Source: an uncultured Clostridia bacterium (lineage in GTDB: Bacteria; Bacillota; Clostridia; Oscillospirales; Acutalibacteraceae). Taken from it: DNA of 47,144 nt. The translations under genes and the position numbers were made by a program. The notes beneath the pieces were generated by a model that made no database searches, was not told the DNA's origin, and worked only from the letters and a program-made list of their open reading frames with translations. The stretch is from the NCBI GenBank assembly GCA_944384855.1, contig CALWUY010000054.1:1-47144 (forward strand), written 5' to 3'. This document shows, in pieces, positions 1 to 47,144 of the stretch (its first letter is position 1; every line of letters begins with the position of its first letter).

Positions 1-138
1 TTTACAATAGATGTGTTACAGTAAAGAATAAAAAAAGAAGTGACGAATGGTAAGTCCTGTGGTACAGTTAAGTTGCCACACAAAACAGACAGGAGGCTCA
101 ACCATTCGTCATGAAAACTGTAACACATCTATTGTAAA
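1..138. repeat. MITE-like nested inverted repeat element
   Basis: A perfect 22-bp inverted repeat pairs positions 1-22 with 117-138. Inside it a perfect 11-bp inverted repeat pairs 41-51 with 101-111, and short arms at 56-60 and 89-93 can extend the fold. The whole could form one long cruciform or RNA hairpin. It encodes no protein except an 8-codon ATG frame (111-137) behind a GGAGG at 92-96. Nested terminal repeats without a transposase are what a non-autonomous element looks like. The left arm starts at base 1 of the window, so the true left end and any target-site duplication cannot be judged. A structured leader RNA is the alternative reading. Confidence 0.5.
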
Positions 139-207
139 CCTACAAAATATTAGTATGCCGTCATATTTTTTCATTGCATAAAATATCTATATTTCGGGGG
201 AGATGCA

Positions 208-1548
208 ATGAAAGAGACTTTAGTTTTCATTCAAAATCTTTTATCTTATTATTTCCCGCTTGTACTGCTTGTGATATGCGGGATTTATATAACGGTAAAA
301 GGCGGTTTTTTTCAATTCAAGAAATTCCCGCAGTCAGTCAAAATTATATTCAAGGCGATATCCGCGAGGAAAAGAAAAGACGGAAAACTCACATCACTTC
401 AATCAGCCTGTACCGCCCTTGCGGCAACCGTAGGAACGGGAAATATAGCCGGTGTCGCGGGCGCCGTTTCAATAGGCGGTGCGGGAGCCATATTCTGGAT
501 GTGGATAAGCGCTTTTCTGGGTATGGCAATTAAATACGCTGAAATTACTCTGGCGGTGGCTTACAGAGATAAAAACGGCTCCGAATATATCGGAGGCCCA
601 ATGTACTACATAAAAAACAGACTGCCCAAAAATTTAAAGTTTTTAAGCACTGTTTTTGCCGTCGCGGGAATACCGGCCACATTCTGTACCGGAAACATCA
701 CGCAATGCAATGCGGCGATATCGACTGTAAGCCAGAATTTTTACGTAAAACTTTTTTTAGGTTTATTTTTCGCGGTATTAACATATATTGTGATTTTCGG
801 CGGTTCCGGCAGGATAGGTCTTGTTACCGAAAAAACCGTACCTGTGATGTCGGTAATCTACACAATTCTTACGGTGACAATAATAACTTTAAATATAGAC
901 TTTCTGCCTTCGGCTGTAAAAATGATAATAAAAGGAGCATTCTGTCCGCAAGCGGTGACCGGAGGCGTTGTAGGTTCGGTTTTAAGCTGCGTTATATCAG
1001 GCGTATCCAGGGGAATATTCTCGAACGAGGCAGGACTCGGTACATCGGCAATGGCTCATTCTTCAGCCTATGACGCCGACTGCAATACCCAGGGTCTGTT
1101 CGGGATTTTTGAAGTTTTTGTGGATACTATACTGATTTGTACCTTAACGGGATTGACAATTCTTTGCAGCAGAGTTAATATTGATTATACCGAAATAGCG
1201 TCTGCCGAGCTGGTGGGGAAAGCACTTTCTGAAGAATTCGGAAGTATTTCATACGCAGCACTTTCGGTTATGATGTGTTTTTTCGGATTTTCAAGCGTAA
1301 TAGGCTGGGCGCTTTACGGAAATATCTGTTCGTCTTTTTTGCTGGGACGTCCCGGCAAAACGATATTTCTTTGCATTTACCCGTTAGGCTGCATTTTCGG
1401 AGCGGTTGCCAGTGTTGAAACCGCCTGGAAAATCTCTGAGTTTTTTAACGGAATCATGCTTTGCGCAAGCCTTCCGGCAATACTGCTTTTAAGCGATGAC
1501 TTTTTTAATATTTTAAGAGGTAAAAAAAATGTTCAGAAAAAGGATTGA
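208..1548 (+). CDS. Alanine/glycine:cation symporter, AgcS family
   Basis: This 446-residue polytopic membrane protein should import alanine or glycine together with Na+ or H+ across the cytoplasmic membrane. The family signature is clear around residues 63-120: SLQSACTALAATVGTGNIAG, then a Gly/Ala-rich stretch and GMAIKYAEITLA, followed by GGPMYYI. A later conserved stretch, SRGIFSNEAGLGT, lies near residue 270. About ten hydrophobic helices span the protein and the length is usual for the family. The ATG at 208 follows a GGGGGAG ribosome binding site. The last 20 bases overlap the start of the M24 peptidase, so the two are probably cotranscribed. Pairing an amino acid importer with a peptidase suggests a shared role in amino acid supply. 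Substrate specificity cannot be told from sequence. Confidence 0.93.
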   Translation: MKETLVFIQNLLSYYFPLVLLVICGIYITVKGGFFQFKKFPQSVKIIFKAISARKRKDGKLTSLQSACTALAATVGTGNIAGVAGAVSIGGAGAIFWMWISAFLGMAIKYAEITLAVAYRDKNGSEYIGGPMYYIKNRLPKNLKFLSTVFAVAGIPATFCTGNITQCNAAISTVSQNFYVKLFLGLFFAVLTYIVIFGGSGRIGLVTEKTVPVMSVIYTILTVTIITLNIDFLPSAVKMIIKGAFCPQAVTGGVVGSVLSCVISGVSRGIFSNEAGLGTSAMAHSSAYDADCNTQGLFGIFEVFVDTILICTLTGLTILCSRVNIDYTEIASAELVGKALSEEFGSISYAALSVMMCFFGFSSVIGWALYGNICSSFLLGRPGKTIFLCIYPLGCIFGAVASVETAWKISEFFNGIMLCASLPAILLLSDDFFNILRGKKNVQKKD

Positions 1549-2599
1549 AAATTTAAGAAAAATACTGAAATCAAAACAGGCGGTTCTAATTACGGACGAT
1601 AATAACCGTTTTTATTTTACGGGTATGCGTTCTTCAGCCGGTAATCTCCTTATAACATCGGATGAATCTTACCTGCTTATCGATTTCAGATATTTTGAAA
1701 AAGCAAAAAAAACCGTAACAGGCACTAAAGCCGTACTGTGTGAAAAACTTTTTGAACAGCTGACTGAAATTCTTGAATCGCACGGTATTGAAAACCTCCT
1801 GCTTGAAAGCGATACACTGACGGTATCTGCATTCGGCGTTTTCAAAAAAAATCTTGATTCCTTTGAAGTTTCCGCAAGCCGGGAATTATCAGACCGCATA
1901 AATTTTCTGCGCAGTATCAAATCGTATCAGGAAATCCAATATATAAAAGAAGCGCAAAAGCTTACCGATTCCACCTTTAGTTATATTTTGAACCGTATAA
2001 AACCGGGAATCAGCGAAAAAGATGTTATGCTCGATATGGAATTTTTCATAAGAAAAAACGGCAGTGAAGGCGTGGCTTTCGATTTTATCGTGGTTTCCGG
2101 TAAAAATTCCTCTCTGCCGCACGGAGTACCGGGAAATAAACAGATTGAAGACGGCGATTTTGTGACAATGGACTTCGGGGCGGTTGTAAACGGATACCGC
2201 TCAGATATGACACGCACCGTTGCCGTAGGCTATGTATCCGAAGAACAACGCAGAGTATATGACACGGTGCTCAGGGCGCAGCTTTGCGCGTTAGACGCAA
2301 TTAAACCGGGAGTTATGTGCAAAGATGTAGACAGAGCAGCGCGTGATTTTATCTACGGCGCGGGTTACAAAGGTTGTTTCGGTCACGGTCTGGGTCACAG
2401 CGTGGGTCTTGAAATTCACGAAAATCCCGCCTGCAACACAAAAGACACCACCTTGCTGCAAACGGGAATGATTATGACAGTCGAACCCGGAATTTACATT
2501 GAAAATCAATTCGGAGTAAGAATCGAAGATATGGTTGCTGTCACAGACATCTCAAACGAAAATCTGACAAACAGTCCGAAAGAGCTTATTGTCATTTAA
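1529..2599 (+). CDS. M24 family Xaa-Pro aminopeptidase (PepP/PepQ-like)
   Basis: This 356-residue cytoplasmic metallopeptidase is predicted to remove N-terminal residues preceding proline. The N-terminal half (about 1-125) is the creatinase-like domain, including NNRFYFTGMRSS. The C-terminal half is the pita-bread catalytic domain. Its five metal ligands are visible: Asp in MDFGAVVNGY and in RSDMTRT, His in GHGLGHSVGLEIHE, and Glu in VEPGIYIE and RIEDM. It overlaps the upstream symporter gene by 20 bases. Its stop overlaps the stop of the converging NusG-domain-II gene by 8 bases, so there is no room for an ordinary terminator. Assignment to the family is firm; aminopeptidase P versus a related M24 dipeptidase is less so. 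Confidence 0.92.
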   Translation: MFRKRIENLRKILKSKQAVLITDDNNRFYFTGMRSSAGNLLITSDESYLLIDFRYFEKAKKTVTGTKAVLCEKLFEQLTEILESHGIENLLLESDTLTVSAFGVFKKNLDSFEVSASRELSDRINFLRSIKSYQEIQYIKEAQKLTDSTFSYILNRIKPGISEKDVMLDMEFFIRKNGSEGVAFDFIVVSGKNSSLPHGVPGNKQIEDGDFVTMDFGAVVNGYRSDMTRTVAVGYVSEEQRRVYDTVLRAQLCALDAIKPGVMCKDVDRAARDFIYGAGYKGCFGHGLGHSVGLEIHENPACNTKDTTLLQTGMIMTVEPGIYIENQFGVRIEDMVAVTDISNENLTNSPKELIVI

Positions 2600-2906
2600 T
2601 TTCTACCGATACCTTGTTCGGAAGACAGATTATAATTTCTCCTTTTTTTTCTATTTTCCTGTGATTTACGCAAACCTGATTTTTGCAGTCTGCCCAAATC
2701 ACGTCAACCGTTCCGTCTTTAATCTCTATTGTATTGCCCTCAAGCTCTACGGTTTTATCCTCTCTGAGCGGCAGGGTGTATATTATTTCGTTGTTTTCCT
2801 TTATTACCACGTTTTCGCCGTCAGACCGGTTTGATAAAACCGCTGACAGCGCTACTGCGGCAGCCGCCAGCACGGCTGCCGCTATTATTATGTCTCCGCG
2901 TTTCAT
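2592..2906 (-). CDS. NusG domain II-containing small membrane-anchored protein
   Basis: This 104-residue protein has one N-terminal hydrophobic helix (about residues 6-24, Ala/Val-rich) and a small extracytoplasmic beta domain. The domain contains VDVIWADCKNQVCVNHRKI, the two-cysteine loop typical of the NusG_II (pfam07009) family in Firmicutes. The family is often found beside ApbE or flavin-linked membrane complexes, and apbE is the divergent neighbour here. Its molecular role is not established. The ATG at 2906 has an AGGTG ribosome binding site. A minus-strand promoter with an extended -10 (TGGTAGAAT) lies at 2941-2949. The gene is tail-to-tail with the M24 peptidase, overlapping by 8 bases. 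Confidence 0.85.
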   Translation of the reverse strand: MKRGDIIIAAAVLAAAAVALSAVLSNRSDGENVVIKENNEIIYTLPLREDKTVELEGNTIEIKDGTVDVIWADCKNQVCVNHRKIEKKGEIIICLPNKVSVEIK

Positions 2907-2940
2907 AAAACAACACCTGTCTTTGGTTTTTTACCGTAAT

Positions 2941-2969
2941 ATTCTACCACATCTTTACAAAAATTTAAA
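2941..2969 (-). promoter_or_regulatory. Promoter of the NusG-domain-II gene
   Basis: Read on the minus strand, TTTAAA (2964-2969), 17 bases, then TGG and TAGAAT (2941-2946). The TG makes it an extended -10. It is back to back with the apbE promoter and shares bases 2954-2969 with it. Confidence 0.5.
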
Positions 2970-2981
2970 GTATGATATAAT
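2954..2981 (+). promoter_or_regulatory. Promoter of apbE with extended -10
   Basis: TTTACA (2954-2959), a 16-base spacer ending in TGA, then a perfect TATAAT (2976-2981). The predicted transcription start (about 2988) is only about 2 bases before the apbE ATG at 2990, which implies a leaderless or nearly leaderless message. Confidence 0.65.
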
Positions 2982-2989
2982 ATAGTATT

Positions 2990-3943
2990 ATGAAAAAAAC
3001 TGTATCGTTTGGTTTGATCTTTTTACTGCTGTCACTCTGCGGATGCGACAGAAATACCGAAATCAGCGAAACCCGTTTTGCCCTTGATACTGTGGTCACG
3101 CTTACCGCGCACTGTGACGGGGAAACTCTTAACGGGGCCTTTTCACTATGTTCGGATTATGAAAAACTGCTGAGCCGCACCTCAGCCGGCAGCGATATAT
3201 ATAATCTTAATCAAGCCTCAGATTTTATTAAGGTTTCCGATGAAACGGTAAAAATAATAGAACGCTCCATTTATTATTCTGATATTTCAGAAGGAAAGTT
3301 TGATATAACGGTATGTCCTGTAAGTATGCTCTGGGATTTTAAAAACCAGATTGTGCCGAACCGGGACGAAATCGCCGAAGCGCTTAAAAATGTGGATTAC
3401 CACAGCATAGAGATTTCAGGAAACCGCGTAAACCTGAACGGCAAAAAAATAGACTTGGGCGGAATTGCAAAAGGATATATAGCCGACAGAATAAAAGACT
3501 ATTTTACTGAAAACGGCGTAAAAGAAGGTATTGTAAACCTCGGAGGAAACGTTGTGGTTTTCGGTGATGACTGCTGCCGCGTAGGTATAAAAAAACCATT
3601 CACTGACGAATTTATCGCGGTATTGAATATCAAAAACAAATCTGCGGTCACCTCCGGAATTTACGAACGCTGTTTTGAAAAGGACGGTCAGTTTTACCAC
3701 CATATTATCGATACTGACACGGGCTACGGTGTCGATAACGAACTTGCAGCAGTTACGGTAATAGGAGACGTTTCAGCCGACTGTGACGCGCTATCGACCG
3801 TCTGCATGCTGACGGGTACCGAAAAAGGAATGAAAATAATAGAGAACACACCCTGTACCGAAGCGGTATTTGTCAGCCGTGACGGCAAAATCACCCTGAC
3901 TGGCGGTCTTTATATGAAAAACAACAATATTTATATAAAATAA
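2990..3943 (+). CDS. apbE: FAD:protein FMN transferase (ApbE), lipoprotein
   Basis: This 317-residue enzyme is predicted to attach FMN from FAD to a Ser/Thr of exported flavoproteins such as Rnf or Nqr subunits. Residues 1-20 form a lipoprotein signal (MKKTVSFGLIFLLLSLCGC), so it should sit on the outer face of the membrane. Family motifs are clear: ETRFALDTVV near the start of the mature protein, KIDLGGIAKGYIADRI (about 153-170), NLGGNVVVFG, and the metal/flavin-binding HIIDTDTGYG and DVSADCDALST. The start is fixed by the signal peptide, yet no Shine-Dalgarno lies upstream and the promoter sits almost on the ATG. It diverges from a NusG-domain-II gene, a common association. No flavoprotein target is in the window. 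Confidence 0.93.
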   Translation: MKKTVSFGLIFLLLSLCGCDRNTEISETRFALDTVVTLTAHCDGETLNGAFSLCSDYEKLLSRTSAGSDIYNLNQASDFIKVSDETVKIIERSIYYSDISEGKFDITVCPVSMLWDFKNQIVPNRDEIAEALKNVDYHSIEISGNRVNLNGKKIDLGGIAKGYIADRIKDYFTENGVKEGIVNLGGNVVVFGDDCCRVGIKKPFTDEFIAVLNIKNKSAVTSGIYERCFEKDGQFYHHIIDTDTGYGVDNELAAVTVIGDVSADCDALSTVCMLTGTEKGMKIIENTPCTEAVFVSRDGKITLTGGLYMKNNNIYIK

Positions 3944-3966
3944 AGCTATAATTATCAGTTAAGATA

Positions 3967-3975
3967 TGTTATAAT
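3967..3975 (+). promoter_or_regulatory. Extended -10 of the secA promoter
   Basis: TGT followed by a perfect TATAAT (3970-3975). No convincing -35 lies at the usual distance, as is allowed for extended -10 promoters. It is about 77 bases upstream of the secA ATG. Confidence 0.5.
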
Positions 3976-4051
3976 ATTTTGTATATTATCATTACAACAG
4001 TAATGATATCTTTCCCGTGACAATAAATTTTAGTATTAAGAGGTTGAACTT

Positions 4052-6781
4052 ATGGGTTTATTAAGAGCCATTTTCGGCAACTACAGTGAAAAAGAAATCA
4101 AAAGAATAATGCCTTTGGTTGATAAAGTACTTGCTTTGGAAGAAGAATACCGTTCTCTGACGGATGAAAAGCTCAGACACAAAACAGAAGAATTCAAGGA
4201 ACGTCTTGAATTAGGCGAAGACCTGGACAGTATACTTCCCGAAGCCTTTGCCGCCTGCAGAGAAGCCGGCGACAGGGTACTTGGAATGCGCCATTTCCCC
4301 GTACAGATTATAGGCGGAATAATTCTGCACCAAGGCAGAATAGCGGAAATGAAAACCGGTGAAGGAAAAACACTTGTGGCTACCCTGCCCGCGTATTTGA
4401 ATGCTTTGACAGGCAAAGGAGTGCACATCGTAACCGTAAACGATTATCTTGCCAAACGTGACTCCGAGTGGATGGGAAAACTATACAGATTTATGGGACT
4501 TAAAGTCGGTCTGATAATACACGGCATGGATCATGACGCCAAAAAGGAAGCGTACGATGCCGACATCACCTACTGCACAAACAACGAGTTAGGCTTTGAT
4601 TATCTCAGAGACAATATGGTAATTTACAAGGAGCAGAAGGTTCAAAGGGAGCACAACTTTGCCATTGTAGACGAAGTTGACTCCATACTCATTGACGAAG
4701 CCCGCACACCGCTTATAATATCGGGTCAGAGCGATAAATCAACCGATCTGTACACTATGGCGAACAGTTTTGCGCGTACTCTTAAAATGTTTAAAATCAA
4801 GGAAATGGACGATAAGGCAAGCGATGATGTCACAAATTACGACGGCGATTATGTCGTAGATGAGAAAGCGCGCACCGCTACCCTTACACCGTCAGGCGTG
4901 GAAAAAGCGGAACGGTATTTCAATATTGAAAATCTTAACGACACCGAAAACATAGCTATCGCGCATCACATAAATCAGGCGATCAGAGCACACGGCATTA
5001 TGAAACGCGATGTTGATTACGTCGTAAAAGACGGTGAAGTTATCATCGTCGACGAATTTACCGGCCGCCTTATGTACGGAAGACGCTATAACGAAGGGCT
5101 GCATCAGGCAATAGAAGCCAAAGAAGGCGTGCAGGTAGCGAAGGAATCCAAAACGCTCGCCACAATAACTTTCCAGAATTTCTTCCGTCTTTACAGCAAG
5201 CTGTCCGGCATGACCGGTACGGCTATGACAGAGGAAGCGGAATTTAAAGAAATTTACCGTCTTGACGTTATAGAAATCCCTACAAACAAGCCGCTTATAC
5301 GAATTGATGAAAACGATGTGGTATATAAGACCGAAAAAGCTAAATTTAACGCGGTAATCGATAAAATCTCAAAATGCCACGAAAACGGACAGCCGGTACT
5401 TGTGGGCACAGTTACAATAGAAAAATCCGAGCTGCTGTCTTCTATGCTTAAAAAGCGCGGAATAAAGCATAATGTGCTTAACGCCAAGCACCACGAAAAA
5501 GAAGCCGAAATTATAGCCCAGGCAGGAAAATACGGTGCTGTTACCATAGCTACAAATATGGCAGGACGCGGAACCGATATAATGCTCGGAGGTAACGCCG
5601 AATATCTTGCTAAATCCGCTTTAAGACATGACGGTCTCAGCGAGGAACTTATAACCGAAGCTACCGGATTTGCCGAAACAGATGATGCGGATATCATTGC
5701 CGCGCGTGAAAAGTACAAGGAATACTATGATAAATTCAAAGCTGAAATCGCTCCTGAGGCCGAAAAGGTAAGAGATTGCGGCGGACTTGCCATAATAGGC
5801 ACAGAACGTCACGATTCACGGCGTATTGACAATCAGCTGAGAGGACGTGCGGGACGTCAGGGTGATCCCGGAAACACACAGTTTTTTGTATCTCTCGAGG
5901 ACGATCTCATGAGGCTTTTCGGCGGCGAGCGCATATCATCTATGATGGAAACGCTCAGGGTCGACGAAAATGTACCGCTTGAAAGCGGTATGCTGTCGCG
6001 GACAATTGAAGGCGCACAGAAGAAAAAGGAAGGCATGAATTTTGCTATACGTAAAAACGTTCTGCAGTATGACGATGTAATGAATAAACAGCGCGAACTG
6101 ATTTATTCTCAGCGCAACAAGGTTCTTGACGGTGAAAATATTAAAGATACCATTCTTAAAATGATCGACGATACGATAGATGTTCACTGTAAAATATACC
6201 TGGCGGACGACGCCGTACATGACAACTGGGATTTACAGGGACTTCGTGAATACTTTGCAGGGTGGATATCTGCTGCCGATGATTTTCATTTCACTCCCGA
6301 ACAGCTCGGCGATACATCCAGAGAGGAAATCGCCCAGAGCCTTAAGGAAAAAGCCAGAAAACGTTATGATATACGCGAAAACGAATTCGGAAGCGATATG
6401 ATGCGCGAAATTGAACGCGTAATGCTTCTGAGAAGCGTTGATACCAACTGGATGGATCATATCGACGCCATGGATCAGCTGCGTCAAGGCATCGGGCTTC
6501 GCGCATACGGTCAGCACGACCCAGTAGTTGAATACCGAAACGACAGCTATGATATGTTCGAGGCTATGACCAATACCATAAGGGAGCAAACCGCAAAATT
6601 AGTGCTTACGGTGCGTGTGCGCAAGGATGAAGAAGTAAAACGCGAAAAAGTAGCCGAAGAAACTTCTACCGGCGAAAAACCGCTCACCGTAAGAGGCAAA
6701 GGCGTAGTCAGTAAAAACGCCCCGTGCCCGTGCGGAAGCGGCAAAAAATACAAGCGCTGCTGCGGCAAGGATTTGGACTGA
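4052..6781 (+). CDS. secA: Protein translocase ATPase SecA
   Basis: This 909-residue motor ATPase drives preproteins through SecYEG. The order of domains is complete: N-terminal helix, nucleotide-binding domain 1 with Walker [13 protein letters not shown] (about 102) and [14 protein letters not shown], the preprotein cross-linking domain, nucleotide-binding domain 2 with [14 protein letters not shown] and [11 protein letters not shown], the helical scaffold and wing, and a C-terminal zinc tail with [13 protein letters not shown] (about 893-905). The length is usual for Firmicutes SecA1. The ATG at 4052 has AGAGG upstream. queH starts 2 bases after its stop. The zinc tail is kept although Firmicutes generally lack SecB. 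Confidence 0.98.
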
Positions 6782-6782
6782 T

Positions 6783-7352
6783 ATGGATAAAGTTTTGCTT
6801 CACTGCTGCTGCGCGCCCTGCAGCGTCTCCTGTATAGAGCCTCTCAGAAATGAAAATATCGAGCCTGTAGTTTTTTGGTATAATCCCAATATTCATCCCT
6901 TTAAGGAGTATGAATCCCGCAGGAACTGCCTTATAGAGTACGCCAAAAGCATTAATTCAGAGATAATAATCAAAGAAAATTACGGGCTGAGAAGCTTTGT
7001 AAAAGCTGTAAGCGGTGATATTGACGGACGCTGCAGATACTGTTACACACACCGGATTTACGAAACTGCAAGATATGCCGCGGAAAACGGGTACACAAAA
7101 TTTTCCACAACGCTGCTTGCGAGCGTATATCAGAATCATGAAGAAATAGTAACGGCAGCGGAAGAATGCGCCGCCCAGTTCGGCATAGAATTTCTCTACC
7201 GGGATTTCAGGCCAAACTTCCGTGCCGGCAATCAAAAAGCCCGTGAACTCGGACTTTACATGCAAAAATACTGCGGATGTATTTTTTCAGAGGAAGACCG
7301 TTATAAAAAGCAGATCGAACGCGACAGGCAGAGCTTCGACAGCCGGATTTGA
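6783..7352 (+). CDS. queH: Epoxyqueuosine reductase QueH
   Basis: This 189-residue enzyme is predicted to perform the last step of queuosine tRNA modification, reducing epoxyqueuosine to queuosine in tRNAs with GUN anticodons. It is the cobalamin-independent alternative to QueG (DUF208 family). Key cysteines are visible: HCCCAPCS at residues 7-14, CRYC near residue 81, and KYCGCIF near the C-terminus, as expected for a protein binding an iron-sulfur cluster and a second metal. The ATG lies 2 bases after the secA stop, with an AAGGA ribosome binding site inside secA, so it is translated from the secA transcript. No other queuosine gene is in the window. Confidence 0.93.
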   Translation: MDKVLLHCCCAPCSVSCIEPLRNENIEPVVFWYNPNIHPFKEYESRRNCLIEYAKSINSEIIIKENYGLRSFVKAVSGDIDGRCRYCYTHRIYETARYAAENGYTKFSTTLLASVYQNHEEIVTAAEECAAQFGIEFLYRDFRPNFRAGNQKARELGLYMQKYCGCIFSEEDRYKKQIERDRQSFDSRI

Positions 7353-7393
7353 AAACTTTTTATCGGTAAATATATTTAAGAAAGGTGAACTCA

Positions 7394-8128
7394 ATGTTTG
7401 ACGCGCTTAAAGTAAAAGACGAATGTGTTGAATGGATAAGAGATTTTTTTGAAAAAAACGGCAAAGGCTGTAATGCGGTGGTAGGAATATCGGGTGGAAA
7501 AGACAGTTCAGTTACCGCGGCGCTTTGTGTGGAAGCGCTGGGCAAAGACAGGGTTATCGGCGTACTTATGCCGCAGGGCGAACAGGCTGATATTGATATG
7601 GCTTACCTTCTGGTAAAAACTCTGGGGATAAAATATTACGAGGTAAATATTAAATCCGCCGTGGACTCTCTTATCGGGGCGATGCCCGACGATTTGAAAA
7701 TCAGCGAACAGTCGCGCGTAAACCTTCCGCCGAGAATAAGGATGTCCGCTCTCTATGCGGTTAGTCAATCAGTAAACGGAAGAGTGGCAAATACCTGCAA
7801 CTTATCTGAAGATTGGGTAGGTTACGCTACAAGATACGGCGATGCCGCAGGCGATTTCTCTCCTCTCTCCCACCTTACTGTTACCGAAATAAAACAAATA
7901 GGTCACCTTCTGGGACTGCCTTCACAGCTGGTAGAAAAGACTCCGATAGACGGTCTTTGCGGAAAGACCGATGAGGAAAACTTAGGCTTCACCTATGCCG
8001 AGCTTGATATATACATCAGGACAGGTGAAATTGCCGACAAAGCGAAAAAGGAACTTATTGACCGCAGGCATGCGGCAAACCTTTTCAAGCTTCAGCTAAT
8101 GCCAAGCTTCAGATATGAGGATAAATAA
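7394..8128 (+). CDS. nadE: NH3-dependent NAD+ synthetase
   Basis: This 244-residue cytoplasmic enzyme is predicted to convert deamido-NAD, ATP and ammonia to NAD+. The PP-loop SGGKDSSVTAAL is near residue 32, followed by VIGVLMPQ. Further family motifs are NTCNLSEDWVGYATRYGDAAGDFSPL and TPIDGLCGKTDEENLGF. There is no glutaminase domain, so it needs free ammonia. I chose the ATG at 7394 because AAAGGTG (7381-7387) sits 6 bases upstream; an in-frame GTG at 7385 lies inside that ribosome binding site. luxS follows 5 bases after the stop, so the two are probably cotranscribed. Confidence 0.95.
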   Translation: MFDALKVKDECVEWIRDFFEKNGKGCNAVVGISGGKDSSVTAALCVEALGKDRVIGVLMPQGEQADIDMAYLLVKTLGIKYYEVNIKSAVDSLIGAMPDDLKISEQSRVNLPPRIRMSALYAVSQSVNGRVANTCNLSEDWVGYATRYGDAAGDFSPLSHLTVTEIKQIGHLLGLPSQLVEKTPIDGLCGKTDEENLGFTYAELDIYIRTGEIADKAKKELIDRRHAANLFKLQLMPSFRYEDK

Positions 8129-8133
8129 CGTCT

Positions 8134-8598
8134 ATGGAAAAAATAGAAAGTTTTAAAATTGACCATCTGCATTTAGAACCCGGACTTTATGTATCGCGTA
8201 AAGACCGGAAAAACGGTGTTGTGATAACTACATTTGATTTAAGGCTTACCCGCCCGAACAGAGAGCCTGTTATTGATATGCCCGCGCTTCATACCATAGA
8301 GCATTTGTCAGCCACATATCTCAGAAACAGTTCAAGAAAAGAGGATATAGTATACTTCGGTCCCATGGGATGCAGAACAGGCTGTTATCTTTTAATGTTC
8401 GGGGATTTAACCCCTGAAGAAATTTTCCCGCTGATAATGTCAATGTGTGACTTTATAATTAACTTTACAGGTGAAATTCCGGGCGCAAAAGCCGAACAAT
8501 GCGGAAATTATTCCGAACAAAATCTGAATATGGCTAAATACTATATAAAAAAATATAAATCAGAGTTGGAGGAAAACAAAAATTTCCGTTACACTTAA
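8134..8598 (+). CDS. luxS: S-ribosylhomocysteine lyase LuxS
   Basis: This 154-residue metalloenzyme cleaves S-ribosylhomocysteine to homocysteine and DPD, the precursor of autoinducer-2, recycling S-adenosylmethionine by-product. Metal ligands correspond to His53 and His57 (HTIEH, with catalytic Glu56) and Cys123 (AEQCGNY). The second catalytic residue is Cys84 in MGCRTGCYLLMFG. The length is usual. It begins 5 bases after nadE, with only a distant GAGG as ribosome binding site, so translational coupling is likely. A terminator follows. No pfs (nucleosidase) gene is nearby and I see no SAM riboswitch. Confidence 0.97.
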   Translation: MEKIESFKIDHLHLEPGLYVSRKDRKNGVVITTFDLRLTRPNREPVIDMPALHTIEHLSATYLRNSSRKEDIVYFGPMGCRTGCYLLMFGDLTPEEIFPLIMSMCDFIINFTGEIPGAKAEQCGNYSEQNLNMAKYYIKKYKSELEENKNFRYT

Positions 8599-8623
8599 TT
8601 TTTTATGTGCCATACGCAAAACA

Positions 8624-8656
8624 AAAAACGCTTGGACCGTAAAGCCAAGCGTTTTT
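8624..8656. terminator. Bidirectional terminator between luxS and the converging gene
   Basis: A 12-bp perfect stem (8624-8635 with 8645-8656) with a 9-base loop has an A-run on one side and a T-run on the other. It can therefore serve both luxS (+) and the minus-strand gene ending at 8668. Confidence 0.85.
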
Positions 8657-8667
8657 CTTATTTTTAA

Positions 8668-8946
8668 TTATTCTTTTAATGCTCTTTCAAGCCAGACAAA
8701 TCCGAAATCGAGAGCGTCAAACATAGAGTCTTTTGTGGTTTCCTTTACAATTCTGTCTTTAGTATCAAGCTGAATGTCACTTTTTAAAAGCTGGATATTT
8801 ACTTTGTCAGCGATTTTTTTGCCGTCCGTCTCTTTGTAGGAAAGTATTTCAAACCTTATCACAAACGGCTCCGACATATCGCCGTAATAAATTTCATCCC
8901 CGCTGCGTACAAGCGGTTTATCCTTATAGGTCAAAAACTCAGACAT
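8668..8946 (-). CDS. Conserved small protein of unknown function (second gene of pair)
   Basis: This 92-residue soluble protein has no signal or membrane helix. I chose the ATG at 8946 because GAGGAG precedes it by 8 bases; an upstream extension in the same frame would overlap the previous gene. It starts 4 bases after the stop of the 86-residue protein, so they are cotranscribed and probably coupled. The sequence alternates short beta-like and charged segments (PFVIRFEILSYKE, KVNIQLLKSD) and ends in a helix (DALDFGFVWLERALKE). I do not recognise the family with certainty. A partner role with the upstream protein is inferred from the gene order. Confidence 0.75.
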   Translation of the reverse strand: MSEFLTYKDKPLVRSGDEIYYGDMSEPFVIRFEILSYKETDGKKIADKVNIQLLKSDIQLDTKDRIVKETTKDSMFDALDFGFVWLERALKE

Positions 8947-8950
8947 ATTT

Positions 8951-9211
8951 TTACTCCTCAGAGATCTTTCCGTAAAGATTGAAACGGAAGAGCATTGTTT
9001 CGTCATCCGGATTTGTACAGCGGATTGACGCCTCCTTAACCTCCGTACTCTTTAATATGGTGCTGAGTCCTATCATCTGACATAGTTTTGATTTAAGGTT
9101 CAGTACATCCCCGTCTTTAGTTTCAAGATAAACATCGCCCTTACATTCATCGATAGCTTTTACAAAATCATCAAAATTAATATTATGAAGCTGTATTTTT
9201 TCATTATCCAT
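8951..9211 (-). CDS. Conserved small protein of unknown function (first gene of pair)
   Basis: This 86-residue soluble protein has a strong ribosome binding site (GAGGAGG, 7 bases before the ATG). It begins with a helical, acidic stretch (NINFDDFVKAIDECKGDVYL), continues with an LNLKSKLCQMIG segment, and ends with a beta-like tail (TMLFRFNLYGKISEE). Similar short proteins in Clostridia are sometimes mislabelled poly(A) polymerase in annotations; nothing here supports that activity. It is head-to-head with glyS, with about 140 bases between the start codons. Function unknown. Confidence 0.75.
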   Translation of the reverse strand: MDNEKIQLHNINFDDFVKAIDECKGDVYLETKDGDVLNLKSKLCQMIGLSTILKSTEVKEASIRCTNPDDETMLFRFNLYGKISEE

Positions 9212-9283
9212 ACAAAAACCTCCTCATTTGTTATATGTTTAAGTATAAACCATATAATTTAATATGTCAAGTTAATTAATCTG

Positions 9284-9312
9284 TTGACTTTTTGTCGATT
9301 TTTAGATAATAT
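9284..9312 (+). promoter_or_regulatory. Promoter of glyS
   Basis: TTGACT (9284-9289), a 15-17 base spacer, then GATAAT or TAATAT (9305-9312). The leader to the start at 9352 is about 35 bases, too short for a T-box, and no T-box motif is seen. Confidence 0.5.
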
Positions 9313-9351
9313 ATTATCTGTATAAGTATGAATTTATTGGAGGTAACAAAT

Positions 9352-10743
9352 TTGAATAACTCTGAAAAAAGCATGGAAACTATTGTCAATTTAGCTAAGG
9401 GACGCGGATTCGTATATCCGGGGAGCGAAATATACGGAGGTCTCGCAAACTCATGGGATTACGGCCCTTTAGGCGTTGAACTTAAAAATAATATCAAAAA
9501 AGCCTGGTGGAAAAAGTTCGTACAGGAATGTCCTTATAACGTGGGACTTGACAGCGCTATTCTTATGAATCCCGAAACATGGGTAGCGTCAGGACATTTG
9601 GGCGGGTTTTCGGATCCGCTTATGGACTGCAAATCCTGCAAAACTCGCCACAGAGCAGATAAACTGATTGAAGACTATGTTGCTGAAAACGGACTTTCCG
9701 ACAACCCCGCCGCTATGAGCGATGAAGAAATGATGAATTATATAAAGGAAAAAGGAATAGCCTGTCCTCACTGCGGCTCTCACGATTTTACCGATATAAG
9801 AAAGTTCAATCTTATGTTCAAAACATTTCAGGGCGTTACCGAAGACAGCACCTCTACTCTGTACCTTCGCCCGGAAACCGCTCAGGGTATTTTTGTAAAC
9901 TTTAAGAACATCGCGCGTACTACACGTAAAAAAATACCGTTCGGAGTCGCTCAGATCGGAAAGTCTTTCCGCAATGAAATTACTCCCGGAAACTTTATTT
10001 TCCGTATACGCGAATTTGAACAAATGGAGCTCGAATTTTTCTGCAAGCCCGGAACTGACCTTGAATGGTTTGACTTCTGGCGTTCTTATTGCCGCGACTG
10101 GCTGCTTAATCTCGGACTCGATCAGAACAGCCTGAGACTTCGCGACCATGACAAAGATGAACTTTGTTTCTATTCAAAGGCTACCACAGACTTTGAATTC
10201 CTGTTCCCGTTCGGCTGGGGAGAATTATGGGGCGTTGCAGACCGTACCGACTATGACCTCACCCAGCACAGCAATCATTCCGGAGAATCCATGGAATATT
10301 TTGATTCCGAAAATAATGAAAAATACATTCCTTATGTAATAGAGCCGTCTCTCGGAGCAGACCGTGTGCTTTTGGCATTCTTATGCAACGCCTATGACGA
10401 AGAAACAGACAATAACGGCGAAAAACGTGTCGTAATGCATTTTCATCCTGCTCTCGCGCCGTTTAAGGCCGCTGTATTGCCGCTTTCCAAGAAGCTGTCC
10501 GAAAACGCTTCTCAAATTTATTATGAGCTGTCAAAATATTTTCAGATAGACTTTGATGAAGCAGGCTCGATAGGCAAGAGATACCGCAGACAGGACGAGA
10601 TAGGAACACCTATATGTATTACCTATGACTTTGATTCCCTTGAAGATAACTGCGTAACCGTACGCGACCGTGACACCATGGAGCAAAAACGTATTCCTGT
10701 ATCCGAACTAAAGGCATACATTCAGGACGCAATAGAATTTTAA
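9352..10743 (+). CDS. glyS: Glycyl-tRNA synthetase, alpha2 (single-chain) type
   Basis: This 463-residue class II synthetase charges tRNA-Gly with glycine in the cytoplasm. It is the dimeric, single-polypeptide type rather than the GlyQ/GlyS tetramer. Visible features are [21 protein letters not shown] at the N-terminus (motif 1 region), zinc-type cysteine pairs CKSC and CPHC, motif 2 around [21 protein letters not shown], motif 3 with [12 protein letters not shown], and a C-terminal anticodon-binding domain from about residue 360 ([12 protein letters not shown]). The start is most likely TTG at 9352, because GGAGG (9339-9343) lies 8 bases upstream; an in-frame ATG at 9328 precedes that site and has none of its own. 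The Na/Pi transporter gene follows after 31 bases. Confidence 0.96.
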
Positions 10744-10774
10744 TCGTATATAACAAGGAACAGGAGTAATAGTT

Positions 10775-12526
10775 ATGACGGAAATCTTAGCTATGGTCGC
10801 AATGCTGCTCGGAGGTCTTACATTTTTCCTTTACGGAATGAATGTTATGTCCGGTGGTCTTGAGCAAATGGCAGGCGGCGGTCTTGAACGTGTTATGAAC
10901 AAAGTAACATCGAATGACTTTGTAGGTTTCTTTTTAGGCTCTGGTATTACCGTCGCCATTCAGTCGTCATCGGCATTCACAGTAATGCTCGTAGGTCTTG
11001 TAAATTCCGGTATTTTAGACTTTTCAAATACATTCGGCATGATAATGGGTTCAAATGTCGGTACTACGCTCACCGCGTGGATTCTGAGCCTTACCGGAAT
11101 AGGGGAAGGAAATTTCTGGCTTACGCTGCTGCAGCCCATGACCTTCGCGCCTATTCTGGCTTTTTGCGGTATTATGGTAAAAATGTTTTCCAGGTCGGTA
11201 AAAAAGCAGTATTTGGGTCTGATTTTTATCGGATTCGCAATACTTATGTTCGGTATGGATCTGATGAGCGCATCAATGGAATCTGTACGCAGCTTACAGG
11301 GATTTGACACCTTCCTTTCCACACTTAAAAGTCCTCTGGTCGCATTACTCGTTTCCACAGTATTCACAGGCGTTATTCAGTCTTCTGCCGCTACTATAGG
11401 AATTGTTCAGGCTCTGGCCCTTTCCGGAGGCATAACCTGGCAAATGGCAATACCTTTAGTGCTCGGCGCCAATATAGGCACCTGTGTTACCGCCCTGATA
11501 TCAGCTTTCGGTACAAATAAAAACGCCAAACGTGTCGTAGTCATGCATTTTTCGGTAAATGTTATCGGCTCGGTGCTTTGTATGGTAATCATGTATATAA
11601 TGAAAGCATTCGATATAAGCATTCTGGCAGCCGAAATAAGCATGGTCGGAGTAGCTACAGTCCATACTCTTTTCAACACTATCAATACCATTATACTTTT
11701 ACCAATCAAAAAACTGCTGATTAAGCTGTGCGTCCTTATTATTCCCGATAAGGACGAAAAACAGCATACCGTATTTCTGGACGAGCGTATATTCAACAAT
11801 AAGCCTCTTGCTATTGCAGAATGCCGCAGGCTCTCAAACGAGATGGCGGAGCACACGCGTGATTCATTAAAAAAATCATTTTCTTTGCTTAAAAATTATG
11901 ATGACTCTGTCGTTATGTACATACGAAAGCAGGAAAATCTTATAGACAAATACGAGGACAGGCTGGGTACATATCTGGTTCATATAAGCAAAGGTACACT
12001 TGACGAAAATCTGTCGCATAATGTTGCCAGAATGCTTCACAGTATAGGAGATCTTGAACGTATGGGTGACCATGCGCTGAATATATGCAAAGTTGCTGAA
12101 GAAATTCATTCAAAAGCAATCTCATTTTCGCCTGAAGCCGTATCAGAGCTTACTGTTATCACAAATGCGGTTATTGAAATCGTCGATATGACGCTTGATT
12201 CGTTTATCAATGACGATCAGGAAATAGCTGCGAAGGTCGAACCTCTCGAACAGGTTATCGATAAACTTAAAAAGCAGCTCAAAGCAATGCATATCCAAAG
12301 ACTTCAGACCGGAGAATGTACTATTGAGATGGGGTTCGTGTTTACAGACCTCCTCACAAATTACGAACGTATTTCAGATCACTGCTCAAATATAGCAGTC
12401 TATACCATGCAGCTGCCTACCGATAAACTTGACGCGCATAAATACCTTAATAAGATCAAATCTTCCGTTACCGGAGATTTCCTTGATAATTACAATATGT
12501 ACGAAGCTAAATACAGCATAAAATAA
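10775..12526 (+). CDS. Na+/phosphate cotransporter with C-terminal PhoU domain
   Basis: This 583-residue protein combines a NptA/PNaS-type transporter (about residues 1-310) with a cytoplasmic PhoU-like helical domain (about 345-560). Two inverted repeats carry the hallmark QSSSA (AIQSSSAFTVMLVG, about residue 70) and its partner QSSAATIG (about 200), each followed by a Gly/Asn-rich GSNVGTTLTA or GANIGTCVTA. It should take up phosphate with Na+, with the PhoU part possibly sensing cellular phosphate. The ATG has CAGGAG upstream. It may be read from the glyS transcript. A very long hairpin terminates it. Confidence 0.92.
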   Translation: MTEILAMVAMLLGGLTFFLYGMNVMSGGLEQMAGGGLERVMNKVTSNDFVGFFLGSGITVAIQSSSAFTVMLVGLVNSGILDFSNTFGMIMGSNVGTTLTAWILSLTGIGEGNFWLTLLQPMTFAPILAFCGIMVKMFSRSVKKQYLGLIFIGFAILMFGMDLMSASMESVRSLQGFDTFLSTLKSPLVALLVSTVFTGVIQSSAATIGIVQALALSGGITWQMAIPLVLGANIGTCVTALISAFGTNKNAKRVVVMHFSVNVIGSVLCMVIMYIMKAFDISILAAEISMVGVATVHTLFNTINTIILLPIKKLLIKLCVLIIPDKDEKQHTVFLDERIFNNKPLAIAECRRLSNEMAEHTRDSLKKSFSLLKNYDDSVVMYIRKQENLIDKYEDRLGTYLVHISKGTLDENLSHNVARMLHSIGDLERMGDHALNICKVAEEIHSKAISFSPEAVSELTVITNAVIEIVDMTLDSFINDDQEIAAKVEPLEQVIDKLKKQLKAMHIQRLQTGECTIEMGFVFTDLLTNYERISDHCSNIAVYTMQLPTDKLDAHKYLNKIKSSVTGDFLDNYNMYEAKYSIK

Positions 12527-12583
12527 CATAAATAAAATCAACCGGCATTAGAACAGTTCTAATGCCGGTTGATTTTATTTATG
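12527..12583. terminator. 28-bp perfect hairpin, bidirectional terminator
   Basis: Positions 12527-12554 and 12556-12583 are perfect reverse complements with a single base between them. The GC-rich core (CCGGCATTAGAAC) is flanked by AT-rich ends that give T-runs on both strands. It lies between the converging Na/Pi transporter and KDG kinase genes, ending 7 bases before the kinase stop codon. The stem is unusually long for an intrinsic terminator. Confidence 0.85.
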
Positions 12584-12589
12584 TGTCCA

Positions 12590-13612
12590 TTATCTTTGTA
12601 CACGTCCGGAACCGTCGCCGCCTGCAAGTTTTTCAACCTCGGCAACGCTTACTCTGTTATAATCTCCTTCTACGGAATGTTTTAAGGCCGATGCCGCTAC
12701 TGCAAACTCGATCGCTTCCCTGCTGTTCTTGCCGCTCAGCAGCGAATATATAAGCCCGCCTCCGAAGGAGTCTCCTCCTCCCACGCGGTCAACTATATGC
12801 AGATGATAGTCTTTCGAGAAAAAATATTCACTGCCGTCATAAAGCATACCCGCCCAGTCGTTATCGCTCGCGGATATTGAACTTCTGAGAGTTATCGCAA
12901 CCTTTTTAAAGCCAAATTTATCGGACAGCTGATTGGCTACGCTCTTATATCCTTCACGGTTGAGCTTTCCTCCGTATATATCGCTGCCTTCCGCTTCTAT
13001 ACCGAAAACGTCTTTTGCGTCTTCCTCGTTGGCAATGCATACATCCACATAACCGCAAAGCTCTGTCATTACTTTTCTTGCCTCTTCCCTTGTCCAGAGT
13101 TTGCCTCTGTAGTTCAAATCACAGGAAACTGTAATTCCTTTGCTTTTTGCCGCCTTGCAGGCCTCAAGACAAATCTCCGCAACATTCGGACCTAATGCAG
13201 GAGTAATACCTGTAAAATGGAACCAATCCGCGTCATCGAAAATGCGGTCCCAGTCAAAATCCGCTTTTTCCGCTGTCTGTATAGACGAGTATTTACGGTC
13301 ATAAATACAAACAGAGCCTCTCTGCGAAGCGCCTTTCTCCAGATAGTATATTCCTACCCTTTCACCGCCCCGTACAATTTCCGAAGTGTCAACGCCGAAA
13401 TATCTCAGTGAGTTAACCGCCGCCTGTCCAATAGCATGCTGCGGTAATTTTGTGACATAAACACTGTCAATTCCGTAATTCGCAAGACTTACAGCCACAT
13501 TTGCTTCTCCGCCGCCAAACGTTGCCTGCATTTGGTCGTTCTGGAAAAAACGGTAATAACCGTTTGGCGCAAGCCTTAACATCAGTTCCCCGAAAGTAAC
13601 AACCTTAGCCAT
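12590..13612 (-). CDS. kdgK: 2-dehydro-3-deoxygluconokinase, PfkB family
   Basis: This 340-residue sugar kinase is predicted to phosphorylate 2-keto-3-deoxygluconate to KDPG, feeding the adjacent aldolase. PfkB features are GELMLRLAP at the N-terminus, the substrate loop FGGGEANVAVSLANYG (about 34-49), and the catalytic signature DRVGGGDSFGGGLIYSL, where the last Asp is the base. In place of the usual DTVGAGD it reads DRVGGGD. I chose the ATG at 13612 because GGAGG lies just upstream. The start overlaps the end of eda by 8 bases (ATGGCTAA), so the two are translationally coupled. The exact sugar is inferred from the neighbour; other keto-sugars are possible. Confidence 0.9.
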   Translation of the reverse strand: MAKVVTFGELMLRLAPNGYYRFFQNDQMQATFGGGEANVAVSLANYGIDSVYVTKLPQHAIGQAAVNSLRYFGVDTSEIVRGGERVGIYYLEKGASQRGSVCIYDRKYSSIQTAEKADFDWDRIFDDADWFHFTGITPALGPNVAEICLEACKAAKSKGITVSCDLNYRGKLWTREEARKVMTELCGYVDVCIANEEDAKDVFGIEAEGSDIYGGKLNREGYKSVANQLSDKFGFKKVAITLRSSISASDNDWAGMLYDGSEYFFSKDYHLHIVDRVGGGDSFGGGLIYSLLSGKNSREAIEFAVAASALKHSVEGDYNRVSVAEVEKLAGGDGSGRVQR

Positions 13613-14168
13613 TTTTCTTTTCCTCCATTTTTTCAAGCGCCTCTTTAACAAAGAAGCTTCCTCCTATTGCCGCTATCTTGTCAAAGCTTAAGAACTCATC
13701 TATATTACTTCTGTCCACTCCTCCTGTAGGTATGAATTTCACCTGAGGAAACGGTGCGGACAGCGCCTTAAGCGCACTCAGCCCGCCGTATACGTTTGCG
13801 GGGAAAAACTTTACCGTTGTAATACCGAGGTCCAATGCCTGCATAATTTCCGTCGGAGTAACACAGCCGGGATAATAAGGCGTATTCGCGTCACGGCATA
13901 TATCTGCAACTTCTTTTGAAAGCCCGGGAGATACAATAAATTTTGCTCCTGCTTTCAATGCCTGTATGCACTGTTTTTGGTTTATTACTGTTCCTGCTCC
14001 TATGTACATATCAGGAAATTTTTCACAGGCATACTGTATTGCCTCTGCCGCACAATCCGTCCTGAACGTGATTTCCGCGCAGTTAATTCCGATGTTTTTC
14101 AGAGCCGTAAGAATCCTGTCAGTTTCCCCGACTTCTTTAATTACCACTACCGGAATGAATTTCTCCAT
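13605..14168 (-). CDS. eda: KDPG aldolase (bifunctional KDPG/KHG type)
   Basis: This 187-residue class I aldolase splits 2-keto-3-deoxy-6-phosphogluconate into pyruvate and glyceraldehyde 3-phosphate. The Schiff-base lysine is Lys120 in TTVKFFPA and the acid/base Glu32 is in CAEITFRT; the phosphate-binding PTGGV is near residue 148. It leads a two-gene operon with kdgK, the lower half of hexuronate or Entner-Doudoroff catabolism. No uronate isomerase or dehydratase gene is nearby, so the upper pathway must be elsewhere. The promoter at 14213-14241 is strong and clear, and the ATG follows GGAGG. Confidence 0.95.
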   Translation of the reverse strand: MEKFIPVVVIKEVGETDRILTALKNIGINCAEITFRTDCAAEAIQYACEKFPDMYIGAGTVINQKQCIQALKAGAKFIVSPGLSKEVADICRDANTPYYPGCVTPTEIMQALDLGITTVKFFPANVYGGLSALKALSAPFPQVKFIPTGGVDRSNIDEFLSFDKIAAIGGSFFVKEALEKMEEKKNG

Positions 14169-14212
14169 AATATATCCCTCCGCTCCTAAACATAAACTGA
14201 TATTTGTCTAAT

Positions 14213-14241
14213 ATTATATCATCGTACTCTGTGTTTTTCAA
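14213..14241 (-). promoter_or_regulatory. Promoter of the eda-kdgK operon
   Basis: On the minus strand: TTGAAA (14236-14241), 17 bases ending in TGA, then a perfect TATAAT (14213-14218). It is an extended -10 promoter with ideal spacing. Confidence 0.75.
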
Positions 14242-14267
14242 TACCCGGAACGGTAATTTTTTTTGCC

Positions 14268-14297
14268 TTGACAAAACGGCAGAATATGCTTTATTAT
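14268..14297 (+). promoter_or_regulatory. Promoter of the cohesin-domain gene
   Basis: A perfect TTGACA (14268-14273), an 18-base spacer, then TATTAT (14292-14297). It is divergent from the eda promoter, with about 26 bases between the two -35 boxes. Confidence 0.65.
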
Positions 14298-14335
14298 TAT
14301 ATTGTTATATTTAAAAACTTGAAAGAGGAATAAAA

Positions 14336-14989
14336 ATGAAAAATAAGGTTTTATTTATAATTATAGGTGTCGTTCTGGTTCTGGCTCTGCTTATTACCGG
14401 AACCGTGTTGTTCTTGAATTCAAAATTTTCCGAACCCGCGAGCTCGGATACCGGGAGCCAAAGCAGTGTTTCCGATACAGACAGTTCCCAGCAAAGTTCC
14501 GATACGTCTGATACTTCCGGTACAGATTCTTCCGTAGGCTCAGCCAGCCAGAATTCTTCTGATACATCAGACGTTTCCGTACAGGCAGTGACCACAAAAC
14601 TTACTAATCTTATTGTCGGTAATGTTACCGCCGCCAAGGGAGATAAGGTGAGTGTTCCGGTATATGTCAGAGCGAATAAGGGTTTCATGGGCATTATGGC
14701 AGATTTCAAATACGATACCTCGCTCCTTAAATATACCGGATTTAAAAAAGGCGACCTTCTTTCCGATGGAGATATGCAGCAGGTTTCAAACGGTATGCTT
14801 AGATTTTTAGCAGTTGAAAACGGTAACGTTACCAATGACGGCATATTATTATATATTGAATTCGAAGTGCTGTCCGAAACACAGCAGGTTACCCCAATAA
14901 ATATAATCGTGGAAGATAATTATGTGGGAAACCAGGCAGAAGAACTGGTAGATGTATATACTGTGGACGGAAGCGTTACAGTAAAATAA
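14336..14989 (+). CDS. Membrane-anchored single cohesin-domain protein
   Basis: This 217-residue protein has an N-terminal hydrophobic helix (about 4-28) without a clear cleavage site, a Ser/Asp/Thr-rich linker (about 33-80), and a C-terminal domain (about 82-217) resembling cohesins. Typical cohesin features are GDKVSVPVYVRANKGFMGIMAD, the strand pair YDTSLLKYTGFKKGDLL, LRFLAVENGN, and a final ILLYIEFEVL. Cohesins bind dockerin modules and hold enzymes at the surface of clostridial cells. A single cohesin on a membrane stalk would act as a minimal anchor. A dockerin-like tail occurs in this window at the secreted protein 42266-44530. The gene has its own promoter and terminator. The cohesin call is by motif resemblance only. 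Confidence 0.75.
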   Translation: MKNKVLFIIIGVVLVLALLITGTVLFLNSKFSEPASSDTGSQSSVSDTDSSQQSSDTSDTSGTDSSVGSASQNSSDTSDVSVQAVTTKLTNLIVGNVTAAKGDKVSVPVYVRANKGFMGIMADFKYDTSLLKYTGFKKGDLLSDGDMQQVSNGMLRFLAVENGNVTNDGILLYIEFEVLSETQQVTPINIIVEDNYVGNQAEELVDVYTVDGSVTVK

Positions 14990-15000
14990 ATACAAACTGA

Positions 15001-15036
15001 AAAAAGAGTCCTGTGTGTCAGCACAGGACTCTTTTT
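15001..15036. terminator. Terminator after the cohesin gene
   Basis: A 15-bp perfect stem (15001-15015 with 15022-15036), 6-base loop, A-run before and T-run after. It overlaps the stop codon of the converging PHP gene by 2 bases and can serve both strands. Confidence 0.9.
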
Positions 15037-15811
15037 ATTTGTTCAATAAAATCAATTCGGGTTTTCCGATATAATTAAGATTATATTCTTTTATATACAT
15101 AAGAGCCGTTTTGAGCGATTTTCCGTCATACGCGTCATACGGCTCATGGGCGTCAAAGCCAAAGGTAACAGGCGCTTTTTCCTCTCCTGCAAGTTTTAAA
15201 AACTCACAATCCGGATAATGTCTTTTTCCTCTTATACCTAAAAAATTTATTTCCAGCGGAATTCCGTATTTAACAGAAGAAATACATATTTTCCTCATTT
15301 GCGTGCGATATACCTCAATGTCTCCGGTGAAATTAAAAATATCGGGATGTGCTACATAAGTGAATTTTCCTGTTTTCATTCCGGCTGTCACCAGTTCTGC
15401 ATACATTCTGAGGCTGTCGGTATCATCGGTTGGAGCGGCGCTCGGATCAGGGTATATTGACTCGTCTCCTAAAAAATGCTGCCCTAAAATCAAATACTCC
15501 GCACCGTAATTTACCGCGTTTTCTAACATTTTATCGAAATTATCCGGATAATATTCCATTTCAAATCCGACTTTTATATCTATCCTGTCACTGTATTTAT
15601 CCGCGAGATTTTTAATTTCGGCGCAATAATCTCCCGCTTCCCCGGCCCGCACCCTGTAATTTGACTGTTGTCCGTCGGCGCATATAAAAGGTGAATGATC
15701 CGAAAATCCCATATATCTGATTCCGCAGCCGGCAGCCCTTAAAATATATTCCTCCGGCGTACCGTCTGCGTGATGGCACCTTTTTGTATGCGTGTGATAA
15801 TTATAATCCAT
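15035..15811 (-). CDS. PHP-domain histidinol-phosphatase-like protein
   Basis: This 258-residue protein belongs to the HisJ/HisK-type PHP phosphoesterases. These use a cluster of metals to hydrolyse phosphate esters, histidinol phosphate in the best known members. The four PHP motifs are present: YHTHTKRCHHADGTPEE at the N-terminus, GFSDHSPF, GFEMEYYP plus LGQHFL in the middle, and AHPDIFN followed by TFGFDAHEPYD. No histidine biosynthesis gene is nearby, so the true substrate is uncertain. It follows the XRE membrane regulator by 11 bases and may share its transcript. Confidence 0.87.
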   Translation of the reverse strand: MDYNYHTHTKRCHHADGTPEEYILRAAGCGIRYMGFSDHSPFICADGQQSNYRVRAGEAGDYCAEIKNLADKYSDRIDIKVGFEMEYYPDNFDKMLENAVNYGAEYLILGQHFLGDESIYPDPSAAPTDDTDSLRMYAELVTAGMKTGKFTYVAHPDIFNFTGDIEVYRTQMRKICISSVKYGIPLEINFLGIRGKRHYPDCEFLKLAGEEKAPVTFGFDAHEPYDAYDGKSLKTALMYIKEYNLNYIGKPELILLNK

Positions 15812-15822
15812 ATCCTAAGCCC

Positions 15823-16437
15823 TTATTTTTCTTTTTTATACGTCAGTCTAGACCATAAAATTATTATTATCTGCCCGGGTATTCCCAATACAAATATTTT
15901 CAGCATATTGAAATCGTAAACATCAAACAGCATGAATGAGGCTACCACCGCAGCCAGTACTGACCACATAAGCAAGGAAATTATCAAATAATTCCGCCTT
16001 TTGTTGAACCATACTGAGTTTAATACCAGCCATAAAGTTATTGACAGCGGAGCAGCATAGAAAAATGAAAGCCACGTGAGCTTCAAACCGCTGCCTGCTA
16101 CAATGTCTGTTATCACAAATCCTGCCAGTGCTATCAGCCACACCGCCAAAATACAAATTCCCGTAATAAATGCATGGTTATGAGTTCTCTTAAAAGCTGA
16201 AATTTTGTCTAATGTTTTCTGTTTGTGTTCTTCTTCTACCATATAGTCCAAAGAAACACCAAATAAATCTGATATTTCCTTTAATACCGCGACATCCGGA
16301 ATCGCCTCTGCCCTTTCCCACTTTGATACCGATTTATCCGAGTAATTCAGCTTCTCTGCAAGTTCAAACTGTGTGAGCCCGTTTTCCCGTCGTAAATCGG
16401 ATATATTTTTGGCTATAATAGTCTTTAAATCAGTCAT
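15823..16437 (-). CDS. XRE-family regulator with membrane domain
   Basis: This 204-residue protein has an N-terminal Cro/C1 helix-turn-helix (about residues 7-62: ISDLRRENGLTQFELAEKL, then DKSVSKWERAEAIPDVAVL) and a C-terminal half with four hydrophobic helices (about 88-195). It probably represses genes and responds to a membrane signal. I chose the ATG at 16437 because GAGGAT precedes it; an in-frame ATG at 16455 has none. Its own promoter is straddled by an 8-bp inverted repeat, so autorepression is likely. The protein's architecture resembles that of the XRE protein at 46146. Confidence 0.88.
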   Translation of the reverse strand: MTDLKTIIAKNISDLRRENGLTQFELAEKLNYSDKSVSKWERAEAIPDVAVLKEISDLFGVSLDYMVEEEHKQKTLDKISAFKRTHNHAFITGICILAVWLIALAGFVITDIVAGSGLKLTWLSFFYAAPLSITLWLVLNSVWFNKRRNYLIISLLMWSVLAAVVASFMLFDVYDFNMLKIFVLGIPGQIIIILWSRLTYKKEK

Positions 16438-16454
16438 AAATATCCTCGCAAACA

Positions 16455-16484
16455 ATGATATTTTATTTTACCATTTAATATCAT
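16455..16484. promoter_or_regulatory. Inverted-repeat operator over the XRE promoter
   Basis: ATGATATT (16455-16462) and AATATCAT (16477-16484) form perfect 8-bp arms 14 bases apart. They flank the -10 (16465-16470) of the minus-strand promoter. A dimer bound here would block RNA polymerase; autorepression by the XRE protein is inferred. Confidence 0.55.
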
Positions 16485-16493
16485 CTTTGTCAA
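16465..16493 (-). promoter_or_regulatory. Promoter of the XRE regulator gene
   Basis: On the minus strand: a perfect TTGACA (16488-16493), 17 bases ending in TGG, then TAAAAT (16465-16470). Extended -10 type with ideal spacing. Confidence 0.75.
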
Positions 16494-16567
16494 CCTGGAA
16501 AATGTAATTTTTTTCAAGCGACAAGCCGTATATTTCATATATTTAATCATAGAAAGAGGTTGATAAT

Positions 16568-17245
16568 ATGATTAAACTGCTGCTTGAATTACTGTCAAAC
16601 ATATTTTATTTCGCGCTTCATGTAACCGGTGCAGGATCTTTTCCGCCGCCGCTTTCCGCATCAAAGGAGTCCGAATTGCTTGAAAAAAGCCAAAACGGAG
16701 ATATTGAAGCGCGCAACTGCCTGGTAGAACACAACCTGCGGCTTGTCGCCCATATAGTCAAAAAATATTACGCTACCGGTGCCGAGCCCGATGACCTGAT
16801 ATCCATCGGAACAATAGGCCTTATAAAAGCGGTATCCTCATTTAAATCGGACAAAGGGATCCGTCTTGCCACCTATGCTGCCAGATGTATTGAAAATGAA
16901 ATACTTATGTTCTTCCGCAATCAGAAAAAATGTGCGCAGGATGTTTTCATCAGTGATCCGATCGACACAGATAAAGACGGAAACACACTTACCCTTATAG
17001 ACATTATCGCCGATAACCGTGATATTGCAGACGAAATAGATACGAAACTTAAACTTGAAAAATTAAAAGTCATAATAGGCGGTTGTCTCGACGAAAGAGA
17101 AATGGAAATAATTAAAATGCGGTACGGTTTGGGAGGATCCGCCGAACTGACCCAAAGGGATATCGCTAAAAAACTGGGCATTTCCCGCAGCTATGTTTCA
17201 CGGATAGAAAAAGCCGCCCTGGAAAAATTAAGGCGGCAGTTTTAA
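16568..17245 (+). CDS. sigK: Sporulation sigma factor SigK
   Basis: This 225-residue late mother-cell sigma factor directs transcription of spore coat and maturation genes. Region 2 is nearly canonical (EHNLRLVAHIVKKYYATG, then DDLISIGTIGLIKAV and LATYAARCIENEILMFFRNQ), and region 4 ends in TQRDIAKKLGISRSYVSRIE. Residues 1-20 form a hydrophobic pro-sequence followed by GSFPPPLSA, matching the SpoIVFB-processed form in Bacillus. The coding sequence is continuous, so no skin-type element interrupts it. The ATG follows AAGAGG. The stop is 8 bases from that of the converging kinase-like gene. Its presence implies an endospore former. Confidence 0.95.
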   Translation: MIKLLLELLSNIFYFALHVTGAGSFPPPLSASKESELLEKSQNGDIEARNCLVEHNLRLVAHIVKKYYATGAEPDDLISIGTIGLIKAVSSFKSDKGIRLATYAARCIENEILMFFRNQKKCAQDVFISDPIDTDKDGNTLTLIDIIADNRDIADEIDTKLKLEKLKVIIGGCLDEREMEIIKMRYGLGGSAELTQRDIAKKLGISRSYVSRIEKAALEKLRRQF

Positions 17246-17252
17246 AGTATTA

Positions 17253-17879
17253 TTATTCGGCGGTCTTATTATCAAGCGAGTATTTTATGAACTCGGCAAT
17301 TATGGGACATAACTTCTTGATTTCCCAACCCGACGAATTTACCGTAAGATCGTAAGCTTTGGGGTCTCCCCACTTGCTGTCGGTAATGAACGAGCGAAGC
17401 ATTGCGCGGTTTTTATCAATCCGGCGCATATTCTTTATAATCTGTTTCTCGGAAAGCTGCTCATCCGCCGAAGCTCTCTCAATACAGCGTTTAACTTTCC
17501 ATTTTTCTTCAGCACATACAAAAATATTGAAAGGCTTATAATTTTTTAAAATTATATCGGCATTTCTTCCTACAATTACACAGTCTTTACCCTGCTGGGC
17601 TATCTTCTCGATAACCTTGCGCTGTTCAATGAAAACAGATGTATGCGGATGCTGCATTATTGTCACCGCGCCGAAAGAATGACTGTATGTTATAGGAAAA
17701 TTATGATATGCCCCGTTTTCCAATACAGATTCAACAAACTCCTCGTTAAGCCCCTGGGACTCCGATATGGCAGTTATAATTTCTCTGTCATAGTATTCGC
17801 AGTTCAAAATATCCGCAAGTCTTTTCCCAAGCTCACGTCCTCCGCTGCCGAATTCACGTCCTATTGTGATTATTTTCAT
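17253..17879 (-). CDS. Cytidylate kinase-like family protein
   Basis: This 208-residue P-loop protein belongs to the cytidylate kinase-like family (pfam13189). It starts with ITIGREFGSGGRELGKRLAD, a P-loop of the form GREFGSGGRE instead of GPxGxGKS, followed by YYDREIITAI. A central CVIVGRNADIIL and the arginine-rich RCIERA and NMRRIDKNRAMLR segments form the lid. These stand-alone paralogues are common in Clostridia, but the substrate is not established. True Cmk has a different P-loop, so I give no symbol. It has its own promoter (17935-17963) and ends facing sigK. Confidence 0.85.
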   Translation of the reverse strand: MKIITIGREFGSGGRELGKRLADILNCEYYDREIITAISESQGLNEEFVESVLENGAYHNFPITYSHSFGAVTIMQHPHTSVFIEQRKVIEKIAQQGKDCVIVGRNADIILKNYKPFNIFVCAEEKWKVKRCIERASADEQLSEKQIIKNMRRIDKNRAMLRSFITDSKWGDPKAYDLTVNSSGWEIKKLCPIIAEFIKYSLDNKTAE

Positions 17880-17934
17880 AAGTCATTCCCCTTTCGTATT
17901 TATAATTTGGTTAACATCCAATATTTTCATATTT

Positions 17935-17963
17935 ATTATAACATTTTCACAAACTATATTCAA
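17935..17963 (-). promoter_or_regulatory. Promoter of the cytidylate kinase-like gene
   Basis: On the minus strand: TTGAAT (17958-17963), 17 bases ending in TGT, then a perfect TATAAT (17935-17940). Extended -10 type. Confidence 0.65.
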
Positions 17964-18022
17964 CAGTTTTCCAAAACGATTTTAAAAAAATTAAAATAAC
18001 TGTTTCTTTTACTCTGATATTA

Positions 18023-18031
18023 TGATATAAT
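18023..18031 (+). promoter_or_regulatory. Extended -10 of the rlmB operon promoter
   Basis: TGA followed by a perfect TATAAT (18026-18031). The predicted start site (about 18038) falls after the first in-frame ATG (18037), which argues that translation begins at 18073. No good -35 is seen. Confidence 0.55.
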
Positions 18032-18072
18032 CTATAATGTATAATTATGTATTAAAGGATGTACCGGTTTTA

Positions 18073-18840
18073 ATGGATAACACAAGCAAAGCCTTTTCAA
18101 ACGAACGCAGTTCCAATATTATCTGCGGTAGAAATTCCGTTCTTGAAGCTTTACGGTCAGGAAGAGAAATAGACCGTCTTTTTATCGCTCACGGCGTAAG
18201 CGGCGGCTCTGTTACGGAGATAGTTGCAAAATGCAGGGCAAAAGGTATTCTTATAAAGGAAATAAGCCCTTCCAAACTTGATTTTTACTGTGACGGGGCA
18301 TATCATCAAGGCGTAGCGGTAATGCTCGCTTCACAGGAATACTCCACTGTTGAAGAAATACTTGAATTTTCAAACAATAAAAACGAAAAACCGTTTATAA
18401 TAATATGCGATGAAATAGAAGACCCGCATAATTTGGGCGCTATTATCAGAACGGCCGAAGCCTGCGGAGTTCACGGTATAATAATACCTAAACGCAGAAG
18501 TGCTTCCCTTAACGCTACCGTCGCAAAATCCGCCTGCGGAGCGCTTGAATACATGAAGGTCGCCAGAGTAACTAATATTGCGAATACCATAGATTATCTG
18601 AAAGACAACGGCGTGTGGATTTTCGGAGCCGATATGGAGGGCGAAGACTACACAAAAGTTGATTTTGACATTCCGTGCGCTTTGGTGATAGGAAATGAGG
18701 GAAAAGGCATTGGCGCGCTTACCGCTAAAAAATGCGACCGTATTATAAGTCTTCCCATGCGCGGAAAAATAAACTCACTCAATGCATCGGTGGCTGCAGG
18801 CATTCTTATGTATGAAGCAGTCAGAAAAAGGAGTAAATAA
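18073..18840 (+). CDS. rlmB: 23S rRNA 2'-O-methyltransferase RlmB-like (TrmH/SpoU family)
   Basis: This 255-residue SPOUT enzyme is predicted to methylate the 2'-hydroxyl of G2251 in 23S rRNA using S-adenosylmethionine. The N-terminal substrate-binding domain reads IICGRNSVLEALRSGREIDRL. The three SPOUT motifs are NLGAIIRTAEACGVHGIIIP (motif 1), ALVIGNEGKGIG (motif 2), and LPMRGKINSLNASVAAGI (motif 3), which form the knotted cofactor site. The ATG at 18073 is preferred over 18037, which lies on the predicted transcription start. The stop and the next gene's ATG overlap by one base (TAATG). It leads a likely four-gene operon with the degenerate ATPase, metG and tatD. Confidence 0.9.
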   Translation: MDNTSKAFSNERSSNIICGRNSVLEALRSGREIDRLFIAHGVSGGSVTEIVAKCRAKGILIKEISPSKLDFYCDGAYHQGVAVMLASQEYSTVEEILEFSNNKNEKPFIIICDEIEDPHNLGAIIRTAEACGVHGIIIPKRRSASLNATVAKSACGALEYMKVARVTNIANTIDYLKDNGVWIFGADMEGEDYTKVDFDIPCALVIGNEGKGIGALTAKKCDRIISLPMRGKINSLNASVAAGILMYEAVRKRSK

Positions 18841-21554
18841 TGAAATTTTCTTTCAAAAAAAAGGACGATGATTTCTTCGTTTTATTAGAAGAAAAAGATC
18901 CAAATATTAACGAGAACCTCTCAGACGGCAAAACAATATCACATAATGCGCTTACTCCCGATGAAGTAGTATCGGGCTTCGGCAACGAAAACAAAACAAA
19001 TATCAGTCGGACCGGAGCGCTTGACAGTTTAAAAAAGCGTATTGTATCCGCTGCTGCCAATAACGAGAACAGCGGGATTATAAGTAAAAATACGGATAAT
19101 GTTCCCCCCGAACAGCATAGTGACAATTCGGATGAAAACATTTTGACAGATACCCCCGAATCTCAGGAGATATCCCAAAAAACTATGCCGCAGCCCATGA
19201 CGGAAACACAGAAGGTTTCAAAAACCGATGAGGCAAGATCAAACCGCTCAGCAGATAAAAAATCTTCCCTGCTTGACAAATGCTCTGCTTATATTACCGA
19301 TGATGACGGCAACGAAGCTTACCTAAACGCCAAACCCCTTTATAAACTTCAAAGTGTCGCCGAAATTTTAAAAACCGACAGCCAAAAAGCGCTCGAACGG
19401 CTTTCGGAAAAATATGATGTATCATTTGATGATTTAGGTAAAAATTCAGATGATTATCCTGATAATAAGCCGGAAAAGACTCAGGAATCCGCTCCGCCAC
19501 ATGTAAAATCCTCGAAAATCTCAGTTCCGGACACTGAAACCGAAAGTAATAACCGGCAGCCTGAAATTTTTGAAGATAAAATATCACTGAAAAATGTTCA
19601 GTCCAACGTCAAATCGATTATTTCGGATATTGATATTCCGTCTGTACCGGCAGATTCCGACGCTGCGCCTAAAATCAGCGACACAGCTACAATAACATTC
19701 ACTCCGGTAATCGACAGTCCTGACGGAAAGTCTCATTTAAGTGTTTCTTCAAAAACAAGACCGATAGATTTGACGGGAGAGCTTACCAAACTTCCCGAAA
19801 TTTCCCGGGATTCAGATGAGATTCAGCTTGAAAAAAATGAATTTGAAGATTATACTCCCAAAGAAGAGTTTGACAGCAGTAAAAACGCAGGAAAATTCAT
19901 AAGAAAGTTTTCAATAAACAAACGCAACAATTTTGTTATTACCTTTTTCACGATTTTCCTTACAGTTATTCTGTCATCTGTGAGATTGCCGCTGCTGTCT
20001 GAATTTGTTCTTTCACACACCCGCATGGTCATGACGGTATGTACAGCCGTGACAGCGGTTATAATGCTTATCAACGCAAAAATGTTTCTATCTCTCAAAA
20101 ATATTTTCAGACGAAGATGTGTGCCTGATGTCAGCATGAGCTTAGCCTCTCTGACAGTCATGACCTATGCAGTATTCGGTATATTTTCCGGAATTATAAT
20201 AACAGATATTCTTATACTGCTGGCGGTTATGCTGTCATTCAGATCTCTTGCCTGTTTTTACAGATCATCATTCATGCTGTCAAATATCAGGCAGATAAGC
20301 GGCAGTCATCGGAAAAATGCCGTAAAACTTATAGATGACAACGCAATAACCTTTGCTATGTCAAAAAACGCCATTGACGGCGACGTATTAATCGCCGCTC
20401 CACAGAAGACAGAACAGGTTTCCGATTTTATAAAATACTCTACTTTCGGAATATTTTTAGGCGGCAAGCTGCCGGTATTGACAGTGACTTCGGTTATACT
20501 GTCTATTATCTTAGGATTTACCTGCGCATCATATTTTGACGGTGCTGTCTACGGTTTTTATGCGGCAGCCGCTATACAATGCTTTACCGCGCTTCCCGCC
20601 GCGTTTCTTATAGATACCTTTCCTCAGTACCGCGCGTCTAAGAAACTTAACCGGAAGGGCGGTATGATTGCCGGAAAAACCGGAGCCGAACATTTAGAAA
20701 TGGCAAATGCCGTTGTAATTGATTCGGCAGACCTTTTCCCTCCGGGATCAATTACACTGCACCAGATGAAAGTTTTATCGGAAAACAACCTGGAAGATAC
20801 TATTGTGCGGGCCGCATCTCTTACCGAAACGCTTAACAGCGCGTTAGCCCCGATATTCAAAAAAATTGCCGGAACCGGCAATATAACAACTCTTCCCGAC
20901 TCCGATACAGTAAAATACGAAGACCGAATGGGAATTTCAGGCTGGGTTGACAACCGTCTGCTGTTTATCGGCAACCGTACACTGATGGAGGCGCACGGAA
21001 TCGAAGTTCCCCCGGTTGAAGTTGACCGCAGAATTTTACGCAAAGGTTATTTTCCGGTTTATGTGGCGACAAAGGACAAGGCCTGCGCGCTTTTGATTGT
21101 TCAGTACAGCGCCGATAAAACTGTGGCAGGCGAACTCAGGAAACTTACCTCTTCCGGTGTCACTCTCCTAATAAATAACTGCGACCCCAATTTAATCGAG
21201 GAAATGATATGTGATTATTTCGGCCTTTACAGCGATTCGGTCAAGGTGATGTCCGCCGCCGGATGCCACATGTATAAAAATGCAGTATCGCCTATTAAAT
21301 CCATATCCGCACCGGCTGTATTCAGAGGCAATCCAATTACTATTGTTTCAATACTGAATATCGCGGCAAAAATCAAAAAATCAAATATACTGCTTACCTC
21401 AATGTATATAATATCAGCGGTTTTGGGAGCCGTGATTTTTGCTTACACATCCTTAAACGGATCAGGCGAAATGGTAAGTGAAGCGCTGCTTCTGCTGTAT
21501 GGGCTTATCAGCACCGTTTTGACATATTTAATCTACATTTTTATAAGACCGTAA
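18840..21554 (+). CDS. Degenerate P-type-ATPase-like membrane protein with long disordered N-terminus
   Basis: This 904-residue protein starts with about 355 polar, low-complexity residues (one helical island, KPLYKLQSVAEILKTDSQKA, near 165-185), followed by a membrane part resembling P1B metal ATPases. The resemblance runs in order: paired helices (about 362-430), a shortened actuator-like region, then QCFTALPAAFLID where CPC is expected, GGMIAGKTGAEHLEMANAVV, and VVIDSADLF exactly where DKTGT should be (Asp628 kept, Lys-Thr-Gly-Thr lost). NNCD (779-782) replaces TGDN, and no TGES is seen. Two helices close the protein. The phosphorylation cycle is therefore probably lost. It overlaps rlmB by one base. 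Role unknown; sensor or scaffold is a guess. Confidence 0.8.
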   Translation: MKFSFKKKDDDFFVLLEEKDPNINENLSDGKTISHNALTPDEVVSGFGNENKTNISRTGALDSLKKRIVSAAANNENSGIISKNTDNVPPEQHSDNSDENILTDTPESQEISQKTMPQPMTETQKVSKTDEARSNRSADKKSSLLDKCSAYITDDDGNEAYLNAKPLYKLQSVAEILKTDSQKALERLSEKYDVSFDDLGKNSDDYPDNKPEKTQESAPPHVKSSKISVPDTETESNNRQPEIFEDKISLKNVQSNVKSIISDIDIPSVPADSDAAPKISDTATITFTPVIDSPDGKSHLSVSSKTRPIDLTGELTKLPEISRDSDEIQLEKNEFEDYTPKEEFDSSKNAGKFIRKFSINKRNNFVITFFTIFLTVILSSVRLPLLSEFVLSHTRMVMTVCTAVTAVIMLINAKMFLSLKNIFRRRCVPDVSMSLASLTVMTYAVFGIFSGIIITDILILLAVMLSFRSLACFYRSSFMLSNIRQISGSHRKNAVKLIDDNAITFAMSKNAIDGDVLIAAPQKTEQVSDFIKYSTFGIFLGGKLPVLTVTSVILSIILGFTCASYFDGAVYGFYAAAAIQCFTALPAAFLIDTFPQYRASKKLNRKGGMIAGKTGAEHLEMANAVVIDSADLFPPGSITLHQMKVLSENNLEDTIVRAASLTETLNSALAPIFKKIAGTGNITTLPDSDTVKYEDRMGISGWVDNRLLFIGNRTLMEAHGIEVPPVEVDRRILRKGYFPVYVATKDKACALLIVQYSADKTVAGELRKLTSSGVTLLINNCDPNLIEEMICDYFGLYSDSVKVMSAAGCHMYKNAVSPIKSISAPAVFRGNPITIVSILNIAAKIKKSNILLTSMYIISAVLGAVIFAYTSLNGSGEMVSEALLLLYGLISTVLTYLIYIFIRP

Positions 21555-21587
21555 TATAAGTGATGTATATTTTTAGGAGGAATTGAA

Positions 21588-23510
21588 ATGTCAGACAAAC
21601 AGAAATTCTATATTACCACAGCAATTGCTTACACCTCGCGCAAGCCTCATATAGGCAATGCGTATGACATAGTGCTGGCAGATATGATAGCACGCTATAA
21701 AAAAATGATGGGGTTTGACGTATATCTTATGACCGGTTCCGATGAGCACGGACAAAAAATCGAAGAATACGCAAAGGCAGCCGGTATTTCCCCTAAAGAG
21801 TACGTTGACAATGTATCGTCCCAGATAAAAGCCGTGTGGGACAGCCTTAATACCTGCTACGACAAATTTATACGGACTACCGACAGCGACCACGAGTTGA
21901 CTGTTCAGAAAATTTTTAAAAAGCTGTATGAACAGGGCGATATATACAAAGGCTATTATGAGGGCAAGTACTGCGTACCGTGCGAATCGTTTTTTACCGC
22001 TTCACAGCTGGTTGACGGAAAATGTCCCGACTGCGGAAGAGAGGTAATCGACTCAAAGGAAGAAGCGTATTTCCTTAAGCTCAGCAAATATCAGGACAAA
22101 TTGCTTGAGTACTATGAACAAAACCCTGATTTCATAAAACCCGAATCGCGGAAAAATGAAATGATAAATAACTTTTTAAAGCCCGGTTTATCAGACCTCT
22201 GCGTTTCCAGAACCTCATTTAAATGGGGAATACCTGTTCCGTTTGACAAAGAACATGTAATTTATGTATGGATAGACGCTCTCTCAAACTACATTACCGG
22301 AATAGGCTACGACCCTGACGGAAGTGAGGATAAATTCAACTATTTGTGGCCGGCTGATCTCCACGTTATCGGCAAAGACATAGTGCGTTTTCATACGATT
22401 TACTGGCCTATTATCCTTATGGCGTTAGGTCTTCCGCTCCCGAAACAGGTGTTGGGACATCCGTGGGTTCTTGTCGGCGAAGACAAAATGTCAAAATCAA
22501 AGGGCAATGTCATTTACGCAGACGAGCTGGCAGAACAGTTTGGCATAGACGCTGTGCGCTATTACCTGCTGTCAGAGGTTTCCTTTACTCAGGACGGCAC
22601 TATAACCTACGAAAACTTTATTTCTAAATTCAATTCTGAACTTGCCAATACTTTGGGAAATCTTGTAAACCGCTGCATAGCTATGGCGAATAAGTATTTC
22701 GGCGGCAAGGTTGCAAAAGGAGAAGCAAGTGAAGAATGCGACAAAGAGCTTATCTCATGTGCGCAAGAAACCATAAACGATTATCGCAGGTTTATGGACA
22801 TATATCACAATGCCGACGCGTGCGAAACCGTTATGTCATTCGCAAAAAGATGCAATAAATATATTGACGAAACTGCTCCCTGGGTTCTTGCCAAAGACGA
22901 TTCAAGCAGAGACCGTCTTGAAAGCGTGCTGTATAATCTGCTGGAATGCATACGGTTAATCAGCATAATGCTGTATCCTGTAATACCTGACAGCTGTGAA
23001 AGTATAAAGAAACAGCTTTGCTGCAGCTGCGAAACCCTCGAGTTTTCGGCTGTCAGCCAATACCTTACCGGCGAAGCTGTGCCGCTGTTTGCGAGACTTG
23101 ATGCCGCAAAAATACTTGAGGAAATATCCGCAAAGCAGAAAGCCGCACAAAAAAACGATAATGCTGAGAATGTGGCGGTTCTCTCTGAAATTTCGGTTGA
23201 GGACTTCGCAAAAATCGAACTGAGAGCCGCTGAAATCACTGCATGCGAACCGATACCGAAAGCGAAAAAACTGCTGAAATTAACCCTTAATGACGGCAGT
23301 TCAAAACCCCGTACCGTGGCATCGGGAATCGCCAAGTGGTATAAACCCGAAGACCTGACAGGACATACCGTAATAGTGGTTTCAAATTTAAAACCCGCAA
23401 AGCTTTGCGGAGTGGAATCTCAGGGAATGATTTTGGCGGCGGACTGCGCTGAAGACCAGGTCAAGGTAATATTCGCTGACGGTATCCCGGCAGGAAGTAA
23501 AATCAGATGA
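21588..23510 (+). CDS. metG: Methionyl-tRNA synthetase with C-terminal tRNA-binding domain
   Basis: This 640-residue class I synthetase charges tRNA-Met. It has HIGN near residue 21 (variant of HIGH), a zinc knuckle with CVPC (about 127) and CPDC (about 145), and KMSKSKGN (about 302). The alpha-helical anticodon domain follows, and from about residue 535 there is an EMAP/Trbp111-like tRNA-binding domain (EDFAKIELRAAEI, then GMILAA). The length is usual for the long form. The ATG follows TTAGGAGG. It lies 33 bases after the degenerate ATPase gene and overlaps tatD by 4 bases (ATGA), so these belong to one transcript. Confidence 0.97.
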   Translation: MSDKQKFYITTAIAYTSRKPHIGNAYDIVLADMIARYKKMMGFDVYLMTGSDEHGQKIEEYAKAAGISPKEYVDNVSSQIKAVWDSLNTCYDKFIRTTDSDHELTVQKIFKKLYEQGDIYKGYYEGKYCVPCESFFTASQLVDGKCPDCGREVIDSKEEAYFLKLSKYQDKLLEYYEQNPDFIKPESRKNEMINNFLKPGLSDLCVSRTSFKWGIPVPFDKEHVIYVWIDALSNYITGIGYDPDGSEDKFNYLWPADLHVIGKDIVRFHTIYWPIILMALGLPLPKQVLGHPWVLVGEDKMSKSKGNVIYADELAEQFGIDAVRYYLLSEVSFTQDGTITYENFISKFNSELANTLGNLVNRCIAMANKYFGGKVAKGEASEECDKELISCAQETINDYRRFMDIYHNADACETVMSFAKRCNKYIDETAPWVLAKDDSSRDRLESVLYNLLECIRLISIMLYPVIPDSCESIKKQLCCSCETLEFSAVSQYLTGEAVPLFARLDAAKILEEISAKQKAAQKNDNAENVAVLSEISVEDFAKIELRAAEITACEPIPKAKKLLKLTLNDGSSKPRTVASGIAKWYKPEDLTGHTVIVVSNLKPAKLCGVESQGMILAADCAEDQVKVIFADGIPAGSKIR

Positions 23511-24292
23511 CAGAACTGATAAATCCCTGCCCTGTCACCGAGCCAGTTATATTTGACACCCATGCTCATTACGACGATGAACGTTTCAAAGAAATAAAAG
23601 ATCTGTTTCCTTTCCTTAAGAGCCACGGTGTGGGAGGAATAATAACCTGCGGTTGCGATGTTCAATCATCCCGCGATGCGCTTTCGATTGCCGAAAAGTA
23701 TGATTTTGTTTACTCTGCTGCCGGAATTCATCCTGAAAATTTAGAAAACGGCACCGACCAGTATGAGATAGAAAAACTCTGCAAAAAGGATAAATGCGTT
23801 GCTGTCGGCGAGATAGGACTTGATTATTATTGGCACGATGATAACAAGCCTTTGCAGAAACAAACTTTTTCCGAGCAGCTTATGCTGGCGAACCGGCTTG
23901 GTATGCCTGTTATCGTCCACGACAGAGACGCTCACGCTGATATGCTTGAAATATTGAAGGAATATAAGCCAAAAGGTGTAGTTCACAGTTTTTCCGGAAG
24001 TCCGGAAATGGCTGACGAAATCATAAAGCTGGGTATGTATATCGGAGTCGGAGGCGTTATAACCTTTAAAAACGCAAGAAAATTGCCGGAAGTTGTGAAA
24101 AGAATTCCGCAAGAGCGTATACTGCTTGAAACAGACGCTCCCTATCTGACGCCTGCTCCGTACAGGTCAAAAATAAACCATTCTGCCATGATATATCTGA
24201 CAGCTCAGAAAATAGCGGAAATAAAACAAATCCCTACAGATTTTGTTTTGAAAACGACTTTCGACAATGCCCGAAAACTTTTTGGAATTTAA
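23507..24292 (+). CDS. TatD-family metal-dependent deoxyribonuclease
   Basis: This 261-residue TIM-barrel hydrolase of the YcfH/TatD family probably acts on DNA or D-aminoacyl-tRNA-like substrates in the cytoplasm. Metal ligands are visible: FDTHAHYDD (His-x-His), VGEIGLDYYW (Glu), IVHDRDAH (His), VVHSFSGS (His), and LLETDAPYL (Asp). The first 4 bases overlap metG (ATGA), and the metG-tatD order is common in Firmicutes. A 21-bp hairpin follows and also covers the ribosome binding site of the next small gene. The cellular substrate is not resolved for the family. Confidence 0.94.
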   Translation: MTELINPCPVTEPVIFDTHAHYDDERFKEIKDLFPFLKSHGVGGIITCGCDVQSSRDALSIAEKYDFVYSAAGIHPENLENGTDQYEIEKLCKKDKCVAVGEIGLDYYWHDDNKPLQKQTFSEQLMLANRLGMPVIVHDRDAHADMLEILKEYKPKGVVHSFSGSPEMADEIIKLGMYIGVGGVITFKNARKLPEVVKRIPQERILLETDAPYLTPAPYRSKINHSAMIYLTAQKIAEIKQIPTDFVLKTTFDNARKLFGI

Positions 24293-24311
24293 AAATGTAT
24301 TTATTTGGAAT

Positions 24312-24356
24312 AATCACCCCGCTTTCACAAATACTATTTGTGAAAGCGGGGTGATT
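24312..24356 (+). terminator. 21-bp hairpin: terminator of tatD that also masks the next gene's ribosome binding site
   Basis: Positions 24312-24332 and 24336-24356 are perfect complements with a 3-base loop (ACT), followed by a short T-run. The right arm contains GGGGTGAT (24349-24356 region), which resembles a Shine-Dalgarno and is 4-5 bases before the ATG at 24361. The fold can therefore stop transcription after tatD, and in any read-through or longer message would hide the ribosome binding site. Confidence 0.75.
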
Positions 24357-24360
24357 TTTA

Positions 24361-24489
24361 ATGGATAACAAAAATCAGAACAACCAGAATAAAAACAATA
24401 ATCAGAACAACAGCCAGAATAAAAACAACCAGAATAAAAATGATCAGAACAAAAAGGATCAAAACAAGAACGATAATAAACAGTATTAA
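24361..24489 (+). CDS. Asn/Gln/Lys-rich 42-residue mini-protein
   Basis: A short frame encodes 42 residues made almost only of Asn, Gln, Lys and Asp, with repeats of QNKN and NQN, ending NKQY. It starts ATG at 24361 behind GGGGTGAT, which is held in the preceding hairpin, and ends at a TAA before another terminator (24524-24554). It lacks hydrophobic residues, so it is surely disordered. The strict codon phase over the repeats and its own terminator support a real gene, but low-complexity sequence can give such frames by chance. A spore-associated small protein is one possibility, not shown by the sequence. Confidence 0.55.
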   Translation: MDNKNQNNQNKNNNQNNSQNKNNQNKNDQNKKDQNKNDNKQY

Positions 24490-24523
24490 TTAATATATCG
24501 TCCGGTTAAATGATATTAACCTG

Positions 24524-24554
24524 AAAAGCAGCAGCCAGATCAGCTGCTGCTTTT
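24524..24554. terminator. Terminator between the mini-protein and araC-like gene
   Basis: A 12-bp perfect stem (24524-24535 with 24543-24554), 7-base loop, A-run and T-run on opposite sides. It overlaps the last codons and stop of the converging AraC gene (24540). Confidence 0.85.
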
Positions 24555-25409
24555 TGTTTTGTCAAGCTTTTCTAATCCAAAATAGCCATGAGGAGACACC
24601 CCTATATACTTTTTGAAACATCTTGAAAAATAATTGTAATCATTGAATCCGCACATCAGCGCAATCTCTGTCAAACTGTATTTTCCGGATTCAATCAGTG
24701 ATACGGAATTCAAAATTCTGGTCTCAATAACATATCTGTGCAGCGGCTTGCCGGTATTGCGCCTGAACTGCGAACTGATATAGTTCGGATGAAAATGAAA
24801 TATTTCAGCAAGACTTTTATTTGTTACAGCGTTCATATAATTCTGACTTATATAATCCGCTATATACTCTATATCAAGATTTCCGGTATCATTATTTTTT
24901 TTCAGAAACCTCTGCGCCATATCTGTCAGTATATAACTCAACTGTATGCTCGTTTTAATTTTCTGCAGCGGAAGTTTTTTGCAAAAAAGCTGCTGCGCTG
25001 TTTCAAACCTGTTTTGCAGTGAATAAAAATTTTTATAAATGCAAAAATCATTAAAACATGTGATATCTTCGAACGTACACCTTTCAATTACAGCAAAATC
25101 TTTGTTTTGTCCGCATAAAACCGGAGGTACCGGTATCTCAATATCCGAATTTCTGAAAGTAAAATCGAAATTAATCACTATATACTCAGCACTGCAGGGC
25201 AAAATCCTATAACACACGCCGCTGTTTATATAAAGTACGCTTTGCGGATTTATCTGATATGTGGTATCGTTTATTTCTATTTTCCCTGTACCTTTACAGA
25301 CAAAGAAAAGCCGGCAATCCAGCGGTATACATTTCGAATAAACCGATTCATCTTCAATTTTAAGTCTTCTTACAAAACGGGCAAATGGTTTTATTTCTTC
25401 AAATCTCAC
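24540..25409 (-). CDS. AraC-family transcriptional regulator
   Basis: This protein of about 289 residues has an N-terminal cupin-like sugar-sensing domain (LFFVCKGTGKIEI, then NPQSVLYINSGVCYRILP) and a C-terminal AraC double helix-turn-helix (about the last 100 residues: LAEIFHFHPNYISSQFRRNTGKPLHRYV, then SLTEIALMCGFNDYNYFSRCFKKYIGVSPHGY). It likely controls the adjacent sugar genes. The start is uncertain. The frame is open to a TTG at 25487, but that would place the neighbour's promoter inside the gene and has no ribosome binding site. I prefer the GTG at 25409 behind GGTGAG. Confidence 0.88.
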   Translation of the reverse strand: MRFEEIKPFARFVRRLKIEDESVYSKCIPLDCRLFFVCKGTGKIEINDTTYQINPQSVLYINSGVCYRILPCSAEYIVINFDFTFRNSDIEIPVPPVLCGQNKDFAVIERCTFEDITCFNDFCIYKNFYSLQNRFETAQQLFCKKLPLQKIKTSIQLSYILTDMAQRFLKKNNDTGNLDIEYIADYISQNYMNAVTNKSLAEIFHFHPNYISSQFRRNTGKPLHRYVIETRILNSVSLIESGKYSLTEIALMCGFNDYNYFSRCFKKYIGVSPHGYFGLEKLDKTKSSS

Positions 25410-25455
25410 AGTCTCACCATCTTTATTTTGTGCTAAAACAAGTTTATTTTTTATA

Positions 25456-25484
25456 TTGATTATAAGGTGTACTGCTGATAAAAT
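25456..25484 (+). promoter_or_regulatory. Promoter of the isomerase operon
   Basis: TTGATT (25456-25461), 17 bases, TAAAAT (25479-25484). The leader of about 25 bases holds GAGAGG before the ATG at 25516. It lies just upstream of the divergent AraC gene, a natural place for regulation. Confidence 0.6.
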
Positions 25485-25515
25485 CAAGTAAAAAGATTAT
25501 GAGAGGTACCGCTTT

Positions 25516-26958
25516 ATGATTGAACGCAAAGTAATTCCCGGCGCTGAAATATCTTTCTTTTCAGCGGCGCACGGCACTTATTTCAAACAGTTTGACGGGC
25601 TGTATGAATCATTGAAAAAATACCATGATTACACTGTATCCCTGGTGAAACAAAACGGTGTCAAAGTAAATGATTACGGCATAATAACGGACAACACTGA
25701 AGCCTTTGAACTTTCCCGAAAAATTTCCGCCGATACCGATTTAATAATATGCAATATGATAACCTACGCTACTTCTTCTGTTTTTGCGCCTGTTGTCCTT
25801 AACTGCAAAGCCCCGGTTATTCTGCTGGCGCTACAGCCGCGAAAGGCTTTAGATTATACAAAGGCTTCTACATATATGCAGCTTGAAAACGATAATATCT
25901 GTTCTGTACCTGAGTTTACCGGAGTAGCTGTAAGACTGGGAAAGCCCGTAGCTGACGTTATAATAGGCTGCCTGTACGACGATGAAAAAGCCGCCGGGGA
26001 GATTTCCGACTGGTGCGGTATTGCAAAGGTACTTAACAGCCTTAAAGGCGCGCGTATAGGGTTAATGGGACATGTGCTGGAAGCAATGTACGATATGCAC
26101 ACCGACCCTACGGCAGTATCCGCGGCATTCGGTCTGCATGTGCCTTTAATAGAAGTAGACGACGCCGTTGAATTTTACAGGTCCGCAGCTGAATCGGAAA
26201 TATCGGCAAAAAAGAGAATTATACTTGAAGAGTTTGAAACCCCTGAACCCAAAAGCGATCCGATTACAAGAAAGCTTACCGCCTCCGATTTGGAAAAATC
26301 AGCCAAAGCGGCGGTAGCCCTTGACAAACTGGTTGAAAAGTATAATCTGACGGGTCTGGCATATTATTATGAGGGCAGTGAAAACAGCCTGACAAGTGAA
26401 GTCGTATCCTCATTTATAGTGGGAAACTCAATTTTGAATGCACAGGGCATTCCGATGTGCGGCGAATTTGACATCAAGACATGTATTGCAATGCTCATTA
26501 TGGACCGTCTTTCCATAGGAGGAAGTTTTGCGGAATTTCATCCCTTTGATTTTGAAAATGACTTCATACTCGTAGGACATGACGGACCCCACCATATAGC
26601 GATTGCAGACAGCAAACCGATACTCAGAAGCCTTACAAAATTCCACGGCAAGACCGGAAGCGGAACCTCAGTGGAATTTAAAATAAAGGAGGGACCTATA
26701 ACCATGCTCGGTATAACCCAAAATGCCGGCGGCAAATTCAAATTTGTCATAGGAGAAGGTTATTCCAAAAAAGGAGATATTCCTCCTACGGGCAATACAA
26801 ACACAAGAGGTTTTTTTGAGCCTGATACACGTGATTTTATTAAAAAATGGGTTATGGAGGGTCCTACACACCACTATGCCCTCGGAATAGGCCACAAAGC
26901 AGATATAATAAAAAAAATAGCGGACATTTTAGGAATAGAAAGTATAATAGTAAGGTGA
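25516..26958 (+). CDS. L-fucose/L-arabinose isomerase family protein
   Basis: This 480-residue cytoplasmic protein resembles the FucI/AraA ketol isomerase superfamily, which interconverts aldoses and ketoses with Mn2+. It has an N-terminal Rossmann-like half with LIICNMITYATSSVFAPVVL and LNSLKGARIGLMGHVLEAMYDMHTD, and a catalytic half containing GIPMCGEFDIKTCIAMLIMD (conserved Glu), FAEFHPFDFENDFILVGHDG (candidate metal ligands Glu, Asp, His), and a final THHYALGIGH. Identity with a specific isomerase cannot be claimed. The next gene starts 7 bases after its stop, and its ribosome binding site (AAGGTGAT) spans the stop, so the pair is coupled. Confidence 0.8.
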   Translation: MIERKVIPGAEISFFSAAHGTYFKQFDGLYESLKKYHDYTVSLVKQNGVKVNDYGIITDNTEAFELSRKISADTDLIICNMITYATSSVFAPVVLNCKAPVILLALQPRKALDYTKASTYMQLENDNICSVPEFTGVAVRLGKPVADVIIGCLYDDEKAAGEISDWCGIAKVLNSLKGARIGLMGHVLEAMYDMHTDPTAVSAAFGLHVPLIEVDDAVEFYRSAAESEISAKKRIILEEFETPEPKSDPITRKLTASDLEKSAKAAVALDKLVEKYNLTGLAYYYEGSENSLTSEVVSSFIVGNSILNAQGIPMCGEFDIKTCIAMLIMDRLSIGGSFAEFHPFDFENDFILVGHDGPHHIAIADSKPILRSLTKFHGKTGSGTSVEFKIKEGPITMLGITQNAGGKFKFVIGEGYSKKGDIPPTGNTNTRGFFEPDTRDFIKKWVMEGPTHHYALGIGHKADIIKKIADILGIESIIVR

Positions 26959-26965
26959 TTATATT

Positions 26966-29071
26966 ATGTTCGACAGGATTTGTCTTGAGGTAAGTTTAAA
27001 ACCGTTTAAAAAAACCGACAAAAATTACATTGAAAAAATCTGCAGCGAAATATACGGCAGCTGGAAGGCGCTGCTTGATAACCGAAAGGAAATTTCCATA
27101 ATGCTCTGGGCCGGAGACGGAAGTGAAATTTTAGAGTATAACCGTGAGCTTAATCAAAGCTTCGAATGGGCTTACTGGGTAGGAACGGCAAACCGCGAAA
27201 TCCTGAAGGAAGGTCAGCCCAAATATACGTCTCTGCACACATGCAAGCAATTATATATTGAAAATCCTCCGGTAATGACATATAAAATTTTAAAGGATAT
27301 TATAAGCTCTTTTAAAAAAATAGGAAAATTATATTTTCCAAAAAGCAAAATAACCGTAGGCGAGACATTCGACATAGGACCGGAATTTGCCGTATCCGAT
27401 TTCAAATATAACCGGCATAAAGAAATATGTACCGGCTCAAAACTTGACAGCTTCGGATTTTTAGATTCCACCGCGCTTCTGAATAAAGACAGCAAGCCCT
27501 ACGCCGCATACCCTGACGGTATACCTCAGGATACGCCGTTTGCCGAATTTTTAGGAAAACAGTCTGAAGTTTTCCTGAAGGATATGGACTTTGACTATCT
27601 GTGGCTGTCTAACGGTTTGGGGTTCAGTTCTAATCCATGGGATCTGACCGGAAAAATATTTGACGGAAAAGAATTCAAAATAAACAACCTTGAAAAAATC
27701 AAAAACGATGTATTCAACTTCTGGCGTATTCTGGTAAAAGAACTTCCCGATATTCCGATAATGGTACGGGGCACAAACAACTCCGCCGGAATAGATTACG
27801 CCACCGACGGCGTACCGCTGTATGATATCTATAAAAGCGGTTTCAATATAACGCCTCCGCCCAATTCGCCGTGGTCTGCCCTGACGGACGACTTTGGTCT
27901 TGAAATTATGGGACATCTGACACGTATATGTGAACTGCCCGGTTCTGATATATTTTACAGATATTATATACACGACCCCTGGTGGGTAAATACTCCCTGG
28001 TACGATCGTTACAACTCTTCCCCGCACGATATATACCTGCCTCTTGCCCTGTCGCGAATAGACGAAAACGGGAACGTGGCGGCAGCAAACTCTTTAAATA
28101 TCCTGAGTATTGACAACTCATTCGGTGATATGCCGAAATCGTGCATTTATGAACCGCTCCCTCATATATTAAAAGCGGAAAAAGATCTTCCCGATGATAT
28201 ACCGCCGCTTGTATGGGTATATCCCCTCAGAGAATATACAACCTCCCGCTCAGAAACCGCTTTGAAAGAAATGTACTTCGGAGATAACTTCATAAAACGC
28301 GAAATCAATAACGGACTGTTCCTAAGCTCTGTAATATCATCAGACAATATTCTCGGTCTTAAAGCAAATTGTTTTAAGAAAAGTATTTTGATATCTCCTG
28401 TTCCGGAAACAAAAGAAGTTTTAGATAAGCTGCAGGAATTTGCAGACAGCGGTATAAATATAGCGTTTTACGGCAGCAAAGAATATGCCGAATCAAAAAA
28501 ATTCAACCTTGATTTTACGGATATTTTCGGAAACGAATCCTTGCTCGAAGACATAGAAAAATTCAATTTCAGCATAAAATTTTCCAAAAAAGCAGATATT
28601 GATAAAAACATTGCTCTGACAGTTTCCTGTCATGACAACGGATACATATTTTCGGTATATAATCCAAATCTCACTACCGATACTTTAATGCGTTTTCCCC
28701 TGGGGGCACCTATTCTTACAGGCTATGACTGCGAAATCAAGGACGGTCACTCAGTATACCGGTTTCCAATGTCTGTTCACAGCGAATGCAGGGTTTTTGT
28801 AAACAGTGAAGATACAGTTATTTCCCTTAAGGAATGCCCTCCGGTAAATACTGTTTTCCACCGAAAGCTTTTGCTAAGCGGTCTTAAAAACGCCGCGGTT
28901 TATGTGTTCCCCGAAAGCCGAAAAAACCAATCGGTTTCATTCTCAAATAACTGCGGCGATGATACTCCGGTTTTCGATGAACGCTTTAAAAGAATTGAAG
29001 ATGATAAATGGGGGGTTTTATACAAAGCAGAAAATATAACCGGTGAGTGTATGATTTTATTCCCGTTTTAA
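26966..29071 (+). CDS. 701-residue protein of unassigned family, glycosidase-like in layout
   Basis: I do not recognise a named family. There is no signal peptide. Segments end in polar and aromatic residues after beta-strand-like stretches, as in TIM-barrel glycosidases: ITVGETFDIGPEF (about 131), YLWLSNGLGFSSNPWD, IPIMVRGTNNSAGID, IFYRYYIHDPWWVNTPWYDR, and IYLPLALSRIDENG. After about residue 440 there is a region like an accessory Rossmann domain (GINIAFYGSKEYAES) and a beta-rich tail (about 540-701). It is translationally coupled to the isomerase-like gene and faces the mannosidase operon. It may be a glycoside hydrolase or lyase; this is inference from shape and context. Confidence 0.75.
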   Translation: MFDRICLEVSLKPFKKTDKNYIEKICSEIYGSWKALLDNRKEISIMLWAGDGSEILEYNRELNQSFEWAYWVGTANREILKEGQPKYTSLHTCKQLYIENPPVMTYKILKDIISSFKKIGKLYFPKSKITVGETFDIGPEFAVSDFKYNRHKEICTGSKLDSFGFLDSTALLNKDSKPYAAYPDGIPQDTPFAEFLGKQSEVFLKDMDFDYLWLSNGLGFSSNPWDLTGKIFDGKEFKINNLEKIKNDVFNFWRILVKELPDIPIMVRGTNNSAGIDYATDGVPLYDIYKSGFNITPPPNSPWSALTDDFGLEIMGHLTRICELPGSDIFYRYYIHDPWWVNTPWYDRYNSSPHDIYLPLALSRIDENGNVAAANSLNILSIDNSFGDMPKSCIYEPLPHILKAEKDLPDDIPPLVWVYPLREYTTSRSETALKEMYFGDNFIKREINNGLFLSSVISSDNILGLKANCFKKSILISPVPETKEVLDKLQEFADSGINIAFYGSKEYAESKKFNLDFTDIFGNESLLEDIEKFNFSIKFSKKADIDKNIALTVSCHDNGYIFSVYNPNLTTDTLMRFPLGAPILTGYDCEIKDGHSVYRFPMSVHSECRVFVNSEDTVISLKECPPVNTVFHRKLLLSGLKNAAVYVFPESRKNQSVSFSNNCGDDTPVFDERFKRIEDDKWGVLYKAENITGECMILFPF

Positions 29072-29072
29072 G

Positions 29073-29107
29073 AAAAATCCGAAAGACTCGAAGTCTTTCG
29101 GATTTTT
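29073..29107. terminator. Bidirectional terminator between converging sugar operons
   Basis: A 16-bp perfect stem (29073-29088 with 29092-29107) with a 3-base loop (CGA), A-run and T-run on either side. It starts just after the stop of the 701-residue protein and ends 4 bases before the esterase stop. Confidence 0.9.
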
Positions 29108-29111
29108 TGAT

Positions 29112-29966
29112 TTACTGTGTATATCTGAGTATAAACTCAACCAATATTTCCTGTATTTCTTCACCGTCAGGATAAGCTCCCGTAACATCGCCTATCGGCT
29201 CAAAACAGTGCCCGCCGTTATGTGAAATGACTAATTTGGCCCGGACTCCGCATTTTTTCAGCGCTTCATACATTATTTCCGAAGAATTGCACAAGACAAG
29301 ATCATCACTGCTGCCGGCACACAAAATTGTAGGCGGACAGTCTCTGTCTGCATAGCATATAGGGCTTGTAAGCTTTCTGGTCTCTATACTGTCACAGCCG
29401 TTATAGCGGTCTGACAGCGTGCCTAAATTATGATTTTTCGGATACTCTCCGTTATCAAAAAGAATTGTTATAGGACTCAGCGGCGCTGTCGCAGTAATTT
29501 TAAAATCTGCGTCAAGGCTCGTTTCGCATTTAAAATCATCAGCGTTTCCGTAGGCTACCATAAGGGCAAGATGCCCTCCGGCAGAATGTCCTGAAGTGAT
29601 AATATTATACTTGTCTATCTCTAACACATCCGCATAATGACACACATAGCGCAAAGCGTCAAAACAGTCTGTAACAATGTCCGGCATGGCAATTTTCGGG
29701 TCTGCCGCTGTACGGTAATCGATAGACACCGCCGCATATCCGTATTCTCTGAGTATATTTACCGACGGCCGTGAAAAATCCAGCATACTTGCCCGTGATT
29801 CCTCAAACCAGCCTCCTCCCGTGATAAGAAAATAAAGCGGCGCTTTTTCATATCTTTTCTTGGTCGGCGGCAAAAAAGTAAGCATCAGTTCCTTGCCGCC
29901 CACAGCCTTGAATACAAGATCCGCCTGACCGTTTGTCTTTGGCACACTTATTGAATTGTTCATCAT
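29112..29966 (-). CDS. Alpha/beta-hydrolase, carbohydrate-esterase or lipase-like
   Basis: This 284-residue cytoplasmic hydrolase of the acetylesterase/BD-FAE type has an oxyanion-hole segment YFLITGGGWFEES, the nucleophile elbow SGHSAGGHLAL (Ser128), an acid in AGSSDDLV, and the His in SHNGGHCFEP. It may remove acetyl or other acyl groups from sugars. I chose the ATG at 29966 because GGGAG lies 5 bases upstream; the open frame extends further but into the previous gene. It is the last gene of the mannosidase operon, 13 bases after the SIS gene, so it probably deacylates the imported glycan before or after hydrolysis. Confidence 0.86.
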   Translation of the reverse strand: MMNNSISVPKTNGQADLVFKAVGGKELMLTFLPPTKKRYEKAPLYFLITGGGWFEESRASMLDFSRPSVNILREYGYAAVSIDYRTAADPKIAMPDIVTDCFDALRYVCHYADVLEIDKYNIITSGHSAGGHLALMVAYGNADDFKCETSLDADFKITATAPLSPITILFDNGEYPKNHNLGTLSDRYNGCDSIETRKLTSPICYADRDCPPTILCAGSSDDLVLCNSSEIMYEALKKCGVRAKLVISHNGGHCFEPIGDVTGAYPDGEEIQEILVEFILRYTQ

Positions 29967-29979
29967 TTCCACTCCCTGC

Positions 29980-30606
29980 TTAATTCTCAAAAAACTCTTC
30001 CTCAACAGCCGCGCAGATATAATGATATACCGGCAAATGAAGCTCCTGAATTTTGAATGTTTCCGTTTGAGGAACACAAACGCAGATATCCGCGGTATTC
30101 TTAAGTTTACCTCCGCTCCCGCCGGTAAGACCTATAACCTTTATACCTAACGCCTTGGCTACTTTAGCCGCCGCACAAACATTAGCGGAGTTTCCGGACG
30201 TACTTATCGCTATCAGCAGATCGTTTTTTCCGCCCAGCGACATAAGCGGCTGCGCATAAACAAGAACAGGGTCAACATCATTACAGAACGCAGAATTAAG
30301 CGCTGTCATTGAAGGCAGTGAAATTGCCGGAAGCGCCTGCTGAAGCTTATTTAAAATATCTTCTTCCAAACACGGATTATTAGCTTTCATCTCGGCTTTT
30401 TTCGCTTCGCTCAAAGGGCGTTTTTTTAAAAATCCCTTCATCAGTTCCCCGACGATATGCTCACAGTCGGCACAGCTGCCGCCGTTTCCGCACATCAACA
30501 GCTTGCCGCCGTTTTTATAGCATTCTATAACCGCTTCTTTAGCGGAATATATCTCACTTTCAATAACTTTTAGTTCCGGATAACGTTGCAACAATTCTTT
30601 TAACAT
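29980..30606 (-). CDS. SIS-domain sugar-phosphate isomerase (GmhA-like)
   Basis: This 208-residue protein has a SIS fold related to phosphoheptose isomerase: KLLMCGNGGSCADCEHIVGEL near residue 35, LIAISTSGNSANV near 132, and ELHLPVYHYICAAVEEEFF at the C-terminus with the conserved Glu and His. Such enzymes isomerise or bind phospho-sugars. Gram-positive anaerobes seldom make heptose, and the gene lies between a ROK kinase and an esterase, so a catabolic role on the phosphorylated sugar product is more likely. It is 9 bases downstream of the ROK gene. Confidence 0.85.
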   Translation of the reverse strand: MLKELLQRYPELKVIESEIYSAKEAVIECYKNGGKLLMCGNGGSCADCEHIVGELMKGFLKKRPLSEAKKAEMKANNPCLEEDILNKLQQALPAISLPSMTALNSAFCNDVDPVLVYAQPLMSLGGKNDLLIAISTSGNSANVCAAAKVAKALGIKVIGLTGGSGGKLKNTADICVCVPQTETFKIQELHLPVYHYICAAVEEEFFEN

Positions 30607-30615
30607 TTTTTCACC

Positions 30616-31563
30616 TCATAAAAGCGCGGTAGCAACCGCCGCATAATCGCCGATTTCTTCGCCTAATTCCGCGGGAACAACTTTGCATACCTCAGATGAT
30701 ATACTCAGCGCTTCCTTTCTTATTTCTGTTTCCGCATATTGCCATAACAGATCACGGCTTCTCGCAAATATGCTGCCTATGACGATAACCTCCGGGTTAA
30801 GTATATCTATTATAACTGACAGCCCCTTGCCCAAATGCTCGCCGCAGACTCTGTATACCTCGGCCGCCGTACTGTCTCCCGCAAGCGCTGCTTCTGCTAT
30901 TGATTTTGCGGTTATGTCCTGCGATGTCATACCTTTCCTGAAATATGCGGGATATTCTCCTGTCTGGATTTTTTCCAAGGCCAGCATATATCCTAACTGC
31001 GCTATTCCTCCGCCGCTGCAGAAGCCCTCAAAAGAACCCTTCTTACCGTAACCTACCGGTCCGAATTTTTCAAGCCTTATATGCCCGAGTTCCCCGGCGT
31101 TGTCATTGGTTCCGCTGTACAGCCTGCCGTTAAGTATAAGTCCGGCTCCCAGTCCGGTGCCGAAGGTTAAAAAAACCATATTCTCGCTTCCCCTGCCGGC
31201 TCCGAACTTCCATTCGGCAACCGCGCAGGCATTGGCATCGTTCTGCAAAAGGGTCTTTACTCCGAAGTGTGACTCTACCTGTCTGACAATTTCAACATTA
31301 TCCCAACCTACCAGATTAGGAGGACTCATAATAACGCCTCTTTTGCTGTCCAGCGGTCCCCCGCATGAAATTCCTATCGCCTGAGGTTTAATATCCGAGA
31401 TATCCTCCGCCATTTCTATAAGCCTTTGTATTACAGCCTGAGGTGACGTGCCCTTTTCAGTATCATATTTACTCTTATTAAGTATAGTTATGTTTTTACC
31501 GTCCCAATCTGCGGTTATAACAGCGCACTTTGTGCCGCCTATATCAAATCCTAAAACTCTCAT
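30616..31563 (-). CDS. ROK-family sugar kinase lacking the zinc cysteines
   Basis: This 315-residue kinase has the ATP phosphate motif LGFDIGGTKCAV at the N-terminus, a second loop FGTGLGAGLILNG (about 130), the sugar-binding NDANACAVAEW with the catalytic Asp, and GELGHIRL with the conserved His. Most ROK proteins then carry a CxCGxxGCxE zinc site. Here the same place reads VGYGKKGSFE, so all three Cys are replaced (Val, Tyr, Ser). A helix-turn-helix is absent, so it is an enzyme, not a repressor. Mannose, glucose or N-acetylmannosamine are candidate substrates by context. It lies in the mannosidase operon. Confidence 0.88.
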   Translation of the reverse strand: MRVLGFDIGGTKCAVITADWDGKNITILNKSKYDTEKGTSPQAVIQRLIEMAEDISDIKPQAIGISCGGPLDSKRGVIMSPPNLVGWDNVEIVRQVESHFGVKTLLQNDANACAVAEWKFGAGRGSENMVFLTFGTGLGAGLILNGRLYSGTNDNAGELGHIRLEKFGPVGYGKKGSFEGFCSGGGIAQLGYMLALEKIQTGEYPAYFRKGMTSQDITAKSIAEAALAGDSTAAEVYRVCGEHLGKGLSVIIDILNPEVIVIGSIFARSRDLLWQYAETEIRKEALSISSEVCKVVPAELGEEIGDYAAVATALL

Positions 31564-31583
31564 TGCTTTTTCCTTATCTGAAT

Positions 31584-33746
31584 TTATACATTTTTTATAT
31601 TTTCAATCAAAACAACAGATAACGGTTCAATTTCAATTATATTTTCACTTATAATTTCACCTTCGCTATCCGGCGAAGTATACATCGTTTTTCCCTTTAT
31701 GCCGTTTATCCTGCAAACTGATTTTTCATTTGTAAAATTAACTATGAAACAGCCGCAGCCGCCGTCTGACGATGTATAACAGGAACACAGTACCGGACTC
31801 GTAACCGCAGTTTTTGAAGAAAAGGTTATATTTATTTCCGGTTCCGCCTGAATTTTCGGAGGTTTAACCATTCTTCCGGAATGCAGATATTTTTTGAATC
31901 TGCCCCTTCTCCAAGCATTCATATTCCTGACAAGCTCTATGGCCGAATCCTGATCCGGCATATATTTTTCAGAAAACATACTTTGTCCCCATGCCCACTG
32001 AACTCTGCCTTGGTCATTTATTACAAGAGTCAGAAAATCGCCGGCTGTAAATGAGTACGCAAGCCTGTATAAAAGACTGTATTCATTTTCCCGCGGATTT
32101 ACCGCGCCTTCTGCACAGACCTGATTGCCCATAAAATTATTTATGTATTCGTGATAAAGATACGAATAAAGCGGTACGGCTTCGCCTGTGAAATAATTAA
32201 GCTCAAATCGGTTATCGCTGAACATCAGCTCCGGTATAAACACCTGTGCCGCCGCTGATTCACATCCGAAAAGCATTTTTTGATTTTTAAGCTCCTTTTT
32301 AATCGAGCGTATAATATCGATTACCGCTTGAGACTGCCATTTGCCCGGTACCGGCGGATGTCCGTGTTCTTTTGAGTAACACATATATGCCGTGCCTCCG
32401 TGGTTTTGGTCTAACAGCTGAACATAATCTATTTTCGCTTTGTCCATCTTTAAAACTTCATTTTTCAAAGTTTCTTTGCAAAACGGATGCGCAGGACACA
32501 AATCATATCCGTAACGCTGAAAAGTACAAATCTCAGACAGCGGCAGGTCACCTTTCGGAGATACGCACATAGCATCACTGAGACCTGATGATCTGAAAAT
32601 TTCTTCCATATTATAATCTGCGATATTACTTACCTGCGTCCATCCGAATCCGCTGCAGTAAACGCCCAGTAAATGACCGTTTTTATGTAAAGCGTCTATA
32701 TATTCTTCTAAAGCTTTTTCTCCTCCGTACGGCGGCCATACATATGGCGGCGCCCACGGAGCAGTACCCTCCCAATGCATAAGTATTACCATTATTTTGC
32801 TTTCAAGCTTTTCAGCGAAATCCAAAATATATTTTAAGCCGTTTATGTAAGGATACATTGCGTTCGGCTCCATTATGTCGGTATCATGATGTCCTCTCAC
32901 ACAGTATGTGATTACTACCGGAGACTCGCCGTACCAATCAGGCAGACAGGTATTTTCTTCTATCTTGGGAATATTCAGGCTTTCTGACATATCCAGCCAA
33001 TTACGGTAAATATCGGCGCCGTCCTGCCAGTCGCCCTCAAACACCGAAAGCACTGTATCATAATCCGTACTGTATATTCCGCCGTTTACTCCCGGATATA
33101 CCCTCATAACTAATTTTACCCCGTCATCTGCGGCATAAAAATCAATATGCTTGGTATTGTTCGCATTATCGTGAGCTCCTAAATAGATGTTTCCCTTATC
33201 GCTTAAGCAGGCAATAAAAGGACTGCACAGCATTCCCGGATACATTGCATAGCTGCCAAGACTCGGATACTCCGGCTCAAAATGCCTGAAACCGCTGTTT
33301 TCACGTTGAGTGATGTTCCTGATTATCGCGCCCTCATTATATGGAAACAGTATTCTGCTGTTGCCGCCGTTATCTTCAAATGAATTTTCTACGCTTATTC
33401 CCGGAAATTCCAGCCATTCAAGCTGTAATTCAGACTCGACCGAAGCCCTGAAACTTATATCAGGGGAATCTTTGCTGTAACTTATACTTATGCGCGCTGT
33501 AAGTTCTGTCTCTTCAAAAGATGTATAAGTAATAACACAAAGTCCGTCGGAAATATCCGTATTGCTGACTTGTGCCTCTGAGACATCGGTTACTGTTTTA
33601 TCACCGTTTTCATTTCTGAGACATATTGTTAAAATACTTGGCTGTATACCGCTTAAAAGATTGTTCCCACCTTTAATCAGCGATGATACCTTTCCGGATT
33701 GCTCATTTACATTTAAAATACTGTTTTTGCTGACTATTTCTATCAT
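31584..33746 (-). CDS. DUF6259-type glycosidase-like protein
   Basis: This 720-residue protein has no signal peptide. It has an N-terminal beta-sandwich like those of galactose-mutarotase-type domains (about 1-250), then a TIM-barrel segment with IMVILMHWEGTAPWAPPYVW, LGVYCSGFGWTQVS, KIDYVQLLDQNHGG (Asp at a strand end, candidate catalytic residue), and MLFGCESAAAQVFIPE, and a beta-rich C-terminus. The pattern fits the DUF6259 family, which is related to alpha-retaining glycosidases such as GH101. Family assignment is from memory of the motif layout. It lies between the mannosidase and ROK genes, so it probably acts on the same glycan. Confidence 0.72.
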   Translation of the reverse strand: MIEIVSKNSILNVNEQSGKVSSLIKGGNNLLSGIQPSILTICLRNENGDKTVTDVSEAQVSNTDISDGLCVITYTSFEETELTARISISYSKDSPDISFRASVESELQLEWLEFPGISVENSFEDNGGNSRILFPYNEGAIIRNITQRENSGFRHFEPEYPSLGSYAMYPGMLCSPFIACLSDKGNIYLGAHDNANNTKHIDFYAADDGVKLVMRVYPGVNGGIYSTDYDTVLSVFEGDWQDGADIYRNWLDMSESLNIPKIEENTCLPDWYGESPVVITYCVRGHHDTDIMEPNAMYPYINGLKYILDFAEKLESKIMVILMHWEGTAPWAPPYVWPPYGGEKALEEYIDALHKNGHLLGVYCSGFGWTQVSNIADYNMEEIFRSSGLSDAMCVSPKGDLPLSEICTFQRYGYDLCPAHPFCKETLKNEVLKMDKAKIDYVQLLDQNHGGTAYMCYSKEHGHPPVPGKWQSQAVIDIIRSIKKELKNQKMLFGCESAAAQVFIPELMFSDNRFELNYFTGEAVPLYSYLYHEYINNFMGNQVCAEGAVNPRENEYSLLYRLAYSFTAGDFLTLVINDQGRVQWAWGQSMFSEKYMPDQDSAIELVRNMNAWRRGRFKKYLHSGRMVKPPKIQAEPEINITFSSKTAVTSPVLCSCYTSSDGGCGCFIVNFTNEKSVCRINGIKGKTMYTSPDSEGEIISENIIEIEPLSVVLIENIKNV

Positions 33747-33756
33747 ATCGAATCAC

Positions 33757-36177
33757 CTATTCAAGAAAATCTGTTTCGGTTACTTTACCGTCATAAATTC
33801 GGAAAACCTTTATTTCCTGAGAATTAAAATGAGTATTAATCTTTACATTCAAAACGTTTATATTAATTTCAGCGTCTGCCGGTTTTCCCGAAATCTCATG
33901 GCAGTGTATAATATATCCCCTGCCGTCTTCAGCAGCTTTGAACGCCGTCATTACCACATTGCCGGGAGTAATGTCTGCCACAGAACCTGACGCCGCAAGA
34001 TTTCCTTTATGATAAGTTCCCAAAATCGAGGTCAACGGCGTAAGCATTATATCTGAAAGCTTGTAGAGCTCACTCACATCGTCGCCTATACTTTTTATGG
34101 CAATTTTAAATTTTTGTTCTCCCTGCTCAGAAAACTCACATAAATCGTCGCGTTTACCGAAATGATCGGCAAAAACCGGGCTTCTGAGAGCGGTTATTCT
34201 GAGATTTCCGTCTTTAAAATCATAAGCTGAACGCGTATCGGTTGCTATACCTATATTATAATCTCCGTCCATAAGAGCGATCCACTTATGCATTGGATTC
34301 TCTTTGCCGTCAGCGTTTCTCTCGCTGAATCCATAAGGCACTGATACGGTTTCTTTAGCATTTTTCAAAACAGTGGGTACAAGAATTTTAAGTACTTTAT
34401 GCTTTTCCTGCCAGTTAACCTTAAAGTCCAGATATACTTCATTGAAATCTTTATATAAAGTCACATTGATTACAACTTCACTGTTTGAATATTTATATTT
34501 GGTCCTGACCTGCTGTTTCAGCGCTCCCTGCTCGGCAGAAACTATTTGTGCCTCCGAAAAACTTCCGATTACCTTATCGAACACGAACTTACCGTGAGCC
34601 CATGTATCGTATTCCGTCTCATCAAGAACTATAGGAACAATTTTACCTGCAAGCATCTCTTTACCTGCAGTTTTATCAAAAATACTGTCTATATATCCGT
34701 CGTCTGAAATATGTATTTTCAGGCCGCTGTTTTCAAGATTATATTCGGAAACAGTATAATTCCCGTAATCCTCAGCCCTGTTTTCCTTATCCTTATATAT
34801 CCAGTAAAGCTGCCAGCCCATCGGTTTTACAGAAGCTATTATTTCGCTTTCCCAGTTATCCGGACCGGAAGCTGTAATATTGGTTTGACTTGCCCTTACT
34901 GTCTGCAGTGCTACCGGATTTCCGTCATTGTCCTCAACCGATTTTACAAGCGTTCCCAATTTGACCGGAGCCTTAACCGGAAACGAATTCATATTAAATA
35001 CTATAAACGGCGTGCCGGCGTTATCCCTTTCCCACACTTTGAATTCGTTCTTATCAAGAATTACCGGAAGCTGTTTCGACGTATCAATGTTCCAGGCTAT
35101 CGCCTGAAGTGCTCTGTTCTGTGAAACAGAGGCCTGTGTTATACTTCCCGAAAAAGCCCTGACAGCATCCTCTACTGCCTCTTTTATGCAGCATCCGCAG
35201 ATAATATCGTGAAAATGATTGAAAAGTGTAATCTTCCATGCTTCTTTCAGGCTTTCACATTCTCGCTTTACTCCCGTGAGTACCGCCATAACTCCTGCCT
35301 TTTCAGCATTAAGAAGCAGTGCTTCGTTCTCTCTGTTAAGAGATTTAAGTTTCATAACAGCCGAATAGCATCCGCTCGCATGATGAAAAAGATCTCCTTT
35401 GTAAGATGGCAGTTTTTCTGTATCTGCCTCTTTGAAAAAAGCGTTTGGCGAAGAAAATTCGTATTTGCCTTTATCGCGTTTTATAAGCTCCTTAAGCTTT
35501 AAGATTGTCTCAATAGTAGGCCCGCCGCCATGGTTTCCCACGCCGTAAAAACTCATAATATCCTCATATTGTCTGTCGGAAGCTTCAGCGTCCCTTTCGG
35601 CTTTTATCTCGGCCGGTTCTCCCAAAATATTGCAGTATGGCTCAAATATACGGAAAGTTTTAACTTTTGAGCCGTCAGGCGATACCCACATAAATGTGTT
35701 CTTTTTGAACGGATACTCCTTTTCAAACTCATTCGGACGCATAAATACATAAGAATCCATTCCGGATTTTTTAAGTATCTGCGGAAGCATACCGCTGTGA
35801 CCGAATGAATCAACATTATATCCAACCTTGGCGGTTACTCCGAATTTTTCTTTAAAATATCCCTGACCGTATAAAGACTGCCTGGCAAAAGACTCTCCGC
35901 ACGGTAAATTGCAATCAGGCTGTATAAGCCAGCCTCCTGCTATCACCCATCTGCCCTCAGTTACCCGGCGCTTTATCTCTTCAAACATTTCCGGATCGGT
36001 TTCCTCAATCCACTCATAATAAATTGCCGCCGCAGAAGTGAATATAAAATCATCGAACTCTTTTATTCTGTCAAGCGCGCTTCTGAAGGTAGCCAAAACC
36101 TCGGAGTATCCCTCCTGCCATCGCCACAGCCACACAGGGTCCAAATGAGCATTTCCCACTAAATGAACTTTGGGCAT
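33757..36177 (-). CDS. GH38-family alpha-mannosidase
   Basis: This 806-residue glycoside hydrolase is predicted to remove alpha-linked mannose. The N-terminal catalytic domain begins VHLVGNAHLDPVWLWRWQEG, with the zinc ligands His and Asp. The nucleophile Asp123 is in YNVDSFGHSGMLPQIL, also a zinc ligand. The middle three-helix part contains LFNHFHDIICGCC with a further zinc-binding His, and beta-sandwich domains follow to the end. It has no signal peptide, so it acts on imported oligosaccharides. It is the first gene of the five-gene operon, behind a clear promoter (36213-36241) and a GGCGGTG ribosome binding site. Linkage specificity (1,2/1,3/1,6) cannot be read from sequence. Confidence 0.93.
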   Translation of the reverse strand: MPKVHLVGNAHLDPVWLWRWQEGYSEVLATFRSALDRIKEFDDFIFTSAAAIYYEWIEETDPEMFEEIKRRVTEGRWVIAGGWLIQPDCNLPCGESFARQSLYGQGYFKEKFGVTAKVGYNVDSFGHSGMLPQILKKSGMDSYVFMRPNEFEKEYPFKKNTFMWVSPDGSKVKTFRIFEPYCNILGEPAEIKAERDAEASDRQYEDIMSFYGVGNHGGGPTIETILKLKELIKRDKGKYEFSSPNAFFKEADTEKLPSYKGDLFHHASGCYSAVMKLKSLNRENEALLLNAEKAGVMAVLTGVKRECESLKEAWKITLFNHFHDIICGCCIKEAVEDAVRAFSGSITQASVSQNRALQAIAWNIDTSKQLPVILDKNEFKVWERDNAGTPFIVFNMNSFPVKAPVKLGTLVKSVEDNDGNPVALQTVRASQTNITASGPDNWESEIIASVKPMGWQLYWIYKDKENRAEDYGNYTVSEYNLENSGLKIHISDDGYIDSIFDKTAGKEMLAGKIVPIVLDETEYDTWAHGKFVFDKVIGSFSEAQIVSAEQGALKQQVRTKYKYSNSEVVINVTLYKDFNEVYLDFKVNWQEKHKVLKILVPTVLKNAKETVSVPYGFSERNADGKENPMHKWIALMDGDYNIGIATDTRSAYDFKDGNLRITALRSPVFADHFGKRDDLCEFSEQGEQKFKIAIKSIGDDVSELYKLSDIMLTPLTSILGTYHKGNLAASGSVADITPGNVVMTAFKAAEDGRGYIIHCHEISGKPADAEININVLNVKINTHFNSQEIKVFRIYDGKVTETDFLE

Positions 36178-36212
36178 AAAAGCACCGCCTTATTTTATAC
36201 TGATTTAGTATT

Positions 36213-36241
36213 AGAATACCACACTGAAAAAATCATGTCAA
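36213..36241 (-). promoter_or_regulatory. Promoter of the mannosidase operon
   Basis: On the minus strand: a perfect TTGACA (36236-36241), 17 bases ending in TGG, then TATTCT (36213-36218). Extended -10 type. I see no catabolite-repression (cre) consensus beside it. Confidence 0.65.
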
Positions 36242-36277
36242 CACATTTAAGATATATCATTTTTACAAAAAAAATTA

Positions 36278-36307
36278 AAAAAGAGGCGGATTTAACCGCC
36301 TCTTTTT
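36278..36307 (-). terminator. Terminator of the SPOCS/LysM gene
   Basis: A 12-bp stem (36278-36289 with 36296-36307), 6-base loop, with a long T-run on the minus strand. It lies just past the stop codon at 36314. Confidence 0.9.
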
Positions 36308-36313
36308 ATACTG

Positions 36314-37846
36314 TCAGATCATTGGCACCAAAATCATTTTTCCTTCCGGAAGACTATCATCTTCAAGTGAATTCATACGCATTATTTCTTCTACGCTTGC
36401 GTTATAGTTTCTGGCAATATTCCATACCTTGTCGCCTTCCGAACAATAATACACCATAAGTGCCGCTTTACTCTTACGCTCGATAGTATGCTCATTATCA
36501 ATACTCATTTCACTGATAAGCGGAATTTCGCTTTTTTCGTAAACCGCCGCGTTTATACCAAGCTCTATTCTTACCTCAATGCAATTTGATGAAGTGATTG
36601 TATATCCGCAGGAAAGTACCTCAATCTGAGGTTCGGTATGAGGTGTACCGATTTCACATTTTATCGGATATTTGTATTCAAAATCAATGGACTTTTCACA
36701 GTAAATTGCATTTCCTTCATTCTTACAGACAATCATTCCTACAACTATGGTTCCGCAAATTACCATTTCACAGTTTTCAAACTTTGCAGTGTATGACTGA
36801 ACGTTACACCATAGATCCACTACGGATGATACTTCTTCTTCAAGTTCAAGACTTTTTTTGCAATGATAAATTTCTGATATATTATGGGTTATTTTATCAA
36901 AACAGACCTTGCTCTTTTTGATATCCGACTGATACCTGCGCGAAAAAGCATCAAGTATTACGGCCACATCATTAGAACAGTAAGCTTCGCACGTGAGCAG
37001 CAGTTTTGCCGTAAGTGAAAAGCATTTGTTCTCCCCCGATACCGACATTCGCGGCTTTAAATCCATAAACGCTATTTCAGATTTTGTATCACAAAGACAT
37101 TCTTCTGTTATTCCCGCTACATCTACTATCTGACTGAACGGAATGGTTGTTTTCACGCATTGAGGTGTAGATGTACTCTCGGCACAATACAAAATATTAA
37201 GTGTTATTTCACCTTTTACCACTGCCTTATCCTTGATAACCTTGGTTTCCTTTACGCAGGAGTTGGCGTCATACCTTAAAATACTTTTCACAGGAGGCTG
37301 GCCCTGACCGGTGCGTATTTCTTCTTCTATCATCAGGTACTTTTCCGCAAACCCCATGGGAACAGTCGCCGGAGCAATACCGCGTTTAAGTTCAATATTG
37401 TCATCATTAAAATCTGAAATTATATCGGTACACTTGCGTCTGAATACCTTTATGCTTATTCCGGCCGCGCCGTGAATATCAACTTTCCTGCTTGTGACTG
37501 CCCGGCAGTTTATGTATTCGGTGCGTATTTTGCATCTGATACTCGCCGTAGAACACTCTTCGCTCATTTCAAGACTTTTACTGAACGGATACTGATATTC
37601 ATACGATGACAGTACCCCGTCTTTGTCTGAATAAAGCAGTGTTATACATACCGATCCTTCAATTGTGATTTCTTTTCCATTTATCCCTTTTGAAGCAATA
37701 TGCGGAACCGCTCTGCACTTAAATATTTTAGAGATATCAGGACAATAATCCGGCAGAGTAAAATCCGCATCTATCGGCACTTCCGCCGTATCGCAAAAAA
37801 CTGTTTCATTTACAAATACGCTTGTCTTTAATGCCTTTTCTTCCAT
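36314..37846 (-). CDS. SPOCS (DUF3794) and LysM domain protein
   Basis: This 510-residue protein consists of repeated SPOCS domains (DUF3794/pfam12673) and a C-terminal LysM. The SPOCS parts are recognisable from FVNETVFCDTAEVPIDADFT and DYCPDISKIFKC near the N-terminus, and again around VKGEITLNILYC and GTIVVGMIVCKNEG. LysM runs from about 463 to 508 (YYCSEGDKVWNIARNYNASV). LysM binds peptidoglycan, and proteins with SPOCS domains are often made in the mother cell during sporulation. There is no signal peptide, consistent with deposition on the forespore from the mother-cell cytoplasm. The ATG follows GAGGAT. It is a single-gene unit. The exact coat or cortex role is unknown. Confidence 0.87.
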   Translation of the reverse strand: MEEKALKTSVFVNETVFCDTAEVPIDADFTLPDYCPDISKIFKCRAVPHIASKGINGKEITIEGSVCITLLYSDKDGVLSSYEYQYPFSKSLEMSEECSTASIRCKIRTEYINCRAVTSRKVDIHGAAGISIKVFRRKCTDIISDFNDDNIELKRGIAPATVPMGFAEKYLMIEEEIRTGQGQPPVKSILRYDANSCVKETKVIKDKAVVKGEITLNILYCAESTSTPQCVKTTIPFSQIVDVAGITEECLCDTKSEIAFMDLKPRMSVSGENKCFSLTAKLLLTCEAYCSNDVAVILDAFSRRYQSDIKKSKVCFDKITHNISEIYHCKKSLELEEEVSSVVDLWCNVQSYTAKFENCEMVICGTIVVGMIVCKNEGNAIYCEKSIDFEYKYPIKCEIGTPHTEPQIEVLSCGYTITSSNCIEVRIELGINAAVYEKSEIPLISEMSIDNEHTIERKSKAALMVYYCSEGDKVWNIARNYNASVEEIMRMNSLEDDSLPEGKMILVPMI

Positions 37847-37928
37847 AAAATAATCCTCTCTTTATACGTTTTCTTAATAAATAGTATTCGTATAAAAAGA
37901 GGATTATGACATTATATATTCTATTTGT

Positions 37929-39857
37929 TTATTCTAATTCAAACGCTCCGGTATACAGCTGATAATACTTGCCTTTTTGCTCTATCAGCGATTCATGGCT
38001 TCCCCTCTCAATGATTCTTCCTTTATCAAGCACCATGATAACATCCGAATTTTTAACAGTGGAAAGTCTGTGTGCTATTACAAATACCGTTCTGCCCTGC
38101 ATAAGCCGGTCCATACCTTTTTGAACTATGGCTTCTGTACGAGTATCTATTGAAGACGTCGCTTCATCCAGTATCATAACCGGCGGATCCGCAACCGCGG
38201 CACGGGCAATTGCAATAAGCTGACGCTGTCCCTGAGAAAGATTTGAACCGTTATTCGAAAGCGGAGTTTCATATCCCAAAGGAAGCCTGGTTATAAAATC
38301 ATCCGCTCCCGCAAGACGTGCGGCTTCGATACATTCTTCGTCGCTGGCATCAAGTCTGCCGTAACGGATATTCTCCATTACCGTACCGGTAAACAGGTTT
38401 GTATCCTGCAAAACTATGCCCAGAGAACGCCTCAGATCGCTTTTCTTTATTTTGTTGATATTAATACCGTCGTACCTTATCTTGCCGTCGGCAATATCAT
38501 AAAACCGGTTTATAAGATTAGTGATTGTGGTTTTTCCGGCGCCGGTAGCGCCCACAAACGCAACCTTTTGTCCGGGCTCTGCATATACATCTATATTATG
38601 AAGTACTATTTTGTCATCGGTATATCCGAAATCAACATCAAACAGCCTTACATCGCCCTGTACCTTTGTGTAAGTTACAGTGCCGTCATGATGCGGATGT
38701 TTCCATGCCCAAATTCCTGTTCTGTTTTCTGTCTCTTTAAGTTCGCCGTTTTCAGACTCTTCAACATTTACAAGAGTTACATATCCATCGTCGGATTCAG
38801 GAGCTTCATCCATAAGCGCAAAAATACGCTCTGCTCCGGCAAGTCCCATTACGATTGAATTTATCTGCTGTGATACCTGATTTATATTACCGGAAAACTG
38901 CCTGGTCATATTAAGAAACGGTACCACTATACTGATATCAAATGCTAATCCCGAAATACTTATGTTGCTCATATCGGAAAGTAAAAACAATCCTCCGACA
39001 GCGGCGATAACAACATACAAAATATTACCTAAATTCATATTTATAGGACCTAAGCAGTTAGCATAGGAGTGCGCACGGTTGCTGTCCTCATAAAGGGTGT
39101 TGTTTACCGCGTCAAAATCCTCCTGAGCTTTCTGCTCATGGTTGAATACCTTAACCACTTTTTGCCCGGACATGAATTCCTGAACAAAGCCCTCAGCTTT
39201 ACCTATCGACATCTGCTGACGAATAAAATACTTAGACGAGCCGCCTGCCAGCTTCTTTGATACTATAAGCATAATCAGGACGCCTGCCAAAACAACCAAT
39301 GTCATCCATAAACTGTACCACAGCATTATAGAGAAAACACCGACTATTACGATGAATGCCTGAAGCAGCGCCGGCATTGCCTGTGATATTAACTGACGCA
39401 GCGCATCAATATCATTTGTATAATAACTCATAATATCTCCGTGCTTGTGCGTGTCGAAATATTTTATCGGCAAATCCTGCATGCCGTTAAACATAGTCTT
39501 ACGCATATTGTCTAAAAATCCCTGTGTCATTACCGCCATAATCTGTGTTTGCAAAATAGTGGCTATCAGAGATATCAGATAAAATCCTCCCAGCAGTATC
39601 ATTTTCGGTATTATTGCTTCCTTGGCGGATACCCAATCCCTGCTTTCATACCAATCTTCTATAACAGATATTACCTGCTGCTGAAAAATTGCCGGAAGTG
39701 TAGCGGTAATAGCAGCAAACAAAATGCAGCATACCGTAATAGGCAGTAATTTCGGATAATATCCGTACAGCATTTTTACTACTCTTTTCAACACCGAAAA
39801 ATTAACTGTTTTACCTGCGGAAACACCCCGTGGCATTGCATTGCTGTTACTTTTCAT
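37929..39857 (-). CDS. ABC exporter half-transporter, consensus NBD
   Basis: This 642-residue protein has six membrane helices (about 30-330) and a C-terminal ATPase domain with Walker A FVGATGAGKTTITNL, signature LSQGQRQLIAIAR, and Walker B PPVMILDEATSSID, which keeps the catalytic Glu. About 40 extra residues with EESENGELKETENRTG lie between the membrane part and the ATPase domain. It is the second subunit of a heterodimeric multidrug-type exporter, the partner of the 586-residue half upstream. I chose the ATG at 39857 because GGAGGTGA precedes it. It overlaps the partner's end by 11 bases, so the two are coupled and made in equal amounts. Confidence 0.93.
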   Translation of the reverse strand: MKSNSNAMPRGVSAGKTVNFSVLKRVVKMLYGYYPKLLPITVCCILFAAITATLPAIFQQQVISVIEDWYESRDWVSAKEAIIPKMILLGGFYLISLIATILQTQIMAVMTQGFLDNMRKTMFNGMQDLPIKYFDTHKHGDIMSYYTNDIDALRQLISQAMPALLQAFIVIVGVFSIMLWYSLWMTLVVLAGVLIMLIVSKKLAGGSSKYFIRQQMSIGKAEGFVQEFMSGQKVVKVFNHEQKAQEDFDAVNNTLYEDSNRAHSYANCLGPINMNLGNILYVVIAAVGGLFLLSDMSNISISGLAFDISIVVPFLNMTRQFSGNINQVSQQINSIVMGLAGAERIFALMDEAPESDDGYVTLVNVEESENGELKETENRTGIWAWKHPHHDGTVTYTKVQGDVRLFDVDFGYTDDKIVLHNIDVYAEPGQKVAFVGATGAGKTTITNLINRFYDIADGKIRYDGININKIKKSDLRRSLGIVLQDTNLFTGTVMENIRYGRLDASDEECIEAARLAGADDFITRLPLGYETPLSNNGSNLSQGQRQLIAIARAAVADPPVMILDEATSSIDTRTEAIVQKGMDRLMQGRTVFVIAHRLSTVKNSDVIMVLDKGRIIERGSHESLIEQKGKYYQLYTGAFELE

Positions 39858-41607
39858 CACTGTCACCTCCATTTGTCTGCTGCTCATATATTTCTTTGTA
39901 TATCTCGCAATTTTTAATAAGCTCATCATGTTTTCCGGCTGCCTCAATCTTACCGTTGTTCATGACAATTATCATATCTGCTTCTTCAACCGACGCTATA
40001 CGCTGCGCAATTATTATTTTTGTCGTCTCAGGTATATATTCCTTAAATCCTTTTCTTATTAAGGCATCGGTCTTCGTATCTACCGCGCTTGTGGAATCGT
40101 CAAGTATCAATATTTTCGGATTCTTAAGCAGCGCCCTTGCAATACAAAGCCTCTGTTTTTGTCCTCCCGAAACATTGCTTCCTCCCTGTTCTATATAGGT
40201 GTCATACCCATCGGGAAACGTATCTATAAATTCATCTGCCTGAGCAAGCTTGCAGACTCTGATTATCTCTTCATCGTCTGCATTCTCATTACCCCAACGG
40301 ATATTATCCTTTATAGTACCCGAAAACAGCTGGTTCTTCTGTAAAACCATTGCAACACTGTCTCTCAGAGTTTTAATATCATAATTTCTTACATCTACTC
40401 CCCCAACTAATACAGCTCCGTCTGTTACATCGTAAAGTCTCGGTATAAGCTGTACCAAAGTAGATTTGCTTGATCCGGTTCCTCCTATAATTCCTACTGT
40501 CATTCCGGATTCGATTTTCAGGTTTACCCCCGACAGTGCATAGGATTTCGCATTTTCAAAATATTTGAATCCTACATTTTTAAATTCTATTGTTCCGTCC
40601 TTTACGTCGTAAACCGGATTTTCACAGTTGACTAATGTAGGCTCTTCTTTAAGGACTTCGCAGATACGCTTCATTGATTCTATTGACATGGTAATCATTA
40701 CATATATCATTGAAAGCATCATAAGAGACATGAGTATTTGTATGCCGTATGTTATTGTAGCCGATATCTGTCCTACATCAAGTGTGGTTCCGCCGCTTTT
40801 TATTATAAGCATAGAACCTACCAGCAACACAAATATCATATTAAAGTACATGCAAAACTGCATAAGCGGAGAGTTAAACGCTACAATCCGTTCTGCTTTT
40901 GTAAAATCTTTTTTGATTTCGTCTGCCGCGATTCCGAATTTTTGTTTTTCATAATCTTCACGTGAAAATCCTTTTACAACCCTCATTCCACGCACGTTTT
41001 CTTCTATAGACTCATTCAGATTGTCATACTTTTTGAAAACTCTTCTGAACGCCGGCATAGCCTTACGGGCAATCAGTATCAATCCGAATATAAGTATCGG
41101 TACAACCACTACAAATGTGGTCGCTAAAGCTCCTCCCATCTTGTATGCCATTATAATTGAAAATAAAAACAGCATCGGGCTTCTGACCGCTGTTCTTATA
41201 ATCATCATATATGACATCTGTACGTTTGTTATATCAGTGGTAAGCCTTGTAACCAGCGATGTAGAAGAAAATTTATCTATATTGGCGAATGAATAGCTTT
41301 GTATTTTCGCGAACATATCATGGCGCAGATTTTTCGCAAAACCTGCCGATGCCTTTGCGCACGCAAGAGCCGCTATTATTCCGCATGCAAGTGATATGGC
41401 TGCCATAAGCACCAAATACAATCCGGTTTTTATTATTGGCTGTACTGAAGGATTTTCCGACATAGAAAGCGCCTTTATGTTGTTTACAAGATCTGCCGTA
41501 ATGAAAGGAATGTAAGCTTCCATAAGAACTTCGCCCATGATAAAAATAAGCGTAATTATTGTCGGCAGTTTATATTCTCTGATAGATTTTGCCAAAGTTT
41601 TAATCAT
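39847..41607 (-). CDS. ABC exporter half-transporter, degenerate NBD
   Basis: This 586-residue protein has six membrane helices (about 10-310) and an ATPase domain with Walker A IIGGTGSSKSTLVQL, signature VSGGQKQRLCIAR, and Walker B ILILDDSTSAVD. The residue after the Walker B Asp is Asp, not Glu. This is the usual mark of the degenerate subunit in heterodimeric exporters such as TM287/288 or BmrCD. It begins inside marR (8-base overlap) and ends inside the next transporter gene, so three proteins are tightly coupled. The substrate is unknown; drug or peptide efflux controlled by the MarR protein is likely. Confidence 0.93.
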   Translation of the reverse strand: MIKTLAKSIREYKLPTIITLIFIMGEVLMEAYIPFITADLVNNIKALSMSENPSVQPIIKTGLYLVLMAAISLACGIIAALACAKASAGFAKNLRHDMFAKIQSYSFANIDKFSSTSLVTRLTTDITNVQMSYMMIIRTAVRSPMLFLFSIIMAYKMGGALATTFVVVVPILIFGLILIARKAMPAFRRVFKKYDNLNESIEENVRGMRVVKGFSREDYEKQKFGIAADEIKKDFTKAERIVAFNSPLMQFCMYFNMIFVLLVGSMLIIKSGGTTLDVGQISATITYGIQILMSLMMLSMIYVMITMSIESMKRICEVLKEEPTLVNCENPVYDVKDGTIEFKNVGFKYFENAKSYALSGVNLKIESGMTVGIIGGTGSSKSTLVQLIPRLYDVTDGAVLVGGVDVRNYDIKTLRDSVAMVLQKNQLFSGTIKDNIRWGNENADDEEIIRVCKLAQADEFIDTFPDGYDTYIEQGGSNVSGGQKQRLCIARALLKNPKILILDDSTSAVDTKTDALIRKGFKEYIPETTKIIIAQRIASVEEADMIIVMNNGKIEAAGKHDELIKNCEIYKEIYEQQTNGGDSDEK

Positions 41608-42046
41608 TTTCTTCCTCCATATTTTGTGTGATTCGGTTTATCAATTTAAAAAACTGATTTATTTCCGTATCTGTCAACCCCCTGCGGAGTATGTCCTCTC
41701 GCCTTTTGATATCAGTTAAAATGCATTCGTGCTGCTGTGTTGCCTTTTGCGTTAAAACTATCTTTTTCAGCCTGGCATCGCTGTCAACACTTCTACGTTC
41801 AATCAATCCTTTCTGTTCCATAACCTTTAGTGTACGGCTTGCGGTTGAAGGCCGTATTGCAAAATGCTCTTCAAAATCGCGCTGATAAATATCTTTATCG
41901 CGGTTTTCATAAAAATAATTTATTGCCCATCCGCTGATTCCTTTGATTTTTTCAATGCCTAAACTGTCTCTGCGTTTTTCGGCATGACGCTTTATGGCAT
42001 TAGCAAGTCTGCGGACAGCAAACCCTATATCTTCGTTGCGTGACAT
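41600..42046 (-). CDS. MarR-family repressor
   Basis: This 148-residue winged-helix regulator has the MarR core: DIYQRDFEEHFAIRPSTASRT as the recognition helix area, LKVMEQKGLIERR, and the wing DSDARLKKIVLTQKA. I chose the ATG at 42046 because AGGAGGTG lies just upstream. It is the first gene of an operon with two ABC exporter halves, the classic layout of a drug-responsive repressor and its pump. A perfect palindrome (42076-42089) lies between its -10 and its start, so autorepression is expected. Confidence 0.92.
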   Translation of the reverse strand: MSRNEDIGFAVRRLANAIKRHAEKRRDSLGIEKIKGISGWAINYFYENRDKDIYQRDFEEHFAIRPSTASRTLKVMEQKGLIERRSVDSDARLKKIVLTQKATQQHECILTDIKRREDILRRGLTDTEINQFFKLINRITQNMEEEND

Positions 42047-42075
42047 AATACACCTCCTGACCAATATAATCTTTT

Positions 42076-42089
42076 GTTAGCCTGCTAAC
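42076..42089. promoter_or_regulatory. MarR operator palindrome
   Basis: GTTAGC-CT-GCTAAC is a perfect 6-bp dyad with a 2-base centre. It begins 1 base after the -10 box of the minus-strand marR promoter, over the transcription start. GTTAG/CTAAC half-sites are known from MarR proteins such as MepR. Binding by the adjacent MarR protein is inferred. Confidence 0.65.
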
Positions 42090-42090
42090 T

Positions 42091-42118
42091 ATTATACCAC
42101 TACAAATAATATTGTCAA
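42091..42118 (-). promoter_or_regulatory. Promoter of the marR-ABC operon
   Basis: On the minus strand: a perfect TTGACA (42113-42118), 16 bases ending in TGG, then a perfect TATAAT (42091-42096). A very strong extended -10 promoter, which fits a repressed unit. Confidence 0.8.
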
Positions 42119-42230
42119 GGGATAAATATTAAAAATATGTTAATTTTAAAGTTAAAAAAAACACTGCTTTTATCGACAAAAACTATATAAAATGACAGTG
42201 ATATTTATTTCGCAAAATACTTGCACTTAA

Positions 42231-42267
42231 AATTATAAAAGCCGGCATGATGCCGGCTTTTATAATT
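42231..42267 (-). terminator. Terminator of the C39/dockerin gene
   Basis: A 17-bp perfect stem (42231-42247 with 42251-42267) with a 3-base loop. T-runs on both sides; on the minus strand it follows the stop codon of the secreted protein directly. The rest of 42119-42230 is AT-rich with no gene. Confidence 0.85.
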
Positions 42268-44530
42268 AACTCTCCAATATTACCATTTTAAGTTTTATCA
42301 AATCTCTGATATCAATTTCATTATCTCCTGTAAGATCATTCGCCAAATCTGTTGAATAACCTTCAAGCAACGACTTTTTCAAAGCTGCAAGATCGACAGC
42401 CGAGGGATTTTCTATCGGATCCCTTCCGTTTGTTACAAATACTGATGCGTTTTCATCGGGAAATGATAAAATTTCTTCGCTTTTTAACCTCCGGTATATT
42501 GCATACTCTTTATTTTTCTCAAGCCCGGTAAAAATATTTTCACTTTGCCATATCTGCCCGTCAATGCTGTATTCATATCCGTCTTCCCGGTCTACTGAAA
42601 TTTTTGTGGCGCCTGTAAGCGCATGCTTTACGGGAGAAGATTTAATATACAGCAAAGGTTCGCTCATATCGGATTCAAGGCTTGTTTCTGTCTCAGGTAT
42701 CCTGCAGTAAAACGAATAAACCGTATCTTTTAAAATGCCGTTAAAAATATTTTCGCTTTGCCATACCTGACCGTCAAGGCTGTATTCATAACCTTCGGCC
42801 AAAACTACCTGCGAGTTCATATTAGATACAATCTCAGGCTTGCCTGGAGCCGCCGGCTTTGCTTTTTTAACTATTGCGATTGCCTGATACCCTAACGCCG
42901 AAAAAGCTTCTTCTGTATCTGATTTTAAATAATGCACGTTTTTCCCGATAAGCGGGTCATTGAATATATAGCACCTGTCGTCATATCCCGTAAGCAAAAG
43001 ACAATGCTCCGGCGCAATCCACTGCAGTCCCTCCTCGTAGCTTACTTTATACGCCTGTTTCATACCCTGCGTTGCCCACAAAACAACCGGAATTCCGTTA
43101 TCAATATAATTTTGGCACAAATAATCAAGCGAATTACCGGTCAAATCAACATAATATTGATCGGATTGCGGCAAAAACTTATCAAGCGCTTTCATTATTG
43201 CGGGCGCATAGCAGCCCATACCTGACGAAGTTCTCGGATCTCCTCCGAAGCATTCGTTGGGGTCAAAATTATGTATATACGGTGATTTATCAAGATAATC
43301 GTCAATAAATGTATCTACCGTTATATTATTTCCGGCATTGTTGAGTGCCATAACTGTCGAAACACTCTCGCAGCCTGTCGGATATGTTCCTACCTGGCTG
43401 ATATACGGCACATCTAATTCCGTTACATTACTGAAACCGCAGTCGGTCATTATTTCGTTTTCTTCAAAAACTCTGATTTCAATGCCTTTGATTCTCTTAC
43501 CATTAACTCCCGCATATCCGCTGTTAGTGTCAAGCTGACCCGGAATATCATACCTCAGCTTTACGCTGTTCATATATTCTGCACTTGCATTGCTTACCCA
43601 CGGAAGCCATTTATCTGTGTATACACGGTAAAGCACAACTACACCTTGTGTTATTTCATTACCGTTTAAATCAATAACCTGAATTTTGACCTGCTCTATT
43701 GCCCTGCCGAATACCCCCGCATAGTTGTTTTGGGTACTTTTGATAGCCGAATAATATCCGGAATTTCCCTCAGCCAAAACAGAATATGAAAGGTAATAGT
43801 TTTTATCAGCCGGTGTTGAAATTTTAATAGCGCTTATCATTTCATTATTTTGAACTTTTTTATCAAACTCAGTAAGCGTATCCGAATTTGCAGCATACTC
43901 AAGCGTAGGATTTTGCTCCGTACCCGAAAGGTTTATAGGAATTTCCATATCTTCATCTAAAGTGTAAATCCTGATATCAATACCGGTAATGTCATGACCT
44001 TTTATACCCGCGTCAGCCGATACGGTATCAAGCTCGCCGTCAAGTGAATATGTATTCTTGATAAGCCGCATTTCCTCCGCCGGAGCGTTGCTGACCCAAG
44101 GAAGCCATCCGCTTGATATCTTAACCCGGTACATCACCACAATACCCGTTGAAATTTTAGAATCGTCATCCGTGCTGTACACATCAATATCAATGCATTG
44201 GATATTGCTTTTTACAGGCTCTAAATGCCCGTCTCCCGCATATTCGGCATCAGCAGCCGAATTGCTTTTGACATACGGATAATAACTTCCTTTGACGGAA
44301 TTTAATGTTCGGTATTTTAAATAGTAGCTGCCTGACGAGGTAGTCAAACGAAGCGCCGTAATATTCGAAGCCTCACAGGAATTGGAAAAATAATCCCACT
44401 TTCCGTTTGAGTAGTATTTCATTGTCAAATCAGTCTGCGCATAGTTTGCCGCGCTTGCGGTTATTCCAAAGATGCATACGGTGCATATTATTATGAAAAA
44501 TGAAACAAATATTCTTGCAAGTTTTTTCAT
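42266..44530 (-). CDS. Secreted C39-like peptidase with duplicated modules and C-terminal dockerin
   Basis: This 754-residue protein has a signal peptide (1-28, ending ITASA). Two repeated modules follow, each with WLPWVSNA (about 140 and 308) and a Gly-rich tail (DAGIKGHDITGIDIRIY, YAGVNGKRIKGIEIRVF), resembling ChW-type surface repeats. Next is a C39-like papain-fold domain (about 373-560) with Cys387 in TGCESVS and His509 in PEHCLLLTGYD. Two copies of a module with YEYSxDGQxWQSENIF follow (about 580 and 652). The last 45 residues resemble a dockerin: DLTGDNEIDIRDLIKLK fits the calcium loop, while the first half (SAVDLAALKKSLLEG) lacks the loop acids. It has its own promoter and terminator. 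Bacteriocin-type processing is unlikely without an ABC domain. Confidence 0.82.
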   Translation of the reverse strand: MKKLARIFVSFFIIICTVCIFGITASAANYAQTDLTMKYYSNGKWDYFSNSCEASNITALRLTTSSGSYYLKYRTLNSVKGSYYPYVKSNSAADAEYAGDGHLEPVKSNIQCIDIDVYSTDDDSKISTGIVVMYRVKISSGWLPWVSNAPAEEMRLIKNTYSLDGELDTVSADAGIKGHDITGIDIRIYTLDEDMEIPINLSGTEQNPTLEYAANSDTLTEFDKKVQNNEMISAIKISTPADKNYYLSYSVLAEGNSGYYSAIKSTQNNYAGVFGRAIEQVKIQVIDLNGNEITQGVVVLYRVYTDKWLPWVSNASAEYMNSVKLRYDIPGQLDTNSGYAGVNGKRIKGIEIRVFEENEIMTDCGFSNVTELDVPYISQVGTYPTGCESVSTVMALNNAGNNITVDTFIDDYLDKSPYIHNFDPNECFGGDPRTSSGMGCYAPAIMKALDKFLPQSDQYYVDLTGNSLDYLCQNYIDNGIPVVLWATQGMKQAYKVSYEEGLQWIAPEHCLLLTGYDDRCYIFNDPLIGKNVHYLKSDTEEAFSALGYQAIAIVKKAKPAAPGKPEIVSNMNSQVVLAEGYEYSLDGQVWQSENIFNGILKDTVYSFYCRIPETETSLESDMSEPLLYIKSSPVKHALTGATKISVDREDGYEYSIDGQIWQSENIFTGLEKNKEYAIYRRLKSEEILSFPDENASVFVTNGRDPIENPSAVDLAALKKSLLEGYSTDLANDLTGDNEIDIRDLIKLKMVILES

Positions 44531-44581
44531 TTTATCAGCCCCCGAAAATATTTTTACAGACTGTCACCATAATAGATTTAT

Positions 44582-44610
44582 ATAATACCACATATAATAA
44601 TCGTATGCAA
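44582..44610 (-). promoter_or_regulatory. Promoter of the C39/dockerin gene
   Basis: On the minus strand: TTGCAT (44605-44610), 17 bases ending in TGG, TATTAT (44582-44587). Extended -10 type. It makes the gene independent of the ECF sigma operon upstream. Confidence 0.55.
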
Positions 44611-44636
44611 TATAAAATCTTACTCAGCAGAAGATA

Positions 44637-45239
44637 CTACTCTGCTTCAAGTACGACAAAACCGCCGTTGCTTAATACTACGCAAAGCAAATCCGGATTG
44701 TCTTTCACGGTATATATTTCGGATTCTATATAATATTCACTTCTGTATTCAAGACCATGCTCCTCGTAAAGCTTTTTCAGACATTCATAATTATAGGTTC
44801 CTTCAAAATCATTTCCGGTACCTATTTTTTTATCTCTGACAACAACACATTCTTTTCTGACCGAATCCTTTTGTACGTAGTATCTTCCGTTATAATAAAC
44901 CACTCCGCATAAATCGAAAGTGCCGGCTTGACTGTTGCTTGTATCATTGTTTTCACTGCTGCTGTTTTGCTGCTTGGATGAATTATCACCGCTTACGGTA
45001 TCGGTTGACTGTGAGTTTCCGCTTTCTGCGCCGTCCGCAACACTTTCGGGCTGGCTTGTGGGTATCTCCTGCGTAAATATTCCGCTTTTCCATGTGCCGA
45101 CTCCTAACAAAACAATCAGGCATACACAGCATATCGGCGTAAGAGACCGAAAAAGAATTTTGGTTTTTTTTCTTTTAATAATTTCATACTGTTTTCTGCG
45201 TTCGAATACACTATCGGCAACTTCTTTATAGTTCTTCAT
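44637..45239 (-). CDS. Single-pass membrane protein, possible anti-sigma factor
   Basis: This 200-residue protein has a basic cytoplasmic N-terminus (about 1-30), one membrane helix (about 31-50), a Ser/Asn/Gln-rich linker, and an extracellular domain (about 105-200) with FDLCGVVYYNGRYYV and the ending LLCVVLSNGGFVVLEAE. It shows no clear zinc-binding anti-sigma motif. Its position just after an ECF sigma gene, overlapping by 14 bases, suggests an anti-sigma or sensor role. I chose the ATG at 45239 because GGAGGG precedes it. Function is inferred from context only. Confidence 0.7.
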   Translation of the reverse strand: MKNYKEVADSVFERRKQYEIIKRKKTKILFRSLTPICCVCLIVLLGVGTWKSGIFTQEIPTSQPESVADGAESGNSQSTDTVSGDNSSKQQNSSSENNDTSNSQAGTFDLCGVVYYNGRYYVQKDSVRKECVVVRDKKIGTGNDFEGTYNYECLKKLYEEHGLEYRSEYYIESEIYTVKDNPDLLCVVLSNGGFVVLEAE

Positions 45240-45783
45240 AAACAAAACCCTCCGTTTCAAGCTGAGATTTTAATGACTTCTTTGCTCTATATACAAGATT
45301 TTCGGTTTGCTTGTAGGATTTTTTTATAATCTCCGCGGTTTCAGCTATGCTGAAGTTTTCAAAATAAATCAAATAAATAACAGTCCTGTAATCTGTATTT
45401 AAATTTGCAAGAGTTTTGTGAAGAAGGATTTTTCGCTCGTCTTTCAGGTACTCTTTTTCAACGTCTGTCTCATCTCTTATAATATCTGATGCTCCCTCTG
45501 CTGATATTTCGCAAACTTTCGCATTCTTTCTCACATAATCGACCGCAATATTTCTTCCAATCGCATATAACCATGTTTTAAAATTGCTTTTTCCGGAAAA
45601 ACGCGGTTTTTTGATAACTATTCTGACAAACGTATCTTCCATCAGATCTTCAGCTATATGAATGTTTTGCACATAGTTATTTAAATATAGCATAAGTCCG
45701 TCCTTATAGTCTTTGATTATTTCGACAACTCCGTCATCGTCACCCTCAAGGAAACGGCGGTAGCTACTTGCACCGTTATCCAT
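45226..45783 (-). CDS. ECF-type RNA polymerase sigma factor
   Basis: This 185-residue sigma-70 factor has region 2 (LYLNNYVQNIHIAEDLMEDTFVRI, then FKTWLYAIGRNIAVDYVRK) and region 4 (LNTDYRTVIYLIYFENFSIAETAEI, then YKQTENLVYRAKKSLK), with no region 1 or 3. It should direct transcription of a small envelope-related regulon. I chose the ATG at 45783 behind GGAGAAGG; an in-frame TTG at 45801 lies in the untranslated part. It is coupled to the membrane protein downstream. No strong self-type promoter is evident in the upstream region. Confidence 0.9.
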   Translation of the reverse strand: MDNGASSYRRFLEGDDDGVVEIIKDYKDGLMLYLNNYVQNIHIAEDLMEDTFVRIVIKKPRFSGKSNFKTWLYAIGRNIAVDYVRKNAKVCEISAEGASDIIRDETDVEKEYLKDERKILLHKTLANLNTDYRTVIYLIYFENFSIAETAEIIKKSYKQTENLVYRAKKSLKSQLETEGFVYEEL

Positions 45784-46145
45784 TGACCTTCTCCTTTCCA
45801 AAAGGTTATTATTTGTCCTTTCACTTATTAGTCGGTAATTTTTGTAATTTCCCTCACCAAAAATAAGAAAATTTTATTTTTATAAATAATGCTACTATAA
45901 AACAGGATCATAGGCAACTTGTTAGTTTTTATTCCAAAAGAAATAAAACATTTTCACCTTCAATGTCACAGTTAAGCTCTATTTGGATTTATATATCATA
46001 AGCAAGAATTGTTCTCTGGTTTTTAAATATGTAACCTAATTATAACTGTTTGTATAATATTGTTAACAAAAAACAGCTGATTCTCATTTTATGTCCTGTT
46101 ATTCTAATTGTAAATATGATATAATCCGAATAAGGAGATGAAAAT
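45784..46145. other. Divergent intergenic region between the ECF operon and XRE gene
   Basis: About 360 AT-rich bases with no open frame of credible coding type. It holds the extended -10 of the XRE gene at its right end. On the minus strand a TATAAA-like stretch near 45880 could be part of the sigma-operon promoter but lacks a clear partner box. Nothing else is recognised. Confidence 0.6.
46117..46125 (+). promoter_or_regulatory. Extended -10 of the second XRE gene
   Basis: TGA followed by a perfect TATAAT (46120-46125), about 20 bases before the ATG. The -35 region (TGTTAT, 46097-46102) is weak. Confidence 0.55.
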
Positions 46146-46679
46146 ATGGATCAAGAAAAAATCGGAAAATTTATCGCTTGTTGCAGAAAAGAAAATAATT
46201 TAACACAAGAGCAGGTTGCTGAAAAATTGGGTGTCAGCAATAAAACCGTATCCCGTTGGGAAAATGGAAAAGGTTTTCCGGATGTGTCGTTACTCAAACC
46301 CTTGAGTGAGTTGCTTAATGTTTCGGTAAATGAATTATTATTAGGGGAAAAAATACCTGAGGACAATTTCCGAAAAAAAGTGGAAGAAAATACCCTTCGT
46401 ATTTTGGAGGACTGCCATTTCGCATTCGAAGAAGGTCATTTTCAAAATAATATTTCCGAAACACTTGACTTCAGTTTTCTTAACATTATAACAGTTATCT
46501 TTATAATATTAAAATTAACAGGCACAATAGATTGGTCTTGGATATGGGTATTGTCTCCCTTGTGGATCAATTTGATTTTATGCGGAATAATAACGGTGGT
46601 TGCATTAATATTTGTGAAAAATAAAATTTGGAAAAAACATAATCTTAAAATGCCGAAAATAAAATTTAAATTTTTCTGA
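46146..46679 (+). CDS. XRE-family regulator with membrane domain
   Basis: This 177-residue protein has an N-terminal Cro/C1 helix-turn-helix (about 6-65: LTQEQVAEKLGVSNKTVSRW, then GFPDVSLLKPLSELLNVSVNEL) and two hydrophobic helices near the C-terminus (about 110-125 and 132-156) before a basic tail. It is like the regulator at 15823 in plan, though shorter, and is probably a membrane-tethered repressor. The ATG follows AAGGAGATG. It has its own promoter and terminator. Its targets are unknown; no operon partner follows in the window. Confidence 0.88.
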   Translation: MDQEKIGKFIACCRKENNLTQEQVAEKLGVSNKTVSRWENGKGFPDVSLLKPLSELLNVSVNELLLGEKIPEDNFRKKVEENTLRILEDCHFAFEEGHFQNNISETLDFSFLNIITVIFIILKLTGTIDWSWIWVLSPLWINLILCGIITVVALIFVKNKIWKKHNLKMPKIKFKFF

Positions 46680-46693
46680 GTTTTAATATTTTA

Positions 46694-46716
46694 AAAGCAC
46701 CTTTTATTGGTGCTTT
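46694..46716 (+). terminator. Terminator of the second XRE gene
   Basis: An 8-bp stem (46694-46701 with 46709-46716), 7-base loop, followed by A and a long T-run. It lies 15 bases after the stop. Confidence 0.8.
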
Positions 46717-46723
46717 ATTTTTT

Positions 46724-47091
46724 TGCTTTTTCTTAATAGTCGCGCACTTTTTATGTTGATACCAGTCAAAGTCACTTCTGCAAATTAAAAATGCCACATA
46801 GGCAAAAGCTTTTTCACAACTAAAATTAACCAAAAGAATAATTTTAAAATATTAAATAGTTCTACGTTATGAAATACTGAAAATTTTTTGTAAAAGTTCA
46901 AATTTCAATAATAAATTAATCTAAAATATACAAATTTTCCTTGATTGAAAGGTTTGACAGATATAAAACGGGTTTTTGTCACTGATGTATCTAAACTACA
47001 TCGCAAAATCTAAAAATAAGTCTCTGTCCGAGATAAGTATTGGTATGTATAACTGACCTTTTTATTCATTTTTTATGAATGCCCAATGAAA
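46724..47091. other. AT-rich stretch without a recognisable gene
   Basis: Both strands show no frame of coding character, no tRNA or rRNA, and no riboswitch I know. A weak dyad (GATGTA...TACATC, near 46983-47001) and homopolymer runs are the only structure. It could hold regulatory sequence for a gene beyond the window. Confidence 0.5.
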
Positions 47092-47119
47092 AGGAGCAAG
47101 GTGTATCGACCTTGCTCCT
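47092..47119. terminator. 11-bp hairpin at the window end, possibly a terminator
   Basis: Positions 47092-47102 and 47109-47119 are perfect complements with a 6-base loop. A short T-run follows on the minus strand only, so it may end a minus-strand gene lying beyond the window. The other direction has no T-run. Confidence 0.4.
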
Positions 47120-47144
47120 CCTATGGGATATACTATTCAGTTCA

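Follow-up and report, generated by a model that had tools for sequence, protein, structure and literature searches.

The window analyzed here, a stretch of 47,144 nucleotides, contains an intact open reading frame that starts with ATG and encodes a protein of 904 amino acids; the gene is named PPX here. Table 1 shows that PPX lies between rlmB and metG, where the first-pass annotation had placed it. The TAA of rlmB shares one base with the ATG of PPX, and the last codons of rlmB contain an AAGGAG ribosome-binding site. The metG gene starts 33 bases past PPX and is overlapped by tatD. A terminator-like hairpin after tatD, found in a consensus scan that gave 9 sites on both strands compared with 6.4 in shuffles, suggests that rlmB, PPX, metG and tatD form a single operon. 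One other terminator-like site on the forward strand, with 7 pairs, falls within PPX at 21417-21433.

Table 1. Features of the PPX locus, with positions in the window
Feature	Position	Strand	Basis or remark
rlmB, SpoU family methyltransferase	18037..18840	+	upstream neighbor of PPX
PPX, pseudo-P1B-ATPase gene	18840..21554	+	ORF, homologues, predicted structure
N-terminal tail, residues 1-346	18840..19877	+	acidic, mostly low confidence (pLDDT <50) in model
Residues 37-48, ALTPDEVVSGFG	18948..18983	+	placed by eye; possible counterpart of [FY]S[ILV]DDILxEF
Small conserved module, residues 143-199 (SLLxKCxxYIxDxxG ... PxYxLxSVxxIL)	19266..19436	+	conservation profile
Membrane helices MA, MB, M1, M2, residues 347-487	19878..20300	+	DSSP of model; hhalign
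Shrunken A-domain remnant, residues 488-543	20301..20468	+	without TGES; model, hhalign
M3 and M4, residues 544-605	20469..20654	+	CPC position A584-L585-P586; model, hhalign
DKTGT position, residues 628-636, DSADLFPPG	20721..20747	+	family alignment
N-domain-like region, about residues 647-757	20778..21110	+	boundaries approximate, from model
TGD position, residues 780-784, NCDPN (family DPN)	21177..21191	+	family alignment
M5 and M6, residues 834-901	21339..21542	+	model
metG	21588..23510	+	
tatD	23507..24292	+	overlapping metG
Terminator-like hairpin, 20 pairs and T-run	24313..24355	+	3' of tatD; consensus scan

The first-pass annotation had aligned the membrane half of the protein with P1B metal ATPases and proposed an HMM-HMM profile search and structure prediction as checks. 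The profile search gave a significant match. When the PPX family was aligned with the P1B family in hhalign, the probability was 99.9 and the E value 6e-34 over 456 columns (553 columns in the global alignment), and the PPX profile matched LpCopA in the PDB with an E value of 2.1e-32. Profile-profile, PDB-profile and structure comparisons all place the last 555 residues of PPX as homologous to P1B (CopA-type) ATPases. As a single sequence, the PPX of the window matched LpCopA (3rfu) at 1.1e-8 and the NCBIfam models CopA and TIGR01525 at 8.4e-10 and 1.9e-7, both far under the cut-offs, and its Pfam search gave no P-type match. The P-type homology of PPX is weak from the single sequence and strong from the family profile. 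The NCBIfam CopA model matched 31 of 34 PPX members at E ≤0.01 (best E value, 4.4e-17). No dedicated model for the family was found in the libraries searched (Pfam and NCBIfam), and PPX is probably hidden among hypothetical proteins for this reason.

We then examined the AF2 model of the PPX of the window, in which the core has pLDDT values mostly above 90. A Foldseek search with the model reached an E value of 1.1e-17, and of 181 matches at E ≤0.001, the 50 that were listed correspond to whole or partial P-type ATPases; the global TM-scores against pumps are modest (0.36/0.45). The predicted structure follows the eight-helix plan MA, MB, and M1 to M6, with the A loop between M2 and M3 and the P and N domains between M4 and M5, as in P1B-type ATPases, and a remnant A domain and the P and N organization are visible in it. 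Compared with Legionella CopA (LpCopA; PDB 3rfu and 4bbj) and Archaeoglobus CopA, PPX shares the order and number of membrane helices and the P- and N-domain layout, and its sequence can be aligned with theirs from MA as far as the P domain. However, the CPC motif, the A-domain TGES, DKTGT, the HP histidine and GDGxND are absent from the PPX members compared, the A domain is about halved, a long tail is usual, and an HMA-type metal domain was not noticed.

It had been claimed that every catalytic motif of the protein is altered. The losses were confirmed, except that one motif is deleted rather than altered. DKTGT occurs in none of 81 sequences from the genus and close relatives (window included) and in none of 135 sequences from the order; no close homologue among them has the intact motif, and the idea that the window copy alone is decaying was rejected, since none of the PPX sequences compared has DKTGT. 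The motif is present in all 18 class-level loci fetched outside the order as best matches, and in all three of the five P-type ATPases of the window's own genome that match the PPX profile. The reported change of DKTGT to DSADLF is a true loss of the motif, but its Asp628, said to be kept, is rarely kept in relatives (9/81 in the near set and 27/135 in the order). The deleted motif is GDGxND (0/81 and 0/135), whose segment is missing with about 32 gap columns in hhalign. The median distance from D782 to M5 is 53 residues in PPX; the corresponding value for the first five canonical proteins, measured from TGD to an M5 motif, is 104, with the end points set differently for the two groups.

The absence of TGES was borne out for the A domain: the motif is found in 0/135 order sequences and in 2/81 near sequences, both times within the tail. 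TGEA occurs in four of the 135 order loci, one of which, L044, has it inside the A remnant, where it aligns with GDxV and not with TGES. The loop between M2 and M3 has a median of 52 residues and about 63 gap columns in hhalign, and its D513-G-D-V aligns with the GDxV element that comes after TGES in true pumps. The 17 canonical proteins that were listed carry SEHP, none of the 81 or 135 sequences does, and there is no His at position 667; in this N-domain-like region, the HP histidine is lost and the second Gly of GxG (G698) is retained. The CPC-type motif had been read as CFT, which is residues 581 to 583, but hhalign places CPC at Ala584-Leu585-Pro586, where the order consensus is A-P-[LF]. 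A Cys occupies position 584 in 3/135 loci and position 586 in 5/135 (L289 reads SPC); another of the P1B metal ligands, Tyr at 859, is found in 4/135 order loci. Because the catalytic motifs are lost, the canonical phosphorylation cycle, by its known mechanism, cannot run in PPX.

Other residues are retained. In the near sequences, F633, N784, G698, G701 and W702 are kept in 81/81 and D782 in 80/81; in the order loci, G698 is kept in 132/135 and F633 in 117/135. The described conversion of TGDN to NNCD corresponds to Asn780-Cys781-Asp782, of which the Asp is retained in 131/135 order loci.

To count PPX, we used profile matches at an E value of 1e-40, because the single-sequence count (140/147 genomes at E ≤0.001) can include true pumps. 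PPX was found in 137 of the 147 sampled genomes of the order, in 113 of the 118 near-complete ones and in 24 of 26 families, as one gene per genome except in one split assembly. The ten genomes without a match were searched again, giving 29 matches, 20 fetched loci and 22 ORFs behind them; 20 of these ORFs carry DKTGT, and the two without it are the same G049 fragment in two loci. Since five of the ten genomes are near-complete, PPX is not strictly universal. Among 279 class genomes outside the order, no PPX was found (the best match, at 2.3e-36, is partial), and in the phylum sample PPX occurs in 6/398, all six within the order. The order has many gut and rumen members. Spo0A matches were found in 133/147 genomes. 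Of the 14 genomes that gave none, 12 have PPX, including four from a single genus, and both genomes of another genus have Spo0A without PPX. Given these mismatches both ways, a strict link of PPX to sporulation is unlikely. PPX is under strong purifying selection, with dN/dS of 0.024-0.157 in 25 pairs for the core and 0.040-0.346 in 22 pairs for the tail.

The rlmB gene is directly upstream of PPX wherever the flank was in the data, with one exception. On the 3' side the genes vary, the commonest group being EF-G-like (10/40, with Pfam run on two), and a fixed downstream partner was rejected on this ground. Among 16 genomes searched from another, small order of the class, rlmB was found in 14 and is followed immediately by an intact CopA in 5 of the 14. 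These rlmB-linked CopAs carry CPC, TGE[SA], DKTGT, GDGxND and SEHP, and they suggest that PPX could have arisen from a CopA at the rlmB site, an origin that is unproven: an IQ-TREE tree on 282 shared columns (16 hand-picked PPX, 5 rlmB-linked CopAs, 17 outgroup proteins and 3 pumps from the window's own genome, with the short L208 excluded) did not group PPX with them. In this tree all true pumps form one group with support of 100, on a long branch.

The N-terminal part had been described as a disordered extension of 355 residues. The tail is indeed mostly disordered, but the conservation profile shows conserved segments within it. The motif [FY]S[ILV]DDILxEF was seen in tails of other families of the order. 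With regexes that were drawn up once 16 tails from this same data set had been read, the motif was found in 48/123 tails (shuffle mean, 0.9; maximum, 5), and the strict form had 28 matches in the 2.04 million residues of ORFs searched, all within the PPX family. These regexes had no match in the window copy, nor the strict one in the 81 near sequences; because of this, it is a visual alignment (residues 37-48) that ties the motif to the window. The module at residues 143-199 is nearly ungapped across the 81 near sequences, and the model shows it as partly structured. None of the other order loci matched a regex for the start of this module. A tail module shared elsewhere was rejected, since tail residues 131-200 matched nothing else in genome G000. 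In family f10, all nine sampled genomes have frames of only 541-564 amino acids, with little or no tail. A scaffold that works through the tail can therefore account for only part of the function.

Four other explanations were weighed. PPX could be a passive or ligand-gated transporter or channel whose P-type membrane domain still transports a solute, independently of ATP. The model retains all eight membrane helices, the segment from M4 to the P domain is among the best conserved parts of PPX, and the order loci conserve P585 (103/135), W891 (125/135) and P894 (100/135), sites at which the window copy has L585, S891 and L894. We nevertheless consider this unlikely, with the P1B metal ligands nearly gone and no constant neighboring transport gene.

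PPX could also still be an enzyme, either a HAD-type phosphotransferase or an ATPase of altered mechanism in which D-x-D (629/631) replaces DKTGT. The P domain of P-type ATPases has a HAD fold, which PPX has by homology, and D-x-D resembles HAD motif I. In the order loci, D629 is found in 103/135, D631 in 96/135, both together in 79/135, T or S at 780 in 95/135, and all of these with D782 in 50/135; the Pfam Hydrolase (HAD) model matches four of the 34 PPX members (best E value, 6.5e-5). The retention of D629, D631 and D782 leaves room for some residual activity. However, HAD motifs III and IV were not found: across columns 786-835, where they are expected, none is more than 40% acidic or more than 49% Lys/Arg. 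With the GDGxND segment deleted and no Asp at 629 in the near relatives (S in 55/81, including S629 in the window), an enzyme appears quite improbable.

A role in cell envelope polymer synthesis, for example as a regulatory subunit of an adjoining Wzy/O-antigen-ligase-like protein, has a similarly slim chance. A Wzy-like cluster gene, three members of which match Wzy_C (PF04932), lies directly after PPX in 22 of 80 near-relative loci, but it is not there in the other 58, none adjoins PPX in 40 order-wide loci, and a search of the window's genome with one such protein, run without a positive control, gave no match. Finally, the idea that PPX is a metal-pump pseudogene in decay, which the lost motifs and an in-frame TGA in one relative (G046, L036/L147) might suggest, is refuted by the long frames seen across 24 families, by dN/dS values well under 1 and by new invariant residues; the first-pass view of a repurposed fold rather than a fresh pseudogene agrees with the strong profile match and the family-wide lack of DKTGT.

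That PPX is a pseudo-P1B-ATPase conserved across the order is well supported. Like pseudoenzymes such as pseudokinases and iRhoms, it is an old enzyme fold that has lost its catalytic residues in the orthologues compared, with new conserved motifs and a frame kept under strong selection. A literature search found, among the matches listed, no relevant title on a family-wide bacterial pseudoenzyme with a P-type fold, which may still exist in print. We infer that PPX has a non-catalytic, membrane-anchored function, and we give about even chances to the reading that this ancient pseudo-ATPase is a scaffold or sensor with the tail and the P-domain loops as its working parts. The mostly disordered, acidic tail would extend into the cytosol and recruit a partner via short helical motifs. 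Two loops still present in the P domain, FPxG and DPN (with the acidic D631 and D782), and likewise the conserved link from M4 to the P domain, may bind a partner or ligand and relay conformational changes between the membrane and cytosolic parts. More tentatively, the entire order may depend on a pump fold without catalysis or metal site as a conformational scaffold or sensor, with a disordered motif-bearing arm in most families, locked in an operon with rlmB and possibly connecting genes of the ribosome or of translation with the membrane.

Few molecular machines have been studied as thoroughly as P-type ATPases, whose catalytic motifs are usually treated as diagnostic. The PPX family, single copy and near-universal in its order with these motifs lost, indicates that a P-type fold can persist for a purpose other than pumping, and it opens a test of what role such a fold plays without ATP hydrolysis.

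As a single sequence, PPX, the predicted protein encoded between rlmB and metG in the window, gave weak matches to CopA models and no match to P-type Pfam models. We then used profiles of the PPX core, the P1B/CopA-like last 555 residues. Profile A1, built from 34 core sequences of the family, aligned with LpCopA over positions 203-478 of the profile (E 2.1e-32), and the NCBIfam CopA model matched 31 of the 34 members at E ≤0.01. When PPX was compared profile to profile with 17 true pumps, none of them from the order, the local alignment covered 456 columns (probability 99.9, E 6e-34) and the global alignment extended from membrane helix MA to M6. The comparison with the 17 pumps also showed losses of about 63 gap columns on the TGES side of the A domain, where the GDxV element was retained, and of about 32 gap columns in the P domain, comprising GDGxND and the part that follows.

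The AlphaFold2 model, for which 81 sequences (the window and its near relatives) were used as input, had a pLDDT above 90 across most of the core and below 50 across most of the N-terminal tail. The top Foldseek matches to the model were P-type ATPases for Cu, Zn and K; the match to 4bbj had an E value of 1.1e-17, with modest TM-scores of 0.36/0.45 and an rmsd of 11.

PPX gene and features of its predicted structure
Feature	Window position	Strand	PPX residues	Basis or remark
PPX	18840-21554	+	904 residues	unbroken frame
Predicted helices			347-380, 394-411, 430-450, 455-487	AlphaFold2
Predicted helices			544-566, 569-583/586-605, 834-872, 881-901	AlphaFold2
Small A-like domain			492-535	AlphaFold2
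P/N-like parts			608-828	AlphaFold2

We then analyzed the catalytic motifs in the 81 near sequences and in 135 loci from across the order (the window counted, duplicates removed, some ORFs truncated by contig ends). Scans of whole ORFs found DKTGT, GDGxND or SEHP in none of the 81 and none of the 135. TGES occurred in two of the 81, both times in the tail, and TGEA in four of the 135; in one of these four the TGEA occupied the GDxV position of the A remnant. One order sequence (L289, genome G153) had SPC in M4 in place of the CPC of true pumps. All of DKTGT, TGES and GDGxND were missing from 168 of 189 profile-matching loci (repeats counted); DKTGT was present in the other 21, of which 3 were own-genome pumps and 18 came from class members that do not belong to the order.

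The position of the DKTGT aspartate was variable among the near sequences (N 26, S 23, D 9, T 6, H 5 and others), while F633, S667, Y693, E694, G698, G701, W702 and N784 were invariant (81/81) and D782 was present in 80. Across the 135 order loci, G698 was retained in 132, D782 in 131, F633 in 117 and N784 in 108, and aspartate was found at position 628 in 27, at 629 in 103 and at 631 in 96 (glutamate in 27). In contrast to the rest of the order, the near sequences had no aspartate at 629 (serine in 55/81). Position 891 was tryptophan in 125 of the 135 loci; tryptophan was not among its commonest residues in the window and near relatives (S 42, A 17, C 9 of 81).

Using a profile match at E ≤1e-40 as presence, we found PPX in 137 of 147 sampled genomes of the order (113 of 118 near-complete) and in 24 of 26 families, once per genome except in G089, where it lay in two pieces on two contigs. 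The ten other genomes had true-pump matches or a fragment, and nothing else. Among 291 genomes of the class, the whole core was matched in the 12 order members; the best match in the 279 outside the order, with up to four candidates scored per genome, was 2.3e-36 and confined to positions 205-478. Six of 398 phylum genomes matched at 1e-40, all order members (three candidates scored per genome among the matches listed). By title, the near relatives were mainly MAGs of Clostridia, Oscillospiraceae and Ruminococcaceae, with rumen and gut common; the order may be GTDB Oscillospirales.

Both sampled genomes of genus g52 (G087, G157) had Spo0A and true pumps without PPX, possibly a real loss. In G046 (L036/L147) a single in-frame TGA splits the gene, through either decay or sequencing error. 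Genus g36 of family f10 (G077, G093, G107, G133) has a PPX frame of 553-554 residues with almost no tail; Spo0A had no match in these four genomes.

The dN/dS was 0.024-0.157 for the core (25 pairs) and 0.040-0.346 for the tail (22 pairs), the estimate being rough in several pairs with dS >1. The 25 pairs were taken from 73 candidates, most similar first, skipping pairs with both members already used.

The tail, residues 1 to about 346, has conserved islands in the 81 sequences at its start, at about 37-48, at 61-68, at 143-199 and, as several short ones, near 261-310. A motif such as FSIDDILAEF recurs in tails from the order's other families. Among 123 tails of at least 60 residues, two regexes, written after 16 tails had been read, gave 48 matches (200 shuffles: mean 0.9, maximum 5) and 44 matches (mean 0.6, maximum 4). 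A stricter regex, absent from all 81 near sequences, had 28 matches in 2.04 million residues (14,269 ORFs, chiefly of PPX neighbourhoods, not proteomes): 27 fell within PPX ORFs and one in the 5' half of PPX in L036, where the gene is interrupted.

In the window, the rlmB TAA and the PPX ATG overlap by 1 base, and the PPX ribosome-binding site AAGGAG sits within the final rlmB codons. metG starts 33 bases 3' of PPX and overlaps tatD, which is followed by a terminator-like hairpin of 20 pairs; rlmB-PPX-metG-tatD looks like a single operon. Upstream lies a gene of the sigma-70 family (Pfam; window 16568-17245), which we take from its start to be sigma K-like; its neighbour, on the opposite strand, is cytidylate-kinase-like.

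Of the 80 named near-relative loci, 79 had rlmB immediately 5' of PPX and one lay on a contig beginning inside PPX. In the 135 unique order loci, window included, rlmB adjoined PPX in 120. The flank was cut in 13, and adjacency failed in two: L277, and L147, whose PPX is split, with rlmB sitting before the first half. The downstream genes were not constant (40 order-wide loci). A Wzy_C-like (PF04932) membrane protein gene lay directly 3' of PPX in 22 of the 80 near-relative loci (e.g., L104, L108, L125, L129), followed by metG in 17. About 50 near-relative loci (many among L063-L133) had an enolase-like gene, so labelled by reading (one BLAST cluster, 52 ORFs), near or upstream of rlmB on the opposite strand.

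Among class members outside the order, rlmB was most often followed by a gene for an NYN-type protein (8 of 28 loci, counted from a BLAST cluster and reading) or a sigma factor (7), and at one locus by a CopA gene. In a small other order of the class, 5 of 14 genomes (L338, L340, L341, L348, L350) had an intact true CopA directly 3' of rlmB, the site held by PPX in the window's order; the tree did not tie PPX to these CopAs.

Judged by the known mechanism, a protein of this sequence would be unable to run the P-type cycle, because the phosphorylation motif, the hinge motif and the A-domain TGES are absent. PPX is kept in almost every sampled genome of the order. Since the catalytic motifs are gone and the gene is retained across the order, we class PPX not as a P1B ATPase but as a pseudoenzyme descended from that group. 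By inference, we consider a scaffold or sensor role the most likely one for PPX.
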